The notes beneath the pieces were generated by a model. It was given only the letters and a program-made list of their open reading frames with translations, did no database searches and was not told where the DNA came from. 55,735 nucleotides of DNA, from NCBI RefSeq assembly GCF_001921215.1, contig NZ_MSIF01000041.1:1-55735 (forward strand), in the 5' to 3' direction. Numbering within the stretch: position 1 is the first letter of the stretch; each line of letters starts with the position of its first letter. Shown here piece after piece: positions 1-55,735 of the stretch. Source of the stretch: Actinophytocola xinjiangensis. GTDB lineage: Bacteria > Actinomycetota > Actinomycetes > Mycobacteriales > Pseudonocardiaceae. A program made the position numbers and the translations under genes.

Positions 1-1
1 A

Positions 2-64
2 CGCTACCCGTCCCGCGCTACGATGACCACAACACCCACCCCAGCACCACAGACCCCCCGCTAA
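2..64 (+). CDS. Possible C-terminal end of an upstream gene
   Basis: Frame 2 stays open from the window edge to a TAA at 62-64 and reads as a Thr/Pro-rich tail of about 20 residues. It would converge on glpD, with a hairpin between the two stops, which is a normal arrangement. Only 20 codons are visible and nothing identifies a family, so this may be chance. Confidence 0.25.
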   Translation, partial: RYPSRATMTTTPTPAPQTPR

Positions 65-69
65 GTAAG

Positions 70-102
70 CGGCATTGCCCCCGGAGAGGGTGGGGGATGC
101 CG
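70..102. terminator. Hairpin beyond the glpD stop
   Basis: CGGCAT (70-75) pairs with ATGCCG (97-102), and CCCCC (78-82) pairs with GGGGG (92-96), leaving a two-base TG bulge and a 9-nt loop. It lies about 35 bp past the glpD stop and just after the possible plus-strand stop at 64, so it could end transcription from both sides. There is no U-tract, which is usual for actinobacterial terminators. Confidence 0.4.
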
Positions 103-137
103 GTGTAGGCCGCGAGAGCGCGAAAAGGCGAGAAGTG

Positions 138-1889
138 TCAGGTGGTTGGGGACGGTTCCAGGAGTTCGGGGCGGGCCTCCGGGGCCGCTGAGCGGCGGGC
201 GTCCGCCGACAGGTCGTCGGGCTCGGTCTGGGAATCGCGTTCCGCCTTCACCCGGGCGTCGTAGACCGAGATCTCCCGTTGGACGGTCTCCTCGTCCCAG
301 CCCAGGACCGATCCCATCAGTTCGGCGACCTGTGCGGCGCAGTCGACGCCCCGGTGGGGGTACTCGATGGAGATCCGGGTCCGCCTGGCCAGGGTGTCCT
401 CGATGTGCAGCGCCCCTTCGTGCGACGTCGCGTACACGACTTCGACCTGTAGGTAGTCCGGGGCCGCGGTCAGGGGGCGGAGCAGCTCCGGCCGGTCCTC
501 GGCCAGTGCCAGCACCTCGTGGACCAGCGACCCGTACCGGTCGAGCAGGTGGCGCACCCGGTATGGGTGCAGGCCGTGCCGTGCCCCCAGCTGGTCGACC
601 TGGTTCACCAACGCGTGATAGCCGTCGGCGCCCAGCAGCGGCACCTTGTCGGTGATCGACGGCTGCAGGCGGCCAGGCAGGTCGGCCGACGCCGCGTCGA
701 CGGCGTCGGCGGCCATCACCCGGTAGGTCGTGTACTTCCCGCCGGCGATGGCCACCAAGCCGGGCGCCACGCGCGCCACGGCGTGTTCGCGGGACAGTTT
801 CGAGGTCTCCTCGCTCTCGCCGGCCAGCAGCGGGCGCAGACCGGCGTACACGCCTTCGATGTCGTCGTGGGTCAGTGGCGTTGCCAGGGCCTTGTTGACG
901 TGCTCCAACAGGTAGTCGATGTCGTGTTTGGTGGCGGCGGGGTGTGCCAGGTCGAGGTTCCAGTCGGTGTCGGTGGTTCCCACGATCCAGTGATTTCGCC
1001 AGGGGATCACGAACAGGACGGATTTCTCCGTCCGCAGGATCAGGCCCGACTCGGACACGATCCGGTCCCGGGGCACCACGATGTGCACGCCCTTGGACGC
1101 CCGCACCCGGAACCGGCCCCGCGATCCGGACAGGCGTTGCAGCTCGTCGGTCCACACGCCGGTGCAGTTGATCACCGCGTTGGCCTGGATCTCCAACTCC
1201 TCGCCGTTCTCGACGTCGTGCACCCGGACACCGGACACCCGGTCAGCCTCTCGGGTGAATCCGACGACCTGGGTCGAGGTGCGGATGACGGCCCCGTAGT
1301 GCGCGGCCGTGCGGGCGACGGTCATCGTGTGCCGAGCGTCGTCGGATTGGGCGTCGTAGTACCGGATTCCACCGATGAGGGACGACCGTTTCAGAGCCGG
1401 CACCATGCGCATGGCACCAGCGCGTGACAGATGTTTCTGTCCTGGCACCGATCGGGCGCCACCCATCGTGTCGTAGAGGAACAAACCCGCTGCGGTGTAA
1501 GGGCGTTCCCACAGGCGGTGGGTCAGCGGGTACAGGAAGCTCACGGGTTTCACCAGGTGGGGCGCCAGCCGGGTGAGCATCAGCTCCCGCTCCCGCAGGG
1601 CCTCGCGCACCAGGCCGAACTCCAGCTGTTCCAGGTAGCGCAGGCCACCGTGGAACAGCTTGCTGGAGCGGCTGGACGTGCCGGACGCCAGGTCGCGGGC
1701 CTCGACCAGGGCCACCCGCAGCCCCCGCGTGGCCGCGTCCAGCGCGGTGCCGGCGCCGACCACACCGCCGCCGATCACCACCAGGTCGAACGTCTCCGAA
1801 CCCAGCCGTCGCCAGGCCTCCGCCCGCTCCTCGGTGCCCAGCCGGCCACCGATGGTTTCCGAAGCGGAGTGCGTGTTCCGGTCGTTCAC
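138..1889 (-). CDS. glpD: Aerobic glycerol-3-phosphate dehydrogenase GlpD
   Basis: FAD-dependent oxidation of sn-glycerol-3-phosphate to dihydroxyacetone phosphate, with electrons passed to membrane quinone. The 583-residue product has the FAD dinucleotide-binding motif GGGVVGAG at residues 40-47 and the family signature SSKLFHGGLRYLE at about 75-87. The length is normal. The GTG start follows a GGAGGGG ribosome site. It is divergent from glpF-glpK, so uptake, phosphorylation and oxidation of glycerol are encoded side by side. The position next to lpdA matches glpD2 (Rv3302c) of M. tuberculosis. The C-terminal 30 residues are polar and probably disordered. Confidence 0.95.
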   Translation of the reverse strand: MNDRNTHSASETIGGRLGTEERAEAWRRLGSETFDLVVIGGGVVGAGTALDAATRGLRVALVEARDLASGTSSRSSKLFHGGLRYLEQLEFGLVREALRERELMLTRLAPHLVKPVSFLYPLTHRLWERPYTAAGLFLYDTMGGARSVPGQKHLSRAGAMRMVPALKRSSLIGGIRYYDAQSDDARHTMTVARTAAHYGAVIRTSTQVVGFTREADRVSGVRVHDVENGEELEIQANAVINCTGVWTDELQRLSGSRGRFRVRASKGVHIVVPRDRIVSESGLILRTEKSVLFVIPWRNHWIVGTTDTDWNLDLAHPAATKHDIDYLLEHVNKALATPLTHDDIEGVYAGLRPLLAGESEETSKLSREHAVARVAPGLVAIAGGKYTTYRVMAADAVDAASADLPGRLQPSITDKVPLLGADGYHALVNQVDQLGARHGLHPYRVRHLLDRYGSLVHEVLALAEDRPELLRPLTAAPDYLQVEVVYATSHEGALHIEDTLARRTRISIEYPHRGVDCAAQVAELMGSVLGWDEETVQREISVYDARVKAERDSQTEPDDLSADARRSAAPEARPELLEPSPTT

Positions 1890-1954
1890 GGCCCCTCCTC
1901 GACACTGCTGGTCCGGACCTGATCCACGCTACCGGCCACACGTCCGACAGGCCC

Positions 1955-1968
1955 GTTTCGGGCGAAAC
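1955..1968. promoter_or_regulatory. Candidate operator between glpD and glpF
   Basis: GTTTCG-GG-CGAAAC is a perfect 6-bp inverted repeat with a 2-bp centre in the 194-bp divergent glpD/glpF spacer. A further CGAAAC half-site lies at about 2006-2011. Glycerol genes in actinomycetes are often controlled by GylR-type repressors, and this would be a sensible site. No regulator gene is in the window, so the role is inferred. Confidence 0.35.
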
Positions 1969-2083
1969 CGATCTCTGGACAAGTTGACCTTGCTCCCGTA
2001 GCGTCCGAAACCGCTCAGGGTAGGCACCGGCGCCCAACCCTCTGGCCACGGCCGCCTACCACTTCATCGCGGAGGAGTGGGTC

Positions 2084-2839
2084 GTGGATCTGTCTTTCGG
2101 CGAAATCTTCATCTGGGAATTGTTGGGCACGGCGGCGCTGATTCTGCTGGGTGCCGGTGTGGTCGCGAACACGGTGTTGAAGAAATCACTCGGGTTCAAC
2201 GGTGGCTGGTTGCTGGTCAACATCGGCTGGGGTTTCGCGGTGTTCGTCGGCGCGAGCATCTCTCACCCGACCGGGGCACACATCAACCCGGCGGTGACCA
2301 TCGGTCTGCTCTCGGCCGGCAACTCCGACTTCGGTTGGGGGCTCGCACCGGCGTACTTCCTCGGCCAGATGATCGGCGCGATCCTCGGTGCCACGCTGGC
2401 CTGGGCGGCCTACAAACTCCAGTTCGACACGCACGACGACCCTGGCGGGACCCGGGGCATCTTCTGCACCGGGCCGACGGTGCCCAACTACGCCTGGAAC
2501 CTGGTCACGGAAATCATCGCCACCTTCGTCCTGGTGTTCTGGATCCTGCTGAGCCCGGCCGCCGACGTCGACACCGACGGGGTGCCGAACTTCGGCAACT
2601 CCGCGCTGGGCTACGCGGCCGTCGCGTTCGTCGTGATCAGCATCGGTGCCTCCCTCGGTGGCCCGACCGGGTACGCCATCAACCCGGCCCGTGACCTCGG
2701 TCCCCGTATCGCGTACGCCCTGCTGCCCATCAAGGGCAAGGGCAGCCCGGAGTGGAACTACTCCTGGGTGCCGGTGGTCGGCCCGATCGTCGGCGCGATC
2801 CTGGCCGGGTTGCTGTACCAAGCTCTGCCGGTGTCCTGA
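2084..2839 (+). CDS. glpF: Glycerol uptake facilitator (aquaglyceroporin) GlpF
   Basis: Membrane channel for facilitated diffusion of glycerol, 251 residues. Both pore half-helices are present: NPA at about residues 68-70 (in HINPAVT) and NPARD near residue 200. The Asp after NPAR marks glycerol-conducting rather than strict water channels. Six hydrophobic segments follow the MIP pattern. GTG start with GGAGGAG about 8 bp upstream. glpK follows after 17 bp on the same strand, so import is coupled to phosphorylation. Confidence 0.93.
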
Positions 2840-2856
2840 ACCAGAGAGGCATATCC

Positions 2857-4371
2857 ATGACCAGTTACGTAGCCGCGATCGACCAGGGCACCACCTCGAC
2901 CCGCTGCATGGTGTTCAGCCACGACGGGAAGGTCGTGTCGGTCGACCAGAAGGAACACGAGCAGATCTTCCCGCGTGCCGGCTGGGTCGAGCACGACGCC
3001 GAGGAGATCTGGCGCAACACCAGGGAGGTCACGGCCGGCGCACTGGCCAAGGGCGACCTGGACGACAAGGACATCGTCGCCATCGGCATCACCAACCAGC
3101 GGGAGACCTCGCTGGTGTGGGACCGCAGGACCGGCAAGCCGGTGTACAACGCGATCGTCTGGCAGGACACCAGAACCGACAGGATCTGCGCCGAACTCGA
3201 GGCGCTGGGCGGCGGGCAGGACCGGTACAAGGCCACGACCGGTCTGCCGCTGGCCACCTACTTCTCCGGGCCGAAGATCCGCTGGATCCTGGACAACGTC
3301 GACGGCGCGCGGGAACGCGCCGAGGCCGGCGACCTGCTGTTCGGCAACATGGACACCTGGCTGCTGTGGAACATGACCGGCGGCCCGGAAGGCGGCGTGC
3401 ACGTCACCGACCCGACCAACGCCTCCCGCACGCTGCTGATGGACCTGTCCACGCTGTCCTGGGACGAGTCGATCGCCGCGGACATGAAGATCCCGCTGTC
3501 GATGCTGCCCGAGATCCGCTCCTCCTCCGAGGAGTACGGCAAGGTCCGCCAGCGCGGCGCGCTGGCCGGGGTGCCGATCGCCGGGATCCTGGGCGACCAG
3601 CAGGCGGCGACGTTCGGCCAGGCGTGCCTGTCGGTCGGCGAGGCGAAGAACACCTACGGCACCGGCAACTTCGTGCTGCTCAACACCGGCACCGAGCAGG
3701 TCGCCTCGCAGAACGGGCTGCTGACCACGGTCTGCTACAAGATCGGTGACAAGGCGCCGGTGTACGCGCTGGAGGGTTCGATCGCGGTCACCGGCTCGCT
3801 GGTGCAGTGGCTCCGCGACAACCTCGGCATGATCGCCACCGCGCCGGAGATCGAGACGCACGCGCGCAAGGTCGAGGACAACGGCGGCTGCTACTTCGTG
3901 CCGGCGTTCTCCGGGCTGTTCGCGCCCTACTGGCGGGCCGACGCGCGCGGTGCCATCGTCGGGCTGACCAGGTTCGTCAACAAGGGCCACCTGGCGCGGG
4001 CGGTGCTGGAGGCCACGGCGTTCCAGTCCCGCGAGGTCATCGACGCGATGAACGCCGACTCCGGGGTGCCGCTCAAGTCGCTGAAGGTCGACGGCGGCAT
4101 GGTCGGCAACGAGCTGCTGATGCAGTTCCAGGCCGACATCCTCGGCGTGCCGGTGATCCGCCCGGTGGTCGCCGAGACGACCGCGCTCGGCGCCGCGTAC
4201 GCGGCCGGGCTCGCCGTCGGGTTCTGGGCGGGCGAGGACGACATCCGCCGGAACTGGGCCAAGGACAAGGAGTGGGCGCCGTCGATGGACGACGCCGCGC
4301 GGGAGAAGACCTACGCCCAGTGGAAGAAGGCGGTCACCCGGACGTTCGACTGGGTTTCCGAGGACGACTGA
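2857..4371 (+). CDS. glpK: Glycerol kinase GlpK
   Basis: ATP-dependent phosphorylation of glycerol to glycerol-3-phosphate, the substrate of GlpD. The 504-residue FGGY-family product opens with the phosphate-1 motif DQGTTSTR near residue 10 and carries the C-terminal adenosine-site region ([13 protein letters not shown], about 413-425), followed by [14 protein letters not shown] chose the ATG at 2857 because the product then starts exactly at the family N-terminus with AGAGAGGC upstream. An in-frame extension to 2752 would overlap glpF. A strong hairpin follows directly. Confidence 0.95.
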
Positions 4372-4377
4372 CCAACC

Positions 4378-4416
4378 GCACGTGGCTGCCGGTACTATTT
4401 CCCGGCAGCCACGTGC
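4378..4416 (+). terminator. Rho-independent-like terminator after glpFK
   Basis: A perfect 15-bp inverted repeat, GCACGTGGCTGCCGG (4378-4392) and its complement (4402-4416), with a 9-nt AT-rich loop, begins 7 bp after the glpK stop. A short T-run occurs at 4427-4430. It separates glpFK from the next gene, whose ribosome site begins at 4434. Confidence 0.75.
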
Positions 4417-4448
4417 CCGGTCGGGGTTTTCCTGGGGAGGCTCCGACT

Positions 4449-4961
4449 TTGCGTATCGCCAGACCTGCCGCCGGCCAGCCGATGAACCGCCGGCAGTACC
4501 GCTCGTTCGCGCTGGCGTTGCTGCTCGTCGCGGTCGTGTTCACCGGCGGCTACGGGCTGATGATCGTCGACGAGAAGGCCAACGCGGTGCGGGCGCGGGC
4601 CACGGTCGTCGCGGTGGCCCAGGAGGAACCGCGCGACACCCTGATCGTGGACTACACCACCGAGGACGGCCGGGCGGTGACCGCCGACCTGGCCAAATAC
4701 TCCGGTGAGCACGCCGTCGGCGCCACGCTCGACATCCGCTACCTGATCCGCGACCCGCAGAACGTGCGGCTGGCGGCCGACACCGTGGTCGAGCCGGCGC
4801 TGGTGCTGGCCGGCGGGCTGCTGCTGACCCTGGGCCTGGTGATGGCCCTGCACGCGTGGCTGTTCGCCGCCGACCCGGTGCGGATCCCCGTTCAGTCCAG
4901 GTCGTCGTGGCGCATGAGCCGGCGCCCGGCCTCGGTGATGGAGCCCGACAGCGACGGGTAG
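4449..4961 (+). CDS. Small two-pass membrane protein (DUF3592-like)
   Basis: 170 residues. A hydrophobic segment near residues 17-35 (FALALLLVAVVFTGGYGLMI), an extracytoplasmic stretch of about 85 residues rich in beta-type sequence, and a second segment near 120-142. This helix, beta-domain, helix layout resembles DUF3592 proteins, whose function is unknown. I prefer the TTG at 4449, because GGGGAGG lies 8 bp upstream, over the in-frame ATG at 4482, which has no good ribosome site. The last 23 codons overlap the 3' end of lpdA on the other strand by 70 bp, so the Arg/Ser-rich tail may be poorly conserved. Confidence 0.7.
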   Translation: MRIARPAAGQPMNRRQYRSFALALLLVAVVFTGGYGLMIVDEKANAVRARATVVAVAQEEPRDTLIVDYTTEDGRAVTADLAKYSGEHAVGATLDIRYLIRDPQNVRLAADTVVEPALVLAGGLLLTLGLVMALHAWLFAADPVRIPVQSRSSWRMSRRPASVMEPDSDG

Positions 4962-6295
4962 ACCGAGAACGTGTGCGCCAGGTGCTCGACGGTGAGCTGG
5001 TTCTGCACGGCGAGCGCGATCGGCAGGATCAACTCGCTGGCCGTCGGCGCGACGACCACCCCGCCGATCACCACGCCGGTCGCCGGTCGGCAGAACAGCT
5101 TCACGAAACCCCGGTGCAGGCCCTCCATCTTGGCCCGCGCGTTGGTCGCCAGCGGCAGCATGATCGTGCGCGCCGGCACCTCGCCGGAGTCGATGGACTG
5201 CTGGCTGATCCCGACGGTGGCGATCTCCGGGTGGGTGAACACGTTGGCCGCCACGGTCTTGAGCTTGATCGGCGACACGCCCTCGCCCAGCGCGTGCCAC
5301 ATCGCGATCCGGCCCTGCATGGCCGCCACCGACGCCAGCATCAGCAGACCCGTGCAGTCGCCGGCCGCGTAGACGCCGGGGACGCTGGTGCGCGACACCC
5401 GGTCGACCGACACGAACCCGCCCTGCGCGGTCCGCAGGCCGACCTTCTCCAGGCCGAGGTCGGCGGTGTTGGGCACCGAGCCGACGGTCATCAGCGCGTG
5501 GCTGGCCTCGACGGTCTGCCCGCCGCGCAGGTGCACGACCACGCCCTTGGCGGTGCGTTCGACCCGCTCGGCCCGCGCGTGCTTGACGACCTCGGTGCCG
5601 CGCGCGGCGTAGACGTCCTCCAGGACCGCGGCCGCGTCGGCGTCCTCGTGGGGCAGCACCCGGTCGCGGCTGGAGATCAGCGTGACCCGCACCCCCATCT
5701 CGGTGTAGGCGGAGACGAACTCCGCGCCGGTGACCCCGGAACCCACCACGACCAGGTGTTCCGGCAGCTCGGGCAGGTCGTAGATCTGGCGCCAGTCGAG
5801 GATCCGTTCGCCGTCGGGCTCGGCGCCGGGCAGCACCCGGGGCGTCGCGCCGGTGGCGATGAGCACCACGTCGGCCTCCAGCGTCGAGGTGGTGCCGTCG
5901 AGGCCGTGGGCGAGGATCTGGTGGGCGGCCAGGCCGGTGCGCTCGTCGGCGAACCGGGCGACGCCGTTGATCACCCGCACGCCCTCGCGCTGGACCCGGT
6001 TGCGCACGTCGGCCGACTGGGCCAGCGCCAGGCCCCTGACCCGGCCGTGGACGACCGGCAGGTCGACCGCCGGCAGGTGGCTGTCGGTGCGGATGCCCAG
6101 CTCGTCGGCGTTGTGGAACGAGGAGCGGGCGCCGGCGGAGGCGATGAAGGTCTTGGACGGGACGCAGTCGTAGAGCACGCAGGCGCCGCCAAGACCGTCC
6201 CGTTCGACGATCGTGACGTCGGCCCCGTGCTGCGCGGCGACCAGCGCCGCCTCGTAACCCGCCGGGCCGCCACCCATGATCACGATCCGGGTCAC
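4892..6295 (-). CDS. lpdA: LpdA-type NAD(P)H:quinone reductase (flavoprotein disulfide reductase family)
   Basis: 467 residues: N-terminal FAD motif GGGPAGYE (about 8-15), NAD(P) motif VVGSGVTGAEF, second FAD motif YAAGDCTG, and dimerisation domain. The gene context matches Rv3303c LpdA, described as a quinone reductase unable to act on lipoamide. The C-terminal His-Glu pair of true dihydrolipoamide dehydrogenases is absent here (YPSLSGS where HPTLSE is expected). Unlike the mycobacterial enzyme as I recall it, both redox cysteines are present (GGACVLYDC, C39 and C44). GTG start with GGAGGGGAGC upstream. A 15-bp palindrome lies just beyond the ribosome site. Confidence 0.88.
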   Translation of the reverse strand: MTRIVIMGGGPAGYEAALVAAQHGADVTIVERDGLGGACVLYDCVPSKTFIASAGARSSFHNADELGIRTDSHLPAVDLPVVHGRVRGLALAQSADVRNRVQREGVRVINGVARFADERTGLAAHQILAHGLDGTTSTLEADVVLIATGATPRVLPGAEPDGERILDWRQIYDLPELPEHLVVVGSGVTGAEFVSAYTEMGVRVTLISSRDRVLPHEDADAAAVLEDVYAARGTEVVKHARAERVERTAKGVVVHLRGGQTVEASHALMTVGSVPNTADLGLEKVGLRTAQGGFVSVDRVSRTSVPGVYAAGDCTGLLMLASVAAMQGRIAMWHALGEGVSPIKLKTVAANVFTHPEIATVGISQQSIDSGEVPARTIMLPLATNARAKMEGLHRGFVKLFCRPATGVVIGGVVVAPTASELILPIALAVQNQLTVEHLAHTFSVYPSLSGSITEAGRRLMRHDDLD

Positions 6296-6311
6296 TCGCT
6301 GCTCCCCTCCG

Positions 6312-6338
6312 CGTTCGGTCCGAACGTGCCCAACCGTA
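6312..6338 (-). promoter_or_regulatory. Candidate lpdA promoter and operator
   Basis: The palindrome CGTTCGG-T-CCGAACG (6312-6326) lies 17 bp before the lpdA start. On the minus strand a -10-like TACGGT (6338-6333) sits just upstream, placing the likely transcription start inside the palindrome. That position suits a repressor site of TetR type. No cognate regulator is identified. Confidence 0.4.
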
Positions 6339-6400
6339 CGCGGCGCCCAGGAAGACGAACACGCTGACGCCAGGTCGGCGCACATGATCCGAGGTATCGC

Positions 6401-6406
6401 TACGCT
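6401..6406 (+). promoter_or_regulatory. -10 element, probable leaderless start
   Basis: TACGCT ends 6 bp before the GTG of the gamma-glutamylcyclotransferase-like gene, and no ribosome site is visible. This spacing places the transcription start at the start codon. No clear -35 hexamer was found. Confidence 0.4.
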
Positions 6407-6412
6407 GTCGTC

Positions 6413-6865
6413 GTGCCGCTCTACGCCGCGTACGGGTCCAACATGGATCCCGCCCAGATGATGGAGCGAGCGCCGCACTCGCCGATGGCGGGTACCGGCT
6501 GGCTCGTCGGTTGGCGGCTGACCTTCGGCGGGGAGGACCTCGGCTGGGAAGGCGCGCTGGCCACGATCGTCGAGGACCCCGACCACCAGGTGTTCGTCGT
6601 GCTCTACGACGTCACCCAGGAGGACGAGGCCCGGCTGGACAGCTGGGAGGGCTCCGAGCTGGGCCTGCACTCGAAGATCCGCCTGCGGGTGCAGACCCTG
6701 GAGGGTTCGGTCCTGTCCTGGCTGTACGTGCTGGACGCCTACGAGGGCGGACTGCCGTCCGCGCGTTACCTCGGGGTGGTGTCCGACGCCGCCGAGGCCG
6801 CCGGGGCGCCCGCCGACTACGTCTCCGACCTGCGAATCCGCCCCTGTCGCGGCATCGGCCCGTAG
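6413..6865 (+). CDS. Gamma-glutamylcyclotransferase-like protein
   Basis: 150 residues with the family's N-terminal phosphate-binding motif YAAYGSNMD (about residues 4-12) and the second conserved block LYDVTQEDEARLDSWEG (about 64-80). Cyclotransferases of this fold release 5-oxoproline from gamma-glutamyl amino acids or related amides. The true substrate in mycothiol-producing actinobacteria is uncertain. It is divergent from lpdA and in the Rv3304 position of the M. tuberculosis order. A GTG at 6413 is used without a ribosome site, but a -10-like element is 6 bp upstream. Confidence 0.75.
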   Translation: MPLYAAYGSNMDPAQMMERAPHSPMAGTGWLVGWRLTFGGEDLGWEGALATIVEDPDHQVFVVLYDVTQEDEARLDSWEGSELGLHSKIRLRVQTLEGSVLSWLYVLDAYEGGLPSARYLGVVSDAAEAAGAPADYVSDLRIRPCRGIGP

Positions 6866-6875
6866 GGCCTGGCCG

Positions 6876-7166
6876 ATGAGCCGCCACGGCGCCAAACAGC
6901 TTCCCCGCACGGGGCACGGCGACTCGCTGTGCTCTCACCTGACCGCCGGCAGCTGCACCTGGTGGTGCTCCTACGGGCGGTTCGTGAAGGTGTCGGTGGG
7001 GCTGTTCGCGGTGATCGGCGCCTTCGGCGGGCTGAGCGTGTTCCTCGACGAGGCCGGCGGGTACCGGCGGCTGGTGCACGCCGGTATCGCCCTGGGCCTG
7101 TACGCGCTGATCATGGCCCTGATGGTCGCCGTCGCCAACCGGCGCGACGGCGGCGACCACTACTGA
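6876..7166 (+). CDS. Small two-pass membrane protein, unknown
   Basis: 96 residues. The N-terminal 35 residues are polar with three cysteines. Two hydrophobic segments follow, at about residues 37-55 and 65-86, ending in a short charged tail. It starts 10 bp after the cyclotransferase stop, so the two may be cotranscribed, and ends 3 bp before the convergent amidohydrolase stop. No strong ribosome site is seen at the ATG. A later GTG near the first membrane segment is possible. I do not recognise a family. Confidence 0.5.
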   Translation: MSRHGAKQLPRTGHGDSLCSHLTAGSCTWWCSYGRFVKVSVGLFAVIGAFGGLSVFLDEAGGYRRLVHAGIALGLYALIMALMVAVANRRDGGDHY

Positions 7167-7169
7167 TTC

Positions 7170-8366
7170 CTAGGTGGCCAGGGCCGCCAGCGCGGTGTGC
7201 GTGAGCACCCGGATGCCGACCGGCAGCGCCCGCTCGTCCAGCTGGAACGTCGGCTGGTGCAGGTCGGCCGCCGGGTCGTCGCCCGGCGCGACGCCCAGGC
7301 GGGCGAACGAGCCGGAGATCTGCTCCAGGTACCAGCCGAAGTCCTCGCCGCCGGAGGACTGCTTGGTGGTGGTCAGCGCGTGCTCGCCGAGCGCGGCCTC
7401 GACCCCGGCGCACAGCACGGCGGTCGACTCCTCGTCGTTGACCACCGGCGGCACGCCCCGGCGGTGTTCGAGTTCGAAACCGACGCCGGTCGGCGCGAGC
7501 AGCGACTGGATCAGGCCGGCGACCAGCGGTTGCAGGTCGGCCCACACCTCGTGGTCGGCGGTGCGCAGGGTGCCGCGCAGCACGCCGTCCTGCGGGACGG
7601 CGTTGGGTGCCTCGCCGGCGTGCACCGCGCCCCAGACCAGCACGGTGCCCGAGCGCGGGTCGATGCGCCGGGACAGCAGGGCCGGCAGGCCGGTGATGAC
7701 CGTGCCCAGCGCGTGCACCAGGTCGGCGGTCAGGTGCGGGCGGGAGGTGTGCCCGCCGGGGGAGGTCAGGCGCAGTTCGAGCAGGTCGGTGGCCGAGGTG
7801 ATGGCGCCGACGCGGGAGCCGACCCGGCCGACCCGCAGCCGGGGGTCGCAGTGCAGGCCGAAGATCGATTCGACGCCGTCGAGGCCACCGGCGGCGATCA
7901 CGTCCAGCGCGCCGCCGGGCATGACCTCCTCGGCGGGCTGGAACACCAGCCGCACCCGGCCGGGCAGTTCGGGCGCGGAGGCCAGCGCGAGGCCGGCGCC
8001 CAGGACCATCGAGGTGTGCGCGTCGTGGCCGCAGGCGTGCGCCGCGCCGGGGACGGTGGAGGAGAACGGCAGGCCGGTCAGTTCGGTCAGCGGCAGGGCG
8101 TCCATGTCCGCGCGCAGCGCCACACAGCGGTCACCGGTGCCGATGTCGCAGGTCAGGCCGGTGCCGCTGTCGAAGATCTTCGGGCGGAGGCCGGCGTTGG
8201 AGAGCAGGCGGGCCACCATCTCGGTGGTCGCGAACTCGCGCCGGGACAACTCCGGGTTGGCGTGGATGTGGCGGTACCAGGCGAGGACGTCCAGGCCGTT
8301 GCGCATGAGCCAGTCGTCGAGCCAACCAGGCCCGCGTCCCACGCCGATGTCGTACACCGTGGGCAT
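7170..8366 (-). CDS. M20-family amidohydrolase (AmiA/AmiB-like)
   Basis: Zinc-dependent hydrolase of N-acyl amino acids or related amides, 398 residues from the chosen ATG. Metal-binding motifs are visible: RADMDALPL, HACGHDAHTSM (Cys and His ligands), FQPAEEV (catalytic and metal Glu) and FGLHCDPRL. The position corresponds to amiA1/amiB1 (Rv3305c-Rv3306c), but only one copy is present here. The frame stays open upstream to 8558. I chose the ATG at 8366 because GACGAGGGTG lies just before it and the length then fits the family. The roughly 250 bp upstream to the next gene show no other gene. Confidence 0.85.
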   Translation of the reverse strand: MPTVYDIGVGRGPGWLDDWLMRNGLDVLAWYRHIHANPELSRREFATTEMVARLLSNAGLRPKIFDSGTGLTCDIGTGDRCVALRADMDALPLTELTGLPFSSTVPGAAHACGHDAHTSMVLGAGLALASAPELPGRVRLVFQPAEEVMPGGALDVIAAGGLDGVESIFGLHCDPRLRVGRVGSRVGAITSATDLLELRLTSPGGHTSRPHLTADLVHALGTVITGLPALLSRRIDPRSGTVLVWGAVHAGEAPNAVPQDGVLRGTLRTADHEVWADLQPLVAGLIQSLLAPTGVGFELEHRRGVPPVVNDEESTAVLCAGVEAALGEHALTTTKQSSGGEDFGWYLEQISGSFARLGVAPGDDPAADLHQPTFQLDERALPVGIRVLTHTALAALAT

Positions 8367-8620
8367 ACTGACACCCTCGTCGGTTATCAGCACGCCGGTC
8401 CCCGCTGCCATACCCGCTGTCACTGCTTCCGCTGCCACGTCGTCCCGGTCCCCTGGCATGCCGGACCGCGAATCGAGCACTGTCACCTCGCCCATCCTGC
8501 ACCATGGCTGGTTGAGGATTGGACGAAGAACGCTGGGTAACCGATTTTCGGTATACACAGTGCGGCGAACGGTGAACGTTCTTCAGCCAGGCTAAACGAT
8601 CACAATCGGCCAACGACGGC

Positions 8621-8938
8621 TCAGCCGGCCTTGGCCTTCTTCCTGCGGACGCTCCGTCCCCACACGACGATCCCGAGCAGCACCGCCGAGGCGATACCCA
8701 TCACGAGCTTGCGTCGCTGGTCGACCTTGTCGGCCTCGGTCTCGGCCGGGGTGAGCTCCGGTCCGTCCGGCGTGGTGGTGCCGGGCTGGGAGGTCTCGGT
8801 CGGCGCCGGTTGGGCGGCGACCGCGTGCGACTGGTCCGCGCGGGTCTCGGCACCGGCGGATACCCCGGCGACACCGGCTGGGAGAGCCAGCAGCAGCGCG
8901 GTGAGAGCCACGATGACGAGCCGTGCGGCGTTACGCAT
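8621..8938 (-). CDS. Small exported, membrane-anchored protein
   Basis: 105 residues: a signal peptide (residues 1-30, hydrophobic core ending near AGVAGVSAGA), a Thr/Pro/Glu-rich low-complexity region (about 32-75), and a C-terminal hydrophobic segment (about 80-95) followed by RRKKAK. The layout is that of a protein held at the cell surface with a cytoplasmic basic tail. It is conserved-hypothetical in type and I cannot name a family. TAGGCT (8951-8946) lies 7 bp before its ATG, so the mRNA may be nearly leaderless. That hexamer overlaps the meaB stop codon. Confidence 0.65.
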   Translation of the reverse strand: MRNAARLVIVALTALLLALPAGVAGVSAGAETRADQSHAVAAQPAPTETSQPGTTTPDGPELTPAETEADKVDQRRKLVMGIASAVLLGIVVWGRSVRRKKAKAG

Positions 8939-8945
8939 ACCCCCC

Positions 8946-8951
8946 AGCCTA
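8946..8951 (-). promoter_or_regulatory. -10 element overlapping the meaB stop
   Basis: Minus-strand TAGGCT begins with the TAG stop of meaB and ends 7 bp before the ATG of the small exported protein. The intervening G-run could also serve as a ribosome site. It would let the small gene be transcribed apart from the mutA-mutB-meaB operon. Confidence 0.3.
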
Positions 8952-9947
8952 GTCAGCGCGCGGTGAGTCGGCGAACACTTCGAGTATCCGCCGGGCGCCC
9001 AGCGTCGGCGTCAACGCGCCCTCGGCGACGGCTTTCTCCAGCTCCGGGGCCAGATCACGCACCGAGCGGTTCTCGCGCAACCGGGTGAGCAGGGTGTCCT
9101 GGACCATGGTCCACATCCAGTCGACCTGCTGGCGGCGGCGCCGGGTGGCCAGCGCGCCGGACTCGGTCAGCGTCCGGTGGTGGCGTCGCACCTGCTCCCA
9201 CACGGTGTCCAGGCCGCTGCCGGTCTGCCCGGAGCAGGTCAGCACGGGCGGGGTCCAGGCGGCGCCGGCGGTGCGCAGCAGCCGCAGCGCGCCGGACAGT
9301 TCGCGGGCGGCCTTGCGGGCGGGGATCTCGTACTCGCCGTCGGCCTTGTTCACCGCGATCACGTCCGCCAGCTCCAGCACACCCTTCTTGATGCCCTGCA
9401 GCTGGTCGCCGGTGCGGGCCAGGGTCAGCAGCAGGAAGCAGTCGACCATGTTGGCCACCGAGATCTCCGACTGGCCGACGCCGACGGTCTCCACCAGCAC
9501 CACGTCGTAGCCGGCGGCCTCCATCAGCACGATCGTCTCGCGGGTGGCCCTGGCGACCCCGCCGAGCGTGCCGGAGGTCGGCGACGGGCGGATGAACGCC
9601 GCCGGGTCGACCGACAGCCGCGCCATCCTGGTCTTGTCGCCCAGGATCGAGCCGCCGGTACGGGTCGAGGACGGGTCGACGGCCAGCACCGCCACCCGGT
9701 GGCGGGCCTCGGTGAGCATCGTGCCGAGCGCGTCGACGAACGTCGACTTGCCGACCCCCGGCACGCCGGTGACGCCGACCCGGTGCGCTCCCCCGGCGTG
9801 CGGCAGCAGCTCGACGAGCATCCGCTGGGCGAGGTCGCGGTGGTCGGGCCGGCGCGACTCGACGAGCGTGATCGCCCGCGACAGCACGGCCCGGTCGCCG
9901 TCGAGGACCCCCGCGACGTAGTCGGACAGGTCGAGCGTCCGCGCCAC
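8949..9947 (-). CDS. meaB: MeaB/ArgK-type G-protein chaperone of methylmalonyl-CoA mutase
   Basis: 332-residue SIMIBI GTPase that gates cobalamin loading of methylmalonyl-CoA mutase and protects it from inactivation. P-loop GVPGVGKST near residue 62, switch region DPSSTRTGGSILGDKTRM, ETVGVGQSE, and the base-recognition motif NKAD. The GTG start shares its first base with the last base of the mutB TAG stop, so it is translationally coupled to its client enzyme. This is the third gene of the mutA-mutB-meaB operon. Confidence 0.93.
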   Translation of the reverse strand: MARTLDLSDYVAGVLDGDRAVLSRAITLVESRRPDHRDLAQRMLVELLPHAGGAHRVGVTGVPGVGKSTFVDALGTMLTEARHRVAVLAVDPSSTRTGGSILGDKTRMARLSVDPAAFIRPSPTSGTLGGVARATRETIVLMEAAGYDVVLVETVGVGQSEISVANMVDCFLLLTLARTGDQLQGIKKGVLELADVIAVNKADGEYEIPARKAARELSGALRLLRTAGAAWTPPVLTCSGQTGSGLDTVWEQVRRHHRTLTESGALATRRRRQQVDWMWTMVQDTLLTRLRENRSVRDLAPELEKAVAEGALTPTLGARRILEVFADSPRAD

Positions 9948-12129
9948 TACGCGGGGTGTCCGTGCTGGCCGGCGAGCGTGCGCACCAGCTCGGTCGCGGC
10001 GGTGGCGATGACCGTGCCCGGCCCGAAGATCGCCGACGCGCCGGCCGCGCGCAGCTCCTCGTGGTCCTGCGGCGGGATGACGCCGCCGACGACGATGACG
10101 ATGTCGTCGCGGCCCAGCGCCGCGAGTTCCTCGCGCAGCGCCGGCACCAGCGTCAGGTGCCCGGCGGCCAGCGAGTTGACGCCCACGACGTGCACGTCGG
10201 CCTCGACGGCCTGGCGGGCGACCTCGGCCGGGGTCTGGAACAGCGGGCCCACGTCGACGTCGAAACCGAGGTCGGCGAACGCGGTGGCGATCACCTTCTG
10301 GCCCCGGTCGTGCCCGTCCTGGCCCATCTTGGCGACCAGGATGCGCGGGCGGCGCCCCTCGGCCTCGGCGAAGGCGTCGACGACCGCCCGCGCCTGGTCG
10401 ACGTCCGACGAACCGCCGACCTCCTCGGAGTACACGCCGGAGATCGTACGGATCTGGGCGGAGTGGCGGCCCCACACCGTGCCCAGCGCGTCGGAGATCT
10501 CGCCGACGGTGGCCTTGGCGCGGGCGGCGTCGATGGCCAGCGCCAGCAGGTTCCCGGTGCCGTTGGCGGCGTGCGAGAGCGCGCGCAGGGCGGTGTCCAC
10601 GGCGTCGGGGTCGCGTTCGGCGCGCAGCCGGCGCAGTTTGTCCAGCTGCTGGGCGCGGACCCCGGCGTTGTCGACCTTGAGCACGTCGATCCGCTCGTCG
10701 GCGTCGCCGTCGCCGAGGCGGTACTTGTTGACCCCGACGACCGGCTGGCGGCCGGAGTCGATCCGCGCCTGGGTGCGGGCGGCGGCCTCCTCGATGCGCA
10801 GCTTCGGGATGCCGGCGTCGATCGCGCGGGCCATGCCGCCGGCCGACTCGACCTCGGCGATGTGCCCCCACGCCTTGCGGGCCAGCTCGTAGGTCAGCCG
10901 TTCGACGAACGCGCTGCCGCCCCACGGGTCGATGACCCGGGTGGTGTTGGACTCCTGCTGGAGCAGCAGCTGGGTGTTGCGGGCGATCCGCGCGGAGAAG
11001 TCGGTGGGCAGCGCCAGCGCCTCGTCCAGGGCGTTGGTGTGCAGCGACTGGGTGTGGCCCTGGGTGGCGGCCATCGCCTCCACGCAGGTGCGCACGACGT
11101 TGTTGTAGACGTCCTGGGCGGTCAGCGACCAGCCGGAGGTCTGGCAGTGGGTGCGCAGCGACAGCGACTTGTCGGACTTCGGCTCGAACTGTTTCACGAG
11201 CTTGGCCCACAGCAGCCGCGCGGCCCGCAGCTTGGCGACCTCCATGAAGAAGTTCATGCCGATGGCCCAGAAGAACGACAGTCTCGGCGCGAACGAGTCG
11301 ACCGGCAGGCCGGCGTCGACCCCGGCGCGCAGGTACTCGACGCCGTCGGCCAGCGTGTAGGCCAGCTCCAGGTCGGCGGTCGCCCCGGCCTCCTGCATGT
11401 GGTAGCCGGAGATGGAGATCGAGTTGAACTTCGGCATGTGCGCCGAGGTGTGCGCGAAGATGTCGGAGATGATCCGCATCGACGGCTGCGGCGGGTAGAT
11501 GTAGGTGTTGCGGACCATGAACTCCTTGAGGATGTCGTTCTGGATGGTCCCGGCGAGCTGGCCCTGCGACACCCCCTGTTCCTCGGCGGCCACCACGTAG
11601 AGCGCGAGGATCGGCAGCACGGCGCCGTTCATGGTCATCGACACCGACATCCTGTCCAGCGGGATGCCGTCGAAGAGCTGGCGCATGTCGTAGATGGAGT
11701 CGATGGCCACGCCGGCCATGCCGACGTCGCCGGCCACGCGCGGGTGGTCGGAGTCGTAGCCTCGGTGGGTGGCCAGGTCGAAGGCGACCGACAGGCCCTT
11801 CTGGCCGGCGGCGATGTTGCGGCGGTAGAAGGCGTTGGACTCCTCGGCGGTGGAGAACCCGGCGTACTGGCGGATGGTCCACGGCTGGTTGACGTACATC
11901 GTCGGGTACGGCCCGCGCAGGTACGGGACGACACCCGGGTAGGTGTGCAGGAAGTCCAGGTCGGTGAGGTCCTCGGCGGTGTAGAGCGGTTTGACGCCGA
12001 TGCCCTCGGGGGTCTCCCACATGAGCGCGTCGGGGGCCTTGCCGGTCGCCTCCTGCACGGCGGCCTGCCAGGCCCCGGCGCTGCCGGGGTCCGGCTCGCC
12101 GAGGGCGAGGTCGGAGAAGTCGGGGATGG

Positions 12130-12133
<4 letters not shown>
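9947..12133 (-). CDS. mutB: Methylmalonyl-CoA mutase large (catalytic) subunit
   Basis: Cobalamin-dependent isomerisation of succinyl-CoA and (R)-methylmalonyl-CoA. The 728-residue product has the acyl-CoA-binding TIM barrel (about 1-560, including [19 protein letters not shown] and [15 protein letters not shown]) and the C-terminal B12 domain, with the base-off motif DGHDRG in [16 protein letters not shown] and later NSLAAGH. The GTG start overlaps the mutA TGA as GTGA. The in-frame extension upstream of this GTG runs through mutA and is not coding in this frame. Length and all key motifs are normal. Confidence 0.95.
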
Positions 12134-13569
<1,436 letters not shown>

Positions 13570-13577
13570 ATCGGCCA

Positions 13578-13583
13578 ATGCTA
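13578..13583 (-). promoter_or_regulatory. -10 element for the mutA operon
   Basis: Minus-strand TAGCAT ends 8 bp before the mutA ATG and no ribosome site is visible between, suggesting a leaderless or nearly leaderless message. The 60-bp spacer to the divergent kinase gene must hold both promoters. Confidence 0.35.
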
Positions 13584-13629
13584 CGGAGTTCACGGGTTCG
13601 CGCCGGTTGCCTGTGGCGAATGCCGCACA

Positions 13630-15354
13630 ATGGTCGCCGTGTCCGTGGAACGCGCCGATCGCCTCGTCGCCGGGCGCTACCGCCTGCGACGCAAGCTCGG
13701 CCAGGGCTCCATGGGCATCGTCTGGGAGGCCTACGACGAGTTCCTGCGCCGCCGGGTGGCGGTCAAGGAGGTGCTGCGCCCGCCGGGCCTGCCCGACCAG
13801 GAGGCCGACGAGCTGCGCGAACGCACCCTGCGCGAGGCGCGGGCGATCGCCGCGTTGTCCCACCCGAACGTGATCACCCTGCACGACGTGGCCCGTGAGG
13901 GCGGCGAGCCGTTCGTGGTGACCGAGTACGTCCGCGCGCACAGCCTGGCCGAGTTGTTGCGCGCCCTTGGCCCGCTGGAGACGTCGAAGGTCGCCGCCAT
14001 CGGCGACGCGATCGCCGCCGGCCTGGGTGCCGCCCACCAGGTGGGCATCACCCACCGCGACGTGAAGCCCGGCAACGTCCTGGTCTGCGACGACGGCCAG
14101 GTGAAGCTGACCGACTTCGGTATCGCCAGGAACGTGTCGGAGAAGACGATCACCAGAACCGGTGTGATGCTCGGTTCCCCCTGCTACATCGCCCCCGAGG
14201 TGGCGGCGGGTGACGCGGTCACGCCGGCCGCCGACCTCTGGGGCCTTGGCACGACGCTGTTCGCCGCCGTCGAGGGCGAGCCCCCGTACAACACCGGCGG
14301 CGGCGTACTGGAGATCATCAACGAGGTCGTCCACGGCGAGATCCCCCGCCCCACCCACGCCGACGGTCCCCTGGTGGAGATCATCGCCGCGCTGATGGTG
14401 AAGGAGCCGGGCGAACGCATCACCCTGGCCGAGCTCCGCAACCGCCTGCACCCGCTGCTGCCGCCCCCGTCGACGCCGCTCCTGTCGGCGCAGGACCTGC
14501 ACAGGCTCGACGGCTCGACCGGCGACGAGGCCCCCACCAAGGTCACCCCGCCGCTGGTGGCGCCGCCCACGCCGCCGGTGCCCGAGCCGGCGGCACCGGC
14601 ACTGGCCCCCGCGCCGGGCCCGCTCCCGTTCAGCCCGCAGGCGGTCACGCCCCGACGCCACCGGGGCCCGGCGGCGTCGGTGGCCCTCACCCTCGTGGCG
14701 GTGCTGCTGTTCGCCGGTGCGGCCAGCGGCGGCTTCGCCCTGGCCAGGGTGGCCGGCGGCGAACCTCTTCTGCCCCCGTCCCGGACGTCGGCGCCTCCCA
14801 CGACCCCCCAGCCCGAACCGCCACCCGACGAACTGGTCGAACACCGGGGCGACGCCGCCACGGTCGTGGGCGCCCAGGGCGGAAGCTATCTGGTGAAGAT
14901 CCCCGTCGACTGGATCCGGTTCGTCGAGGAACGTCGGGTGGGGGACCTGGCCAGTACCCGCGTGTACTTCGTGTCCCCCGACGGCACCAGAACGTTCACC
15001 GTCGAACGCTTCGCGGACTTCTACGCGAGCGACACCATCAAGGACTACCTGTCGGACCTGGGCGATCTGCCCAACGTCGTGCCCAACTCCATCGCCACCG
15101 CCGAGGTGAAGAACCTCGTGCCCAACGCCACCGAACAGGCACTCCAACTCGTCTACCGCACCACCGACCACGCCAGCGTCCTGGCCCCCGGCGACCCGCG
15201 CGCCCGCAACCAGAACCGCGTCACGTTCGCCAACGCCTACCCCGTGGCCAACGACCTGTGGGTGGTGGGTGTCACCGTCCCGGTCGACCAGGAGGACACC
15301 GGCCGCCGGGAACTGTTCGACCGCCTCATCGCCACTTTCAAAGTCACCGGCTGA
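13630..15354 (+). CDS. Transmembrane Ser/Thr protein kinase (PknB-type)
   Basis: 574 residues. Cytosolic kinase domain (about 17-280): glycine loop GQGSMGIVW, catalytic Lys in VAVKEV, loop HRDVKPGNVLV, DFG, activation segment TITRTGVMLGSPCYIAPE with phosphorylatable threonines. A Pro/Ala-rich linker (about 290-345), one membrane helix (about 350-372, ALTLVAVLLFAGAASGGFAL), then an extracellular domain of about 200 residues that is not PASTA. It is divergent from the mutA operon. No phosphatase gene is adjacent. The ATG at 13630 is used, but in-frame GTGs at 13639 and 13645 are alternatives. Confidence 0.9.
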   Translation: MVAVSVERADRLVAGRYRLRRKLGQGSMGIVWEAYDEFLRRRVAVKEVLRPPGLPDQEADELRERTLREARAIAALSHPNVITLHDVAREGGEPFVVTEYVRAHSLAELLRALGPLETSKVAAIGDAIAAGLGAAHQVGITHRDVKPGNVLVCDDGQVKLTDFGIARNVSEKTITRTGVMLGSPCYIAPEVAAGDAVTPAADLWGLGTTLFAAVEGEPPYNTGGGVLEIINEVVHGEIPRPTHADGPLVEIIAALMVKEPGERITLAELRNRLHPLLPPPSTPLLSAQDLHRLDGSTGDEAPTKVTPPLVAPPTPPVPEPAAPALAPAPGPLPFSPQAVTPRRHRGPAASVALTLVAVLLFAGAASGGFALARVAGGEPLLPPSRTSAPPTTPQPEPPPDELVEHRGDAATVVGAQGGSYLVKIPVDWIRFVEERRVGDLASTRVYFVSPDGTRTFTVERFADFYASDTIKDYLSDLGDLPNVVPNSIATAEVKNLVPNATEQALQLVYRTTDHASVLAPGDPRARNQNRVTFANAYPVANDLWVVGVTVPVDQEDTGRRELFDRLIATFKVTG

Positions 15355-15373
15355 GGCGGGCGACGACGAAAGC

Positions 15374-15379
15374 TAAGCT
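15374..15379 (+). promoter_or_regulatory. -10 element before the purine nucleoside phosphorylase gene
   Basis: TAAGCT ends 8 bp before the GTG start and no ribosome site is visible, so transcription probably starts at or next to the start codon. Confidence 0.35.
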
Positions 15380-15387
15380 CCCCGCCC

Positions 15388-16173
15388 GTGACCACCACCG
15401 CCGAGCAAGCAGCGAAAACCCTTCTCGCCCACACCGGTGAGCAGGCCCACGACATCGCCGTCGTCCTTGGCTCGGGCTGGCGCCCCGCCGCCGACGAGAT
15501 CGGCGCCCCCACCGCCGAGATCCCGATGGCCGACCTCCCGGGCTTCACCGCCCCCACCGTCGCCGGCCACGGCGGGACGATCCGCTCGTTGCGGGTCGCC
15601 GACCGCCGGGTCCTGGTGTTGCTCGGCCGCACCCACTTCTACGAGGGTCTCGGCGTCGCGCCGGTCGTGCACGCCGTGCGCACGGCCGCCGCGGCCGGGT
15701 GTCGCACGATCGTGCTGACCAACGCGGCCGGGTGTCTGCGGGACGGGATCCCGGTTGGCTCCCCGGTCCTGATCTCCGACCACCTGAACCTGACGGCCAC
15801 CTCCCCGCTGGTCGGCGCCCAGTTCGTCGACCTGACCGACCTGTACTCGCCGCGGCTGCGTGACCTGGCCCGGGAGATCGACCCGTCGCTGGTGGAGGGC
15901 GTGTACGCGGGCCTGCCGGGCCCGCATTTCGAGACCCCGGCCGAGATCCGGATGCTGCGCACGATGGGCGCGGACCTGGTCGGCATGTCGACGGTCCTGG
16001 AGGCGATCGCGGCGCGCGCGGCCGGGATGGAGGTCTTCGGGCTGTCGCTGGTGACGAACCTGGCGGCGGGGGTGACCGGTGAGCCGTTGAACCACGAGGA
16101 GGTTCTGGAGGCGGGCCGGGCGGCGGCCGGCCGGATGGGGGGCCTGCTGCGGTCGCTGGTGGAGCGGTCATGA
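15388..16173 (+). CDS. deoD: Purine nucleoside phosphorylase (trimeric class)
   Basis: Phosphorolysis of inosine or guanosine and their deoxy forms to base plus (deoxy)ribose-1-phosphate. 261 residues with phosphate-binding VLGSGW (about 27-32), [15 protein letters not shown] (about 111-117), the signature [11 protein letters not shown] and the purine-contact NLAAG. This is the human/mycobacterial-like trimeric type, in the place of Rv3307. Its stop overlaps the ATG of pmmB (ATGA), linking phosphorolysis to sugar-1-phosphate isomerisation. GTG start. Confidence 0.93.
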
Positions 16174-17789
16174 GTCTGCCGGCGCCGCTGCGGGACGAGG
16201 CGTTCCGGTGGATGGCCGACGATCCGGACGCGGACACGACGCTGGAGTTGCAGCGGGTGGTGGCCAACGCGATGGGCGGCGCCCCGGGCGCGGTGGATGA
16301 TCTGGCGGACCGGATGAACGGCACGCTGGCGTTCGGCACGGCGGGGTTGCGCGGGCCGGTCCGCGCGGGGTCCAACGGGATGAACCGGGCGGTGGTGTTG
16401 CGTGCGACCGCCGGTGTCGCCGCCTGGTTGGTCCACAAAGGACATTCCGGCGGCCTGGTGGTCGTCGGGCGGGACGCGCGGCACGGCTCGGCGGAGTTCG
16501 CGGTGGCGGCGACCGAGGTGTTGGTGGCGGCGGGTTTCCGGGTCGCCACGCTGCCCGGCCCGCTGCCGACGCCGGTGACCGCGTTCCTGGTGCGGTCGCT
16601 GGGCGCGGTCGCCGGCCTCCAGATCACCGCGTCGCACAACCCGCCGGCGGACAACGGCTACAAGGTCTACACCGACGACGGCGCCCAGATCGTCCCGCCG
16701 GACGACCGGCTGATCGAGGCCGGGATCCGGGACGCCCCGCCGGCCAGACTGGTGCCGACCAGCCCCGGCGGCCAGCCGGTCCCCGGCATCGACGACTACC
16801 TGGCGCGGGTCGCCACGCTGCCCCGGGGCACGGCACGCGACCTGCGCGTGGTGCTCACCCCGCTGCACGGCGTCGGCGGCGACACGGCGAGGCAGGCGTT
16901 GGCGGCGGCGGGTTTCACCGACGTGACGCTGGTCGCCGAGCAGGCCGACCCCGACCCGGACTTCCCGACGGTCACCTTCCCCAATCCTGAGGAGCCCGGC
17001 GCCGCCGACCTGCTGCTGGCCACCGCCGAGGCGGCGGACGCGGACCTGGCGATCGCGCTGGACCCGGACGCCGACCGCTGCGCGCTGGGCGTCCGCTTCC
17101 CCGACGGCTGGCGCATGCTCACCGGCGACGAGACCGGCTCCCTCGTCGGCGACCACATTCTGTCCACTGTGGACAAGCCGGATCCGTTGGTGGCCACCAC
17201 GATCGTGTCCTCGTCCCAGCTCGCCCTGATCGCCGCCGCCCACCACGCCCGGCACACCGAGACCCTGACCGGGTTCAAGTGGCTGGCCAGGGCCGGCGAG
17301 GGCCTGGTGTTCGCCTACGAGGAGGCGCTGGGCGTGTGCGTCGACCCGGACGCCGTGCGGGACAAGGACGGCATCTCCGCCGCCGTGGTGGCCTGCGACC
17401 TGGCCGCCACCCTCAAGGCCGCCGGCCGGGGCCTGCCCGACGCCCTCGACGACCTCGCGCGCACGCACGGCGTGCACCTCACGGCCCAGATCTCCCTGCG
17501 CTTCACCGATCTGGCCAGGATCGGCCCGCTGGTCGCCGGCCTGCGCGCCACCCCGCCGACCACCCTCACCGGCACCCCCGTCACCCAGGACAACCCCGCC
17601 CCCGACGTCCTGCGCCTGCGCGGCGAGGGCCTGCGGGTGATCGTCCGCCCCTCCGGCACCGAACCGAAGGTCAAGGCCTACCTGGAGATCACCGAACCCC
17701 CCACCGACGACCTGCCCGCCGCCCGCGAGAAGGCCACCGCCCGCCTCACCGCCCTGCGCACCGAGGTCGAGTCCCTGCTCAACCCCTGA
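16170..17789 (+). CDS. pmmB: Phosphohexomutase/phosphopentomutase PmmB
   Basis: 539-residue alpha-D-phosphohexomutase family enzyme. Phosphoserine loop [13 protein letters not shown] (Ser near residue 155), Mg-binding DPDADR (about 297-302), sugar-binding EEALG and C-terminal phosphate-binding [10 protein letters not shown]. Coupling to PNP by a 4-bp overlap and the Rv3307-Rv3308 precedent suggest it converts ribose-1- or deoxyribose-1-phosphate to the 5-phosphate, which would feed DeoC. The family also acts on glucose and mannose phosphates, and the sequence alone does not decide. Confidence 0.9.
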
Positions 17790-17829
17790 CCCGGTCGCCC
17801 GCGCCCGGCGCGGGAGGTTGAATGGCGGC

Positions 17830-18279
17830 ATGGCCAGGTTGTTGATCGTGCATCACACGCCGTCGCCGAGTGTGCAGGGGATGTTCGAGGCGGTGGTGGC
17901 GGGGGCGGGAGCCGAGGAGATCGAAGGGGTCGAGGTGGTGCGGCGGGCGGCGTTGGCCGCGACGCCGTCCGACGCGCTGGCCGCCGACGGCTACATCCTC
18001 GGCACGCCCGCCAACCTCGGCATGATGTCCGGCGCGCTCAAGGTGTTCTTCGACCTCGCCTACTACCCGTGCCTGGACTCCACCCGGGGCCGGCCGTTCG
18101 GGCTGTACGTGCACGGCAACAGCGACACCGCCGGGGCGATCCGGGGCATCGAGTCGGTGGTGACCGGGCTCGGGTGGTCGCAGGTGACGCCGCACGTGTC
18201 GGTCACCGGGGAGCCGGCGAAGGCCGATCTGGACGCCTGCTGGGAACTCGGCGCGACCGTCGCGGCCAGCCTCATGTGA
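17830..18279 (+). CDS. Flavodoxin-like FMN-dependent reductase
   Basis: 149 residues with the flavodoxin-like phosphate loop HHTPSPSVQGM (about 8-18), the isoalloxazine loop GTPANLGMMSGALKVFFD (about 59-76), and HGNSD in the third FMN loop. It probably reduces quinones or other small acceptors with NAD(P)H. The ATG at 17830 is preferred over a TTG at 17818, which sits directly on the GGGAGG ribosome site. A small GC hairpin (17798-17814) covers part of that site. It converges on the next gene with an 8-bp overlap. Confidence 0.75.
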   Translation: MARLLIVHHTPSPSVQGMFEAVVAGAGAEEIEGVEVVRRAALAATPSDALAADGYILGTPANLGMMSGALKVFFDLAYYPCLDSTRGRPFGLYVHGNSDTAGAIRGIESVVTGLGWSQVTPHVSVTGEPAKADLDACWELGATVAASLM

Positions 18280-18919
18280 ACCGGACGCTGCTGACGATCC
18301 TGCGCAGGTCGGACTCCGGCGCGGCGTCCGGCACGTCCTGGTCGGCCCGCACCTCGAACAGCAGACAGCCCTTCCCGTCCTTGTGGAGCACCGCCAGCAG
18401 GTGGAACGCGGTCACCTCGGCGTCGCACGGGCCGGTCCGTGCCGTGGTGATCCGCGCCTCCCTGATCAGCCGCGACGTCCGGTCGCCGCTGACCTCGCCG
18501 AGGTCGACCGAGGCGCCCCGGCCGGCGAACGGGCCGCGCAGCAGCTCCTCCAACCGCTGCTCGACGGCGGTGCTGGGGTCGTCGGCCCGCGCGTCGGACA
18601 GCGACACCAGACCCAGGAACGAGTCCGACTGTCCCGGGCAGTACCCCGGCCGGTAGACCGGCTCGCCGCCGTGGACCTCCCAGTCCGGCGGCACCTCGAA
18701 CGTCACGTCCCGCCCGTTCCACACCTCCCGGACGGTCACCACGTGCCAGGGCCGCGTGGTCGAGGGCGGCGCGCTCACCGACGAAGAGGGCGAGGAAGCG
18801 GGCGCGCGGGGTGCGGCCACCGGCTCGCCGGGCACCGCGTCCCCGCCGGCGAACACCAGCGCCGCGGCCAGGGTGAGCACCGCCAGGGCACCGGCCAGGG
18901 CGGCGAATCCACGAGTCAT
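18272..18919 (-). CDS. Secreted protein, unknown function
   Basis: 215 residues: signal peptide or N-terminal anchor (about 5-25, LAGALAVLTLAAALVFAGG), a Ser/Pro/Ala-rich linker (about 30-55), and a folded domain of about 150 residues with three cysteines. The folded part (VREVWNGRDVTFEVPPDWEV onward) resembles actinobacterial secreted domains that often accompany kinases, similar to the extracellular part of the kinase at 13630, but I cannot assign a reaction. It ends inside the 3' end of the flavodoxin-like gene. Confidence 0.7.
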   Translation of the reverse strand: MTRGFAALAGALAVLTLAAALVFAGGDAVPGEPVAAPRAPASSPSSSVSAPPSTTRPWHVVTVREVWNGRDVTFEVPPDWEVHGGEPVYRPGYCPGQSDSFLGLVSLSDARADDPSTAVEQRLEELLRGPFAGRGASVDLGEVSGDRTSRLIREARITTARTGPCDAEVTAFHLLAVLHKDGKGCLLFEVRADQDVPDAAPESDLRRIVSSVRFT

Positions 18920-18966
18920 GGCGGGATCGTGCCCGCCGCCGCTGTCGCGGCACGCTCACCGGCCGC

Positions 18967-19371
18967 TCAGGCGCTGGCCTCGGCGAACACGCCCGGGTTG
19001 CGTTCCTCCAGGTCCCGTTCGCACTGTTCGTAGTTGGTGATCTTGTGGTTCAGCACGTCCAGGCACGCGTGCAGCTCGGCGATCCGCTCCAGCACCTCGG
19101 CACGCTGGGTGACCAGGATCTGTTTGCGCCGGCCGGCGCTGGTGACGCCCTGGTGACGCAGCTTGGCGTACTCGCGCATCATCCGGATCGGCATGCCCGT
19201 GGTGCGCAGCCTGGTCAGGAAACCCAGCCAGGCGAGGTCGGTCTCGGTGTACACGCGCCGGCCACCGGAGTCGCGGGCCGGCGGGTCGATCAGTTCGATG
19301 CGTTCGTAGTAACGGAGTGTGTCGATCGACAGCCCACTGCGGTGGGCCGCCTCGGCGATCGCGTAGGTCAC
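18967..19371 (-). CDS. MerR-family regulator (AdhR/NmlR-like)
   Basis: 134 residues. N-terminal winged helix (TYAIAEAAHRSGLSIDTLRYYER, GRRVYTETDLAWLGFLTRLR), then the long dimerisation helix (IAELHACLDVLNHKITNYEQCERDLEER). The KLRxxG...RxxIL pattern is that of MerR regulators answering aldehydes, quinones or other electrophiles. A classical MerR promoter with a 19-bp spacer lies immediately upstream and starts transcription at the GTG, so it probably controls its own leaderless mRNA. The chosen GTG (19371) begins right at the helix-turn-helix. An upstream in-frame extension would run through the promoter. Confidence 0.88.
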   Translation of the reverse strand: MTYAIAEAAHRSGLSIDTLRYYERIELIDPPARDSGGRRVYTETDLAWLGFLTRLRTTGMPIRMMREYAKLRHQGVTSAGRRKQILVTQRAEVLERIAELHACLDVLNHKITNYEQCERDLEERNPGVFAEASA

Positions 19372-19378
19372 GGGTTCG

Positions 19379-19409
19379 ACCGTAGGAGCTGGAGTGCGCT
19401 CCAGGTCAA
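19379..19409 (-). promoter_or_regulatory. MerR-type promoter with 19-bp spacer
   Basis: Minus strand: -35 TTGACC (19409-19404), exactly 19 bp, -10 TACGGT (19384-19379). The spacer carries the palindrome CTGGAG-N4-CTCCAG (19389-19404). An over-long 19-bp spacer with a central dyad is the mark of promoters that MerR proteins activate by DNA distortion. The expected start site falls on the regulator's own GTG. The -35 begins right next to the stop of the Doc-like gene at 19410. Confidence 0.75.
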
Positions 19410-19799
19410 CTACATATCGGCTTCCTTCGGCTTGGCCCACTGCTCCAGGTGCGCGGCCATCTCCGGGACGCCGATCCTGCCCCGGCCGACCTCCCGCACG
19501 AGGTCCAGCGCCTCGTCCTCGTCGGCGTCGACCCACCAGCCGTTCATGTCGCACAGCGCGACCGCCGCGACCCAGCCCAGCCGCCAGTTGCCCTCGGCCA
19601 GCGGGCGGGTGCACACGATGGAGTCGAGCAGCGCGGAAGCCTTGAGCCACAACGTGTCGTAGGCCTGCACGCCGAGCACGGTGGCCCTCGGCCGGTGGGC
19701 TGCGGCGTCGAGCAGGCCGAGATCGCGCACGACGAGGTCACCACCGGTGACGGCAGCGGCCAGAACGAGTAAGTCGCTGGCGTCCAAATACACGATCAC
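19410..19799 (-). CDS. Doc/Fic-like toxin homologue with degenerate active site
   Basis: 129 residues matching the Doc family from end to end: VRDLGLLDAAAHRPRAT, YDTLWLKASALLDSI, then the Fic-motif region and NGWWVDADEDEALDLV. Functional Doc and actinobacterial Fic-type toxins have H-x-x-x-(D/E)-G-N-K-R. Here residues 64-73 read TRPLAEGNWR, so the catalytic His is Arg65 and the Lys is Trp72. That predicts loss of phosphoryl or AMP transfer. A ribbon-helix-helix antitoxin-like gene lies 32 bp upstream in the usual antitoxin-toxin order. GTG start at 19799. Confidence 0.75.
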   Translation of the reverse strand: MIVYLDASDLLVLAAAVTGGDLVVRDLGLLDAAAHRPRATVLGVQAYDTLWLKASALLDSIVCTRPLAEGNWRLGWVAAVALCDMNGWWVDADEDEALDLVREVGRGRIGVPEMAAHLEQWAKPKEADM

Positions 19800-19831
19800 C
19801 GAGCGATCATGCCACTACCCACCGACAGAAT

Positions 19832-20038
19832 TCAGGCGGTTCCGATTCTGTCCAGTAATCCCTGGTAGCGGGGTAGCACCCGGCTCAACACCTCGGCGAG
19901 TTGCTGTTCCTTCTGCAGTCGGGCCCAGCGGTCGGCCAGCGCCAGCCGCATGATCTCCTGTTTGGAACGGCCTTCGACGGACGCGAGTTCAGCGAGGCGC
20001 TGATTCTCCTCGTCCGAGAGCCTCAGGGTCATCGCCAT
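19832..20038 (-). CDS. Ribbon-helix-helix antitoxin-like DNA-binding protein
   Basis: 68 residues beginning MAMTLRLSDEENQRLAELA, a typical ribbon (MTLRLS) followed by two helices (about 8-40), then a C-terminal helical tail that would bind the toxin. It is upstream of the Doc-like gene on the same strand, so the pair is an antitoxin-toxin module. Starts at 20038 or at the second ATG (20032) are both plausible; GAGG is better spaced for the latter. The upstream region has a palindrome and direct repeats suitable for autorepression. Confidence 0.75.
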   Translation of the reverse strand: MAMTLRLSDEENQRLAELASVEGRSKQEIMRLALADRWARLQKEQQLAEVLSRVLPRYQGLLDRIGTA

Positions 20039-20043
20039 ATGCC

Positions 20044-20068
20044 TCACGGTACCACCGTGATACCACCG
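20044..20068. promoter_or_regulatory. Candidate autorepression operator of the RHH/Doc module
   Basis: TCACGGT-ACC-ACCGTGA (20044-20060) is a perfect 7-bp inverted repeat just upstream of the antitoxin start. TACCACCG occurs at 20050-20057 and again at 20061-20068, an 11-bp step. One helical turn between direct repeats is what paired ribbon-helix-helix dimers need to bind on one DNA face. Confidence 0.45.
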
Positions 20069-20078
20069 CGACGAGACC

Positions 20079-20702
20079 TCAAACGGCCCCGTACTGCCGG
20101 TCTCCAGCGTCTCCCAACCCGGGCACGATGTACCCGGAGTCGTTGAGCCGCTCGTCGACACTGGCCGTGACCAGCCGCACCGGCAGCCCCGACTCGGCGA
20201 GGTGGCGGATGCCCTCCGGGGCGGCCAGCGCGCACACCGCCGTCACGTCGGTCGCGCCCCGCCCGGTCAGCAGGCGGATCGTGTACTCCATCGATCCGCC
20301 GGTCGCCAGCATCGGGTCGAGCACGAACACCGGCCGCCCGGCCAGCGACGCCGGCAGCGACTCCATGTACGGGGTCGGCTCCAGCGTCTCCTCGTTGCGC
20401 GCCAGGCCGACGAACCCCATCTGCGCCTCGGGGATCAGCCGGTGCGCCTGGTCGGCCATGCCCAGCCCCGCCCGCAGCACCGGCACCAGCAGCGGCGGGT
20501 TGGCCAGCGCGTAGCCCTCGGTGCGGGCCACCGGGGTGTGGATCCGCTCGGTGCGCACCGGGGCGTCGCGCAGGGCCTCGTAGATCAGCATCACGGTCAG
20601 CTCGTGCAGCGCCGCCCGGAAGGTGGCGTTGTCGGTGCGGGCGTCCCGCATGACGGTCAGGCGGGCCTTGGCCAGCGGGTGATCGACGGTGCGCACGTCC
20701 AT
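20079..20702 (-). CDS. upp: Uracil phosphoribosyltransferase
   Basis: Converts uracil and PRPP to UMP, recycling the base released by nucleoside breakdown. 207 residues, the usual length, with the PRPP-binding motif [11 protein letters not shown] (about 128-138) and the uracil-binding end region [16 protein letters not shown]. The position matches Rv3309c. TACGGT (20716-20711) lies 8 bp before the ATG without a ribosome site, so the message is probably leaderless and separate from the upstream FAH/ABC operon. Confidence 0.95.
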
Positions 20703-20710
20703 GGGGCGAC

Positions 20711-20716
20711 ACCGTA
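20711..20716 (-). promoter_or_regulatory. -10 element of upp
   Basis: Minus-strand TACGGT, 8 bp before the upp ATG in the 30-bp gap after the FAH-family gene, with no ribosome site between. Confidence 0.35.
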
Positions 20717-20732
20717 GCCCAGCGGGCCACCG

Positions 20733-21491
20733 CTAGTCCTGCGCGACGATCGGGTTGCTCAGCGAACCGAGACCCTCCACCGCCACGGTCACCCGGTTGC
20801 CCGGCTGGACCGGGCGCACCCCTTCGGGGGTCCCGCTGAGGATCACGTCGCCCGGTTCGAGCGTGGTGAACCGGGTGATGTACTCGATGAGGTACGGGAT
20901 CGGGAAGATCAGGTCCTTGGTGCGGCCGTTCTGCCGCTCCTCTCCGTCCACCACACACGTCACGGCGACGTCGGTCGGGTCGTAGTCGGTCTCCACCCAC
21001 GGGCCGACCGGGCAGAACGTGTCGAACCCCTTGCCCCTGGTCCACTGGCCGTCGGACTTCTGGATGTCGCGCGCGGTCATGTCGTTGCCGCAGGTGTAGC
21101 CGCCGATGACCGACCACGCGTCGGCCGCCGCCACCCGGCTGGCGCGCCGGCCGATCACCAGCACCAGCTCCGCCTCCGGATCCACCCGCCCGGACAGCGA
21201 CGGGTACACCACCGGCGCGTCCGGGCCGATCACCGCCGAGGGCGGCTTGAGGAACAGCAGCGGCTCGTCGGGCACCTTGTTGCCGAACTCCTCGGCGTGC
21301 GAACGGTAGTTGCGCCCGACGCACATCACGGTGCGCGGCGTGACCGGGGCGAGCAGGGTCGGGTTCGCCACCGCCTGCCCGGTCGGGCGCAGGTCGACGA
21401 ACGGCGTGCCGTCGGCGGTGGTCACCACGCCCTCGTCGTCGATGACTCCCCAGGCGGCGGCTCCGGCGCTCCGGTAGCGCACGATCTTCAT
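20733..21491 (-). CDS. Fumarylacetoacetate hydrolase family protein
   Basis: 252 residues. FAH fold: [27 protein letters not shown], the metal-binding acidic set ([11 protein letters not shown], and the Asp in NDMTARDIQ), and GTPEGV near the C-terminus. Relatives cleave or isomerise acylpyruvates and 2-oxo-heptenedioates in aromatic breakdown, or decarboxylate oxaloacetate. The substrate cannot be told from sequence. It is the last gene of the GntR-ABC operon, so it may act on the imported compound. ATG with GAGGAAGGAC upstream. Confidence 0.85.
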
Positions 21492-21503
21492 GGACGTCCT
21501 TCC

Positions 21504-22526
21504 TCAGCAACCGTTGTAGTCGTTGGTCCACAGGGCGCCCTCGTTCGCGTCGCCCAGGTCCGGGGTCAGTTCGACCGAGTCCATGGTCTCCAGCGTCGAG
21601 CGCACCGCCGCCGGGTCGAAGCACCCGTCGCGGGACAGCGCCGGCAGCAGCGCGTCCAGGGTCTGCTGGATGATCGCCACGTCGTCCTCGCCCATCCGGT
21701 CGACGATCTCGGCGGAGGCGGCGGCCGTGTCGGCGGCCACCCGTTCCATCCCGGCGTTGAGGGCACGGCTGAACGCCTGGGCGGTCCGCGGGTTCTCCTC
21801 CGCCCACGCCCGGTTGACGGCGAAACCCGTGTACACGAAGTCCTTGAACTCGGGTACGTCGCCGGCCGGGCCGTCGATGAGGACCGTGCCGAAGCCCTCC
21901 TGTTCGGCGACGTAGGGGGTGGGCGGGGAGAGCTGGTAGGCGTCGATCTGCCCGGTCTCCAGCGCCGCCAGCAGCGACGCGCCGTCGCCGATCGCGATGA
22001 TCTCCGCGTCCCGCTCCGGGTCGAGGCCGGCCGAGCGCAGGTAGTGGCGCAGGTACTTGTCGCTGGCCGCGCCCGGCGAGGTGACGCCGAGCTTGAGGCC
22101 CTCCAGGGCCGCGTACCGGTCCTCGATCGGCGACTCCCGGGTGACGCCCTTGTCGCGGGCCACGTCGGGGTTCATCACCAGGGTGAAGGTGACCCGCCCG
22201 ACCAGGTTGTGGGTCATCACCAGGCTCTCCTCGCCCTCCTGGGCGAGCGTGGCGAGGTCGTCCAGGCCCATGTCGGCGAACTGGGCGCTGCCCGACACCA
22301 CCGCCGACACCCCGTCGACACCGCTCTGCAGCTCGACGATCTCCAGGTCGATGCCCTCGTCGGCGAACAGCCCGTTCTTCTCGGCGACGTACATCGAGGC
22401 GAGGAACGCGCTGGGCAGCGAGGTCACCGTGACCGGTTCGAGCCCGCCGGCTCCGGCGTCACCGCCGCAGGCCGCGACCGGCAGCGCCAGCGCCAGCACA
22501 CCGAGGATCGCGTGACTCCTTCTCAT
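21504..22526 (-). CDS. ABC transporter substrate-binding lipoprotein (NMT1/SsuA-like)
   Basis: 340 residues. Lipoprotein signal with lipobox VAAC at about residues 17-20, then a type II periplasmic-binding fold typical of the taurine/nitrate/HMP group (VTSLPSAFLASMYVAEKNGLFADEGIDLEIVEL near the N-terminus, with only parts quoted here: SAFLASMYVAEKNGLF). It would capture a small, perhaps aromatic or heterocyclic, anion outside the cell. I chose the ATG at 22526 because AAGGAGGGC precedes it; an ATG 15 bp upstream lies on that ribosome site. It works with the two permeases and the ATPase upstream in the operon. Confidence 0.88.
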   Translation of the reverse strand: MRRSHAILGVLALALPVAACGGDAGAGGLEPVTVTSLPSAFLASMYVAEKNGLFADEGIDLEIVELQSGVDGVSAVVSGSAQFADMGLDDLATLAQEGEESLVMTHNLVGRVTFTLVMNPDVARDKGVTRESPIEDRYAALEGLKLGVTSPGAASDKYLRHYLRSAGLDPERDAEIIAIGDGASLLAALETGQIDAYQLSPPTPYVAEQEGFGTVLIDGPAGDVPEFKDFVYTGFAVNRAWAEENPRTAQAFSRALNAGMERVAADTAAASAEIVDRMGEDDVAIIQQTLDALLPALSRDGCFDPAAVRSTLETMDSVELTPDLGDANEGALWTNDYNGC

Positions 22527-22544
22527 CGTGCCCTCCTTCATTTC

Positions 22545-23405
22545 TCAGGTGGCGGTTGTCAGGTCGATGCGTTGCCGCTGCCAGCGCAGGGCGTGCCGCA
22601 GGGGGCGCAGCAGCAGGTTCATCAGCAGGACGATCACGCTCAGGCACAGCACCCCGGCGAGCACGCCGGCGCTGGAGAACCGGGCGGCGGCGTCCCGGGT
22701 GAGGAACCCGAGGCCGCGGTTGGCGGAGATGAACTCGCCGGTGACCGCGCCGATCATGGCCGCCGGCAACGTGATCCGCAGCGCGGCGAGCACGTAGGGC
22801 AGCGCGCTGGGCAGCATCACCGTGCGGAACCGGGCGCTCCGGGAGGCGCCCATCACCCGGGTCACGTCCAGCAGGCCCGATGGCACCTGGTGGAAGCCGG
22901 CGACGGTGTTGACGAACACGATGAAGAACACGAAGTAGGCGGCGATCAGCACCTTGGGCGTCAGGCCGATGCCGAACCACAGGATGAACACCGGGCCCAT
23001 CGCCACCGCCGGCACCGAGTACGCCACCAGGAAGTACGGCTCGACGATCCGGTGGGCGGCGCGCGCGAGGCCAAGCGGCCAGGCCACCAGCACCCCGCCG
23101 AGCGCGCCGAACACGTAGCCGAGGAACGCGGCGGTGACGGTGAACCGCCCGTGGTACCAGAGTTCGCCGCTGGTGACCCAGTCGCCGACCTGTTCGGCGA
23201 TGGCGCTGGGCGAGCTGACGAAGAACGGCCGGACCACCTCCCCCGACGCCAGTTCCCAGCCCGCGACCACCACGGCCACGATCGCCAGCCGGGTGGTGAG
23301 CAGGAACAGCCGGTTGGCCCGGCGGGCGGCGCGGTGGGTGCGGCGGGTGTCGGCGAGGACCTGCTCGCCCCGGGACGTGGCGGTGGACGTGACGGCGGTG
23401 CTCAT
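22545..23405 (-). CDS. ABC transporter permease 2 (SsuC/TauC-like)
   Basis: 286 residues with about six membrane segments, a cytosolic N-terminus rich in Arg, and the EAA-type coupling loop (RVMGASRSARFRTVMLPSALP). BPD_transp_1 fold, partner of the permease encoded just upstream, which it overlaps by 4 bp (ATGA). Two different permease genes in one SsuC-type importer suggest a heterodimeric channel rather than the common homodimer. Confidence 0.88.
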   Translation of the reverse strand: MSTAVTSTATSRGEQVLADTRRTHRAARRANRLFLLTTRLAIVAVVVAGWELASGEVVRPFFVSSPSAIAEQVGDWVTSGELWYHGRFTVTAAFLGYVFGALGGVLVAWPLGLARAAHRIVEPYFLVAYSVPAVAMGPVFILWFGIGLTPKVLIAAYFVFFIVFVNTVAGFHQVPSGLLDVTRVMGASRSARFRTVMLPSALPYVLAALRITLPAAMIGAVTGEFISANRGLGFLTRDAAARFSSAGVLAGVLCLSVIVLLMNLLLRPLRHALRWQRQRIDLTTAT

Positions 23406-24271
23406 CCGTGCACCCGCCCGCCGTGGTGACCGGGCAGCAGCCTGGTCTCGGCCAGGCGCAGCACCGCGTTGGCCGCCATCACGACCACGGCGATGATCAC
23501 GATCCCGGCGAAGACGGTCGCGATGTCGAACGCGCGCGAGGCGCGGGCGACCAGGTAGCCAAGGCCCTGGGTGGAGGCGACGAACTCGGAGAGCACCGCG
23601 CCCTCGATGGCCCGGGTGAACGTGATCCGGATGCTGGCCACCACGGCCGGCGCCGCCGCCGGCAGCACGACCTTGCCGACCAGGTCGCGGCGCCGCGCGC
23701 CGAACACCCGGCACACCCGCAGCAGCCCGGGGTTGACCTCGCGGATCCCGGTGGCGGTGTTGACGAAGACGATGAAGTAGACCAGCAGCGCCGCCATGAT
23801 CACCTTGGGTGTCGACCCGAGGCCGAACCACATGATGAACAGCGGCGCCAGCGCGATCTTCGGGATCGAGTAGAAGCCGACCAGGAACGGCTCGAACACC
23901 TCGTAGCCGCGCCGGGTCTGCGCCAGGGCGAACGCGCTGGCCAGGCCCGCGCTCGCACCGATCAGGAAGCCGAGACCGGCCTCGCCCAGCGTCACGCCGA
24001 CGTGGGTGAGGATCGCGCCGTCGGCCGCCAGCTCCCCCATCCGGCCGGCGACCGACAGCGGGTCGCTCACGTACCGGGGGTTGACCAGGTACTCCAGGCC
24101 GAACTGCCAGAACAGCAGGATCGCCGCGCCGAGCCCGACCGTGCCGGCCCAGCGCACGGTCCGCTCCCGCCGCCGGCGCCGCCGCTGCGCCGCCCCGGCC
24201 TCGGCGAGCACCTCCGCACCCCGGTCCAGGCCGTGGGGCGTGCCGTTGGGCGTGGTCGCGAGCAGGGTCAT
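23402..24271 (-). CDS. ABC transporter permease 1 (SsuC/TauC-like)
   Basis: 289 residues, same BPD_transp_1 layout as its neighbour: basic N-terminus (RRRRRRERTVRW), about six membrane segments, and coupling loop RVFGARRRDLVGKVVLPAAAP. It is clearly paralogous to permease 2 (shared FIVFVNT, IMWFGLGSTPKV versus ILWFGIGLTPKV), so the pair arose by duplication. ATG start overlaps the ATPase stop (ATGA). Confidence 0.88.
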   Translation of the reverse strand: MTLLATTPNGTPHGLDRGAEVLAEAGAAQRRRRRRERTVRWAGTVGLGAAILLFWQFGLEYLVNPRYVSDPLSVAGRMGELAADGAILTHVGVTLGEAGLGFLIGASAGLASAFALAQTRRGYEVFEPFLVGFYSIPKIALAPLFIMWFGLGSTPKVIMAALLVYFIVFVNTATGIREVNPGLLRVCRVFGARRRDLVGKVVLPAAAPAVVASIRITFTRAIEGAVLSEFVASTQGLGYLVARASRAFDIATVFAGIVIIAVVVMAANAVLRLAETRLLPGHHGGRVHG

Positions 24272-25065
24272 GAGACACCCCGCGCGTGCTCGATCTCCAC
24301 CCGGATGTCCGACCAGAGCGCGTCGTGCAGTTCGCCGAAGCCGGGGGTCTCGTGGATGTGGAACGGGTCGCGCGGGCGGGGCAGGTCGACCCGGTAGTCC
24401 CGTTTGATCGTGCCGGGGTTGCCGGTGAACACCAGGATCCGGTCGGACAGCGCGATCGCCTCGACCAGGTCGTGGGTGACGAACAGGACCGTGGGCCGCG
24501 AGCGTTCCCACAGGCGTAGCAGCTCGGCCTGCAGGATCACCCTGGTCTGGGCGTCCAGCGGACCGAACGGCTCGTCCATCAGCACCACGCCGGAGTCGTA
24601 GACCAGGGTGCGGATGATGCCGGCGCGCTTGCGCATACCGCCGGAGAGCTGGTGCGGGTAGTGCTCCTCGAACCCGGCCAGGCCGACCAGTTCGATGAAC
24701 TCCTGCGCGCGGTCGCGGCGTTCGCGGCGGGGCACGCCGCGCAGTTCCATGCTCAGTTCGACGTTGCCGCGCAGCGACCGCCACGGCAGCAGGTTGTCCT
24801 CCTGGGTGATGTAGCCGACCGAGGTGTTCACGCCGTGGACCGGGTCGCCGTCGTGGGCGACGGTGCCGTCGGAGGGCGAGTCCAGGCCGGCGAGCAGGTT
24901 CAGGCAGGTGGACTTCCCGCAGCCGGAGGGTCCGACCAGGCTGACGAACTCCCCCGGTCGCGCCTGGAAGGTCACGTCCCGCAGGGCCAGCACGGGTTCG
25001 CTGCCGCGGGCGACGAAGGCTTTGTAGACGTGGTCGAAGCGAACGGACTCCGTTGTCTGCTGCAT
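24268..25065 (-). CDS. ABC transporter ATP-binding protein (SsuB/TauB-like)
   Basis: 265 residues with Walker A GPSGCGKST (about 43-51), Q-loop ITQEDNLLPW, signature LSGGMRKRAGI, Walker B GVVLMDEPFGPLD and switch His in FVTHDL. It energises uptake through the two downstream permeases. It starts 33 bp after the GntR gene and is the first transporter gene of the operon. Confidence 0.92.
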   Translation of the reverse strand: MQQTTESVRFDHVYKAFVARGSEPVLALRDVTFQARPGEFVSLVGPSGCGKSTCLNLLAGLDSPSDGTVAHDGDPVHGVNTSVGYITQEDNLLPWRSLRGNVELSMELRGVPRRERRDRAQEFIELVGLAGFEEHYPHQLSGGMRKRAGIIRTLVYDSGVVLMDEPFGPLDAQTRVILQAELLRLWERSRPTVLFVTHDLVEAIALSDRILVFTGNPGTIKRDYRVDLPRPRDPFHIHETPGFGELHDALWSDIRVEIEHARGVS

Positions 25066-25098
25066 GTCGGGGCGCTCCCTGGGGAATCGGGGGTGGCG

Positions 25099-25827
25099 TC
25101 AGGCGGTGCCCTCCGCTGTGTCCTCCGCGGTGTCCTCCGCTGTGTCCCGCGCGGTGTCCTGCGCGGTGTCCTCCGCGTCGTCGCGCTCTGGACGTTCCAC
25201 CAGCGTGCTGACGGTCTCGCCGACCGATCGCTTGTGCCACAGGGCGAGCTTCGCGGCGCGGTCGGCGTCCCTGGCGTGCAGCGCGGCCATGATCCCCTCG
25301 TGCTCGGACTGGGACCGGGCGAGGCGTTCGGGGACCATCCGGAACACCCGCTGGAAGCCGGAGTGGCGCTGCCAGATGTCCATGGTCAGCTCGCAGAGCA
25401 TCTGGTTGCCGCAGGCGGCGACGATCGTCTCGTGGAACTGGTGGTTGAGGTCGGAGAAGCGGGGGCCGTCCTGGTCTGCGACGGCGGCGCGCATGAGCAC
25501 CATGAGGTCGTCGAGGGCGGCGAGTTCGTCGTCGGTGATCCGTTGCGCGGCCAGGCCGGTGGCGATGCTCTCCAGGTGGCCGCGGATGAAGTAGGTCTCC
25601 TCGATCTCGCGTTGGGTCAGCGTGGTCACCCGGGCGCCCCGGTAGGGCACCATCTCGACCAGCCCGTCGCGCTCGAGCATGCGTAGCGCCTCGCGGACGG
25701 GGATGTCACTGGTCTCGTAGGTGTTGGCGAGTTCTCGCAGGACCAGCCGGGTGCCCGAGGCGAGTTCGTTGCGCAGGATGCGCTCGCGCAGGGCCCGGTA
25801 GATCGTCTGCGACTTCAGGTCGGACAA
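25099..25827 (-). CDS. GntR/FadR-family (FCD) regulator
   Basis: 242 residues: winged helix (about 3-70, IYRALRERILRNELASGTRLVLRELANTYETSDIPVREALR in part), FCD effector domain (about 80-215, with His residues able to bind metal: NHQFHETIVAACGNQ), and an odd acidic tail of six four-residue units, mostly EDTA/RDTA/QDTA, encoded by a 12-bp tandem repeat. The TTG at 25827 is preferred, since AAGGAG lies 6 bp upstream. It heads the ABC/FAH operon and has a palindrome in its own promoter, so it probably represses the operon until the substrate or its product binds. Confidence 0.85.
   Translation of the reverse strand: MSDLKSQTIYRALRERILRNELASGTRLVLRELANTYETSDIPVREALRMLERDGLVEMVPYRGARVTTLTQREIEETYFIRGHLESIATGLAAQRITDDELAALDDLMVLMRAAVADQDGPRFSDLNHQFHETIVAACGNQMLCELTMDIWQRHSGFQRVFRMVPERLARSQSEHEGIMAALHARDADRAAKLALWHKRSVGETVSTLVERPERDDAEDTAQDTARDTAEDTAEDTAEGTA
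25102..25173. repeat. Six 12-bp tandem repeats in the GntR tail
   Basis: Units of 12 bp (consensus CGCGGTGTCCTC) run from just after the stop codon into the gene and encode EGTA, EDTA, EDTA, RDTA, QDTA, EDTA read backwards along the plus strand. Being a multiple of three, unit gain or loss would lengthen or shorten the tail without a frameshift. Confidence 0.8.
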
Positions 25828-25858
25828 GGACCGCTCCTTGTGATGGGAGTCACGGCAG

Positions 25859-25887
25859 AACATATCTGATATGATTTTGCCCGTCAA
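25859..25887 (-). promoter_or_regulatory. Promoter and operator of the GntR-ABC-FAH operon
   Basis: Minus strand: -35 TTGACG (25887-25882), 17-bp spacer, -10 TATGTT (25864-25859). The palindrome CATATC-T-GATATG (25861-25873) covers the -10. It is a locally AT-rich site in a GC-rich region. The predicted transcript leaves about 25 nt of leader before the TTG, enough for its AAGGAG ribosome site. Binding of the encoded GntR protein here would repress the operon. Confidence 0.65.
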
Positions 25888-25921
25888 CGCTCCACCCGCA
25901 TCGCCCCACTGACCGGCGCGC

Positions 25922-25927
25922 TAACCT
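25922..25927 (+). promoter_or_regulatory. -10 element, probable leaderless start
   Basis: TAACCT ends 7 bp before the GTG of the DUF1707 gene and there is no ribosome site, as expected for a leaderless transcript. Confidence 0.4.
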
Positions 25928-25934
25928 CACCTAC

Positions 25935-26579
25935 GTGAGTGACCTGCCTGCCGTGCCAGACCCGCGGGACATGCGGGTGTCCAACGACGACCGGGAACGG
26001 GTCGCGCAGTTCCTGCACAACTCGATGGCGGAGGGCCGGATCACCGTCACCGAACTGGAGGAGCGGCTCGACAAGGTCTATTCGGCCAAGACCTACGGTG
26101 AGCTGGAACCGATCACCCGCGACCTGCCGGCCGGCCAACAGCCGACCGCGCTCCAGGTCCCGACGGCCCAGCCGCTTCCCGCCCCGACCAACCGGATCGG
26201 CGGCCGGGGCACCTCCTCGACGGCCATCGCCGTGATGTCCGGCGCGGAACGCAAGGGCGTGTGGACCCTGCCGCCGACGTTCAACGCGGTGGCGTTCATG
26301 GGCGGCGTCGAACTCGACCTCACCGGGGCGCGGTTCGAGGACGCCGAGACCACGATCCAGGCGTTCGCCATGATGGGCGCCGTCGAGATCTACGTGCCGG
26401 AGGACGTGACAGTCCAGGTGAACGGGTCGGGTTTCATGGGCGCGTTCGAGAACCAGGTGCACGACCAGATGGACCCCCGGCCCGGCATGCCGCACGTGAA
26501 GATCACCGGCCTGGCGTTCTGGGGCGCCGTCGAGGTCAAGCGTCGCAAGAAGAAGAAGAACAAGCAGATCGAGGAATAG
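25935..26579 (+). CDS. DUF1707 / LiaF-like domain protein
   Basis: 214 residues. The N-terminal DUF1707 module (about 12-64: MRVSNDDRERVAQFLHNSMA, GRITVTELEERLDKVYSAKT) is a small helical unit common in actinobacterial envelope-related proteins. A Pro-rich linker follows, and then a C-terminal beta-rich domain (about 110-200: FMGGVELDLTGARF, MMGAVEIYVPEDV) like the cell-wall-active antibiotic response domain of LiaF. The tail is strongly basic (KRRKKKKNK). No membrane segment is seen, so it is probably cytosolic or peripheral. It is divergent from the GntR operon. Confidence 0.8.
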   Translation: MSDLPAVPDPRDMRVSNDDRERVAQFLHNSMAEGRITVTELEERLDKVYSAKTYGELEPITRDLPAGQQPTALQVPTAQPLPAPTNRIGGRGTSSTAIAVMSGAERKGVWTLPPTFNAVAFMGGVELDLTGARFEDAETTIQAFAMMGAVEIYVPEDVTVQVNGSGFMGAFENQVHDQMDPRPGMPHVKITGLAFWGAVEVKRRKKKKNKQIEE

Positions 26580-26590
26580 CCCCGGACCGC

Positions 26591-27630
26591 TCAGACGGGG
26601 ACGGCCTCGATGGCGTGGTAGGGGCCGTTCAGCGCGGTGGTGCGTGCCCGGCGCAGACCGGCCGAGGCGAAGATCCGGTCGAAGTCGGCGAGGTCGTGTT
26701 CGCGGCCCGGGTGCTTGACGAGCATGTTGAGGTCGAGCAGCGCCGCCGGACCCGGCCGCGAGGTCGGGCCGATCACGATGTCGACGACCACCACCCGGCC
26801 GCCCTCGTTCATGGCCTCGCGGCACCGCACGAGCAGCCGGACACAGGCGTCGTCGTCCCAGTCGTGCAGGATGGATTTCACCAGGTAGAGGTCGGCCGGG
26901 GGGACGGCGGCGAAGAAGTCACCCGGCCGCGCGGCACACCGCCCGGTCAGGTTCCGCCGGGCGATCTCGCGCCGGGCCGCGTCCGTGGAGTGGGCAGGTC
27001 CACGACGATGCCGTTCGTCCCCGGATGCCGTTCGAGCATCGACAGCACGAAGGCCCCGGTGGCGCCGCCGAGGTCGACGATGGTGTCGCCGGGCTTCGCG
27101 TCGATCGCCGCGACGGCCTCGCGGATGATCTGGGCGGACAGTTCGGTCATGCCCCGGGTGAACCGGTCGGCCTCGTCGGGGTGCTCGGCGTAGTACTCCC
27201 AGATCGACCGGCCGTGCGCCAGGGCCGACTGCTCCGTGCCGGTGCGCACGACGTCGGGCAGCAGGCCCCACAGGCCCCAGTGGCCGGGGCTGCTCGACAT
27301 GATCGCCGTGTTGCGCAGGGAGTCGGGCGCGTCGGTGCGCAGCCGGTCGAGCAGTGCGGTGGTGGCGAAGCGGCCGGTCGCGTCGTCGTGGGTGAGGAAG
27401 CCGAGGAACACCGCGCACCGCAGCAGGCGGAACGTCGCGTCCGGATGGGTACCGACGGACTCCGCGATCTCCTCCGCCGATCGTGGCGTGCCGTGCAGCA
27501 GGTCCGGGACCCGGAGTTCGGCGAGGGTCCGCGCCGCCTGGCTGACGAAATCGCCGGTGGTCGCCGAGAGCATCGCGCGATGGTCCCGGATGTCGTAACT
27601 CGTCACGTCACTCGTCATGTCGCTCGTCAT
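26591..27630 (-). pseudogene. SAM-dependent O-methyltransferase, frameshifted
   Basis: Two overlapping minus-strand frames make one enzyme. The 5' part (27630 to about 26994) holds the winged-helix dimerisation domain and SAM motif I (VDLGGATGAFVLSMLE). The 3' part (about 26992-26591) holds ILHDWDDDACVRLL, VVVVDIVI, MLVKHPGREHDL and the C-terminus. The frames join where CTGCCCACTCC should read CTGCCCCACTCC (LPHSTDAARREIARR). A single C missing from a C-run at 26992-26994 restores a 346-residue O-methyltransferase of acetylserotonin/polyketide type. It is either a recent mutation or a sequencing error. Three ATG/GTG-bearing 12-bp repeats begin the gene. Confidence 0.8.
27595..27630. repeat. 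Three 12-bp tandem repeats at the methyltransferase start
   Basis: On the minus strand the units are ATGACGAGCGAC, ATGACGAGTGAC and GTGACGAGTTAC, encoding MTSD, MTSD, VTSY. Each copy supplies a possible start codon. Confidence 0.8.
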
Positions 27631-27794
27631 GTTCTCGTCCTGCCCTCGCTGGACCAGCCGACCGAACCCATGATGTGGCACGGACACCGGCCTGGCGCCG
27701 AAAATCACGACGACGGGTCAGGCATTCGCACCATCAGGTGAACGACGCCGGCCCAGCACGACCAGCCCGTCCGCACAAGCCACGAAGATCGACA

Positions 27795-27826
27795 TGTGGA
27801 CAACCCGGTCACCTGTGGACAACTCG
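27795..27826 (+). promoter_or_regulatory. Conserved element with two DnaA-box-like 9-mers upstream of deoC
   Basis: TGTGGACAA (complement TTGTCCACA, the actinobacterial DnaA-box consensus) occurs at 27795-27803 and 27814-27822, 19 bp apart. The whole 32-bp block matches one at 44814-44845 at 28 of 32 positions and has the same orientation relative to its downstream gene. It lies 46-77 bp before the likely deoC transcription start. The rest of the 240-bp spacer (27631-27871) shows no gene. Confidence 0.6.
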
Positions 27827-27859
27827 TTCCGGGAGGTCGGGAGGGGCTGGCGGGGCGCA

Positions 27860-27865
27860 TAGACT
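27860..27865 (+). promoter_or_regulatory. -10 element of deoC, probable leaderless start
   Basis: TAGACT ends 6 bp before the deoC ATG with no ribosome site between them. No good -35 hexamer is seen, which suggests help from a factor bound upstream, perhaps at the 27795-27826 element. Confidence 0.45.
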
Positions 27866-27871
27866 CGGCGC

Positions 27872-28840
27872 ATGTCCTCACCCCCAACGGCGAGTACGGG
27901 GCTACCCCCTCACCTCTCCGACGCGACCCGCGACGAGACGTCCCTGCGGCGCTTCCTGCACGGGCTGCCCGGTGTCGACCAGGTCGGCGTGGAGCAGCGC
28001 GCGGCCGGGCTCGCCACCCGCAGCATCAAGAAGGCCTCGAAGCTGTGGGCGATCGACACCGCCATCAGCATGGTCGACCTGACCACGTTGGAGGGCGCCG
28101 ACACCGACGGCAAGGTCCGCTCGCTGTGCGCCAAGGCCCGTCGGCCCGACCCGGAGCGGCCCGAGGTGCCGCCGGTCGCGGCGGTCTGTGTCTACCCGGA
28201 CCTGGTGCCCACGGCCGTCGAGGCCTTACGGGGGACGGACATCAACATCGCCAGTGTCTCCACCGCCTTCCCGAGCGGGCGGTCCAGCCTGCCGGTGAAG
28301 ATCGCCGACACCGAACTGGCCGTGGCCGCCGGGGCGACCGAGGTCGACATGGTGATCGACCGGGGCGCGTTCCTGTCCGGGCGCTACGGGCAGGTGTTCG
28401 ACGAGATCGCCACCATCAGGCGGGCCAGCGGCGAGGCGCACCTCAAGGTCATCCTGGAGACCGGCGAGCTGGTCACCTACGACAACGTGCGCCGCGCCTC
28501 GTGGCTGGCGATGCTCGCCGGGGCCGACTTCATCAAGACCTCCACCGGCAAGGTCTCGCCGGCCGCCACGCTGCCGGTCACCCACGTCATGTTGCAGGCC
28601 GTGCGCGACTGGCACACCGCCACCGGCACCGTCCTGGGGGTCAAGCCGGCCGGCGGCATCCGGGTCACCAAGGACGCCATCCGCTACCTGGTGGCCGTGC
28701 ACGAAGTCGCCGGGCCCCAGTGGCTCACCCCCGACAAGTTCCGCTTCGGCGCGTCCAGCCTGCTCAACGACCTGCTGATGCAGCGCCGCGCCCAACTCGA
28801 CGGCCACTACAGCGGCCCGGACTACGTAACGGTGGACTGA
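27872..28840 (+). CDS. deoC: Deoxyribose-phosphate aldolase DeoC
   Basis: Cleaves 2-deoxyribose-5-phosphate to glyceraldehyde-3-phosphate and acetaldehyde, the step after PNP/DeoA and phosphopentomutase. 322 residues, longer than the E. coli enzyme (259) because of an N-terminal extension of about 60 residues. Catalytic features are clear: EVDMVID (Asp), GADFIKTSTGK (Schiff-base Lys) and VKPAGGIR (second Lys). The aldehyde dehydrogenase gene starts 1 bp after the stop, so the acetaldehyde is likely oxidised at once. Confidence 0.95.
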   Translation: MSSPPTASTGLPPHLSDATRDETSLRRFLHGLPGVDQVGVEQRAAGLATRSIKKASKLWAIDTAISMVDLTTLEGADTDGKVRSLCAKARRPDPERPEVPPVAAVCVYPDLVPTAVEALRGTDINIASVSTAFPSGRSSLPVKIADTELAVAAGATEVDMVIDRGAFLSGRYGQVFDEIATIRRASGEAHLKVILETGELVTYDNVRRASWLAMLAGADFIKTSTGKVSPAATLPVTHVMLQAVRDWHTATGTVLGVKPAGGIRVTKDAIRYLVAVHEVAGPQWLTPDKFRFGASSLLNDLLMQRRAQLDGHYSGPDYVTVD

Positions 28841-28841
28841 C

Positions 28842-30275
28842 GTGAACACATGGGAGTACGCCCCGGCACCGGAGTCCCGGGACATCGCCAACCTCAAGCC
28901 CAGCTACCGGATGTTCCTCGACGGCCAGTTCGTCGAGGGCGGCGGTGAGCCGCTCAAGTCCGTCAATCCGGCCACCGAGGAGGTCCTGGCCGAGGTCTCC
29001 ACCGCCGCACCGTCCGATGTGGACAAAGCGGTGAAGGCCGCGCGGCGGGCCCAGGACAAGGTCTGGGGCCGGATGCCGGGCGCCGAACGCGCCAAGTACA
29101 TCTACCGGATCGCCAGGATGATCGCCGAACGCGCCCGCGAACTGGCCGTGCTGGAGAGCCTCGACAACGGCAAGCCGATCAGGGAGTCGCGCGACGTCGA
29201 CGTCCCGACCGCGTCCGCGCACTTCTTCTACCACGCCGGCTGGGCCGACAAGCTCGCCTACGCTGGCCTTGGCCCCGACCCGAAACCGCTCGGCGTCGCC
29301 GGCCAGGTCATCCCGTGGAACTTCCCGCTACTGATGGCCGCCTGGAAGATCGCGCCGGCCCTGGCCTGCGGGAACACCGTGGTCCTCAAGCCGGCCGAGA
29401 CCACGCCGCTGACCGCGCTGGTGCTCGCCGAGATCATCCAGCAGGCCGACCTGCCGCCCGGCGTGGTCAACATCCTGCCCGGCGCCGGCGGCGTCGGCGC
29501 CGAACTGGTCAACCACGCCGAGGTCGACAAGGTCGCCTTCACCGGCTCCACCGAGGTCGGCAAGCTCATCCAGCGCTCGGTCGCCGGCACCGGCAAGAAG
29601 CTGACCCTCGAACTGGGCGGCAAGGCGGCCAACATCGTGTTCGACGACGCCCCGCTCGACCAGGCCGTCGAGGGCATCGTCAACGGCATCTTCTTCAACC
29701 AGGGCCACGTGTGCTGCGCCGGTTCGCGGCTGCTGGTCCAGGAGTCGGTCGCCGGTGAACTGCTCGACAAGCTGCGTGTGCGGGTGGCCACGCTGCGCGT
29801 GGGCGACCCGCTGGACAAGAACACCGACGTCGGCGCCATCAACTCCCGCGAGCAGCTCACCCGGATCACCGACCTGGTCAGCGCCGGCGAACAGGAGGGC
29901 GCCGAGAAGTGGGTGAGCCCGTGTCCGTTGCCGGACAAGGGTTTCTTCGTCGCCCCGACGGTCTTCTCCGGGGTCAGCCAGGCCATGCGGATCGCCCGCG
30001 AGGAGATCTTCGGCCCGGTGCTGTCCGTGCTCACCTTCCGCACCCCCGACGAGGCGATCGCCAAGGCCAACAACACCCCCTACGGCCTGTCCGCCGGCAT
30101 CTGGACCGACAAGGGCTCCCGGATCCTGTGGATGGCCGACCGGCTGCGCGCCGGCGTGGTGTGGGCCAACACCTTCAACCGTTTCGACCCCACCGCGCCC
30201 TTCGGCGGCTACCAGGAGTCCGGCTTCGGCCGGGAGGGTGGCCGCGCCGGACTGGAGGCCTACCTCGATGTCTGA
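28842..30275 (+). CDS. Aldehyde dehydrogenase, catalytic (ALDH16-like N-terminal half)
   Basis: 477 residues, complete ALDH fold: NAD-binding VIPWNFPLLMAAWKIAPAL, FTGSTEVG, general-base Glu in LELGGKAAN, and catalytic Cys291 in FFNQGHVCCAGSR, followed by EEIFGPVLSV and the oligomerisation end GYQESGFGREGG. GTG start 1 bp after deoC. It probably oxidises the acetaldehyde made by DeoC, although other aldehydes are possible. It overlaps by 8 bp a second, truncated ALDH gene. Together they have the size and order of ALDH16, in which a catalytic domain is followed by an inactive one. Confidence 0.9.
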   Translation: MNTWEYAPAPESRDIANLKPSYRMFLDGQFVEGGGEPLKSVNPATEEVLAEVSTAAPSDVDKAVKAARRAQDKVWGRMPGAERAKYIYRIARMIAERARELAVLESLDNGKPIRESRDVDVPTASAHFFYHAGWADKLAYAGLGPDPKPLGVAGQVIPWNFPLLMAAWKIAPALACGNTVVLKPAETTPLTALVLAEIIQQADLPPGVVNILPGAGGVGAELVNHAEVDKVAFTGSTEVGKLIQRSVAGTGKKLTLELGGKAANIVFDDAPLDQAVEGIVNGIFFNQGHVCCAGSRLLVQESVAGELLDKLRVRVATLRVGDPLDKNTDVGAINSREQLTRITDLVSAGEQEGAEKWVSPCPLPDKGFFVAPTVFSGVSQAMRIAREEIFGPVLSVLTFRTPDEAIAKANNTPYGLSAGIWTDKGSRILWMADRLRAGVVWANTFNRFDPTAPFGGYQESGFGREGGRAGLEAYLDV

Positions 30276-31134
30276 TCGTCTGACGGTCGCCAAGACCTAC
30301 AAGCTCTACGTCGGCGGCGCGTTCCCCCGCTCGGAGTCCGGTCGCTCCTACCCGGTGCACGACACCAAGGGCACCTTCCTGGCCAACGCCGCCCAGGCCT
30401 CGCGCAAGGACGTGCGGGAGGCCGTGGTCGCCGCGCGCAAGGCCGTCGGCGGCTGGTCGGGCGCCACCGCCTACAACCGGGGCCAGGTGCTCTACCGGGT
30501 GGCCGAGTTGCTGGAGGGCCGGCGCGAGCAGTTCGCCGCCGAGATCGCCGCCAGCGAAGGCGTCAACGGCAAACGCGCACAGTCCACAGTGGACGCGGCG
30601 ATCGACCGGTGGGTCTGGTACGCCGGCTGGACCGACAAGATCGCCACCGTGCTCGGCGCCGCCAACCCGGTCGCCGGCCCGTACTTCTCGTTCTCCGTCC
30701 CGGAACCGACCGGCGTGGTCGGCGTCCTGGCCCCGCAGACCTCGTCACTGCTCGGTCTGGTGAGCGTGCTCGCCCCGGTGATCGCCACCGGCAACACCGC
30801 CGTCGTGGTCACCAGCCAGGACCGGCCACTGCCGGCGATCACCCTCTCCGAGGTGCTCGCCACCTCCGACGTGCCGGGCGGGGTGGTCAACCTCCTCACC
30901 GGCCGCACCGCCGAACTCGCCCCGTGGCTCGCCTCGCACGCCGACGTCAACGCCGTCGACCTGACCGGCGCGCCGGAGTCGCTGGCCGCCGACCTGGAAC
31001 GCGCGTGCGCCGGCACCGTCAAACGCGTCCTGCGCCGGCGCGCCACCGAGCCCGACTGGACCGAGACCCCCGACATCTCCCGGCTGCGCGCGTTCGTGGA
31101 GACCAAGACCGTCTGGCACCCGAAGGGAAGGTGA
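30268..31134 (+). CDS. Truncated ALDH homologue without catalytic domain
   Basis: 288 residues, equal to the N-terminal, cofactor-binding half of an ALDH (YKLYVGGAFPRSESGRSYPV, WSGATAYNRGQVLYRVAELLE, GVVGVLAPQTSSLLGLVSVLAPVIATGNTAVV in part), ending near residue 240 of the family with a short tail. The catalytic Cys region and general-base Glu are absent, and the NAD-site IPWNFP motif is changed to LAPQTSS. ATG at 30268 overlaps the upstream ALDH stop by 8 bp, implying coupled synthesis. It probably serves a structural role in a hetero-oligomer. Confidence 0.85.
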   Translation: MSDRLTVAKTYKLYVGGAFPRSESGRSYPVHDTKGTFLANAAQASRKDVREAVVAARKAVGGWSGATAYNRGQVLYRVAELLEGRREQFAAEIAASEGVNGKRAQSTVDAAIDRWVWYAGWTDKIATVLGAANPVAGPYFSFSVPEPTGVVGVLAPQTSSLLGLVSVLAPVIATGNTAVVVTSQDRPLPAITLSEVLATSDVPGGVVNLLTGRTAELAPWLASHADVNAVDLTGAPESLAADLERACAGTVKRVLRRRATEPDWTETPDISRLRAFVETKTVWHPKGR

Positions 31135-31172
31135 CGGCGGGCAAGGTGACAGCGGGCAAGGTGACGGCGGGA
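31128..31172. repeat. Three 15-bp tandem repeats across the ALDH-like stop codon
   Basis: AAGGTGACGGCGGGC is repeated three times with one mismatch in the second copy and one in the last. The first copy includes the TGA stop of the truncated ALDH gene. In the other frame the units would encode KVTAG. The remaining spacer to 31320 holds a -10-like TAGCCT at about 31254-31259 for the next cassette. Confidence 0.8.
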
Positions 31173-31320
31173 CAACGGATCCGAATGCAAACAAGCACTG
31201 GTCCACCGGTGGGGATTCCGCCCGAGGCACCGCCACGACCGGGTCCGATGTCCTAGCCTGGACGATCGAGTGGGAGCCGCTGGGGGCTGGCCCGCGTCTG
31301 AACCTCCAGGGAGGGGACAG

Positions 31321-31668
31321 ATGACTCACGAGGATCGGATTCCACCACCGCCGCCGGGCTACGACGCGGAGGAAGGCGCCTTCCACGCGTTCACCAGGGG
31401 GTTCCGCCCGCTGGCCGACGACCTGCGCGGCAACGGCCTGGCCGACCACACCGGCCTGGACGGCAACGCGTTCTCCCGCGTCGGCAGCGACGTCGGTCTC
31501 GCCGACGCCATCCGTAACGCCACCCGGCGCCAGGTCGATCGGATCAACGGGCTGTCGACCACGACCGAGCAGATGGCCGAGGCGGTCGACAACACCTGGA
31601 CCAACTACGTCGAACTCGAGGACGAGCACTCGATCGGCCTACGCCGCGCCGGAGGTGAGCAGGCATGA
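31321..31668 (+). CDS. Small WXG100-like/helical protein, unknown
   Basis: 115 residues without signal peptide. A Pro-rich start (IPPPPPGYD) is followed by a mostly helical body containing VDNTWTNYVELEDEHS near the C-terminus. ATG at 31321 follows GGGAGGGG by about 5 bp; the frame upstream is open but unsupported. Its stop overlaps the ATG of the NlpC/P60 gene (ATGA). The context resembles actinobacterial type VII-like export cassettes, where a small helical partner pairs with a larger substrate. No family is assigned with confidence. Confidence 0.7.
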   Translation: MTHEDRIPPPPPGYDAEEGAFHAFTRGFRPLADDLRGNGLADHTGLDGNAFSRVGSDVGLADAIRNATRRQVDRINGLSTTTEQMAEAVDNTWTNYVELEDEHSIGLRRAGGEQA

Positions 31669-32771
31669 CCTTCACCGGTCCGATGGTGGAGACCCTCGTG
31701 TCCCCCGCCGCCGACGCGCAACGCCAACTCGCCACCGACGACGGCGCCATCGACGGCCTCGACCAGGTGCACGGCTCCGTGCAGACCGCCCTGCACAGCT
31801 ACGACACCGACGCCGGCTCGCGGACCAGGGCGCTGCAGGACGGCTGGGCCGGCGGCGCCGCCGACCGCCAGGCCGCCGACGCCGCCACGATGACCACCGC
31901 CGCCCGCGACATCGGCACCTACAGCGCCGAGGTCCAGGGCGCGGTGCGCGAGGCCGCCGGCATCCTCAAGGTCGGCCAGTCCACCAACCAGCAGCTGATC
32001 GACAACTTCATGGACCGCGCCGCGCAGCTCCTCTCGACCGCCGCGGCGCTGCGCCAGGCCGGCGACCACGCCGGCGCGCAGGCCAAGATCGGCGAGCTGA
32101 TCCGCCTCGGCGCCCAGGTCTCCGGCGAGTCCAGCACCAACCTCGAAGCGGTGATGAACCAGCTGACCGGTGTGGTCACCCGGCTCGACAGCGCCGAGGG
32201 CGGCTCGACGGCGCCGGCCGCCGCCCAGCCGAGCGCCCCGCCGTCGGCCTACACCTCCGGTGGCGGCGGTGGGGGCGGCGGAGGCGGGGGTGGCGGCGAC
32301 TACGGCGGCGGCGGTGGTGGTGGCGTGGCCACCAAGAAGCGGCTGCCGATGGCGATCCCGCCGCAGCCGGGCTCCGGTGTCGCGGTGAACCTGCCCGACG
32401 GCAGCACGGTCATGGCGCCCAACGAGACCGCGGCCAAGGCCGTGCGGGCCGCGCTCGGCCAGCTCGGCGTGCCCTACGTCTGGGGCGGCACCTCGCCCGG
32501 CGTCGGCCTGGACTGCAGCGGCCTGACCCAGTACGCCTACGGCGAGGGCGGTCTGGACATCCCGCGTACCTCCCGCGAACAGGACATCGGCGCCGAGGTC
32601 CCGTCGGCCGACCAGCTGCTGCCCGGCGACCTGATCTGCTGGGAGGGCCACGTCGCCATGTACATCGGCAACGGCCAGATGGTCGAGGCCGGCGACCCGG
32701 TTCAGGTCGGCCCGCTGCGCACCACCAACGCCGGCATGCCCTTCGTCGGGTTCTACCGCCCGACCGGGTGA
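31665..32771 (+). CDS. NlpC/P60 peptidase with WXG-like helical N-terminus
   Basis: 368 residues. A helical N-terminal part (about 1-180) with W61-A-G63 in the position of a WXG turn, a linker with runs of 13 and 7 glycines (about 200-222), then an NlpC/P60 domain (about 245-368): catalytic Cys284 in GLDCSGLTQYAY, His329 in EGHVAMYIGNG. The family cuts gamma-D-Glu-diamino acid bonds in peptidoglycan. There is no Sec or Tat signal, so export by a type VII-like route is inferred from the WXG-like region and helical partner. Confidence 0.85.
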   Translation: MTFTGPMVETLVSPAADAQRQLATDDGAIDGLDQVHGSVQTALHSYDTDAGSRTRALQDGWAGGAADRQAADAATMTTAARDIGTYSAEVQGAVREAAGILKVGQSTNQQLIDNFMDRAAQLLSTAAALRQAGDHAGAQAKIGELIRLGAQVSGESSTNLEAVMNQLTGVVTRLDSAEGGSTAPAAAQPSAPPSAYTSGGGGGGGGGGGGGDYGGGGGGGVATKKRLPMAIPPQPGSGVAVNLPDGSTVMAPNETAAKAVRAALGQLGVPYVWGGTSPGVGLDCSGLTQYAYGEGGLDIPRTSREQDIGAEVPSADQLLPGDLICWEGHVAMYIGNGQMVEAGDPVQVGPLRTTNAGMPFVGFYRPTG

Positions 32772-32802
32772 GCACGCCGGCTCGGACACACGGGGAGGGG
32801 AC

Positions 32803-33213
32803 GTGGCGGAGATAGACATCGACCACGAGCTGGCGGTGGTGGACCGGCGCGTGCGCGAGGCCGGTGTGCGGGCCGGGGCCGAGGTCGCCAGGGCCGGCCG
32901 GATCAGTGGCCGGGCCACCTCACCGGACGGAGCGATCAGCGTGGAGGTCGCCCCGGGCGGGCTGCTCACCGACCTGGCGCTGAGTCCGGCCGCGCTCCAG
33001 CTGGACATGGACACCCTCGCCCGGCACATCGTCGCGGTCACCGAGCGGGCCACCCGACTGGCCGGTGGCAACATGCACCGCGCGCTGTCACCAGTCGTCG
33101 GCGAGCAGGACCTCGAGTCGCTGGGCTATGTCCCGGTGGACGACGAGGAGGCCGACGCCGACCCCGACGCCGCCTTCGGCGACCCGCTCAAGAACCGGGG
33201 TGAGCGCCGGTGA
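32803..33213 (+). CDS. YbaB/EbfC-family protein 1
   Basis: 136 residues with the YbaB layout: helix, then a beta-sheet core (GRATSPDGAISVEVAPGGLLTDLALS, in part) and a second long helix (LARHIVAVTERATRLAGG), ending in an acidic tail. Canonical YbaB binds DNA as a dimer, but copies beside WXG/ESX-like genes are common in actinobacteria and may be chaperone-like. GTG start with GGGGAGGGG upstream. It overlaps the next YbaB-like gene by GTGA. Confidence 0.75.
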   Translation: MAEIDIDHELAVVDRRVREAGVRAGAEVARAGRISGRATSPDGAISVEVAPGGLLTDLALSPAALQLDMDTLARHIVAVTERATRLAGGNMHRALSPVVGEQDLESLGYVPVDDEEADADPDAAFGDPLKNRGERR

Positions 33214-33719
33214 TCGATCGTGAACCGCTCAACCGCAGCACCGAGCAGCTCATCGCCGACGGCCGCGCCCGCCAGGACGCGTTGTCCCAAGTGGACACGA
33301 TCCTCGGCACGGTGACCGGCACCGCGCACGACCGCAACGGCACCGTCGAGGTCACCGTCGACGGGCGGGGCAGGTTGCTGCGCCTGTGGCTGGCGCCCGA
33401 GGCCGCCCGCTACGGCGAGCACCTCGGCCGGGTGATCGTGCGGGTCGCGGCCGTCGCCATGGACGACGCCACCCAGTCCGGCTACAACAAGGTCGCGCTG
33501 CTGCTCGGCGACAACCTGACCTACGCGCTCGAACAGCTCTCCGGCAGGGCCGCGCCGGCCCGCCGTCAGGACGAGGGCGGCCTCACCGCCGAGCAGTTCC
33601 AGGCCCGCCGCGACGAACGGCTGCGCCGCGACGAGGGCGAACCGGCCGCTGGAACCGGTTACGACCCGGATAACGAACTCGCCTCCTTCGACCCATCATC
33701 GCTACGCTCCGACCGGTGA
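33210..33719 (+). CDS. YbaB/EbfC-family protein 2
   Basis: 169 residues, paralogous in fold to its neighbour: helix (about 5-30), beta core with GTVEVTVDGRGRLLRLWLAP, second helix (GEHLGRVIVRVAAVAMDDA), then a long charged C-terminal extension. The GTG start overlaps the previous stop (GTGA), so the pair is made together and probably forms a heterodimer. It is the last gene of the cassette. Confidence 0.75.
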   Translation: MIDREPLNRSTEQLIADGRARQDALSQVDTILGTVTGTAHDRNGTVEVTVDGRGRLLRLWLAPEAARYGEHLGRVIVRVAAVAMDDATQSGYNKVALLLGDNLTYALEQLSGRAAPARRQDEGGLTAEQFQARRDERLRRDEGEPAAGTGYDPDNELASFDPSSLRSDR

Positions 33720-33742
33720 TCCACGCCGAATCCGGCACCACG

Positions 33743-33748
33743 TAGAGT
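33743..33748 (+). promoter_or_regulatory. -10-like element before the acidic conserved gene
   Basis: TAGAGT lies 47 bp upstream of the ATG at 33796, which has a strong AGGAGG ribosome site (about 33783-33788). A leadered transcript is expected. Confidence 0.3.
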
Positions 33749-33795
33749 GCCGACGTTCTGTGTGCCCACGGATTGCGTGACCAGGAGGTCCAGCA

Positions 33796-35097
33796 ATGTC
33801 TCAGGACATCGTCTCCATCGAGCTCGGCCTGCCCCAGGGCGACCTCGTGACGCTGTGGGCGCCGCGCTGGCGTGAGGACGGTGAGGAATGGGAGGCCTTC
33901 CTCGGTCATGAGGAGGACCTGTACGCCTTTCCCGACGCCGCGCACCTCGCGGCGTTCGTCCGCACGGTCGGTGAGCACGACCTGTCCGACCACCCCGCGT
34001 GGGAGGTGGTCCCGGAGCTGTCGGTGCCCGAACTCCTGCCGGACGAGGCGCACACCTACGACCTGGTCGGCGTGCCGGAGCTGGCGGCCGAGGAGCCGGA
34101 CACCTGGACCATCGGCGAGCTGGCCGACATCGTCGCGATCGTGCGCTCGCTGGCCGACGTCTGCGAGCTCGACGAGGTGCACGAGGTGCTGAACTCGGCG
34201 GCCGGGTTCGCCGTCCTCGAACAGGGCACGTTCCCGTTCACCGGGCGCGAGGGCGAGAAGTTGTGGACCGACCTCGCCGAGACCATCTCGCAGCGCTGGG
34301 ACGAGGTCCTCGACGCCATCGACGAGGTCGTGGTCGTCCCCGAGGTCGACAAGGCGACCCTGGACGCCACCACCGACGAGTTGGCCGCCTACCAGGCCGA
34401 GTCCGAGGAGGCCGAGGACGCGCTGGACGCGGAGGACGCCGAGGACGTGGACACCGCCGAGAGCACCGACTCCGACGCGGAGGCCGACGCCGACGCCGAC
34501 ACCGAGGCCGACGAGGAGGACGAGGACGAGACCGAGCCGGTCGGGTTCTGGGCCGAGGTCGGCATCGACCCGATCAAGATCGTCACGGTGGAGGCGGAGT
34601 ACTACACGCTGCGCTGCTACCTCGACGACGAGCCGATCTTCCTCGGCGCCGACGGCAAGATCACCGTCACCAAGTCCCCGCGCGCGCTGGCCAAGTACCT
34701 GGCCTCCGCACCCGCCGACAACGACCTCGCCGAGGTCTCGACCTGGGACGAGGTGGCCGCCAAGGCCACCGACGGCACCCTCGAGATCGACGTGGAGACC
34801 GACAACACCTACGTGCTCAACGGTCTGGCCGACGACTTCGGCGAGGGCCCGGAGGCGGTCGACCCGGTGCAGCTCGACCTCGCGGTCGAGCTGCTGACCG
34901 ACGCCGCTGACTGGGCCGACGACAAGACCGTGACCGAGGCGCTCGCGCAGTCGGAGAGCCTCGGCTGGCTGGTCTCGTTTATCCTGCGGCCCGACCCGAC
35001 CCGCCACCGGCACGCGCCGAGCGCGCCGTTCGACGCCGAGCAGCAGGCCTGGCAGCGTCTGGTCGAGGCGTTCGAGGACCGCCTCGACCAGCCCTGA
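33796..35097 (+). CDS. Conserved acidic protein (Rv3311-like)
   Basis: 433 residues. Two globular parts (about 1-190 and 250-433) flank a very acidic low-complexity linker (about 200-245, mainly Asp/Glu/Ala with DADADTEADEEDEDE). A beta-alpha motif seems repeated: YAFPDAAHLAAFVRT in the first half and VTKSPRALAKYLAS in the second. Some databases label such actinobacterial proteins 'primosomal', for which I see no support. Length and place next to add suggest orthology to Rv3311. Function unknown. Strong AGGAGG ribosome site. It ends 1 bp before the convergent add stop. Confidence 0.8.
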   Translation: MSQDIVSIELGLPQGDLVTLWAPRWREDGEEWEAFLGHEEDLYAFPDAAHLAAFVRTVGEHDLSDHPAWEVVPELSVPELLPDEAHTYDLVGVPELAAEEPDTWTIGELADIVAIVRSLADVCELDEVHEVLNSAAGFAVLEQGTFPFTGREGEKLWTDLAETISQRWDEVLDAIDEVVVVPEVDKATLDATTDELAAYQAESEEAEDALDAEDAEDVDTAESTDSDAEADADADTEADEEDEDETEPVGFWAEVGIDPIKIVTVEAEYYTLRCYLDDEPIFLGADGKITVTKSPRALAKYLASAPADNDLAEVSTWDEVAAKATDGTLEIDVETDNTYVLNGLADDFGEGPEAVDPVQLDLAVELLTDAADWADDKTVTEALAQSESLGWLVSFILRPDPTRHRHAPSAPFDAEQQAWQRLVEAFEDRLDQP

Positions 35098-35098
35098 G

Positions 35099-36202
35099 TC
35101 AGCTGCCCATCAGCGCGGCGTAGCCGGGCTTGATGATGTCGTTGGTGATCGCCAGGCGTTCGTCGAAGCCGATGAACGCCGACTTCATGGCGTTGATGGT
35201 GAACCACTGCAGGTCCGCCCAGTCGTAGCCGAACGCCTCGACCAGCGCGGTCATCTCGGTGGAGGGCAGGCAGTTGGACATCAGCCGGTTGTCGGTGTTC
35301 ACCGTGACCCGGAAGCGCAGCTTGGCCAGCAGGCCGATCGGGTGTTCGGCGATCGAGGGCGCCGCGCCGGTCTGCACGTTCGACGACGGGCACATCTCCA
35401 GCGGGATCCGGCGGTCCCGCACATAACTGGCCAACCGTCCCAAGTGGATGGTGCCGTCCTCGTCGACCTTGATGTCGTCGACGATCCGCACGCCGTGCCC
35501 GAGCCGCTCGGCACCGCAGTGCTGGATCGCCTCCCAGATCGAGGGCAGCCCGAACGCCTCGCCGGCGTGGATCGTGAAGTGCATGTTCTGCTGGCGCAGG
35601 TACTCGAACGCGTCAAGGTTGCGGGTGGGCGGGAAACCGGCCTCCGGCCCGGCGATGTCGAAGCCGACGACACCGCTGTCGCGGTGGCGCACCGCGAGTT
35701 CGGCGATCTCCAACGAGCGGGCGTTCTGGCGCATCGCGCACAGCAGCGTGCCGATCCGGATCCGCCGGCCGCGTTCCAGCGCCCGCTGCTCACCGAGGCG
35801 GAAACCCTCCTGCACGGCCGCGACGATCGCGTCCAGGTGCAGGCCCCGTTCGCTGAACAGTTCCGGCGCGTAGCGGACCTCGGCGTAGACCACGCCGTCG
35901 TCGGCGAGGTCCTCGGCGCACTCGGCGGCGACCCGCACGAGCGCCTCCTCGGTCTGCATGACACCGCAGGTGTGCGCGAACGTCTCCAGGTAGCGCACCA
36001 GCGAGCCGGAGTCGGCGGCGTCGCGGAACCAGCCGCCCAACGCCGTCGCGTCCTGGGTGGGGAGATCGGTGTAGCCGACGGCGTCGGCGAGTTCGACCAC
36101 CGTGGCCGGGCGCAGCCCGCCGTCGAGATGGTCGTGCAGCAGCACCTTGGGGGCGGAACGGACAGCCTCCGGGGTCACCGGAACGGGGTTCGACGTCAAC
36201 AT
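35099..36202 (-). CDS. add: Adenosine deaminase
   Basis: Hydrolytic deamination of (deoxy)adenosine to (deoxy)inosine, which PNP can then cleave. 367 residues. Zinc and catalytic residues are visible: HDHLDG (about 24-29), HAGE (catalytic Glu), GHGVR, and NTDNRLMS with the last metal/base Asp. The form NTDN instead of NTDD is, as far as I recall, shared with the mycobacterial enzyme (Rv3313c). A -10-like TACCGT lies 6 bp before the ATG and a palindrome just beyond it. Confidence 0.95.
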
Positions 36203-36208
36203 GACGCA

Positions 36209-36246
36209 ACGGTACTCAGCCCGTCCATATCACCCGATCGGGTAAT
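36209..36246 (-). promoter_or_regulatory. add promoter with 12-bp palindromic operator candidate
   Basis: Minus-strand TACCGT (36214-36209) ends 6 bp before the add ATG, suggesting a leaderless message. ACCCGATCGGGT (36232-36243) is a perfect palindrome, extended by AT on each side with one mismatch (36229-36246). It sits at about -27 to -44, over the -35 region, where a repressor would block polymerase. Confidence 0.45.
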
Positions 36247-36424
36247 CGCAAGGCCACTCAAGGTCATGCCTGTACGCGGCAACAGCCCGATCTGCCTCCG
36301 CTGATCGGCCTAACAGCTCATCGTTGGAGCTGCAATCAACTCACGGGTGGTGTATGGATGCGTTCTCGGAGTGGCTAGGCTCGCAAGGCCGGCCCTGCCC
36401 CTCCCCACGACGAAGGTCACCTCC

Positions 36425-37603
36425 GTGAACGAGAACAATTCGACGGTGTCGTTCGACCGGATGCGCAACATGCTCGTACGCGCCGCTGAGATCCGTGAGA
36501 GCGAACAGCAGCAGATCTTCGACACCCTGGACGAAATCCACGCGCGGCTCTCCCCCCTGGAGTCGATCGGGTCGGTGCGCAAGCGCCTCTCCGAAATGCC
36601 CGACCGAGGCGAACTGAACACCCTGTCCACCCGCGTCGAGGACGCGATCGCCCGGCTGGAGGCCCAGGACGGCGCCATCGCGGCGCTGACCCGCGCGGTC
36701 GAGGCCATCGTCGACAAGCTCGCCACCCCCTTCGCCCAGCTCGACGGCCGGCTCGACGGGGTGACCGGGCGGTTCGAGGGCGTGGCGGGGCGGATGGACG
36801 GGCTCGAGGACAAGCTGGCCAACATCCACCGCCGCATCGACGAGCTCGACGCGCACCTGGACAAGCACCTCGACAAGCAGGACCTCAAGCTCGACGCGTT
36901 GCCGGCCGCCGTGCACGGCCCGGTCCGCGAACGCATCGACCAGGCCGAGACGAACGTGCGCGGCCGCGTCGACGAGGCCGACGGCGCCCTGCGCGGCCAG
37001 CTCGACGCCACGCGCGATGCCCTGCGCCAGTCGGTGTCCGAGGCCGTCGACAAGGTCCAGGGCCGGCTCGGCGACACCGCCAACGCCCTGCACAACAACA
37101 TCGACGAGAAGGCGACCGGTGTGCGCGGCGCCGTCGACGAGGCGCGCAAGTCGATGCAGGACGCCATCGACGACACGAAGTCCACGGTCGACGGGACCGA
37201 GCGCCTGGAGTCGCTGGCGGCGCGCCTGGAGCAGGTCACCGGCCGGTTGGACAGCCTCACGACCCGCCTGGACACCGTCGAAGACGGTTTCACCCAGAAG
37301 ATCAGCGAACTGGGTGGCGTGGTCACGGACGGTTTGCGCAAGGTCGAGGGCACCCTGACCAACCAGCCGGACAACGACCAGCTGGCGTCGATGGTCCGTA
37401 CGAGCAACGAGGAGTCCGAACGCCGCATCGGCGGCCACCTCGACGAGGCCATGGCCACCTTCGCCGAACTCATGATGGGCGGCGGCGCCCAGCCGCCCCG
37501 CCCGCCGGCGACCCTCCCCCGCCAGACCGCCCGGCGGCGCAACGGAAAGCCCCAGAAGACCATTCGCACCGACGAGCCGGACGAGGCCGAGGCCACGACC
37601 TGA
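36425..37603 (+). CDS. Long coiled-coil protein, unknown
   Basis: 392 residues from the GTG at 36425, with GAAGG about 10 bp upstream. Nearly the whole chain is amphipathic heptad helix with few prolines (RLDGVTGRFEGVAGRMDGLEDKL in part, HLDKHLDKQDLKLD, LDSLTTRLDTVEDGF), similar in character to apolipoprotein-like or methyl-accepting helical repeats. The C-terminus is Pro/Arg-rich (about 350-392). No membrane segment or signal. A scaffold or cytoskeletal role is possible, but nothing in the sequence proves it. An upstream ATG at 36347 is open but lacks support. The 222-bp spacer upstream (36203-36424) carries the add control region. Confidence 0.7.
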   Translation: MNENNSTVSFDRMRNMLVRAAEIRESEQQQIFDTLDEIHARLSPLESIGSVRKRLSEMPDRGELNTLSTRVEDAIARLEAQDGAIAALTRAVEAIVDKLATPFAQLDGRLDGVTGRFEGVAGRMDGLEDKLANIHRRIDELDAHLDKHLDKQDLKLDALPAAVHGPVRERIDQAETNVRGRVDEADGALRGQLDATRDALRQSVSEAVDKVQGRLGDTANALHNNIDEKATGVRGAVDEARKSMQDAIDDTKSTVDGTERLESLAARLEQVTGRLDSLTTRLDTVEDGFTQKISELGGVVTDGLRKVEGTLTNQPDNDQLASMVRTSNEESERRIGGHLDEAMATFAELMMGGGAQPPRPPATLPRQTARRRNGKPQKTIRTDEPDEAEATT

Positions 37604-37649
37604 TCCCGCTGTTCCCGGGCGGCCTGTCCGCCCGGGAACGGCAGCGGGA
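37604..37649. terminator. Bidirectional terminator
   Basis: Inner stem TTCCCGGGCGG (37612-37622) pairs with its perfect complement (37628-37638) over a 5-nt loop. The outer stem TCCCGCTG (37604-37611) pairs with CAGCGGGA (37642-37649) across a 3-nt bulge. It lies between the convergent coiled-coil and deoA genes and starts at the base after the plus-strand stop. Confidence 0.8.
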
Positions 37650-37669
37650 CCTGACCGCCGCGGAAACGG

Positions 37670-38943
<1,274 letters not shown>

Positions 38944-38947
<4 letters not shown>

Positions 38948-39372
38948 GGCAGGTCGTCCGGGCCGAAGGCGTGCGGCAGGACCTGACTCATCGGCAGCGG
39001 GCCGTCGGGGGTGTCGAGCAGGCAGTCCGGGCCGCCGAACTCGTAGATCACCTGCCGGCACCGGCCGCACGGCATCAGCAGCTCACCGTCGCCGCCCCGG
39101 CAGGCCACCGCGACCAGCCGGCCGCCGCCGGTCAGGCGCAGCTGGCCGACCATCGTGCACTCGGCGCACAGGCCAAGGCCGTAGGAGGCGTTCTCCACGT
39201 TGCAGCCGACCACCTGGCGGCCGTCGTCGACCACGGCGGCCGCGCCGACCCGCAGGCCGGAGTACGGGCAGTACGCCGAGGCCGCCGCGGTGACCGCCGC
39301 GGCGCGCAGTTCGTCCCAGTTCACGCTGTCGATCATCATGTCGATCATCATGTCGTCGCTAGTCACCCTCAC
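38944..39372 (-). CDS. cdd: Cytidine deaminase
   Basis: Zinc-dependent deamination of (deoxy)cytidine to (deoxy)uridine for DeoA. Up to 142 residues. Zinc-site motifs CAECT (catalytic Glu) and PCGRCRQV, plus CNVENASYG for substrate binding. The start is uncertain: GTG at 39372 or 39366 overlaps the end of the permease gene, and a 12-bp repeat offers ATGs at 39351 and 39339. The family core begins near DELRAAAV, so all give a full enzyme. Followed by deoA with a 4-bp overlap. Confidence 0.93.
39328..39351. repeat. Two 12-bp tandem repeats near the cdd start
   Basis: On the minus strand ATGATGATCGAC is repeated exactly twice and encodes MMIDMMID. Each unit carries two adjacent ATG codons in frame with cdd. 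Confidence 0.8.
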
Positions 39373-40636
39373 CTCGCCGGTAGGGCAGCCCGTCGGCCGC
39401 CGGTGGTCGCAGCCGTTGCGCGGCCAGTGCCAGCACCACCAGCGTGATGATGTGCGGGGTGTAGGGCAGGAACTCCCGGGGCAGCTCGTCGCTGACGTAG
39501 TACAGGACGTAGACCACGACCGCGCCGGCCGCCGCCAGCGCCGCGGTCATCCACTTGCGCCGGAACAGCTGCCAGACCACCAGCAGCCCCGCCGCGATCA
39601 CCGCCGCGTAGAGCAGCGAGTGCACCGTCCCCGGCCCGGAGGACAGCCGCAGGCCGTCGGCGTAGCCGAACAGGCCGGCGCCGGCGAGCGCACCACCGGG
39701 ACGCCAGTTGCCGAAGATCATCGCGGCCAGGCCGATGAAGCCCCGGTTCGCGGTCTGGCCCTCGGAGTAGATCGCCGGGTTCGAGCCGAGCACGAGCGCG
39801 GCACCACCGAGACCGGCGAACGCGCCGGAGGCGATCACCGCGACGTACTTGTGGAAGTACACGTTCACGCCCAGCGACTCGGCCGCGACCGGGTTCTCGC
39901 CGCAGGAGCGCAGCCGCAGCCCGAACCGGGTGTGCCAGAGCACCACGTAGGTCGCCACCACCAGCAGGATCGTGATCAGCAGCATCGGCGACACCTTGGT
40001 CACCAGGCCCTTGACCAGGCCGGCGACGTCGGAGATCACCACCCGCTGCTCGGCCTCCAACTCACCGAGCCAGTCGCTCAGGCCCGGCGCGGAGTAGGTG
40101 TCGAACTGCTCGATCGGCGGCGAGTCCCGGGGGTTGTGCGACAGCGGCTGGAACAGCAGCGTCGACAGGTACTTCGCGACCCCGAGCCCGAGCAGGTTGA
40201 TCGCCACGCCGGAGACGATGTGGTTGACGCCGAAGCTCACCGTGGCGATCGCGTGCAGCACGCCGCCCAGGGCACCGAACACCGCGCCGGAGAGCACCGC
40301 GACCCACGGGCCGCCCTGCAGGCCGCCCCAGGCCGCGCCCCAGGTGCCAAGGACCATCATGCCCTCAAGGCCGATGTTGATCATGCCCGAGCGTTCGGCC
40401 CAGATGCCGCCGATGGCGGCGAGCAGGATCGGTAAGCCCAGTGTCACCGTGTTCTGCATGGTCGACGAGGAGGTCAACCGGGGCTCGTCGGTGAGGTAGG
40501 AGGTGGTGGCGAGCACGCCGACCACCGCGACCACACCGAGCAGGAAGATCGCCCAGCCGGGCAGGGGCCGGCGCCGGGGCGCCGTGGGCATCGTCATGCC
40601 GGACGCGCCGCCCGGCTGCACCTCGACCATGCTCAT
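39359..40636 (-). CDS. Nucleoside ABC transporter permease 2
   Basis: 425 residues, about ten membrane segments, BPD_transp_2 family (as in BmpE/YufQ, RnsD). Motifs: GIWAERSGMINIGLEGMMVLG near residue 80 and LRSCGENPVAAESLGVNV in the cytosolic coupling loop. Pairs with the permease encoded just upstream (ATGA overlap). The context of a BMP lipoprotein, a two-domain ATPase and nucleoside catabolic enzymes supports nucleoside import. The C-terminus overlaps the possible cdd starts. Confidence 0.92.
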   Translation of the reverse strand: MSMVEVQPGGASGMTMPTAPRRRPLPGWAIFLLGVVAVVGVLATTSYLTDEPRLTSSSTMQNTVTLGLPILLAAIGGIWAERSGMINIGLEGMMVLGTWGAAWGGLQGGPWVAVLSGAVFGALGGVLHAIATVSFGVNHIVSGVAINLLGLGVAKYLSTLLFQPLSHNPRDSPPIEQFDTYSAPGLSDWLGELEAEQRVVISDVAGLVKGLVTKVSPMLLITILLVVATYVVLWHTRFGLRLRSCGENPVAAESLGVNVYFHKYVAVIASGAFAGLGGAALVLGSNPAIYSEGQTANRGFIGLAAMIFGNWRPGGALAGAGLFGYADGLRLSSGPGTVHSLLYAAVIAAGLLVVWQLFRRKWMTAALAAAGAVVVYVLYYVSDELPREFLPYTPHIITLVVLALAAQRLRPPAADGLPYRRGEGD

Positions 40637-41730
40637 TTCGCACTCCCCGAGTCCGCCGCGACCGGTTCCACGGTGCCCATCGCCCGGCCGACCCGCTGCT
40701 GCTCGGCCGCCCGGTCCATCCGCTTGACGATCTCGTAGGCCACGACCACCGAGAGCACGATCGCGCCCTGCATGATCGTCGCGATCTCGCGGGGCACACC
40801 GACGTTGTCCAGCGCGACCTTGGACTTGTCCAGGAACGCCCACAGCAGCGCGCCGAAGGCGATCCCCACCGGGTGGTTGCGGCCAAGCAGCGCGATGCCC
40901 AGACCGGCGAAGCCGTAGTTGGCGGGGAAGTTGAGGGTGTAGGCGTGGTCGCGGCCGAGGATCTCCGGCATGCCGACCAGGCCGGCGACCGCGCCGGAGG
41001 TCAGCAGCGCGATCATGATCATCTTCTTGGCGTTGACGCCACCCGCGGCGGCCGCGGTCGGCGACTCGCCGGAGGCCCGTAACTCGAACCCGAACCGGGT
41101 TCGGTGCAGCACCAGGCCGTAGACCGCCGCGGCGACCACCGCCAACAGCACCAGCCCGAAGATCTGCCCCCGGTCACCGAGATCGACGTTGGGCACCTGA
41201 CCGGACTCGGGGATCGGCTCGGTGGAGATGTTGTTGCCCACCAGCTCACCGAAGCGATCCTGGGAGATCAGGAAGGCCGCCAGGCCGAACGCGATCCCGT
41301 TCATCATGATCGTGGAGAGCACCTCGTGCACCCCGCGGGTCACCTTCAGCACCGCCGGGATCAGCGCCCACAGCGCGCCGGCCAGCATGGCGACCAACAG
41401 GATCACCAGCCAGTGCAACACCGGCGGCAACACCAGCCAACTGCCGACGATCGCCGCGACCAGCGCGCCGATCCGGTACTGGCCCTCGACCCCGATGTTC
41501 AACAGGTTCATCTGGAAGCCGATGGCCGCCGCCAGCGCGGCCAGCATGTAGATGGCCGTGCTGTTGACGATGTCGACCGCGACCTGGCCCTCACCGACCT
41601 GGCCGATCATCACGCCGAGCGCACTGGCGGGGTTGGACCCCGACACCAGCAGGGCTATCGCGCACAGCAGCGCGGAGAACCCGATCGCGAGCGCCGGCGC
41701 CAGCAGCGACGAACGCAGCTTGGCGGTCAA
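40633..41730 (-). CDS. Nucleoside ABC transporter permease 1
   Basis: 365 residues, BPD_transp_2 family (as in BmpD/YufP, RnsC). About eight to ten membrane segments, with FQMNLLNIGVEGQYRIGAL near residue 75 and the coupling loop ELRASGESPTAAAAGGVN. Starts with TTG at 41730, overlapping the ATPase stop as TTGA, with GGAGTGGAGAG as ribosome site. The next permease follows with a 4-bp overlap. Confidence 0.92.
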   Translation of the reverse strand: MTAKLRSSLLAPALAIGFSALLCAIALLVSGSNPASALGVMIGQVGEGQVAVDIVNSTAIYMLAALAAAIGFQMNLLNIGVEGQYRIGALVAAIVGSWLVLPPVLHWLVILLVAMLAGALWALIPAVLKVTRGVHEVLSTIMMNGIAFGLAAFLISQDRFGELVGNNISTEPIPESGQVPNVDLGDRGQIFGLVLLAVVAAAVYGLVLHRTRFGFELRASGESPTAAAAGGVNAKKMIMIALLTSGAVAGLVGMPEILGRDHAYTLNFPANYGFAGLGIALLGRNHPVGIAFGALLWAFLDKSKVALDNVGVPREIATIMQGAIVLSVVVAYEIVKRMDRAAEQQRVGRAMGTVEPVAADSGSAK

Positions 41731-43337
41731 CTCTCCACTCCTTCGTCAGTGCGGCCGTCGGCCTGATCGGCGGTGTCGTCGGCTGTGTGGTCGACCACGA
41801 GGTGACCCTCGTCGTCGGTCGCGCCGGCGCCGGTCATCGCCGAGCCGAGGTCCTCGGGGGTCACCGTCGCCGGGTCGGCGTCGGCGACGAACCGGCCCCG
41901 CAACATGACCTTGATCGAGTCGGACAGGCCGATCAGCTCGTCGAGGTCGGCGGAGACCAGCAGCACGGCCAGTCCCCTGGCCCGCGCGGCCCGGATCTGG
42001 TCCCAGATGGCGGCCTGGGCGCCGACGTCCACACCGCGGGTCGGGTGCGAGGCGATCAGCAGCAGCGGATCACCGGACAGCTCCCGGCCGATCACCAGCT
42101 TCTGCTGGTTGCCGCCGGACAGCGACCCGGCCGCGACCTCGATGCCGGGGGTACGGACGTCGAACTCATCCACGATGCGCCGGGTGTCCCGGCGCGCGCC
42201 GTCGACGTCGATCATCATGCCGCGCGCGGTCGGGCGGCGGGTCTGGTAGCCGAGGATCCGGTTGGCCCACAGCGGCTGCTGGAGCAGCAGGCCGTGACGG
42301 GTGCGGTCCTCGGGGATGTAGCCGATGCCGGCCTCGCGGCGCTTCTTCGTACCGACCCGGCTCAGGTCGGCGCCGTCGAGGTTGACCACCCCGGACGACG
42401 CCTTGCGCATGCCCATGATCGTCTCGACCAGTTCGGTCTGGCCGTTGCCCTCGACCCCGGCGATACCCAGGATCTCGCCGGCGCGGACCGACAGCTCCAG
42501 CGAGTCGAGCAGGACACGGTCGTCGGCGGTGCGCAGGGTCAGGTCCCGGACCCGCAGGATCTCCCGGTCCTGGACCGTCGAGGTGCGGGTCTGCGGGCTG
42601 GGCAGCTCGCTGCCGACCATCATCTCGGCGAGCTGACGGCTGGTCACCCTGCTGGGGTCGACCGTGCCGACGGTGGTGCCCCGGCGGATCACGGTCACCG
42701 TGTCGGCGATGGTCCGGACCTCGTCGAGCTTGTGGGAGATGAACAGGAAGGTGTAGCCGTCGGCGCGCATCGAGCGCAGCGTGCCGAACAGCTCGTCGAC
42801 CTCCTGCGGGACGAGCACGGCCGTCGGCTCGTCGAGGATGACGATCCGCGCCCCCCGGTACAGGACCTTGAGGATCTCGACCCGCTGCCGGTCGGCCACG
42901 CCGAGACGCTCGACCAGGGTGTCCGGGTCGACGTCCAGGCCGGTGGAGTCGGCCAGCTCACGCACCTTCGCCCTGGCCCGGCGGCCGATGCCGTGCAGCG
43001 CCTCGGCGCCGAGCACGACGTTCTCCAGCACGGTCAGGTTGTCGGCGAGCATGAAGTGCTGGTGCACCATGCCGATCCCGGCCTTGATCGCGTCGGCCGG
43101 CGACTTGAAGTGGATCTGTTCACCGTGCACCCTGATCGTGCCCTCGTCGGGGGTCTGCATCCCGTAGAGGATCTTCATCAGGGTCGACTTGCCGGCACCG
43201 TTCTCCCCGCACAGGGCGTGGACCTCGCCGGAGCGAACGGACAGGTGGACGTCGGAGTTGGCGACCACGCCTGGGAACCGTTTGGTTATGCCGGTCAACT
43301 CGACGGCCTGCGCGCTGGTTCGCGCGGTGTCGGACAT
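41727..43337 (-). CDS. Nucleoside ABC transporter ATPase (two nucleotide-binding domains)
   Basis: 536 residues, sugar/nucleoside-type double ATPase (YufO/RnsB class). The first domain has Walker A GENGAGKST, Q-loop MVHQHFML and Walker B VILDEPTAVL. The second has a degenerate Walker A (GVEGNGQTE), signature LSGGNQQKLVIGREL and a degenerate Walker B (LLIASHPTRGVD), as is normal for the family, in which one site is weak. The ATG at 43337 with GAAGGGCG upstream is chosen over the open extension, which would cross a strong hairpin. Acidic C-terminal tail. Confidence 0.93.
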   Translation of the reverse strand: MSDTARTSAQAVELTGITKRFPGVVANSDVHLSVRSGEVHALCGENGAGKSTLMKILYGMQTPDEGTIRVHGEQIHFKSPADAIKAGIGMVHQHFMLADNLTVLENVVLGAEALHGIGRRARAKVRELADSTGLDVDPDTLVERLGVADRQRVEILKVLYRGARIVILDEPTAVLVPQEVDELFGTLRSMRADGYTFLFISHKLDEVRTIADTVTVIRRGTTVGTVDPSRVTSRQLAEMMVGSELPSPQTRTSTVQDREILRVRDLTLRTADDRVLLDSLELSVRAGEILGIAGVEGNGQTELVETIMGMRKASSGVVNLDGADLSRVGTKKRREAGIGYIPEDRTRHGLLLQQPLWANRILGYQTRRPTARGMMIDVDGARRDTRRIVDEFDVRTPGIEVAAGSLSGGNQQKLVIGRELSGDPLLLIASHPTRGVDVGAQAAIWDQIRAARARGLAVLLVSADLDELIGLSDSIKVMLRGRFVADADPATVTPEDLGSAMTGAGATDDEGHLVVDHTADDTADQADGRTDEGVES

Positions 43338-43359
43338 CGGATGGCGCCCTTCTCTCACG

Positions 43360-43409
43360 TCAAATGCCCGTGGGTGTACGGCCGGTGCGCCGTACACCCA
43401 CGGGTTTGA
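43360..43409 (-). terminator. Strong hairpin between BMP lipoprotein and ATPase genes
   Basis: CCCGTGGGTGTACGGC (43367-43382) pairs perfectly with its complement (43389-43404) over a 6-nt loop, and TCAAA/TTTGA flanks extend the base of the stem. It lies in the 82-bp gap inside an operon. It probably acts as a partial terminator or a 3' stabiliser, so that more lipoprotein than membrane complex is made, a common pattern in binding-protein importers. Confidence 0.75.
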
Positions 43410-43419
43410 CGCCGATACC

Positions 43420-44580
43420 TCAGCTACCGGTCGGGGAGTCCTCGACCGTGACCTTGCCGTCGATGATCTGCTGCTTGTACGACTCGACCCACTCCTGGGT
43501 CTCGGCGTCGATCTTGCCGCCGGTGGTGGAGTAGCCGACGCCGTCGACCTTCAGGTCGAAGACCGGGGGAAGGCTGGCGAGGTCGTTGGCCGCGACCGCG
43601 GAGATGTAGTCGTACACCGCCACGTCGACCCGCTTGAGCATGGACGAGATGATCACGTCCTTGAACTCGGCGACCGTCTCCTGGTTGTACTGGTCGGAGT
43701 CGACACCGATGGCCATCACACCGGCCTCGTGGGCCGCGGCGAACACACCCTTGCCGGACGCGCCGGCGGCGTGGTAGATCACGTCGGCACCGCCGTCGAT
43801 CAGGCCCTTCGCGGTGACCTGGCCCTTGGGGGCGTCGGTGAACCCGGTCAGGTCGCCGGCCTCGGTGATGTAGCGCGACTCGATCGTGGCGTCCGGCGCG
43901 ACGGCCTTGACACCCTGCTCGAACCCGGCCTGGAACTTCTGGATCAGCGGGACGTTCACGCCGCCGACGAAGCCGATGTTGCAGCTCTCGCTCTTGAGCG
44001 CGGCGATGACGCCGACCAGGAAGGAGCCCTCGTGCTCGGCGAAGCCGAGGAACGTGACGTTCTCCGGAGCGCCCTCGGCGAAGCCGTCGACGACCGCGAA
44101 CTTGATGTTCGGGAACTGCTTGGCGACCGCGACCACGGCCTCGGAGTAGGCGAAGCCCACCGAGACGATCGGGTTGTGGCCCTCGGTGGCGAGCTGACGC
44201 AGGCGGGTCTGCTTGGCGTCCTCGCTCTCCTGGTCGGAGGCCGTGAGCTCCTTGGTGTTCTCCTTCTTCACGCCCAGTTGGGCGATCGCCTCGTCGAGCC
44301 CGGCCGCGGCCGAGTCGTTGAACGACGCATCGCCCCGGCCGCCGATGTCGAAGGCCAGGCCGACCTTGAGCTTGCTGCCGTCGACGTCGGCCGCCGTCTC
44401 GGTCGTGCTGGTCTTACCCTCGGCTGCTGCCGGCTTGTCCACGGTCTGACAACCGGCCGCGGCACCGTTCTGGTTGCCGGACCCGTTGTCCGAGGATGCG
44501 GAATCCTTCGCACACCCAACCACGGACAGCACGCTGGTCAAAGCGATCGCGGTGACCGCGACTCCCCGCTTGAAGCGCAA
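43420..44580 (-). CDS. BMP-family nucleoside-binding lipoprotein
   Basis: 386 residues. Lipoprotein signal with VVGC lipobox (Cys near residue 22), a Ser/Gly/Asn-rich linker, then a BMP/PnrA-type binding fold: VGLAFDIGGRGDASFNDSAA (in part), NIGFVGGVNVPLIQKFQAGFEQG, DVIYHAAGASGKGVFAAA. PnrA-like proteins bind purine and pyrimidine nucleosides. The TTG at 44580 with GGGAGGGAG upstream fits; extension to 44898 does not. First gene of the operon that ends in cdd-deoA. Confidence 0.92.
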   Translation of the reverse strand: MRFKRGVAVTAIALTSVLSVVGCAKDSASSDNGSGNQNGAAAGCQTVDKPAAAEGKTSTTETAADVDGSKLKVGLAFDIGGRGDASFNDSAAAGLDEAIAQLGVKKENTKELTASDQESEDAKQTRLRQLATEGHNPIVSVGFAYSEAVVAVAKQFPNIKFAVVDGFAEGAPENVTFLGFAEHEGSFLVGVIAALKSESCNIGFVGGVNVPLIQKFQAGFEQGVKAVAPDATIESRYITEAGDLTGFTDAPKGQVTAKGLIDGGADVIYHAAGASGKGVFAAAHEAGVMAIGVDSDQYNQETVAEFKDVIISSMLKRVDVAVYDYISAVAANDLASLPPVFDLKVDGVGYSTTGGKIDAETQEWVESYKQQIIDGKVTVEDSPTGS

Positions 44581-44913
44581 GGCTTTCTCCCTCCCGGGCT
44601 GCGGCGTCCGACATGCGCCGGACGCAAACTTATTCGCGAGACCGTACTCCGCGACGGAAGAAGTGCTACTGCCGCGTAGTGGCGCGTGACCCAATCGTTT
44701 TCGCGCCGGGTCCCGGGGGCACACAACGTGATCGTTCGCGTGCGGTCCGCCTCTTCGCGAGGCGTTGTACCACGACCGCCCCTCGGCGACCAGGTCCAAA
44801 TGGCCCCCAGAGCCGAGTTGTCCACAGGTCAGGGAGTTGTCCACAGAACCGGGATCGACTCCCCCGGACCGTCTTTTTCGGGGGGACGATCGAGGCATGC
44901 GATCAACCCGACG
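44581..44913. promoter_or_regulatory. Control region of the nucleoside operon
   Basis: 333 bp without a gene. It holds a 7-bp stem hairpin in the presumed leader (GCGTCCG/CGGACGC, 44604-44625) just before the ribosome site, and at 44814-44845 the 32-bp element with two DnaA-box-like 9-mers. No clear -35/-10 pair was identified. The region beyond about 44850 also serves as the 3' flank of the next gene. Confidence 0.45.
44814..44845 (-). promoter_or_regulatory. Conserved element with two DnaA-box-like 9-mers upstream of the BMP operon
   Basis: TTGTCCACA occurs at 44818-44826 and 44837-44845, 19 bp apart. Read on the minus strand, in the direction of the operon, the block is TGTGGACAAC, six variable bases, ACCTGTGGACAACTCG, as upstream of deoC (27795-27826). 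It is about 235 bp before the BMP start codon. Confidence 0.6.
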
Positions 44914-46101
44914 TCACACCAGCGCCCGCTCGTCCACCACCCGGAAACCGATGCCCGCCCGCGTCAGCCGCCTGATCAACGCGTCGCCCATGGCGACCGC
45001 GGTGGTCACCTGGCCCGCGGTCGACGGCAGGTCGTCGAACGCCAGACACAACGCCGACTCGGCCAGCATCTTGGCGGTCTCCCCGTACCCGGGGTCGCCG
45101 CCACTCACCTCGGTCAGCACCCGCCGGCCGCCACCCTGCGCGACGAACCTGGCACGGAACCAGGACTTCGCGCGCCGCTGCTCGCTCGGCCCCTCGCCCG
45201 GCCGCGCCCTGGACAGCAGCAGCCGGCGCCCCGGCGGCACCTGCGCCAGCAGCACCGCCGCACCGATCCCGCCGAGCACCGCGGCGGCGACCGGAAGGCG
45301 ACTCACCGTGAGGTGGTGGCCGTAGCTGAAGTCGGGGCCGTAGCGATCGAGCGCCCTCGCCGAGCGCAACACCACCTGCGGGTCGATCACCGGCGCGGGC
45401 AACGCCCACGCGCCAACGGTCCTCTCGTAGCGGGGCACCGCCTTCGCACCACGCACCCGCCGGTCGGTCGGCCGACCCTCGACCCGCCGGCGCCGCGCGG
45501 CGATCGCGGCCGCCTTGCGCAGCCGCGAGACGGCGGTGACCGCGGAGTACAGCGTGCCGCCGGAGAAGGTCGCCGAACCGGAGACGTAACCCTGGACCTG
45601 GATCGGCACCCCCGCCGGCAACTGGGCGACGGTGAAGTAGGTGCCGAGATCGGCCGGAATGGAGTCGAACCCACAGCAGTGCACCAGCCGAGCCCCGGTG
45701 ACGCTGGCCCTGGCGTGATAGGTGAGGTACATCCGGTCGGTGAACTCCGGCTCCCCGGTGAGGTCGAGGTAGTCGGTCCCCTCCTCCGCGCACGCGGCGA
45801 CCAACGGTTCGCCGTGCAGCAGGTAGGGCCCGACCGTGCTGGCCACCACCCGGCTGCGCGCCGCCACGGCACGCAGCGAGGGCGGGTCGGTCACGTCCGC
45901 GTGGAGGAGTTCGAGCTTCGCGCAGGCGGGATTGATCACCGCCAGCCGGTCGCGCAACGCCGCCAACTTCGCCACGTCCCGACCGGCCACCGCCCACCGG
46001 CAACCGGTCGGCGCTTCGGCCGCCAGGTAGTCGGCGGTCAGCCCGCCGGTGAAACCGGTCGCCCCGAACAGCACCACGTCGAACTCACGGCCCACCGACA
46101 T
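44914..46101 (-). CDS. Saccharopine dehydrogenase-like / trans-acting enoyl reductase family protein
   Basis: 395 residues. N-terminal Rossmann motif VVLFGATGFTGGLTADYL (about 10-27), CCGFDSIPADLGTYF, then GGTLYSAV. A hydrophobic segment near residue 265-280 (AAVLGGIGAAVLLAQV) could anchor it to the membrane. The layout is that of mycobacterial trans-acting enoyl reductases such as Rv2449c/Rv2953, which reduce polyketide or lipid intermediates. No polyketide synthase is nearby, so the substrate is open. Divergent from the coiled-coil gene at 46197. Confidence 0.83.
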   Translation of the reverse strand: MSVGREFDVVLFGATGFTGGLTADYLAAEAPTGCRWAVAGRDVAKLAALRDRLAVINPACAKLELLHADVTDPPSLRAVAARSRVVASTVGPYLLHGEPLVAACAEEGTDYLDLTGEPEFTDRMYLTYHARASVTGARLVHCCGFDSIPADLGTYFTVAQLPAGVPIQVQGYVSGSATFSGGTLYSAVTAVSRLRKAAAIAARRRRVEGRPTDRRVRGAKAVPRYERTVGAWALPAPVIDPQVVLRSARALDRYGPDFSYGHHLTVSRLPVAAAVLGGIGAAVLLAQVPPGRRLLLSRARPGEGPSEQRRAKSWFRARFVAQGGGRRVLTEVSGGDPGYGETAKMLAESALCLAFDDLPSTAGQVTTAVAMGDALIRRLTRAGIGFRVVDERALV

Positions 46102-46183
46102 GCCTGAAACCCCTTTCCTACCCAGAAGTAGCCGACCCTACCGACCCGTTCCCGAGCGGGCATCCGCCCGCCGGCCCCAAAGT

Positions 46184-46189
46184 TAGGAT
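46184..46189 (+). promoter_or_regulatory. -10 element, probable leaderless start
   Basis: TAGGAT ends 7 bp before the ATG at 46197. No ribosome site lies between them. Confidence 0.45.
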
Positions 46190-46196
46190 CCCTCGC

Positions 46197-46625
46197 ATGG
46201 CCCAGCTCGACCTCCAGCGCATGGTCACCCGCAACACCAACGACATCGCGGCACTCTACGAACTCAGCACCGAAACCAACGACAACGTCAAGAGCCTCAA
46301 ATCCCTCACCACCACCATCGACCAACGTCTCACCAACCTCGAAACGCTCCACCACCAGTTCGCCGCCGATACCGGCGAACGTCTCAGGAGTATCGAGCGG
46401 ACCGTCAACGCCGTGGCCGCCCAGCTCAGCACTCTCACGACGACCATCGGTGACCTGTCCGCCCGCCAGACCACCACCGAGCGCCACGTCATCGAGTTGA
46501 AAGAGGTGTTCACCGGGTTCGAGAGCCGGACCTCCACACTGGAGGGCAGGGTCGACGGGCTCGTCACCAGGATGGACCGTGTCGAGACCACAGTGGACAC
46601 ACGGGAGGACGGGAAGGCGGACTGA
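46197..46625 (+). CDS. Small coiled-coil protein, unknown
   Basis: 142 residues, almost wholly heptad-repeat helix (LYELSTETNDNVKSLKSLTT, TNLETLHHQF, AAQLSTLTTTIGDL, TLEGRVDGLVTRMDRVE), very Thr-rich, no signal or membrane segment. It is similar in character to the larger coiled-coil protein at 36425, but the two do not obviously share sequence. Leaderless start is likely. A strong hairpin follows. Confidence 0.7.
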   Translation: MAQLDLQRMVTRNTNDIAALYELSTETNDNVKSLKSLTTTIDQRLTNLETLHHQFAADTGERLRSIERTVNAVAAQLSTLTTTIGDLSARQTTTERHVIELKEVFTGFESRTSTLEGRVDGLVTRMDRVETTVDTREDGKAD

Positions 46626-46684
46626 GAACCGGGAAGGCCGAACAGCTCGCCCACCCCCGCGGCGGGTCGGCCCTGAACCGGCAA

Positions 46685-46714
46685 AGGGTGGGCCGCCAGC
46701 CGGCGGCCCACCCT
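46685..46714. terminator. Bidirectional terminator
   Basis: AGGGTGGGCCGCC (46685-46697) pairs perfectly with its complement (46702-46714) over a 4-nt loop, between the coiled-coil gene and the convergent membrane-protein gene. Confidence 0.8.
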
Positions 46715-46736
46715 CACAGGAAGTCATGTCCCCCGG

Positions 46737-47087
46737 TCACGTCCAGAAGACGGCCAGGCCGACGTTGAGCACGACCAGCCCACCCAGAACCGGGTTGAGC
46801 CACGACGGGGCCGGCTTCTTCTTGAGCGTGTAGGTCAGGGCCAGGCCGCCGATCACGAGCAGCACCAACATCTTGATGCCCAGCTTCATGTGGTTGTACT
46901 CGGTGTCGGTGGTCGGGGCCAACAGTTGCAGTGCCAGACCGGTCACCAGTTGCAGGCCGGCGCCGTGCAGCCAGCCGGCGTTGAGCTGCCCGCCGGCGGG
47001 CACCCGGCGCTGCACCAGGAACGAACCGATCAGCACGGCCATACCGAGCAGATGGAGGAACACCAACAACAGCCGCACGAACTCCAC
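46737..47087 (-). CDS. Four-helix membrane protein, unknown
   Basis: 116 residues with four hydrophobic segments (about 5-25, 43-58, 67-86, 96-114) and short loops. His residues in helix 1 (VFLHLLGMAVLIG) and in NAGWLHGAG and NHMKLGIK recall small haem- or copper-related integral membrane proteins, but this is only a resemblance. AGGAGAC ribosome site before the ATG. It is not part of the ebo operon, which ends beyond it at 47174. Confidence 0.75.
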   Translation of the reverse strand: MEFVRLLLVFLHLLGMAVLIGSFLVQRRVPAGGQLNAGWLHGAGLQLVTGLALQLLAPTTDTEYNHMKLGIKMLVLLVIGGLALTYTLKKKPAPSWLNPVLGGLVVLNVGLAVFWT

Positions 47088-47173
47088 GAAAGGTCTCCTT
47101 GGGTCGGCCAGGCCGGGTCAGCCCGTGGGAACCCAGTTCTAGCAGGTCCGCCGATGTGACCTGGCCCGCCGGG

Positions 47174-48580
47174 TCAGCTGCCGGCGGGGCGGTCGAGGAA
47201 CTTGCCGCGTGCCTGCGCGTAGCGCTCGCGCAGGCCCGGGGTCGGTTTCCCGGTCACCTCGTCGACGGCACCCAGCCGCCAGCGGGGTGGGCTGTCGGTG
47301 CCGGTCAGTGCCCAGGCCGCCTGGCGGGCGGCGCCGTCGGCGACGTACTCGCCGGGTTCGGGGACGACCACCGGGCGGCCCAGGACCAGCGGGGCCACCT
47401 GGCGCACCGCCGCCGACCTGGCGCCGCCGCCGACCAGCAGGATCCGGTCGGCGCGGCAGCCCTGGGCGACCAGCGCGTCCATCGCGTCGGCCAGGCCGCA
47501 GAGCACGCCCTCGACGGCGGCCCTCGCCTGGTGGGCGGGGGTGGCGTTGGCCAGGCGCAGGCCGTGCAGCGCACCGGTGGCGGTGGGCAGGTTCGGGGTC
47601 CGTTCACCCTCCAGGTACGGGACCAGGACCAGGCCGTCGGCACCGGGCGGGGCGGACAGGGCCAGCTCGGCGAACGTGTCCTGGTCGACGCCGATCATCC
47701 TGGCGACCGCGTCCAGGACCCGGGCGGCGTTGAGGGTGCAGACCAGCGGCAGGTACCGGCCGGACGCGTCGGCGAAACCGGCGACCAGGCCGGAGGCGTC
47801 GGCGCTTGGCTTGTCGGCCACGGCGAACACCGTGCCGGACGTGCCGATGGACACCACGACGTCGCCGGGTTCGGCGCCGACGCCGAGAGCGGCGGCCATG
47901 TTGTCGCCGGTGCCCGCGCCCACCAGGGCACCGGAGGCCAGGCGGCCGGCGGTGTCCGACGGGCCGAGCACGGTCGGCAGGCCGGGTACCCGGCCCAGGG
48001 CCAGTTCGAGCAGGTCGGGCCGGTAGCGGCCGGTCGCCGGGGAGAAGTACCCGGTGCCGGAGGCGTCGCCACGGTCGGTGGTCAGCGTGGTGATGTCGCC
48101 GGTGCCGCGCAGCTTCCACGTCAGGTAGTCGTGCGGCAGGCACACGGCGGCGGTGGCGGCGGCCGAGTCCGGCTCGTGCTCGGCCAGCCAGCGCAGCTTG
48201 GTCACGGTCACCGACGCGACCGGGACCACACCGACCGCGTCGGCCCACGCCGCCGCGCCGCCCAGTTCGTCGATCAGGGCGGTGGCGGCGGGGGCCGAGC
48301 GGGTGTCGTTCCACAGCAGGGCGGGGCGGACCACCTCCCCGGTGTCCGACAGGCACACCATCCCGTGCTGTTGGCCGGCGACCGAGACGGCGGCGACGTC
48401 GTCGACGCCGCCGGCCCGCTCGATCGCGACCTCCAGTGCCTCCCACCACGCCGTGGGGTCCACCTCGGTCCCCTCGGGGTGCCGGGCGGATCCGCTGCGC
48501 ACCAGCGCACCGGACTCCGCGTCTCGCACCACCACCTTGCAGGACTGGGTCGACGAGTCGACCCCGGCCACCAGCGGCAT
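47174..48580 (-). CDS. xylB: Xylulokinase-like FGGY carbohydrate kinase
   Basis: 468 residues. FGGY fold: [11 protein letters not shown] (about 8-18), GQQHGMVCL (near 70, typical of xylulokinases), [23 protein letters not shown]-type C-terminal nucleotide site ([15 protein letters not shown]). It phosphorylates a ketose or polyol. D-xylulose is the best guess, although the setting behind TIM-barrel isomerases in an ebo operon allows another sugar. It starts 50 bp after the preceding gene and is the last gene of the operon in the window. Confidence 0.87.
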
Positions 48581-48630
48581 GGTCCCCAACCTCCGAACGA
48601 CAGACAGGCTCCGAGCAACGAACCGAGAAA

Positions 48631-49491
48631 CTAGAACCGCACTCCGACGAGATAGTCGTAACCCGTCTTCGCGCACCTGAGCGCGTCGACCGGCTCGTCG
48701 TTCTCGACGATGTACTCGTCGACCTCCAACGGCCAGTTCGACCGGAAGATGCGGGGGAAGTCGATGTTCCCCTCGCCCAGGTCGGCGAAACCGCCGTCGG
48801 GGGCGCGGTCCTTCACGTGGTACTGCCTGACCCGGCCGGCCACCTTGTAGAACTCGCCGACCGGGTCGCCGCCACCGACCACCACCCAGTACAGGTCCAT
48901 CTCCAGGCTGACGTTGCGCCGCGAGGTCCCGCGCACCAGCACGTCCCACGGCCGCACGCCGTCGATCCTGGCGAACTCGTGGGCGTGGTTGTGGTAGCCG
49001 AACCCGATCCCGGCGCGCCGGTAGAGCTTGCCGGCCGCGTCCAGGCGACCGGCGAACTCCCGCCACTCGGCCAGCGTCGGGTAGCTCGCCCAGGCCACGT
49101 TGCTGCGGCGGTTGCCGAGGATCTTCGCGTCGGCGATGGCCTGGTCGAGGTCACCGTCGATGCCGACGTGGGTCGAACTCGCCCGCAGGTGGTAGCGGTC
49201 GAGAATGGCGCGGAACTCGGTGGCGCTGCGGCCGTAGGTGCCGGCCAGCTCGACCTTGCGGTAGCCGATGTCGGCCAGCGCGGAGAGCGTGCCCTCCAGG
49301 TCGGTCTCCAGGACCGAACGCAGCGTGTAGAGCTGGATGCTGATCTTGTCCTTGGGTACCCGCCGCGACCACGGCCGGCCGCCGCCGCGCTCACCGGTCG
49401 CGCTCGCGGTGCCGGGTAACGCCGCGGCCGCACCGGCCGCCACGGCACCGGCCGCCGCGCCGCGCAACATCGTCCTTCTGGAGAGAGCCAT
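48631..49491 (-). CDS. Tat-exported TIM-barrel sugar isomerase/epimerase
   Basis: 286 residues. Twin-arginine signal SRRTMLRG (about 4-11) with an Ala-rich hydrophobic core and cleavage region near ASA, then an AP-endonuclease-2-type TIM barrel: [56 protein letters not shown]. The His/Glu/Asp set suggests a divalent-metal isomerase. Folded export through Tat means the reaction takes place outside the membrane, unlike the cytosolic TIM protein encoded 49 bp upstream. Both follow ebo genes. Confidence 0.88.
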
Positions 49492-49540
49492 GACGAATCC
49501 CTTCGTTGGAACCTGTCGGAATCAGTCCCCCGGTGCCCCG

Positions 49541-50545
49541 TCAGTCCTTGGTGGAGAAGGCGGCGTCGAACGCCGCGGTCGGCTTGTCGAAGATCAGGTT
49601 GCGGATGAACGTCACCGCCTCCTCGGCCCCCCGCAGCCGGTCCATGCCGGCGTCCTCCCACTCCACCGAGATCGGGCCGGTGTAGCCGATCGCGTTGAGC
49701 GCGCGGAACGACTCCTCCCACGGCACGTCACCGTGGCCGGTGGACACGAAGTCCCAGCCGCGCCTCGGGTCGGCCCACGCCAGGTGGCTGCCGAGCCGGC
49801 CGTTGCGGCCGTCGAAGCGCTTCTTCGTGTCCTTGCAGTCCACGTGGTAGATGCGGTCGGCGAAGTCCAGGATGAACCCGACCGGGTCGAGGTCCTGCCA
49901 CACGAAGTGCGACGGGTCCCAGTTCAGGCCGAACGCCGGCCGGTTGTCCACCGCCTCCAGGGTCCGTTTGGTCGTCCAGTAGTCGTAGGCGATCTCCGAC
50001 GGGTGCACCTCGTGCGCGAACCGCACCCCGACCTCGTCGAACACGTCCAGGATCGGGTTCCACCGGCGGGCGAAGTCGGCGTAGCCGTCGTCGATGACCT
50101 CCTGGGACACCGGCGGGAACATCGCCACGTACTTCCAGATCTTCGAGCCGGTGAACCCGACGACGGTGTTCACCCCGAGCTTGGCCGCCGCGCGGGCGGT
50201 GTCGGCCAGTTCGGCCGCGGCGCGCTGGCGCACGCCCTCGGGTTCCCCGTCGCCCCAGATGCGGGCCGGCAGGATGTTGCGGTGCCGCTCGTCGATCGGG
50301 TCGTCGCAGATCGCCTGGCCGACGAGGTGGTTGGAGATGGTCCACACCTTCAGGCCGTGCGACTCCAACTGCGCGAGCTTGTTGGCCACGTAGTCGTCCT
50401 CGGCCAGTGCCCGGTCCACCTCGAAGTGGTCGCCGGAGCAGGCGATCTCCAGCCCGTCGTAACCCCACTGCGCGGCGAGCTTGCACACCTCCTCGAACGG
50501 GAGGTCGGCCCACTGGCCGGTGAACAGGGTGACTGGTCGACTCAT
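49541..50545 (-). CDS. TIM-barrel sugar isomerase/epimerase (cytosolic)
   Basis: 334 residues, AP-endonuclease-2/IolE-like barrel. Metal ligands are apparent in [53 protein letters not shown] and [15 protein letters not shown] at 50545 preceded by AAGGAG and overlapping the EboF stop (ATGA), so translation is tied to the ebo genes. Probably interconverts a ketose, inositol-like or oxo-sugar compound. The specific substrate is unknown. Confidence 0.88.
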
Positions 50546-51948
50546 CGTCGAACTCCTTCCGGTACGCCAATTCCTTGCAGTCGCAACAACAGGTCGTGTA
50601 CCTCGGTCGCGCCGAGGGCTCCGCCGGGTTCGGCGTCGGGCACCGAACACAGCAGCACCGGCCCGTCCTCCGGCCGGTCGGGCAACCGTCCGTGCGAGCC
50701 CCGCACGCAGGTCGGGTCGAGTGGCACCACGCTCATCGCGTAGCGCAGGCCGGCCTTCTTGCGCACCAGGTTCAGCCCGGCCTTGGCCTTGGCCAACCTG
50801 TCGGCCGGGTCGAAGAACAGCTCGGCCGGGTCGTAGCCGGGCTTGCGGTGGATCTCCACGCCGCGTGCGAAGTCCGGTGCGCGGTCGTCATCGAGCCAGT
50901 AGTAGTAGGTGAACCACGCGTCGGGCTCGGCGGTGACCACGAGCTCGCCCGAGCGCGGGTGGTCGATGCCGTACTTCGCCTGCTCCTCGCGGCCGAGCAC
51001 CTCGTCGACGCCGGTCAGCTCGCCGAGCAGTTCGCGCACCCTGGGCAGGTCCTGGGAGTCGTTGACGTACACGTGCGCGACCTGGTGGTCGGCCACCGCG
51101 AACGCCCGCGACGTCCACGGGTCCAGGTACTCCATGCCGGCCTGGGTGTAGACCTCCAGCAGTCCCTCGGTGCGCAGCAGGCGGTTGATGTCGACCGGGC
51201 GGCGCACCGGCGTGATGCCGTACTCGGAGAGCGCGACGACGGTGGCGCCGGCGTTCTGCGCGTCGGCCAGCAGCGGGCCGAGCGCGGCGTCGACCTCGCG
51301 GGCGGCCTGCGCGGCCTGCGGGGCGTCCGGGCCGAAGCGTTGCAGGTCGTAGTCCAGGTGCGGGACGTAGACCATGACCAGGTCGGGGTGGTGTTCGGCG
51401 AGCACCTTGCGGGCCGCGCCGATGATCCACTCGCTGGACCGCAGCGCGGCGGTGGGCCCCCAGTACTGGAACAGCGGGAACTCGCCGAGCGCGCCGACCA
51501 GCTCGTCGTGCAGGGCCGGCGGACGCACGTAGGCGTCGGGCGACTTGCGGCCGTCGGCGTGGTAGATCGGCCGGGGGGTGACCGTGATGTCGGTACTGGC
51601 GCCCATGGCGTACCACCAGCAGACGTTGGCCGCGGTGTAGCCGGGCACCCGCGCCCGCGCGGCCTCCCAGACCTTGTCCCCTTCCACCAGCCGGTTGTGC
51701 TGGCGCCACAGGTGGATCTCGCCGACGTCGCGGAAGTACCAGCCGTTGCCGACGATCCCGTGGCTGGCCGGCATCGCGCCGGTCAGGAACGTCGACTGGG
51801 CACTGCAGGTCACCGCCGGCAGCACGGTGCCCAGTTCGGCCTGCCAGCCCCGGTGGGCCAGCGCGGACAGGTTGGGCATGTACCGCAACAGTTTCGGCGT
51901 CAGTCCCACGACGTCGAGCAGCACCAGCCGGGTGGTCGACACGGTCAC
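50542..51948 (-). CDS. EboF-like alkaline phosphatase superfamily protein
   Basis: 468 residues, nucleotide pyrophosphatase/phosphodiesterase fold. First metal Asp in [10 protein letters not shown], catalytic Ser/Thr region [25 protein letters not shown] (in part), then [13 protein letters not shown] with further metal ligands and SEYGI, where many relatives have DHG. No signal peptide, so it acts in the cytosol. It is the fifth consecutive gene matching the ebo set. The GTG start overlaps the EboE stop (GTGA). The substrate is unknown. Confidence 0.82.
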
Positions 51949-53081
51949 CGGACCCCTCCCTCCTGGCCGAGCAGCTGGGCGGCGGCCCAACGCAGCTCGG
52001 CGGCGATGCCGCGGATCAGGGCGGTGTCCCCACCGTTGCCCGCGGTCTCTGGCAGCACACTCCAGGTGTAGGTCTCCACCTCGATGTGCGGCAATTCCTC
52101 CACAGTGGACTCCAGGGCCGCCACCGCGCCCCGCAGGACGTCGGTGGTCGCCGACAGCGGGGCGGCCGGGCGGGCGTGCAGCGGCACGTGGAAGTGCACC
52201 CGCCAGGCGCGCTGGGCCGGCAGCTCGGCCAGGGCCTGGGGCAGGTCGTCGGAGCCGAGGACCGCGCCGTCGCCGGTGCGCTCGCGCACCTGGTGCAGGT
52301 AGCGCGGCTCGGTGAAGTCGGCCAGCGCCGCCTGCGCCGCCTCGCTGGCCGGCTCCTCGACCTGCAACGCCGCCGAGGCCTGCACCTTCACCACCGACAG
52401 CCCGGCCCGGTGGATCGCGGCGACGGTCTCGGCCGGGTCGGCGAAGGACACCGCCAGGTGGCAGGTGTCCAGGCAGAGTCCGACGAACCGCGGGTCGACC
52501 CGGTTCGCCAGCCAGCTCACCGCGTCGGCCACGGTGTCCAGCACGCAGCCCGGCTCCGGCTCGACGGCCAACCGGATCGGCCGCCCGTCCCGCCGCGCCA
52601 TCCCCGCCAGCACACCGGTCAGCTCGGCGAACGCCGAGGTGGCGGCCGTGTCGTCGGCGCCGTCCCACGGGGCGCGCCAGGCCAGCGGCAGGGTCGAGAT
52701 GCTGCCGTAGCTCGCGGTGTCGGGCAGCAGGTCGGCCAGCACGGTCGCACAGTCCACCGTGTACTCGAGACGTCGGGGATCGGTCCACTGCGGACGGTAC
52801 ACCGAGTGCTTGACCACGTCGTCGTGGAAGCCGCCGTAGGGGAAGGCGTTGAGCGTGTACACCTCCAGGCCGCGCGCGTCCAGCTCGGCGCGCAGCCGGG
52901 CCCGCAGCGCCGGGTCGCCGGCCAGCTCACCGGCCAGCCCCGCCGGCAGCCACAGCCCGAGCCCGAGCACGTCGACCCCGACCAGCCGGCGCACCGGCTC
53001 GGCGTAGCGGTCCAGCTGCGCCAGCACACCCGGCAGGTCCTCCGCCGGGTGCACGTTGGTGCAGTAGGACAGTGGGGTCAC
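51945..53081 (-). CDS. EboE-like metabolite traffic protein (TIM barrel)
   Basis: 378 residues. Starts SYCTNVHPAEDLPGVLAQLD, the recognisable opening of EboE proteins, followed by LWLPAGLAGEL, YTLNAFPYGGFH, LAVEPEPGC, CLDTCHLAVSF and FHVPLHA. The xylose-isomerase-like barrel carries putative metal residues, but no reaction has been shown for the family as far as I know. GTG start overlapping the EboB stop (GTGA) and GTGA into EboF. Confidence 0.85.
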   Translation of the reverse strand: MTPLSYCTNVHPAEDLPGVLAQLDRYAEPVRRLVGVDVLGLGLWLPAGLAGELAGDPALRARLRAELDARGLEVYTLNAFPYGGFHDDVVKHSVYRPQWTDPRRLEYTVDCATVLADLLPDTASYGSISTLPLAWRAPWDGADDTAATSAFAELTGVLAGMARRDGRPIRLAVEPEPGCVLDTVADAVSWLANRVDPRFVGLCLDTCHLAVSFADPAETVAAIHRAGLSVVKVQASAALQVEEPASEAAQAALADFTEPRYLHQVRERTGDGAVLGSDDLPQALAELPAQRAWRVHFHVPLHARPAAPLSATTDVLRGAVAALESTVEELPHIEVETYTWSVLPETAGNGGDTALIRGIAAELRWAAAQLLGQEGGVR

Positions 53082-53941
53082 GCGCCACCGCCGCGCAGCA
53101 CCGAGTTGCCGGCGAAGGTGTCGGTGGACGCGGTGAACCCGGGCAGCTCGTCGAGCACCAGCCGATCGCTCTGGCCGTAGAACTCGACCGGGTTCTGCCA
53201 CAGCACCTTGTCCACATCGGACTCGTCGAAGCCGGCCTCCAGCATGGCCAGGCCGGTCTTGTACGTCTTGAGCGGGTCCGAGCGGCCCCAGTCGGCGGCG
53301 GAGTTGACGATCATCCGGTCGGTGCCGTACTCGCGGAGGATGGCGACCATCCGCTGCTCGTCCATCTTGGTGTCCGGGTAGATCGAGAAACCCATCCAGC
53401 AGCCGGAGTCGGCGACCACCGCGACCGTCGGCTCGTTGAGGTGGTCGACCAGCACCCGTCCGGGGGCCAGGCCCGACTCGCGCACCACGTCGACCGTGCG
53501 CCGGGTGCCGGCGAGCTTGTCCCGGTGCGGGGTGTGCACCAGCGCCGGCAGCTCGTGCTCGACGGCCATCGCCAGCTGGGCGGCCAGGACCTCGTCCTCC
53601 TCGGGGGTCATCGAGTCGTAGCCGACCTCGCCGACGGCGACCACGCCGTCCTTGGCGAGGTAGCGGGGCAGCACGTCGAGCACCTCGCGGCAGCGGGGGT
53701 CGTTGGCCTCCTTGGGGTTGAGCGCGATGGTGCAGTGGTGGCGGATGCCGAACTGCGCGGCCCGGAACCGCTCCCAGCCGATGAGGCTGTCGAAGTAGTC
53801 GGTGAACGAGGCGACGCTGGTCCGCGGCTGCCCCAGCCAGAACGCCGGCTCGACCAGCGCGCGGACGCCGACGGAGTACATGGCCTCGTAGTCGTCGGTG
53901 GTCCGCGAGGTCATGTGGATGTGCGGGTCGAAGATCCTCAC
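53078..53941 (-). CDS. EboB-like TatD-family metal hydrolase
   Basis: 287 residues. Amidohydrolase/TatD metal site is complete: FDPHIHM (H-x-H), VGEVGYDS (Glu), LVHTPHR (His), VDHLNE (His), NSAADWG (Asp). TatD proteins are nucleases or amidohydrolases, and EboB is the ebo-cluster branch with unknown substrate. GTG start overlaps the previous stop (GTGA). Its stop overlaps the EboE start. Confidence 0.85.
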   Translation of the reverse strand: MRIFDPHIHMTSRTTDDYEAMYSVGVRALVEPAFWLGQPRTSVASFTDYFDSLIGWERFRAAQFGIRHHCTIALNPKEANDPRCREVLDVLPRYLAKDGVVAVGEVGYDSMTPEEDEVLAAQLAMAVEHELPALVHTPHRDKLAGTRRTVDVVRESGLAPGRVLVDHLNEPTVAVVADSGCWMGFSIYPDTKMDEQRMVAILREYGTDRMIVNSAADWGRSDPLKTYKTGLAMLEAGFDESDVDKVLWQNPVEFYGQSDRLVLDELPGFTASTDTFAGNSVLRGGGA

Positions 53942-55410
53942 GAGCGAACCTCCAGCAGTCGTTCCGCGTCGGCCGGAACGTCCCGGCCGGCGGCGCGCCG
54001 TTCGTCGGCATAGTCGGAGACCATGCGCCGCAGCTCGGCGTCGGCACGCCGGTCGAGGTCGGCGACCGCGGCCAGCGGCACGCCGACGAACAGGCACTTG
54101 AGCACGCCGTGGCGCCAGGCGTGCGCGTCGAGGTGCCGGGCGCCGAAGGCGCCCATGGCGGCGGCGACCAGCCGGATGTCGTTGGCACGCAACGCGTCCC
54201 GCACGATCTCCAGCCCGGTACCGGCGACCTCCTCTGGCAGCGCCCCGAGCCCGCGCAGCACCCCCCGGCGTTCGGCGTCGTCGCCGTAGCGGTACAGCTG
54301 GGCGATCTCGGTGGTCAGCGCCTCACCGGCGAGGACCCCGGCCAGCACGGTGAGCAGCCGGGTGCGGGCGAGGTCGTCGACGGTGCCGTGCACCAGACCC
54401 TGCGGGTCGGACTCGGGACGCAGCGGCGCCCGGCCGACCTTGCGCCCGACGGCGGGGAACAACGTCGCGATCGCGGCCGGGTCGGCCCGCACCCGGTCCT
54501 CGGCGTCGACCAGCCAGGGATGATCCACCTGTGTCACCCACTCCACCTCGCCTTCCACAGTTCGGGGCGCCCGGTCGGGCACCATCGCCGCGCGCAGCGC
54601 GCTGATCGCCGTGGCGGCGACGTCGGGCGCCGCGTGGCTGTGCCGGGGAAGCTCGACCGCCGCGACACCGGTGTAGCCGACCTCGTCGAGCGCGGCCAGG
54701 GTCGCGGCGAGGTCCAGGTCACCTTCGCCGAACTCCAGGTGCTCGTGCACCCCGGGGCGCATGTCGTCGAGCTGCACGTTGACCAGCAGGCCGGCGGCTT
54801 CCCGCACACACGCCGGCGCGTCCTGGGGTTCGACGGCCACGCAGTGCCCGACGTCCAGGGTGATGCCGAGCAGCTCGGGTTCGCCGAGGTCGGCGCGCAG
54901 GTGCAGCGCGTCGGCCAGCCGCTCGACGAACATCCCCGGCTCCGGTTCGAGTCCCAGCCGGACGCCGAGCGGGGTGGCCTCGTCGAGCACGGTCGACACC
55001 CCGGTGCGCATCCGCCGCCACGCCAGCTCCGGGTTCACCGACGAGGGCCGGATCCCCGACCAGAAGGACACGCAGTCCGCGTCCAGCTCGGCGGCGATGC
55101 GCACCGCGCGGCGCAGGAAGTCGATCCGGGCGGCGGGTTCGTCGCACACCAGCGTCGGGTGGTGCTTGCGGCTGGGGTCGAGCAGGTAGCGGGCGCCGGT
55201 CTCGACCACGCAGCGCAGCCCGAGCCGGGCGAGCAGCCGCGCGACCCGGTCGGTCTCGGCGAGCACGTCGTCGTCGTAGGGGTCGAGGTGGTGGTGGTCG
55301 AGGGTGAGCGCGACGGCCGTGTAGCCGAGGTCGGCGATCAGCCGGAGCGCGTCGTCGAGGCGGTGGTTGGCGAACCCGTTGGTCCCGTACCCGAGGTGGA
55401 AGGCGCTCAT
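53938..55410 (-). CDS. Fusion of TIM-barrel isomerase and EboA domain
   Basis: 490 residues. Residues 1 to about 285 are an AP-endonuclease-2-type barrel (LGYGTNGFANHRLDDALRL, LEPEPGMFVERL, LGITLDVGHCVAVE, VQLDDMRPGVHEHLEFGEGD in part). From about 320 an all-helical EboA domain follows (IATLFPAVGRKVGRAPLR, QLYRYGDDAERRGVLRGL, DIRLVAAAMGAFGARHLD, HGVLKCLFVGVPL). Reading continues without a stop or shift. ATG overlaps the EboC stop (ATGA) and its own stop overlaps EboB (GTGA). EboA function is unknown. The fusion would tie it physically to an isomerase. Confidence 0.85.
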   Translation of the reverse strand: MSAFHLGYGTNGFANHRLDDALRLIADLGYTAVALTLDHHHLDPYDDDVLAETDRVARLLARLGLRCVVETGARYLLDPSRKHHPTLVCDEPAARIDFLRRAVRIAAELDADCVSFWSGIRPSSVNPELAWRRMRTGVSTVLDEATPLGVRLGLEPEPGMFVERLADALHLRADLGEPELLGITLDVGHCVAVEPQDAPACVREAAGLLVNVQLDDMRPGVHEHLEFGEGDLDLAATLAALDEVGYTGVAAVELPRHSHAAPDVAATAISALRAAMVPDRAPRTVEGEVEWVTQVDHPWLVDAEDRVRADPAAIATLFPAVGRKVGRAPLRPESDPQGLVHGTVDDLARTRLLTVLAGVLAGEALTTEIAQLYRYGDDAERRGVLRGLGALPEEVAGTGLEIVRDALRANDIRLVAAAMGAFGARHLDAHAWRHGVLKCLFVGVPLAAVADLDRRADAELRRMVSDYADERRAAGRDVPADAERLLEVRS

Positions 55411-55735
55411 GTCGGGCTCACCTTCCGTGACAGCCGGCGGGCCAGCGGCAGCGCGGCGACCACCGCGAGCGCGCCCAGCAGCGAGCCCCGGCGCGCGGCC
55501 AGTGCCGCCTGCAACGGCACCATGCCGTGGATCCCGGCCATGGTGGCGCGCCGGACGGTGTCGGCCGACGGGTCGTCGCGGGCGGCGAGCTGCGCGCGCC
55601 CGACGGTCGCCGAGTACAGCGCCCCGGCGGTGAGCGCGCCGAGCCGGTGGCGCCCGGAGTGGGCGTGGCCGCCGACCGCCGCGACGCTGGCCGCCGCCGT
55701 GGCGGCGAGCGCGGTCGCGGCCGAGGCGGGCGACC
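55407..55735 (-). CDS. EboC/UbiA-type prenyltransferase, C-terminal part
   Basis: The last 109 codons of a gene that enters from beyond the right edge. I translated it by hand on the minus strand: a stretch of Ala/Val-rich membrane helix, then TVRRATMAGIHGMVPLQA, LLGALAVVAALPLARR and a terminal LSRKVSPT. The GIHGMVPLQAALAAR-type ending is that of the UbiA-like EboC proteins. The TGA overlaps the ATG of the TIM-EboA gene (ATGA). The isoprenoid-binding DxxxD motifs would lie outside the window. Confidence 0.7.
   Translation of the reverse strand, partial: SPASAATALAATAAASVAAVGGHAHSGRHRLGALTAGALYSATVGRAQLAARDDPSADTVRRATMAGIHGMVPLQAALAARRGSLLGALAVVAALPLARRLSRKVSPT

Follow-up and report, generated by a model that had tools for sequence, protein, structure and literature searches.

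What an ebo cluster makes, and from which ring, is the question raised by the right-hand end of a 55,735-nucleotide stretch of Actinophytocola xinjiangensis DNA (contig NZ_MSIF01000041.1; this whole stretch is the window referred to below). According to PMC6282210 (Klicki et al. 2018), the scytonemin monomer stays in the cytoplasm in all the Nostoc ebo knockouts examined, which did not include eboD, and the nematode resistance of a Pseudomonas depends on ebo genes. In cyanobacteria, scyD-F are described beside ebo, and a TIM-EboA fusion was already noted for Actinobacteria in 2016 (Yurchenko et al., PMC5133447), in a paper whose text does not contain the word "inositol". The cluster studied here shares with the canonical eboA-F operon, as described in PMC5133447 and PMC6282210, the EboA domain, the TatD-like EboB, a UbiA-like EboC, EboE, an EboF of family PF01663 and the tight operon organization. 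It differs from it by a member of the Ino1 family in place of EboD, which is absent from the cluster, by an EboC of the SCO3242 type that lies below the EboC cut-off of NCBIfam (NF035940, scored on locus L041), and by an extra TIM barrel, TIM1, here fused to EboA.

The ebo gene run

Open reading frame and family checks placed all the genes described here on the minus strand of the window. At its right edge are the C-terminal 108 amino acids of EboC, a UbiA-family prenyltransferase (55407..55735), followed by a TIM1-EboA fusion of 490 amino acids (53938..55410; PF01261, 126.6 bits; NF035938, 163.1 bits, cut-off 50), the TatD-family metal hydrolase EboB (53078..53941; PF01026, 45.4 bits, cut-off 27), EboE (51945..53081; NF035939, 436.2 bits, cut-off 250), EboF, of the alkaline-phosphatase superfamily (50542..51948; PF01663, 219 bits, cut-off 23), and a second TIM barrel, TIM2 (49541..50545; PF01261). 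These six genes are joined by five 4-bp overlaps (ATGA at 55410-55407, GTGA at 53941-53938, 53081-53078 and 51948-51945, and ATGA at 50545-50542), exactly as the original prediction had read them, and its run from a UbiA end to an FGGY kinase, with a UbiA-family enzyme inside an ebo-type cluster, is borne out by positions and family models (NF045897, NF035938, NF035939). Beyond the overlapping genes the gaps are 49, 50 and 86 bp. Gene order is kept in related genomes, EboF being present in 76 of the 79 named loci found with a TIM-EboA protein; hence, the run is not a chance arrangement. The NCBIfam results held no EboB- or EboF-specific model, so orthology of these two rests on synteny and trees.

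In AlphaFold2 models, the fusion consists of an epimerase-type TIM barrel (residues ~1-275) and an all-helical EboA domain (residues ~298-487), which are separate genes in other actinobacteria. Residues E155, D186, H189, H222, H224 and E253 of TIM1 are invariant in 33 alignment rows. Among the 50 Foldseek matches listed for the fusion model all were TIM-barrel proteins, and the model of EboA by itself gave no significant Foldseek match. The sole PDB relative of EboB by sequence is 3guw (AF_1765), its conservation having been assessed from 77 rows, and phmmer (E 0.1) found no PDB relative of EboE.

In EboF, the columns that we take to be the metal ligands of its alkaline-phosphatase-superfamily relatives, matched by alignment to phosphonoacetate hydrolase 3szy and to NPP 2gsn, read V/T/D/Q/E/Y/H, against D/T/D/H/D/H/H in the relatives. 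Ligand 1 is V in 194 of 195 rows and A in one, Q, E and Y occupy three further ligand positions in 195/195, and T and D are kept in 195 rows and H in 193 (two gaps). The predicted metal site is thus conserved and non-canonical, departing from the two-metal ligand set of NPP, which makes a phosphodiesterase label for EboF unsafe.

The cyclase gene and the prenyltransferase

The window ends where its contig does (55735), within EboC, and the following 3-5 kb therefore had to be sought on another contig. The missing start of EboC (the first ~158 codons, 87% identical to the L041 protein) is found elsewhere in this genome, where contig C28 ends (G000:C28:69779-70249). The original prediction expected the rest of EboC and, just past the right edge, EboD; the former was there, whereas the place of the latter, directly before the EboC start, is held by an Ino1-family gene of the archaeal type. 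Its product contains both Pfam domains of the family (NAD_binding_5, 179 bits; Inos-1-P_synth, 102 bits) and resembles the myo-inositol-1-phosphate synthase of Archaeoglobus fulgidus (1u1i) in a full-length alignment (216 bits) in which four lysine positions are kept, numbered by counting from the printed alignment. Among 64 Ino1 proteins from ebo clusters, at least 97% conserve these positions, which we take to be the catalytic lysines. The difference from 1u1i is its position in an ebo cluster, and its activity is predicted from this likeness. The structure 6k96 is a distant match, and the NCBIfam INO1 model mycothiol_INO1 gave only 23.2 of 638 bits. Another Ino1 homologue in the genome is a different gene (29% identity). 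An EboD search of the whole genome returned a single EboD-like match, 34% identical over part of the query, which is probably AroB. A point against inositol itself is the ability of Ino1-like proteins to produce cyclitol phosphates of other kinds.

The substitution is not peculiar to this genome. In a survey of Actinomycetota loci chosen by EboE alone, Ino1 was present in 86 of 100, EboD in one and both in none; an Ino1 gene in the ebo cluster is the usual state in this phylum. A cyclase gene was present in 87 of the 94 survey loci that hold a second ebo gene. Simple codon-score gene calls were limited (EboC fragments such as c41), and presence or absence was therefore taken from HMM hits on stop-to-stop open reading frames; these HMMs had as seeds the named loci (INO1 and others) and seven plasmid loci (EboD and classical EboC), which leaves the survey chosen by EboE as the sole independent count. 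Most apparent gaps could be accounted for: in the Lentzea-type set (seven genomes titled Lentzea and one titled Nocardia sp., L083), all eight genomes without Ino1 at the locus keep an orthologue elsewhere (71-72%), for which reason loss was rejected, and an Ino1 homologue (42-58%) occurs in 7/7 other tested genomes with an apparent gap. TIM1 is not an absolute partner of Ino1, four of the 86 survey Ino1 loci (L128, L131, L154 and L160) carrying Ino1 without adjacent TIM1; L183 and L208 lack both at the locus.

UbiA-family enzymes usually act on aromatic acceptors, which weighs against a cyclitol as the substrate of EboC. The best model for the EboC fragment is NF045897, "SCO3242 family prenyltransferase" (89 bits over 108 amino acids), and a Pfam search with the fragment gave no match. 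The EboC of L041 reaches 381.3 bits with this model (cut-off 260) and 156 of the 250 bits required by NF035940; a Deinococcus EboC from an EboD-type cluster also misses the latter (96.3 bits), which indicates that NF035940 is strict. On the EboC tree, built from hand-picked rows and with a long-branch warning for L226, cyclase type switches once (91/77, 90% of bootstraps; support unstarred), whereas starred branches of the EboF and EboB trees force at least two changes. With this unstarred support, EboC would go with the cyclase type; EboB and EboF do not. The case for EboC depends chiefly on a single locus from outside the group, Gemmatirosa (L228), where the EboC reaches just 142 versus 124 bits for the two EboC types. 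Genes for a polyprenyl synthase occur close to ebo in 10/76 named and 8/93 survey loci.

NCBIfam names this EboC type after SCO3242 of Streptomyces coelicolor. Among the CDA genes listed in PMC3610822, the adjacent tags SCO3242 and SCO3243 are called "putative transferase" and "myo-inositol phosphate synthase", the same transferase and Ino1-type pairing as judged from locus-tag names. We found no paper in the open-licence PMC literature on the replacement of EboD by Ino1.

The flanking sugar genes

Downstream of EboF, TIM2 matches 2zds (577 bits) and 8ro4 (149 bits), 2-hydroxy-3-keto-glucal hydratase. It is followed by TatTIM (48631..49491; PF01261, 47 bits), a 3-keto-glycoside beta-eliminase-like barrel that matches 8tcd (106.8 bits), 8tcs and the Agrobacterium enzyme AtOGE (8bvk, 88.9 bits), and by the xylulokinase XylB (47174..48580; TIGR01312, 414.2 bits, cut-off 380.25), found in this position in five of 80 loci (cluster 33), namely, four Actinophytocola loci and the window. 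A membrane-type open reading frame of 116 amino acids (46737..47087), without a match in a Pfam search, is kept beside XylB (cluster c36, 4/80 loci). The flanks also contain a Gfo/Idh/MocA oxidoreductase, an ABC importer, a giant ThuA/GSDH/3-keto-disaccharide-hydrolase protein and an upstream gene whose L041 orthologue is above the XylA cut-off. In the alignment to 8bvk, TatTIM keeps H132, H134, D163, H189 and E233 of AtOGE, corresponding to the His/Asp/His/Glu metal residues and catalytic His named in PMC10628242. The beta-elimination pathway described there (AtOGE, AtHYD) is paralleled by TatTIM, which resembles the eliminase, by TIM2, which resembles the hydratase, and by the Gfo/Idh/MocA gene, although the actinobacterial eliminase-like protein carries a twin-arginine-like signal (judged by eye). 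A candidate for the 3-oxidizing enzyme is the giant's GSDH domain.

The carbohydrate branch seen in the original prediction is therefore present, but it is better explained as a 3-keto-glycoside and xylose catabolic module. The refuting outcome named in the original prediction, flanking genes of sugar catabolism, holds by half: the flanks are catabolic and the core is ebo. These genes recur beside Ino1-type ebo, yet are also found apart. TIM2 lies near ebo in 31/93 survey loci and in 41 of the 76 named loci with EboF, and within 9.5 kb of EboE in 20 of the 29 genomes that have both; 15 of 44 genomes carry TIM2 without an over-cut-off EboE. Conversely, the Ino1-C-A-B-E-F core occurs free of catabolic genes in Catellatospora, one Streptomyces and one Dactylosporangium (by cluster labels) and on Streptomyces plasmids (by annotation). 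Since TIM2 is found with and without ebo, the catabolic module does not have to supply the pathway to the ebo product.

Candidate product and alternative readings

On balance, we favor the reading that this is an Ino1-type ebo cluster, set within a glycoside-catabolic operon, and that its product is a prenylated membrane lipid derived from inositol. The window holds the 3' part of an Ino1-EboC-TIM1.EboA-EboB-EboE-EboF cluster, co-directional with the 3-keto-glycoside/xylose module. Ino1 would convert glucose 6-phosphate to inositol 1-phosphate, and the membrane enzyme EboC would transfer a polyprenyl group to the cyclitol or to a phosphate or other derivative of it. The metal-dependent TIM barrels (TIM1, EboE) and the TatD-type EboB may remodel the ring, with EboA as a putative helical-repeat, HEAT-like scaffold and EboF performing a non-canonical step or binding. 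The resulting lipid could serve small-molecule movement or chemistry at the outer face of the membrane, a role suggested by the Nostoc export phenotype. EboD (C7 cyclitol) and Ino1 (inositol) would then be alternative ring makers for one downstream machine, and the exchange of one for the other is a concrete clue that the ebo product combines a ring derived from a sugar with an isoprenoid tail. Of the sugar- or cyclitol-containing prenylated molecule originally proposed, the cyclitol head group is backed by the cyclase family, while the sugar genes need not contribute. With a cyclase family of known chemistry in place of EboD, "some cyclitol" becomes a named candidate, inositol, and the question of the ebo product becomes testable.

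The sole assayed EboC relative farnesylated quinolines, a point against a cyclitol acceptor (PMC9235831). EboC might likewise prenylate a quinoline- or naphthol-like aromatic acceptor made elsewhere, with Ino1 in a subsidiary task, for example the provision of inositol. PMC9235831 reports farnesylation of 8-hydroxyquinoline-2-carboxylic acid by Ubi-297 and by two homologues encoded in ebo clusters of Bacteroidetes, but the 14 acceptors on offer had been chosen; 6 served as substrates, whereas phenols and catechols did not. This reading, which we hold to be unlikely, leaves unexplained the near-constant cyclase gene of the surveyed loci and the tracking of cyclase type by EboC type. It is improbable, to a greater degree, that the entire stretch is a glycoside-catabolic operon in which imported 3-keto sugars are the substrates of the ebo-like enzymes and no lipid is made; the importer, oxidoreductase, giant, eliminase- and hydratase-like barrels, XylA and XylB that surround the core, and the proximity of TIM2 to EboE, fit such a scheme, but the two parts also occur separately and catabolism has no evident need for a prenyltransferase and de novo Ino1. 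Production of the canonical C7 cyclitol product with EboD supplied in trans would agree with the EboA, EboB, EboE and EboF common to canonical clusters, but we consider it very improbable given the partial match that is the only EboD-like protein of the genome and the prevalence of surveyed loci with Ino1 and without EboD.

A bolder version of the prenylated cyclitol, which we regard as a long shot, is that the ebo product is an isoprenoid redox or carrier lipid of a new kind, with a head group that derives not from shikimate but from a cyclitol formed out of a sugar. EboD (C7) or Ino1 (C6) would make the ring, the TIM barrels and EboB would dehydrate or aromatize it, and EboC would add the prenyl group; the lipid would serve oxidizing proteins outside the cytoplasm, which would explain the frequent beta-propeller genes beside ebo.

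Raw counts of GSDH-type domains near ebo are 45/93 survey and 39/76 named loci. ScyD/ScyE, a beta-propeller family counted apart from GSDH, was found by phmmer in 2/93 survey and 0/76 named loci and is a weak candidate for a general ebo neighbor; it lies directly upstream in three of the six annotated Streptomyces plasmid regions with Ino1.

The ebo genes of Actinophytocola xinjiangensis on two contigs

At the right end of the window lies a genuine, widespread variant of ebo; its gene structure is as originally described, while the expected cyclase and the reading of the sugar genes had to be corrected. The minus-strand order, including the five 4-bp overlaps, was confirmed. Curated models assigned the TIM1-EboA fusion to the EboA-domain family and the fourth gene to EboE, with scores well above the cutoff in both cases. 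TatD (EboB), PF01663 (EboF), and the TIM barrels exceeded their Pfam cutoffs, and the kinase exceeded that for xylulokinase. Elsewhere in the window, a minus-strand gene set (37670-44442) that includes an ABC ATPase and a lipoprotein-like binding protein resembles by eye a nucleoside-type importer; its ATPase matches that of a relative's sugar importer at 39%.

The window is an entire contig (C36; 55,735 bases), and its end falls inside EboC. Using EboC and the gene upstream of it from Actinophytocola gossypii (locus L041) as queries, we found the rest of EboC (residues 1-157) at the end of another contig of the same genome (C28:69779-70249). Since EboC is split between both contigs, C28 and C36 probably adjoin, with about 20 residues missing between them. 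The neighbor at the end of C28 is not the EboD cyclase expected past the right edge but a gene of the Ino1 family (462 residues, L123:18065-19453, on the stretch carrying the C28 genes), which overlaps the likely start of EboC by 7 bp. It contains both myo-inositol-1-phosphate synthase domains (Pfam). Its L041 ortholog aligns over its length with Ino1 of A. fulgidus (1u1i, 216 bits) and keeps four lysines (274, 278, 306, and 367, numbering counted from the alignment), which we take to be catalytic and whose conservation across 64 cluster Ino1 proteins is 97% or higher. There is a second Ino1 homolog elsewhere in the genome (29% identity), and the sole EboD-like match in a search of this genome, partial and at 34%, is probably AroB. 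Ino1 here carries a low-complexity C-terminal tail of ~70 residues, absent from L041.

Upstream of Ino1 on C28, in the same direction, are ROK regulators, an ABC ATPase, a permease, a sugar-binding protein, a Gfo/Idh/MocA oxidoreductase, a XylA-type gene (its L041 ortholog passes the XylA cutoff, 637 versus 447 bits), and a 1,524-amino-acid protein with ThuA, GSDH, PKD, CBM6, and 3-keto-disaccharide hydrolase domains.

Cyclase type in other genomes and plasmids

The loci found with the TIM-EboA protein (named loci) number 79, from a species-genome scan (best 80 of 100 relatives), and INO1 was called in the fetched stretch of 65 by an HMM seeded from these same loci. The other 14 comprise four starting no more than 600 bp from the TIM gene (L040, L058, L116, and L117), two stand-alone TIM1 genes outside ebo, and eight Lentzea-type loci (seven titled Lentzea and one Nocardia sp.). 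All eight Lentzea-type genomes have an Ino1 ortholog elsewhere (71 to 72%), and in five of them contig number and coordinates suggest that it lies 22 to 23 kb upstream on the same strand. The stand-alone TIM1 barrels, from Streptomyces (L093:10001-10822 and L098:10001-10831), show 77 to 78% identity, and other ebo genes were not found in their fetched flanks. In Lentzea, a polyprenyl synthase encoded ~7 kb upstream of TIM1 (L075:2214-3191) is a relative of the cargo proteins of family 2 encapsulins, although it scores under the cutoff of that model.

The second sample, an independent one, was picked by EboE alone. Of 394 Actinomycetes genomes, 98 had an EboE match, which was over the cutoff in 90; of 396 genomes from across the phylum, 19 had one (over the cutoff in 18), and 12 of these 19 were already in the Actinomycetes set. 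Among the control genomes, Haloferax volcanii gave a match below the cutoff. The survey of 100 stretches comprises 92 of the 94 over-cutoff Actinomycetes places (the other two are the window and G038), genome G353, and seven new phylum-wide genomes, with G353 and one of the seven (G685) below the EboE cutoff. INO1 was present in 86, EboD in one, both in none, and neither in 13. The EboD locus (L210, Actinomycetota genome G776) is a canonical EboD-type cluster, unique in the survey. Among the 13, six are an EboE-like gene alone (L169, L199, L202, L220, L222, and L223), further ebo genes not being found within ~9 kb; three stop at a contig end, and in their genomes INO1 is found close to one end of a different contig; two are second copies, INO1 being present at the other ebo locus of the genome; and two (L183 and L208) have Ino1 elsewhere in the genome at 42 to 44%.

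Matches were found in 48 plasmid records, of which 10 were scored by HMM and five further Streptomyces regions were read from annotation. Seven of the 10 are EboD-type, none of them actinobacterial (the same seven seeded the EboD model). The remaining three, two from Streptomyces and one from Gemmatirosa, are INO1-type; by annotation, four of the further regions are INO1-type and one has EboE alone. On the Gemmatirosa kalamazoonensis plasmid (L228:10-14837), Ino1, TIM1, and EboC stand beside an EboF and an EboB that both belong to the EboD lineage; genes for TIM2, Gfo, and a TatTIM-like protein are close by. Directly upstream of Ino1-type ebo on Streptomyces plasmids, there are members of the ScyD/ScyE family (L227:1927-3126, L234:3185-4387, and L235:2990-4189), known from scytonemin clusters of cyanobacteria. 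A PLSDB tet(W/32/O) resistance call (L234:15433-15756) coincides exactly with a 2Fe-2S protein gene and is probably a mislabel.

Carbohydrate genes beside ebo

The sugar genes, originally read as a carbohydrate branch joined to the ebo core, are better explained as a module for the catabolism of 3-keto-glycosides and xylose, with a hydratase-like (TIM2) and an AtOGE-eliminase-like (TatTIM) barrel. TIM2 closely resembles S. coelicolor SCO6571 (2zds) and is also a relative of the 2-hydroxy-3-keto-glucal hydratase 8ro4. The relatives of TatTIM include 8tcd/8tcs and the O-glycoside beta-eliminase AtOGE, whose metal ligands and catalytic His it keeps in the alignment. Within ~9 to 10 kb of ebo, TIM2, TatTIM-like, GSDH-type, and 3-keto-disaccharide hydrolase genes occur in 31, 39, 45, and 37 of the 93 survey loci with EboF and in 41, 36, 39, and 25 of 76 named loci. 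XylB occupies the position seen in the window in four other Actinophytocola loci, and XylA was found in five of the 76 named loci and in none of the 93 from the survey.

Of 148 Actinomycetes genomes, 44 have TIM2 (E < 1e-100), most often as a single copy. An over-cutoff EboE is found in 29 of the 44, at no more than 9.5 kb from TIM2 in 20, versus ~0.1 expected by chance, an estimate based on genome size. The remaining 15 lack an over-cutoff EboE, although one of them (G094) codes for a truncated EboE below the cutoff. The link between TIM2 and ebo is therefore genuine, but either module is also found alone.

Phylogeny of ebo proteins and the possible product

Trees were built from hand-picked rows (40 EboF, 40 EboE, 38 EboC, and 38 EboB) with tips labeled by cyclase type. 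The EboC tree has one change of cyclase type (support 91/77, unstarred; 90% of bootstrap trees; long-branch warning for L226), a thin indication that EboC goes with the cyclase type in a single clear switch, whose direction is as predicted if the EboC acceptor is a cyclitol. On the EboF tree, starred branches require two or more changes, because the Ino1-type cluster of Gemmatirosa carries an EboF of the EboD lineage. They set the same minimum for EboB, where the best tree needs three. Gemmatirosa EboB groups with that of Deinococcus, to which it is 74% identical, and the 13 EboB rows of one starred set are a mixture of eight EboD-type and five Ino1-type. The EboE tree needs two changes, of which starred branches force just one.

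In published work, the scytonemin monomer stays in the cytoplasm of Nostoc ebo deletion mutants, and a lipid carrier was proposed (PMC6282210); a cyclitol was proposed as the EboD product (PMC5133447); and a UbiA enzyme from an ebo cluster was shown to farnesylate quinolines in vitro (PMC9235831). A bolder reading, in which the ebo product is a redox lipid, seems improbable. Gene families, gene order, cyclase replacement, and conservation are established directly here, and we infer that Ino1-type clusters would make a prenylated inositol-derived lipid.
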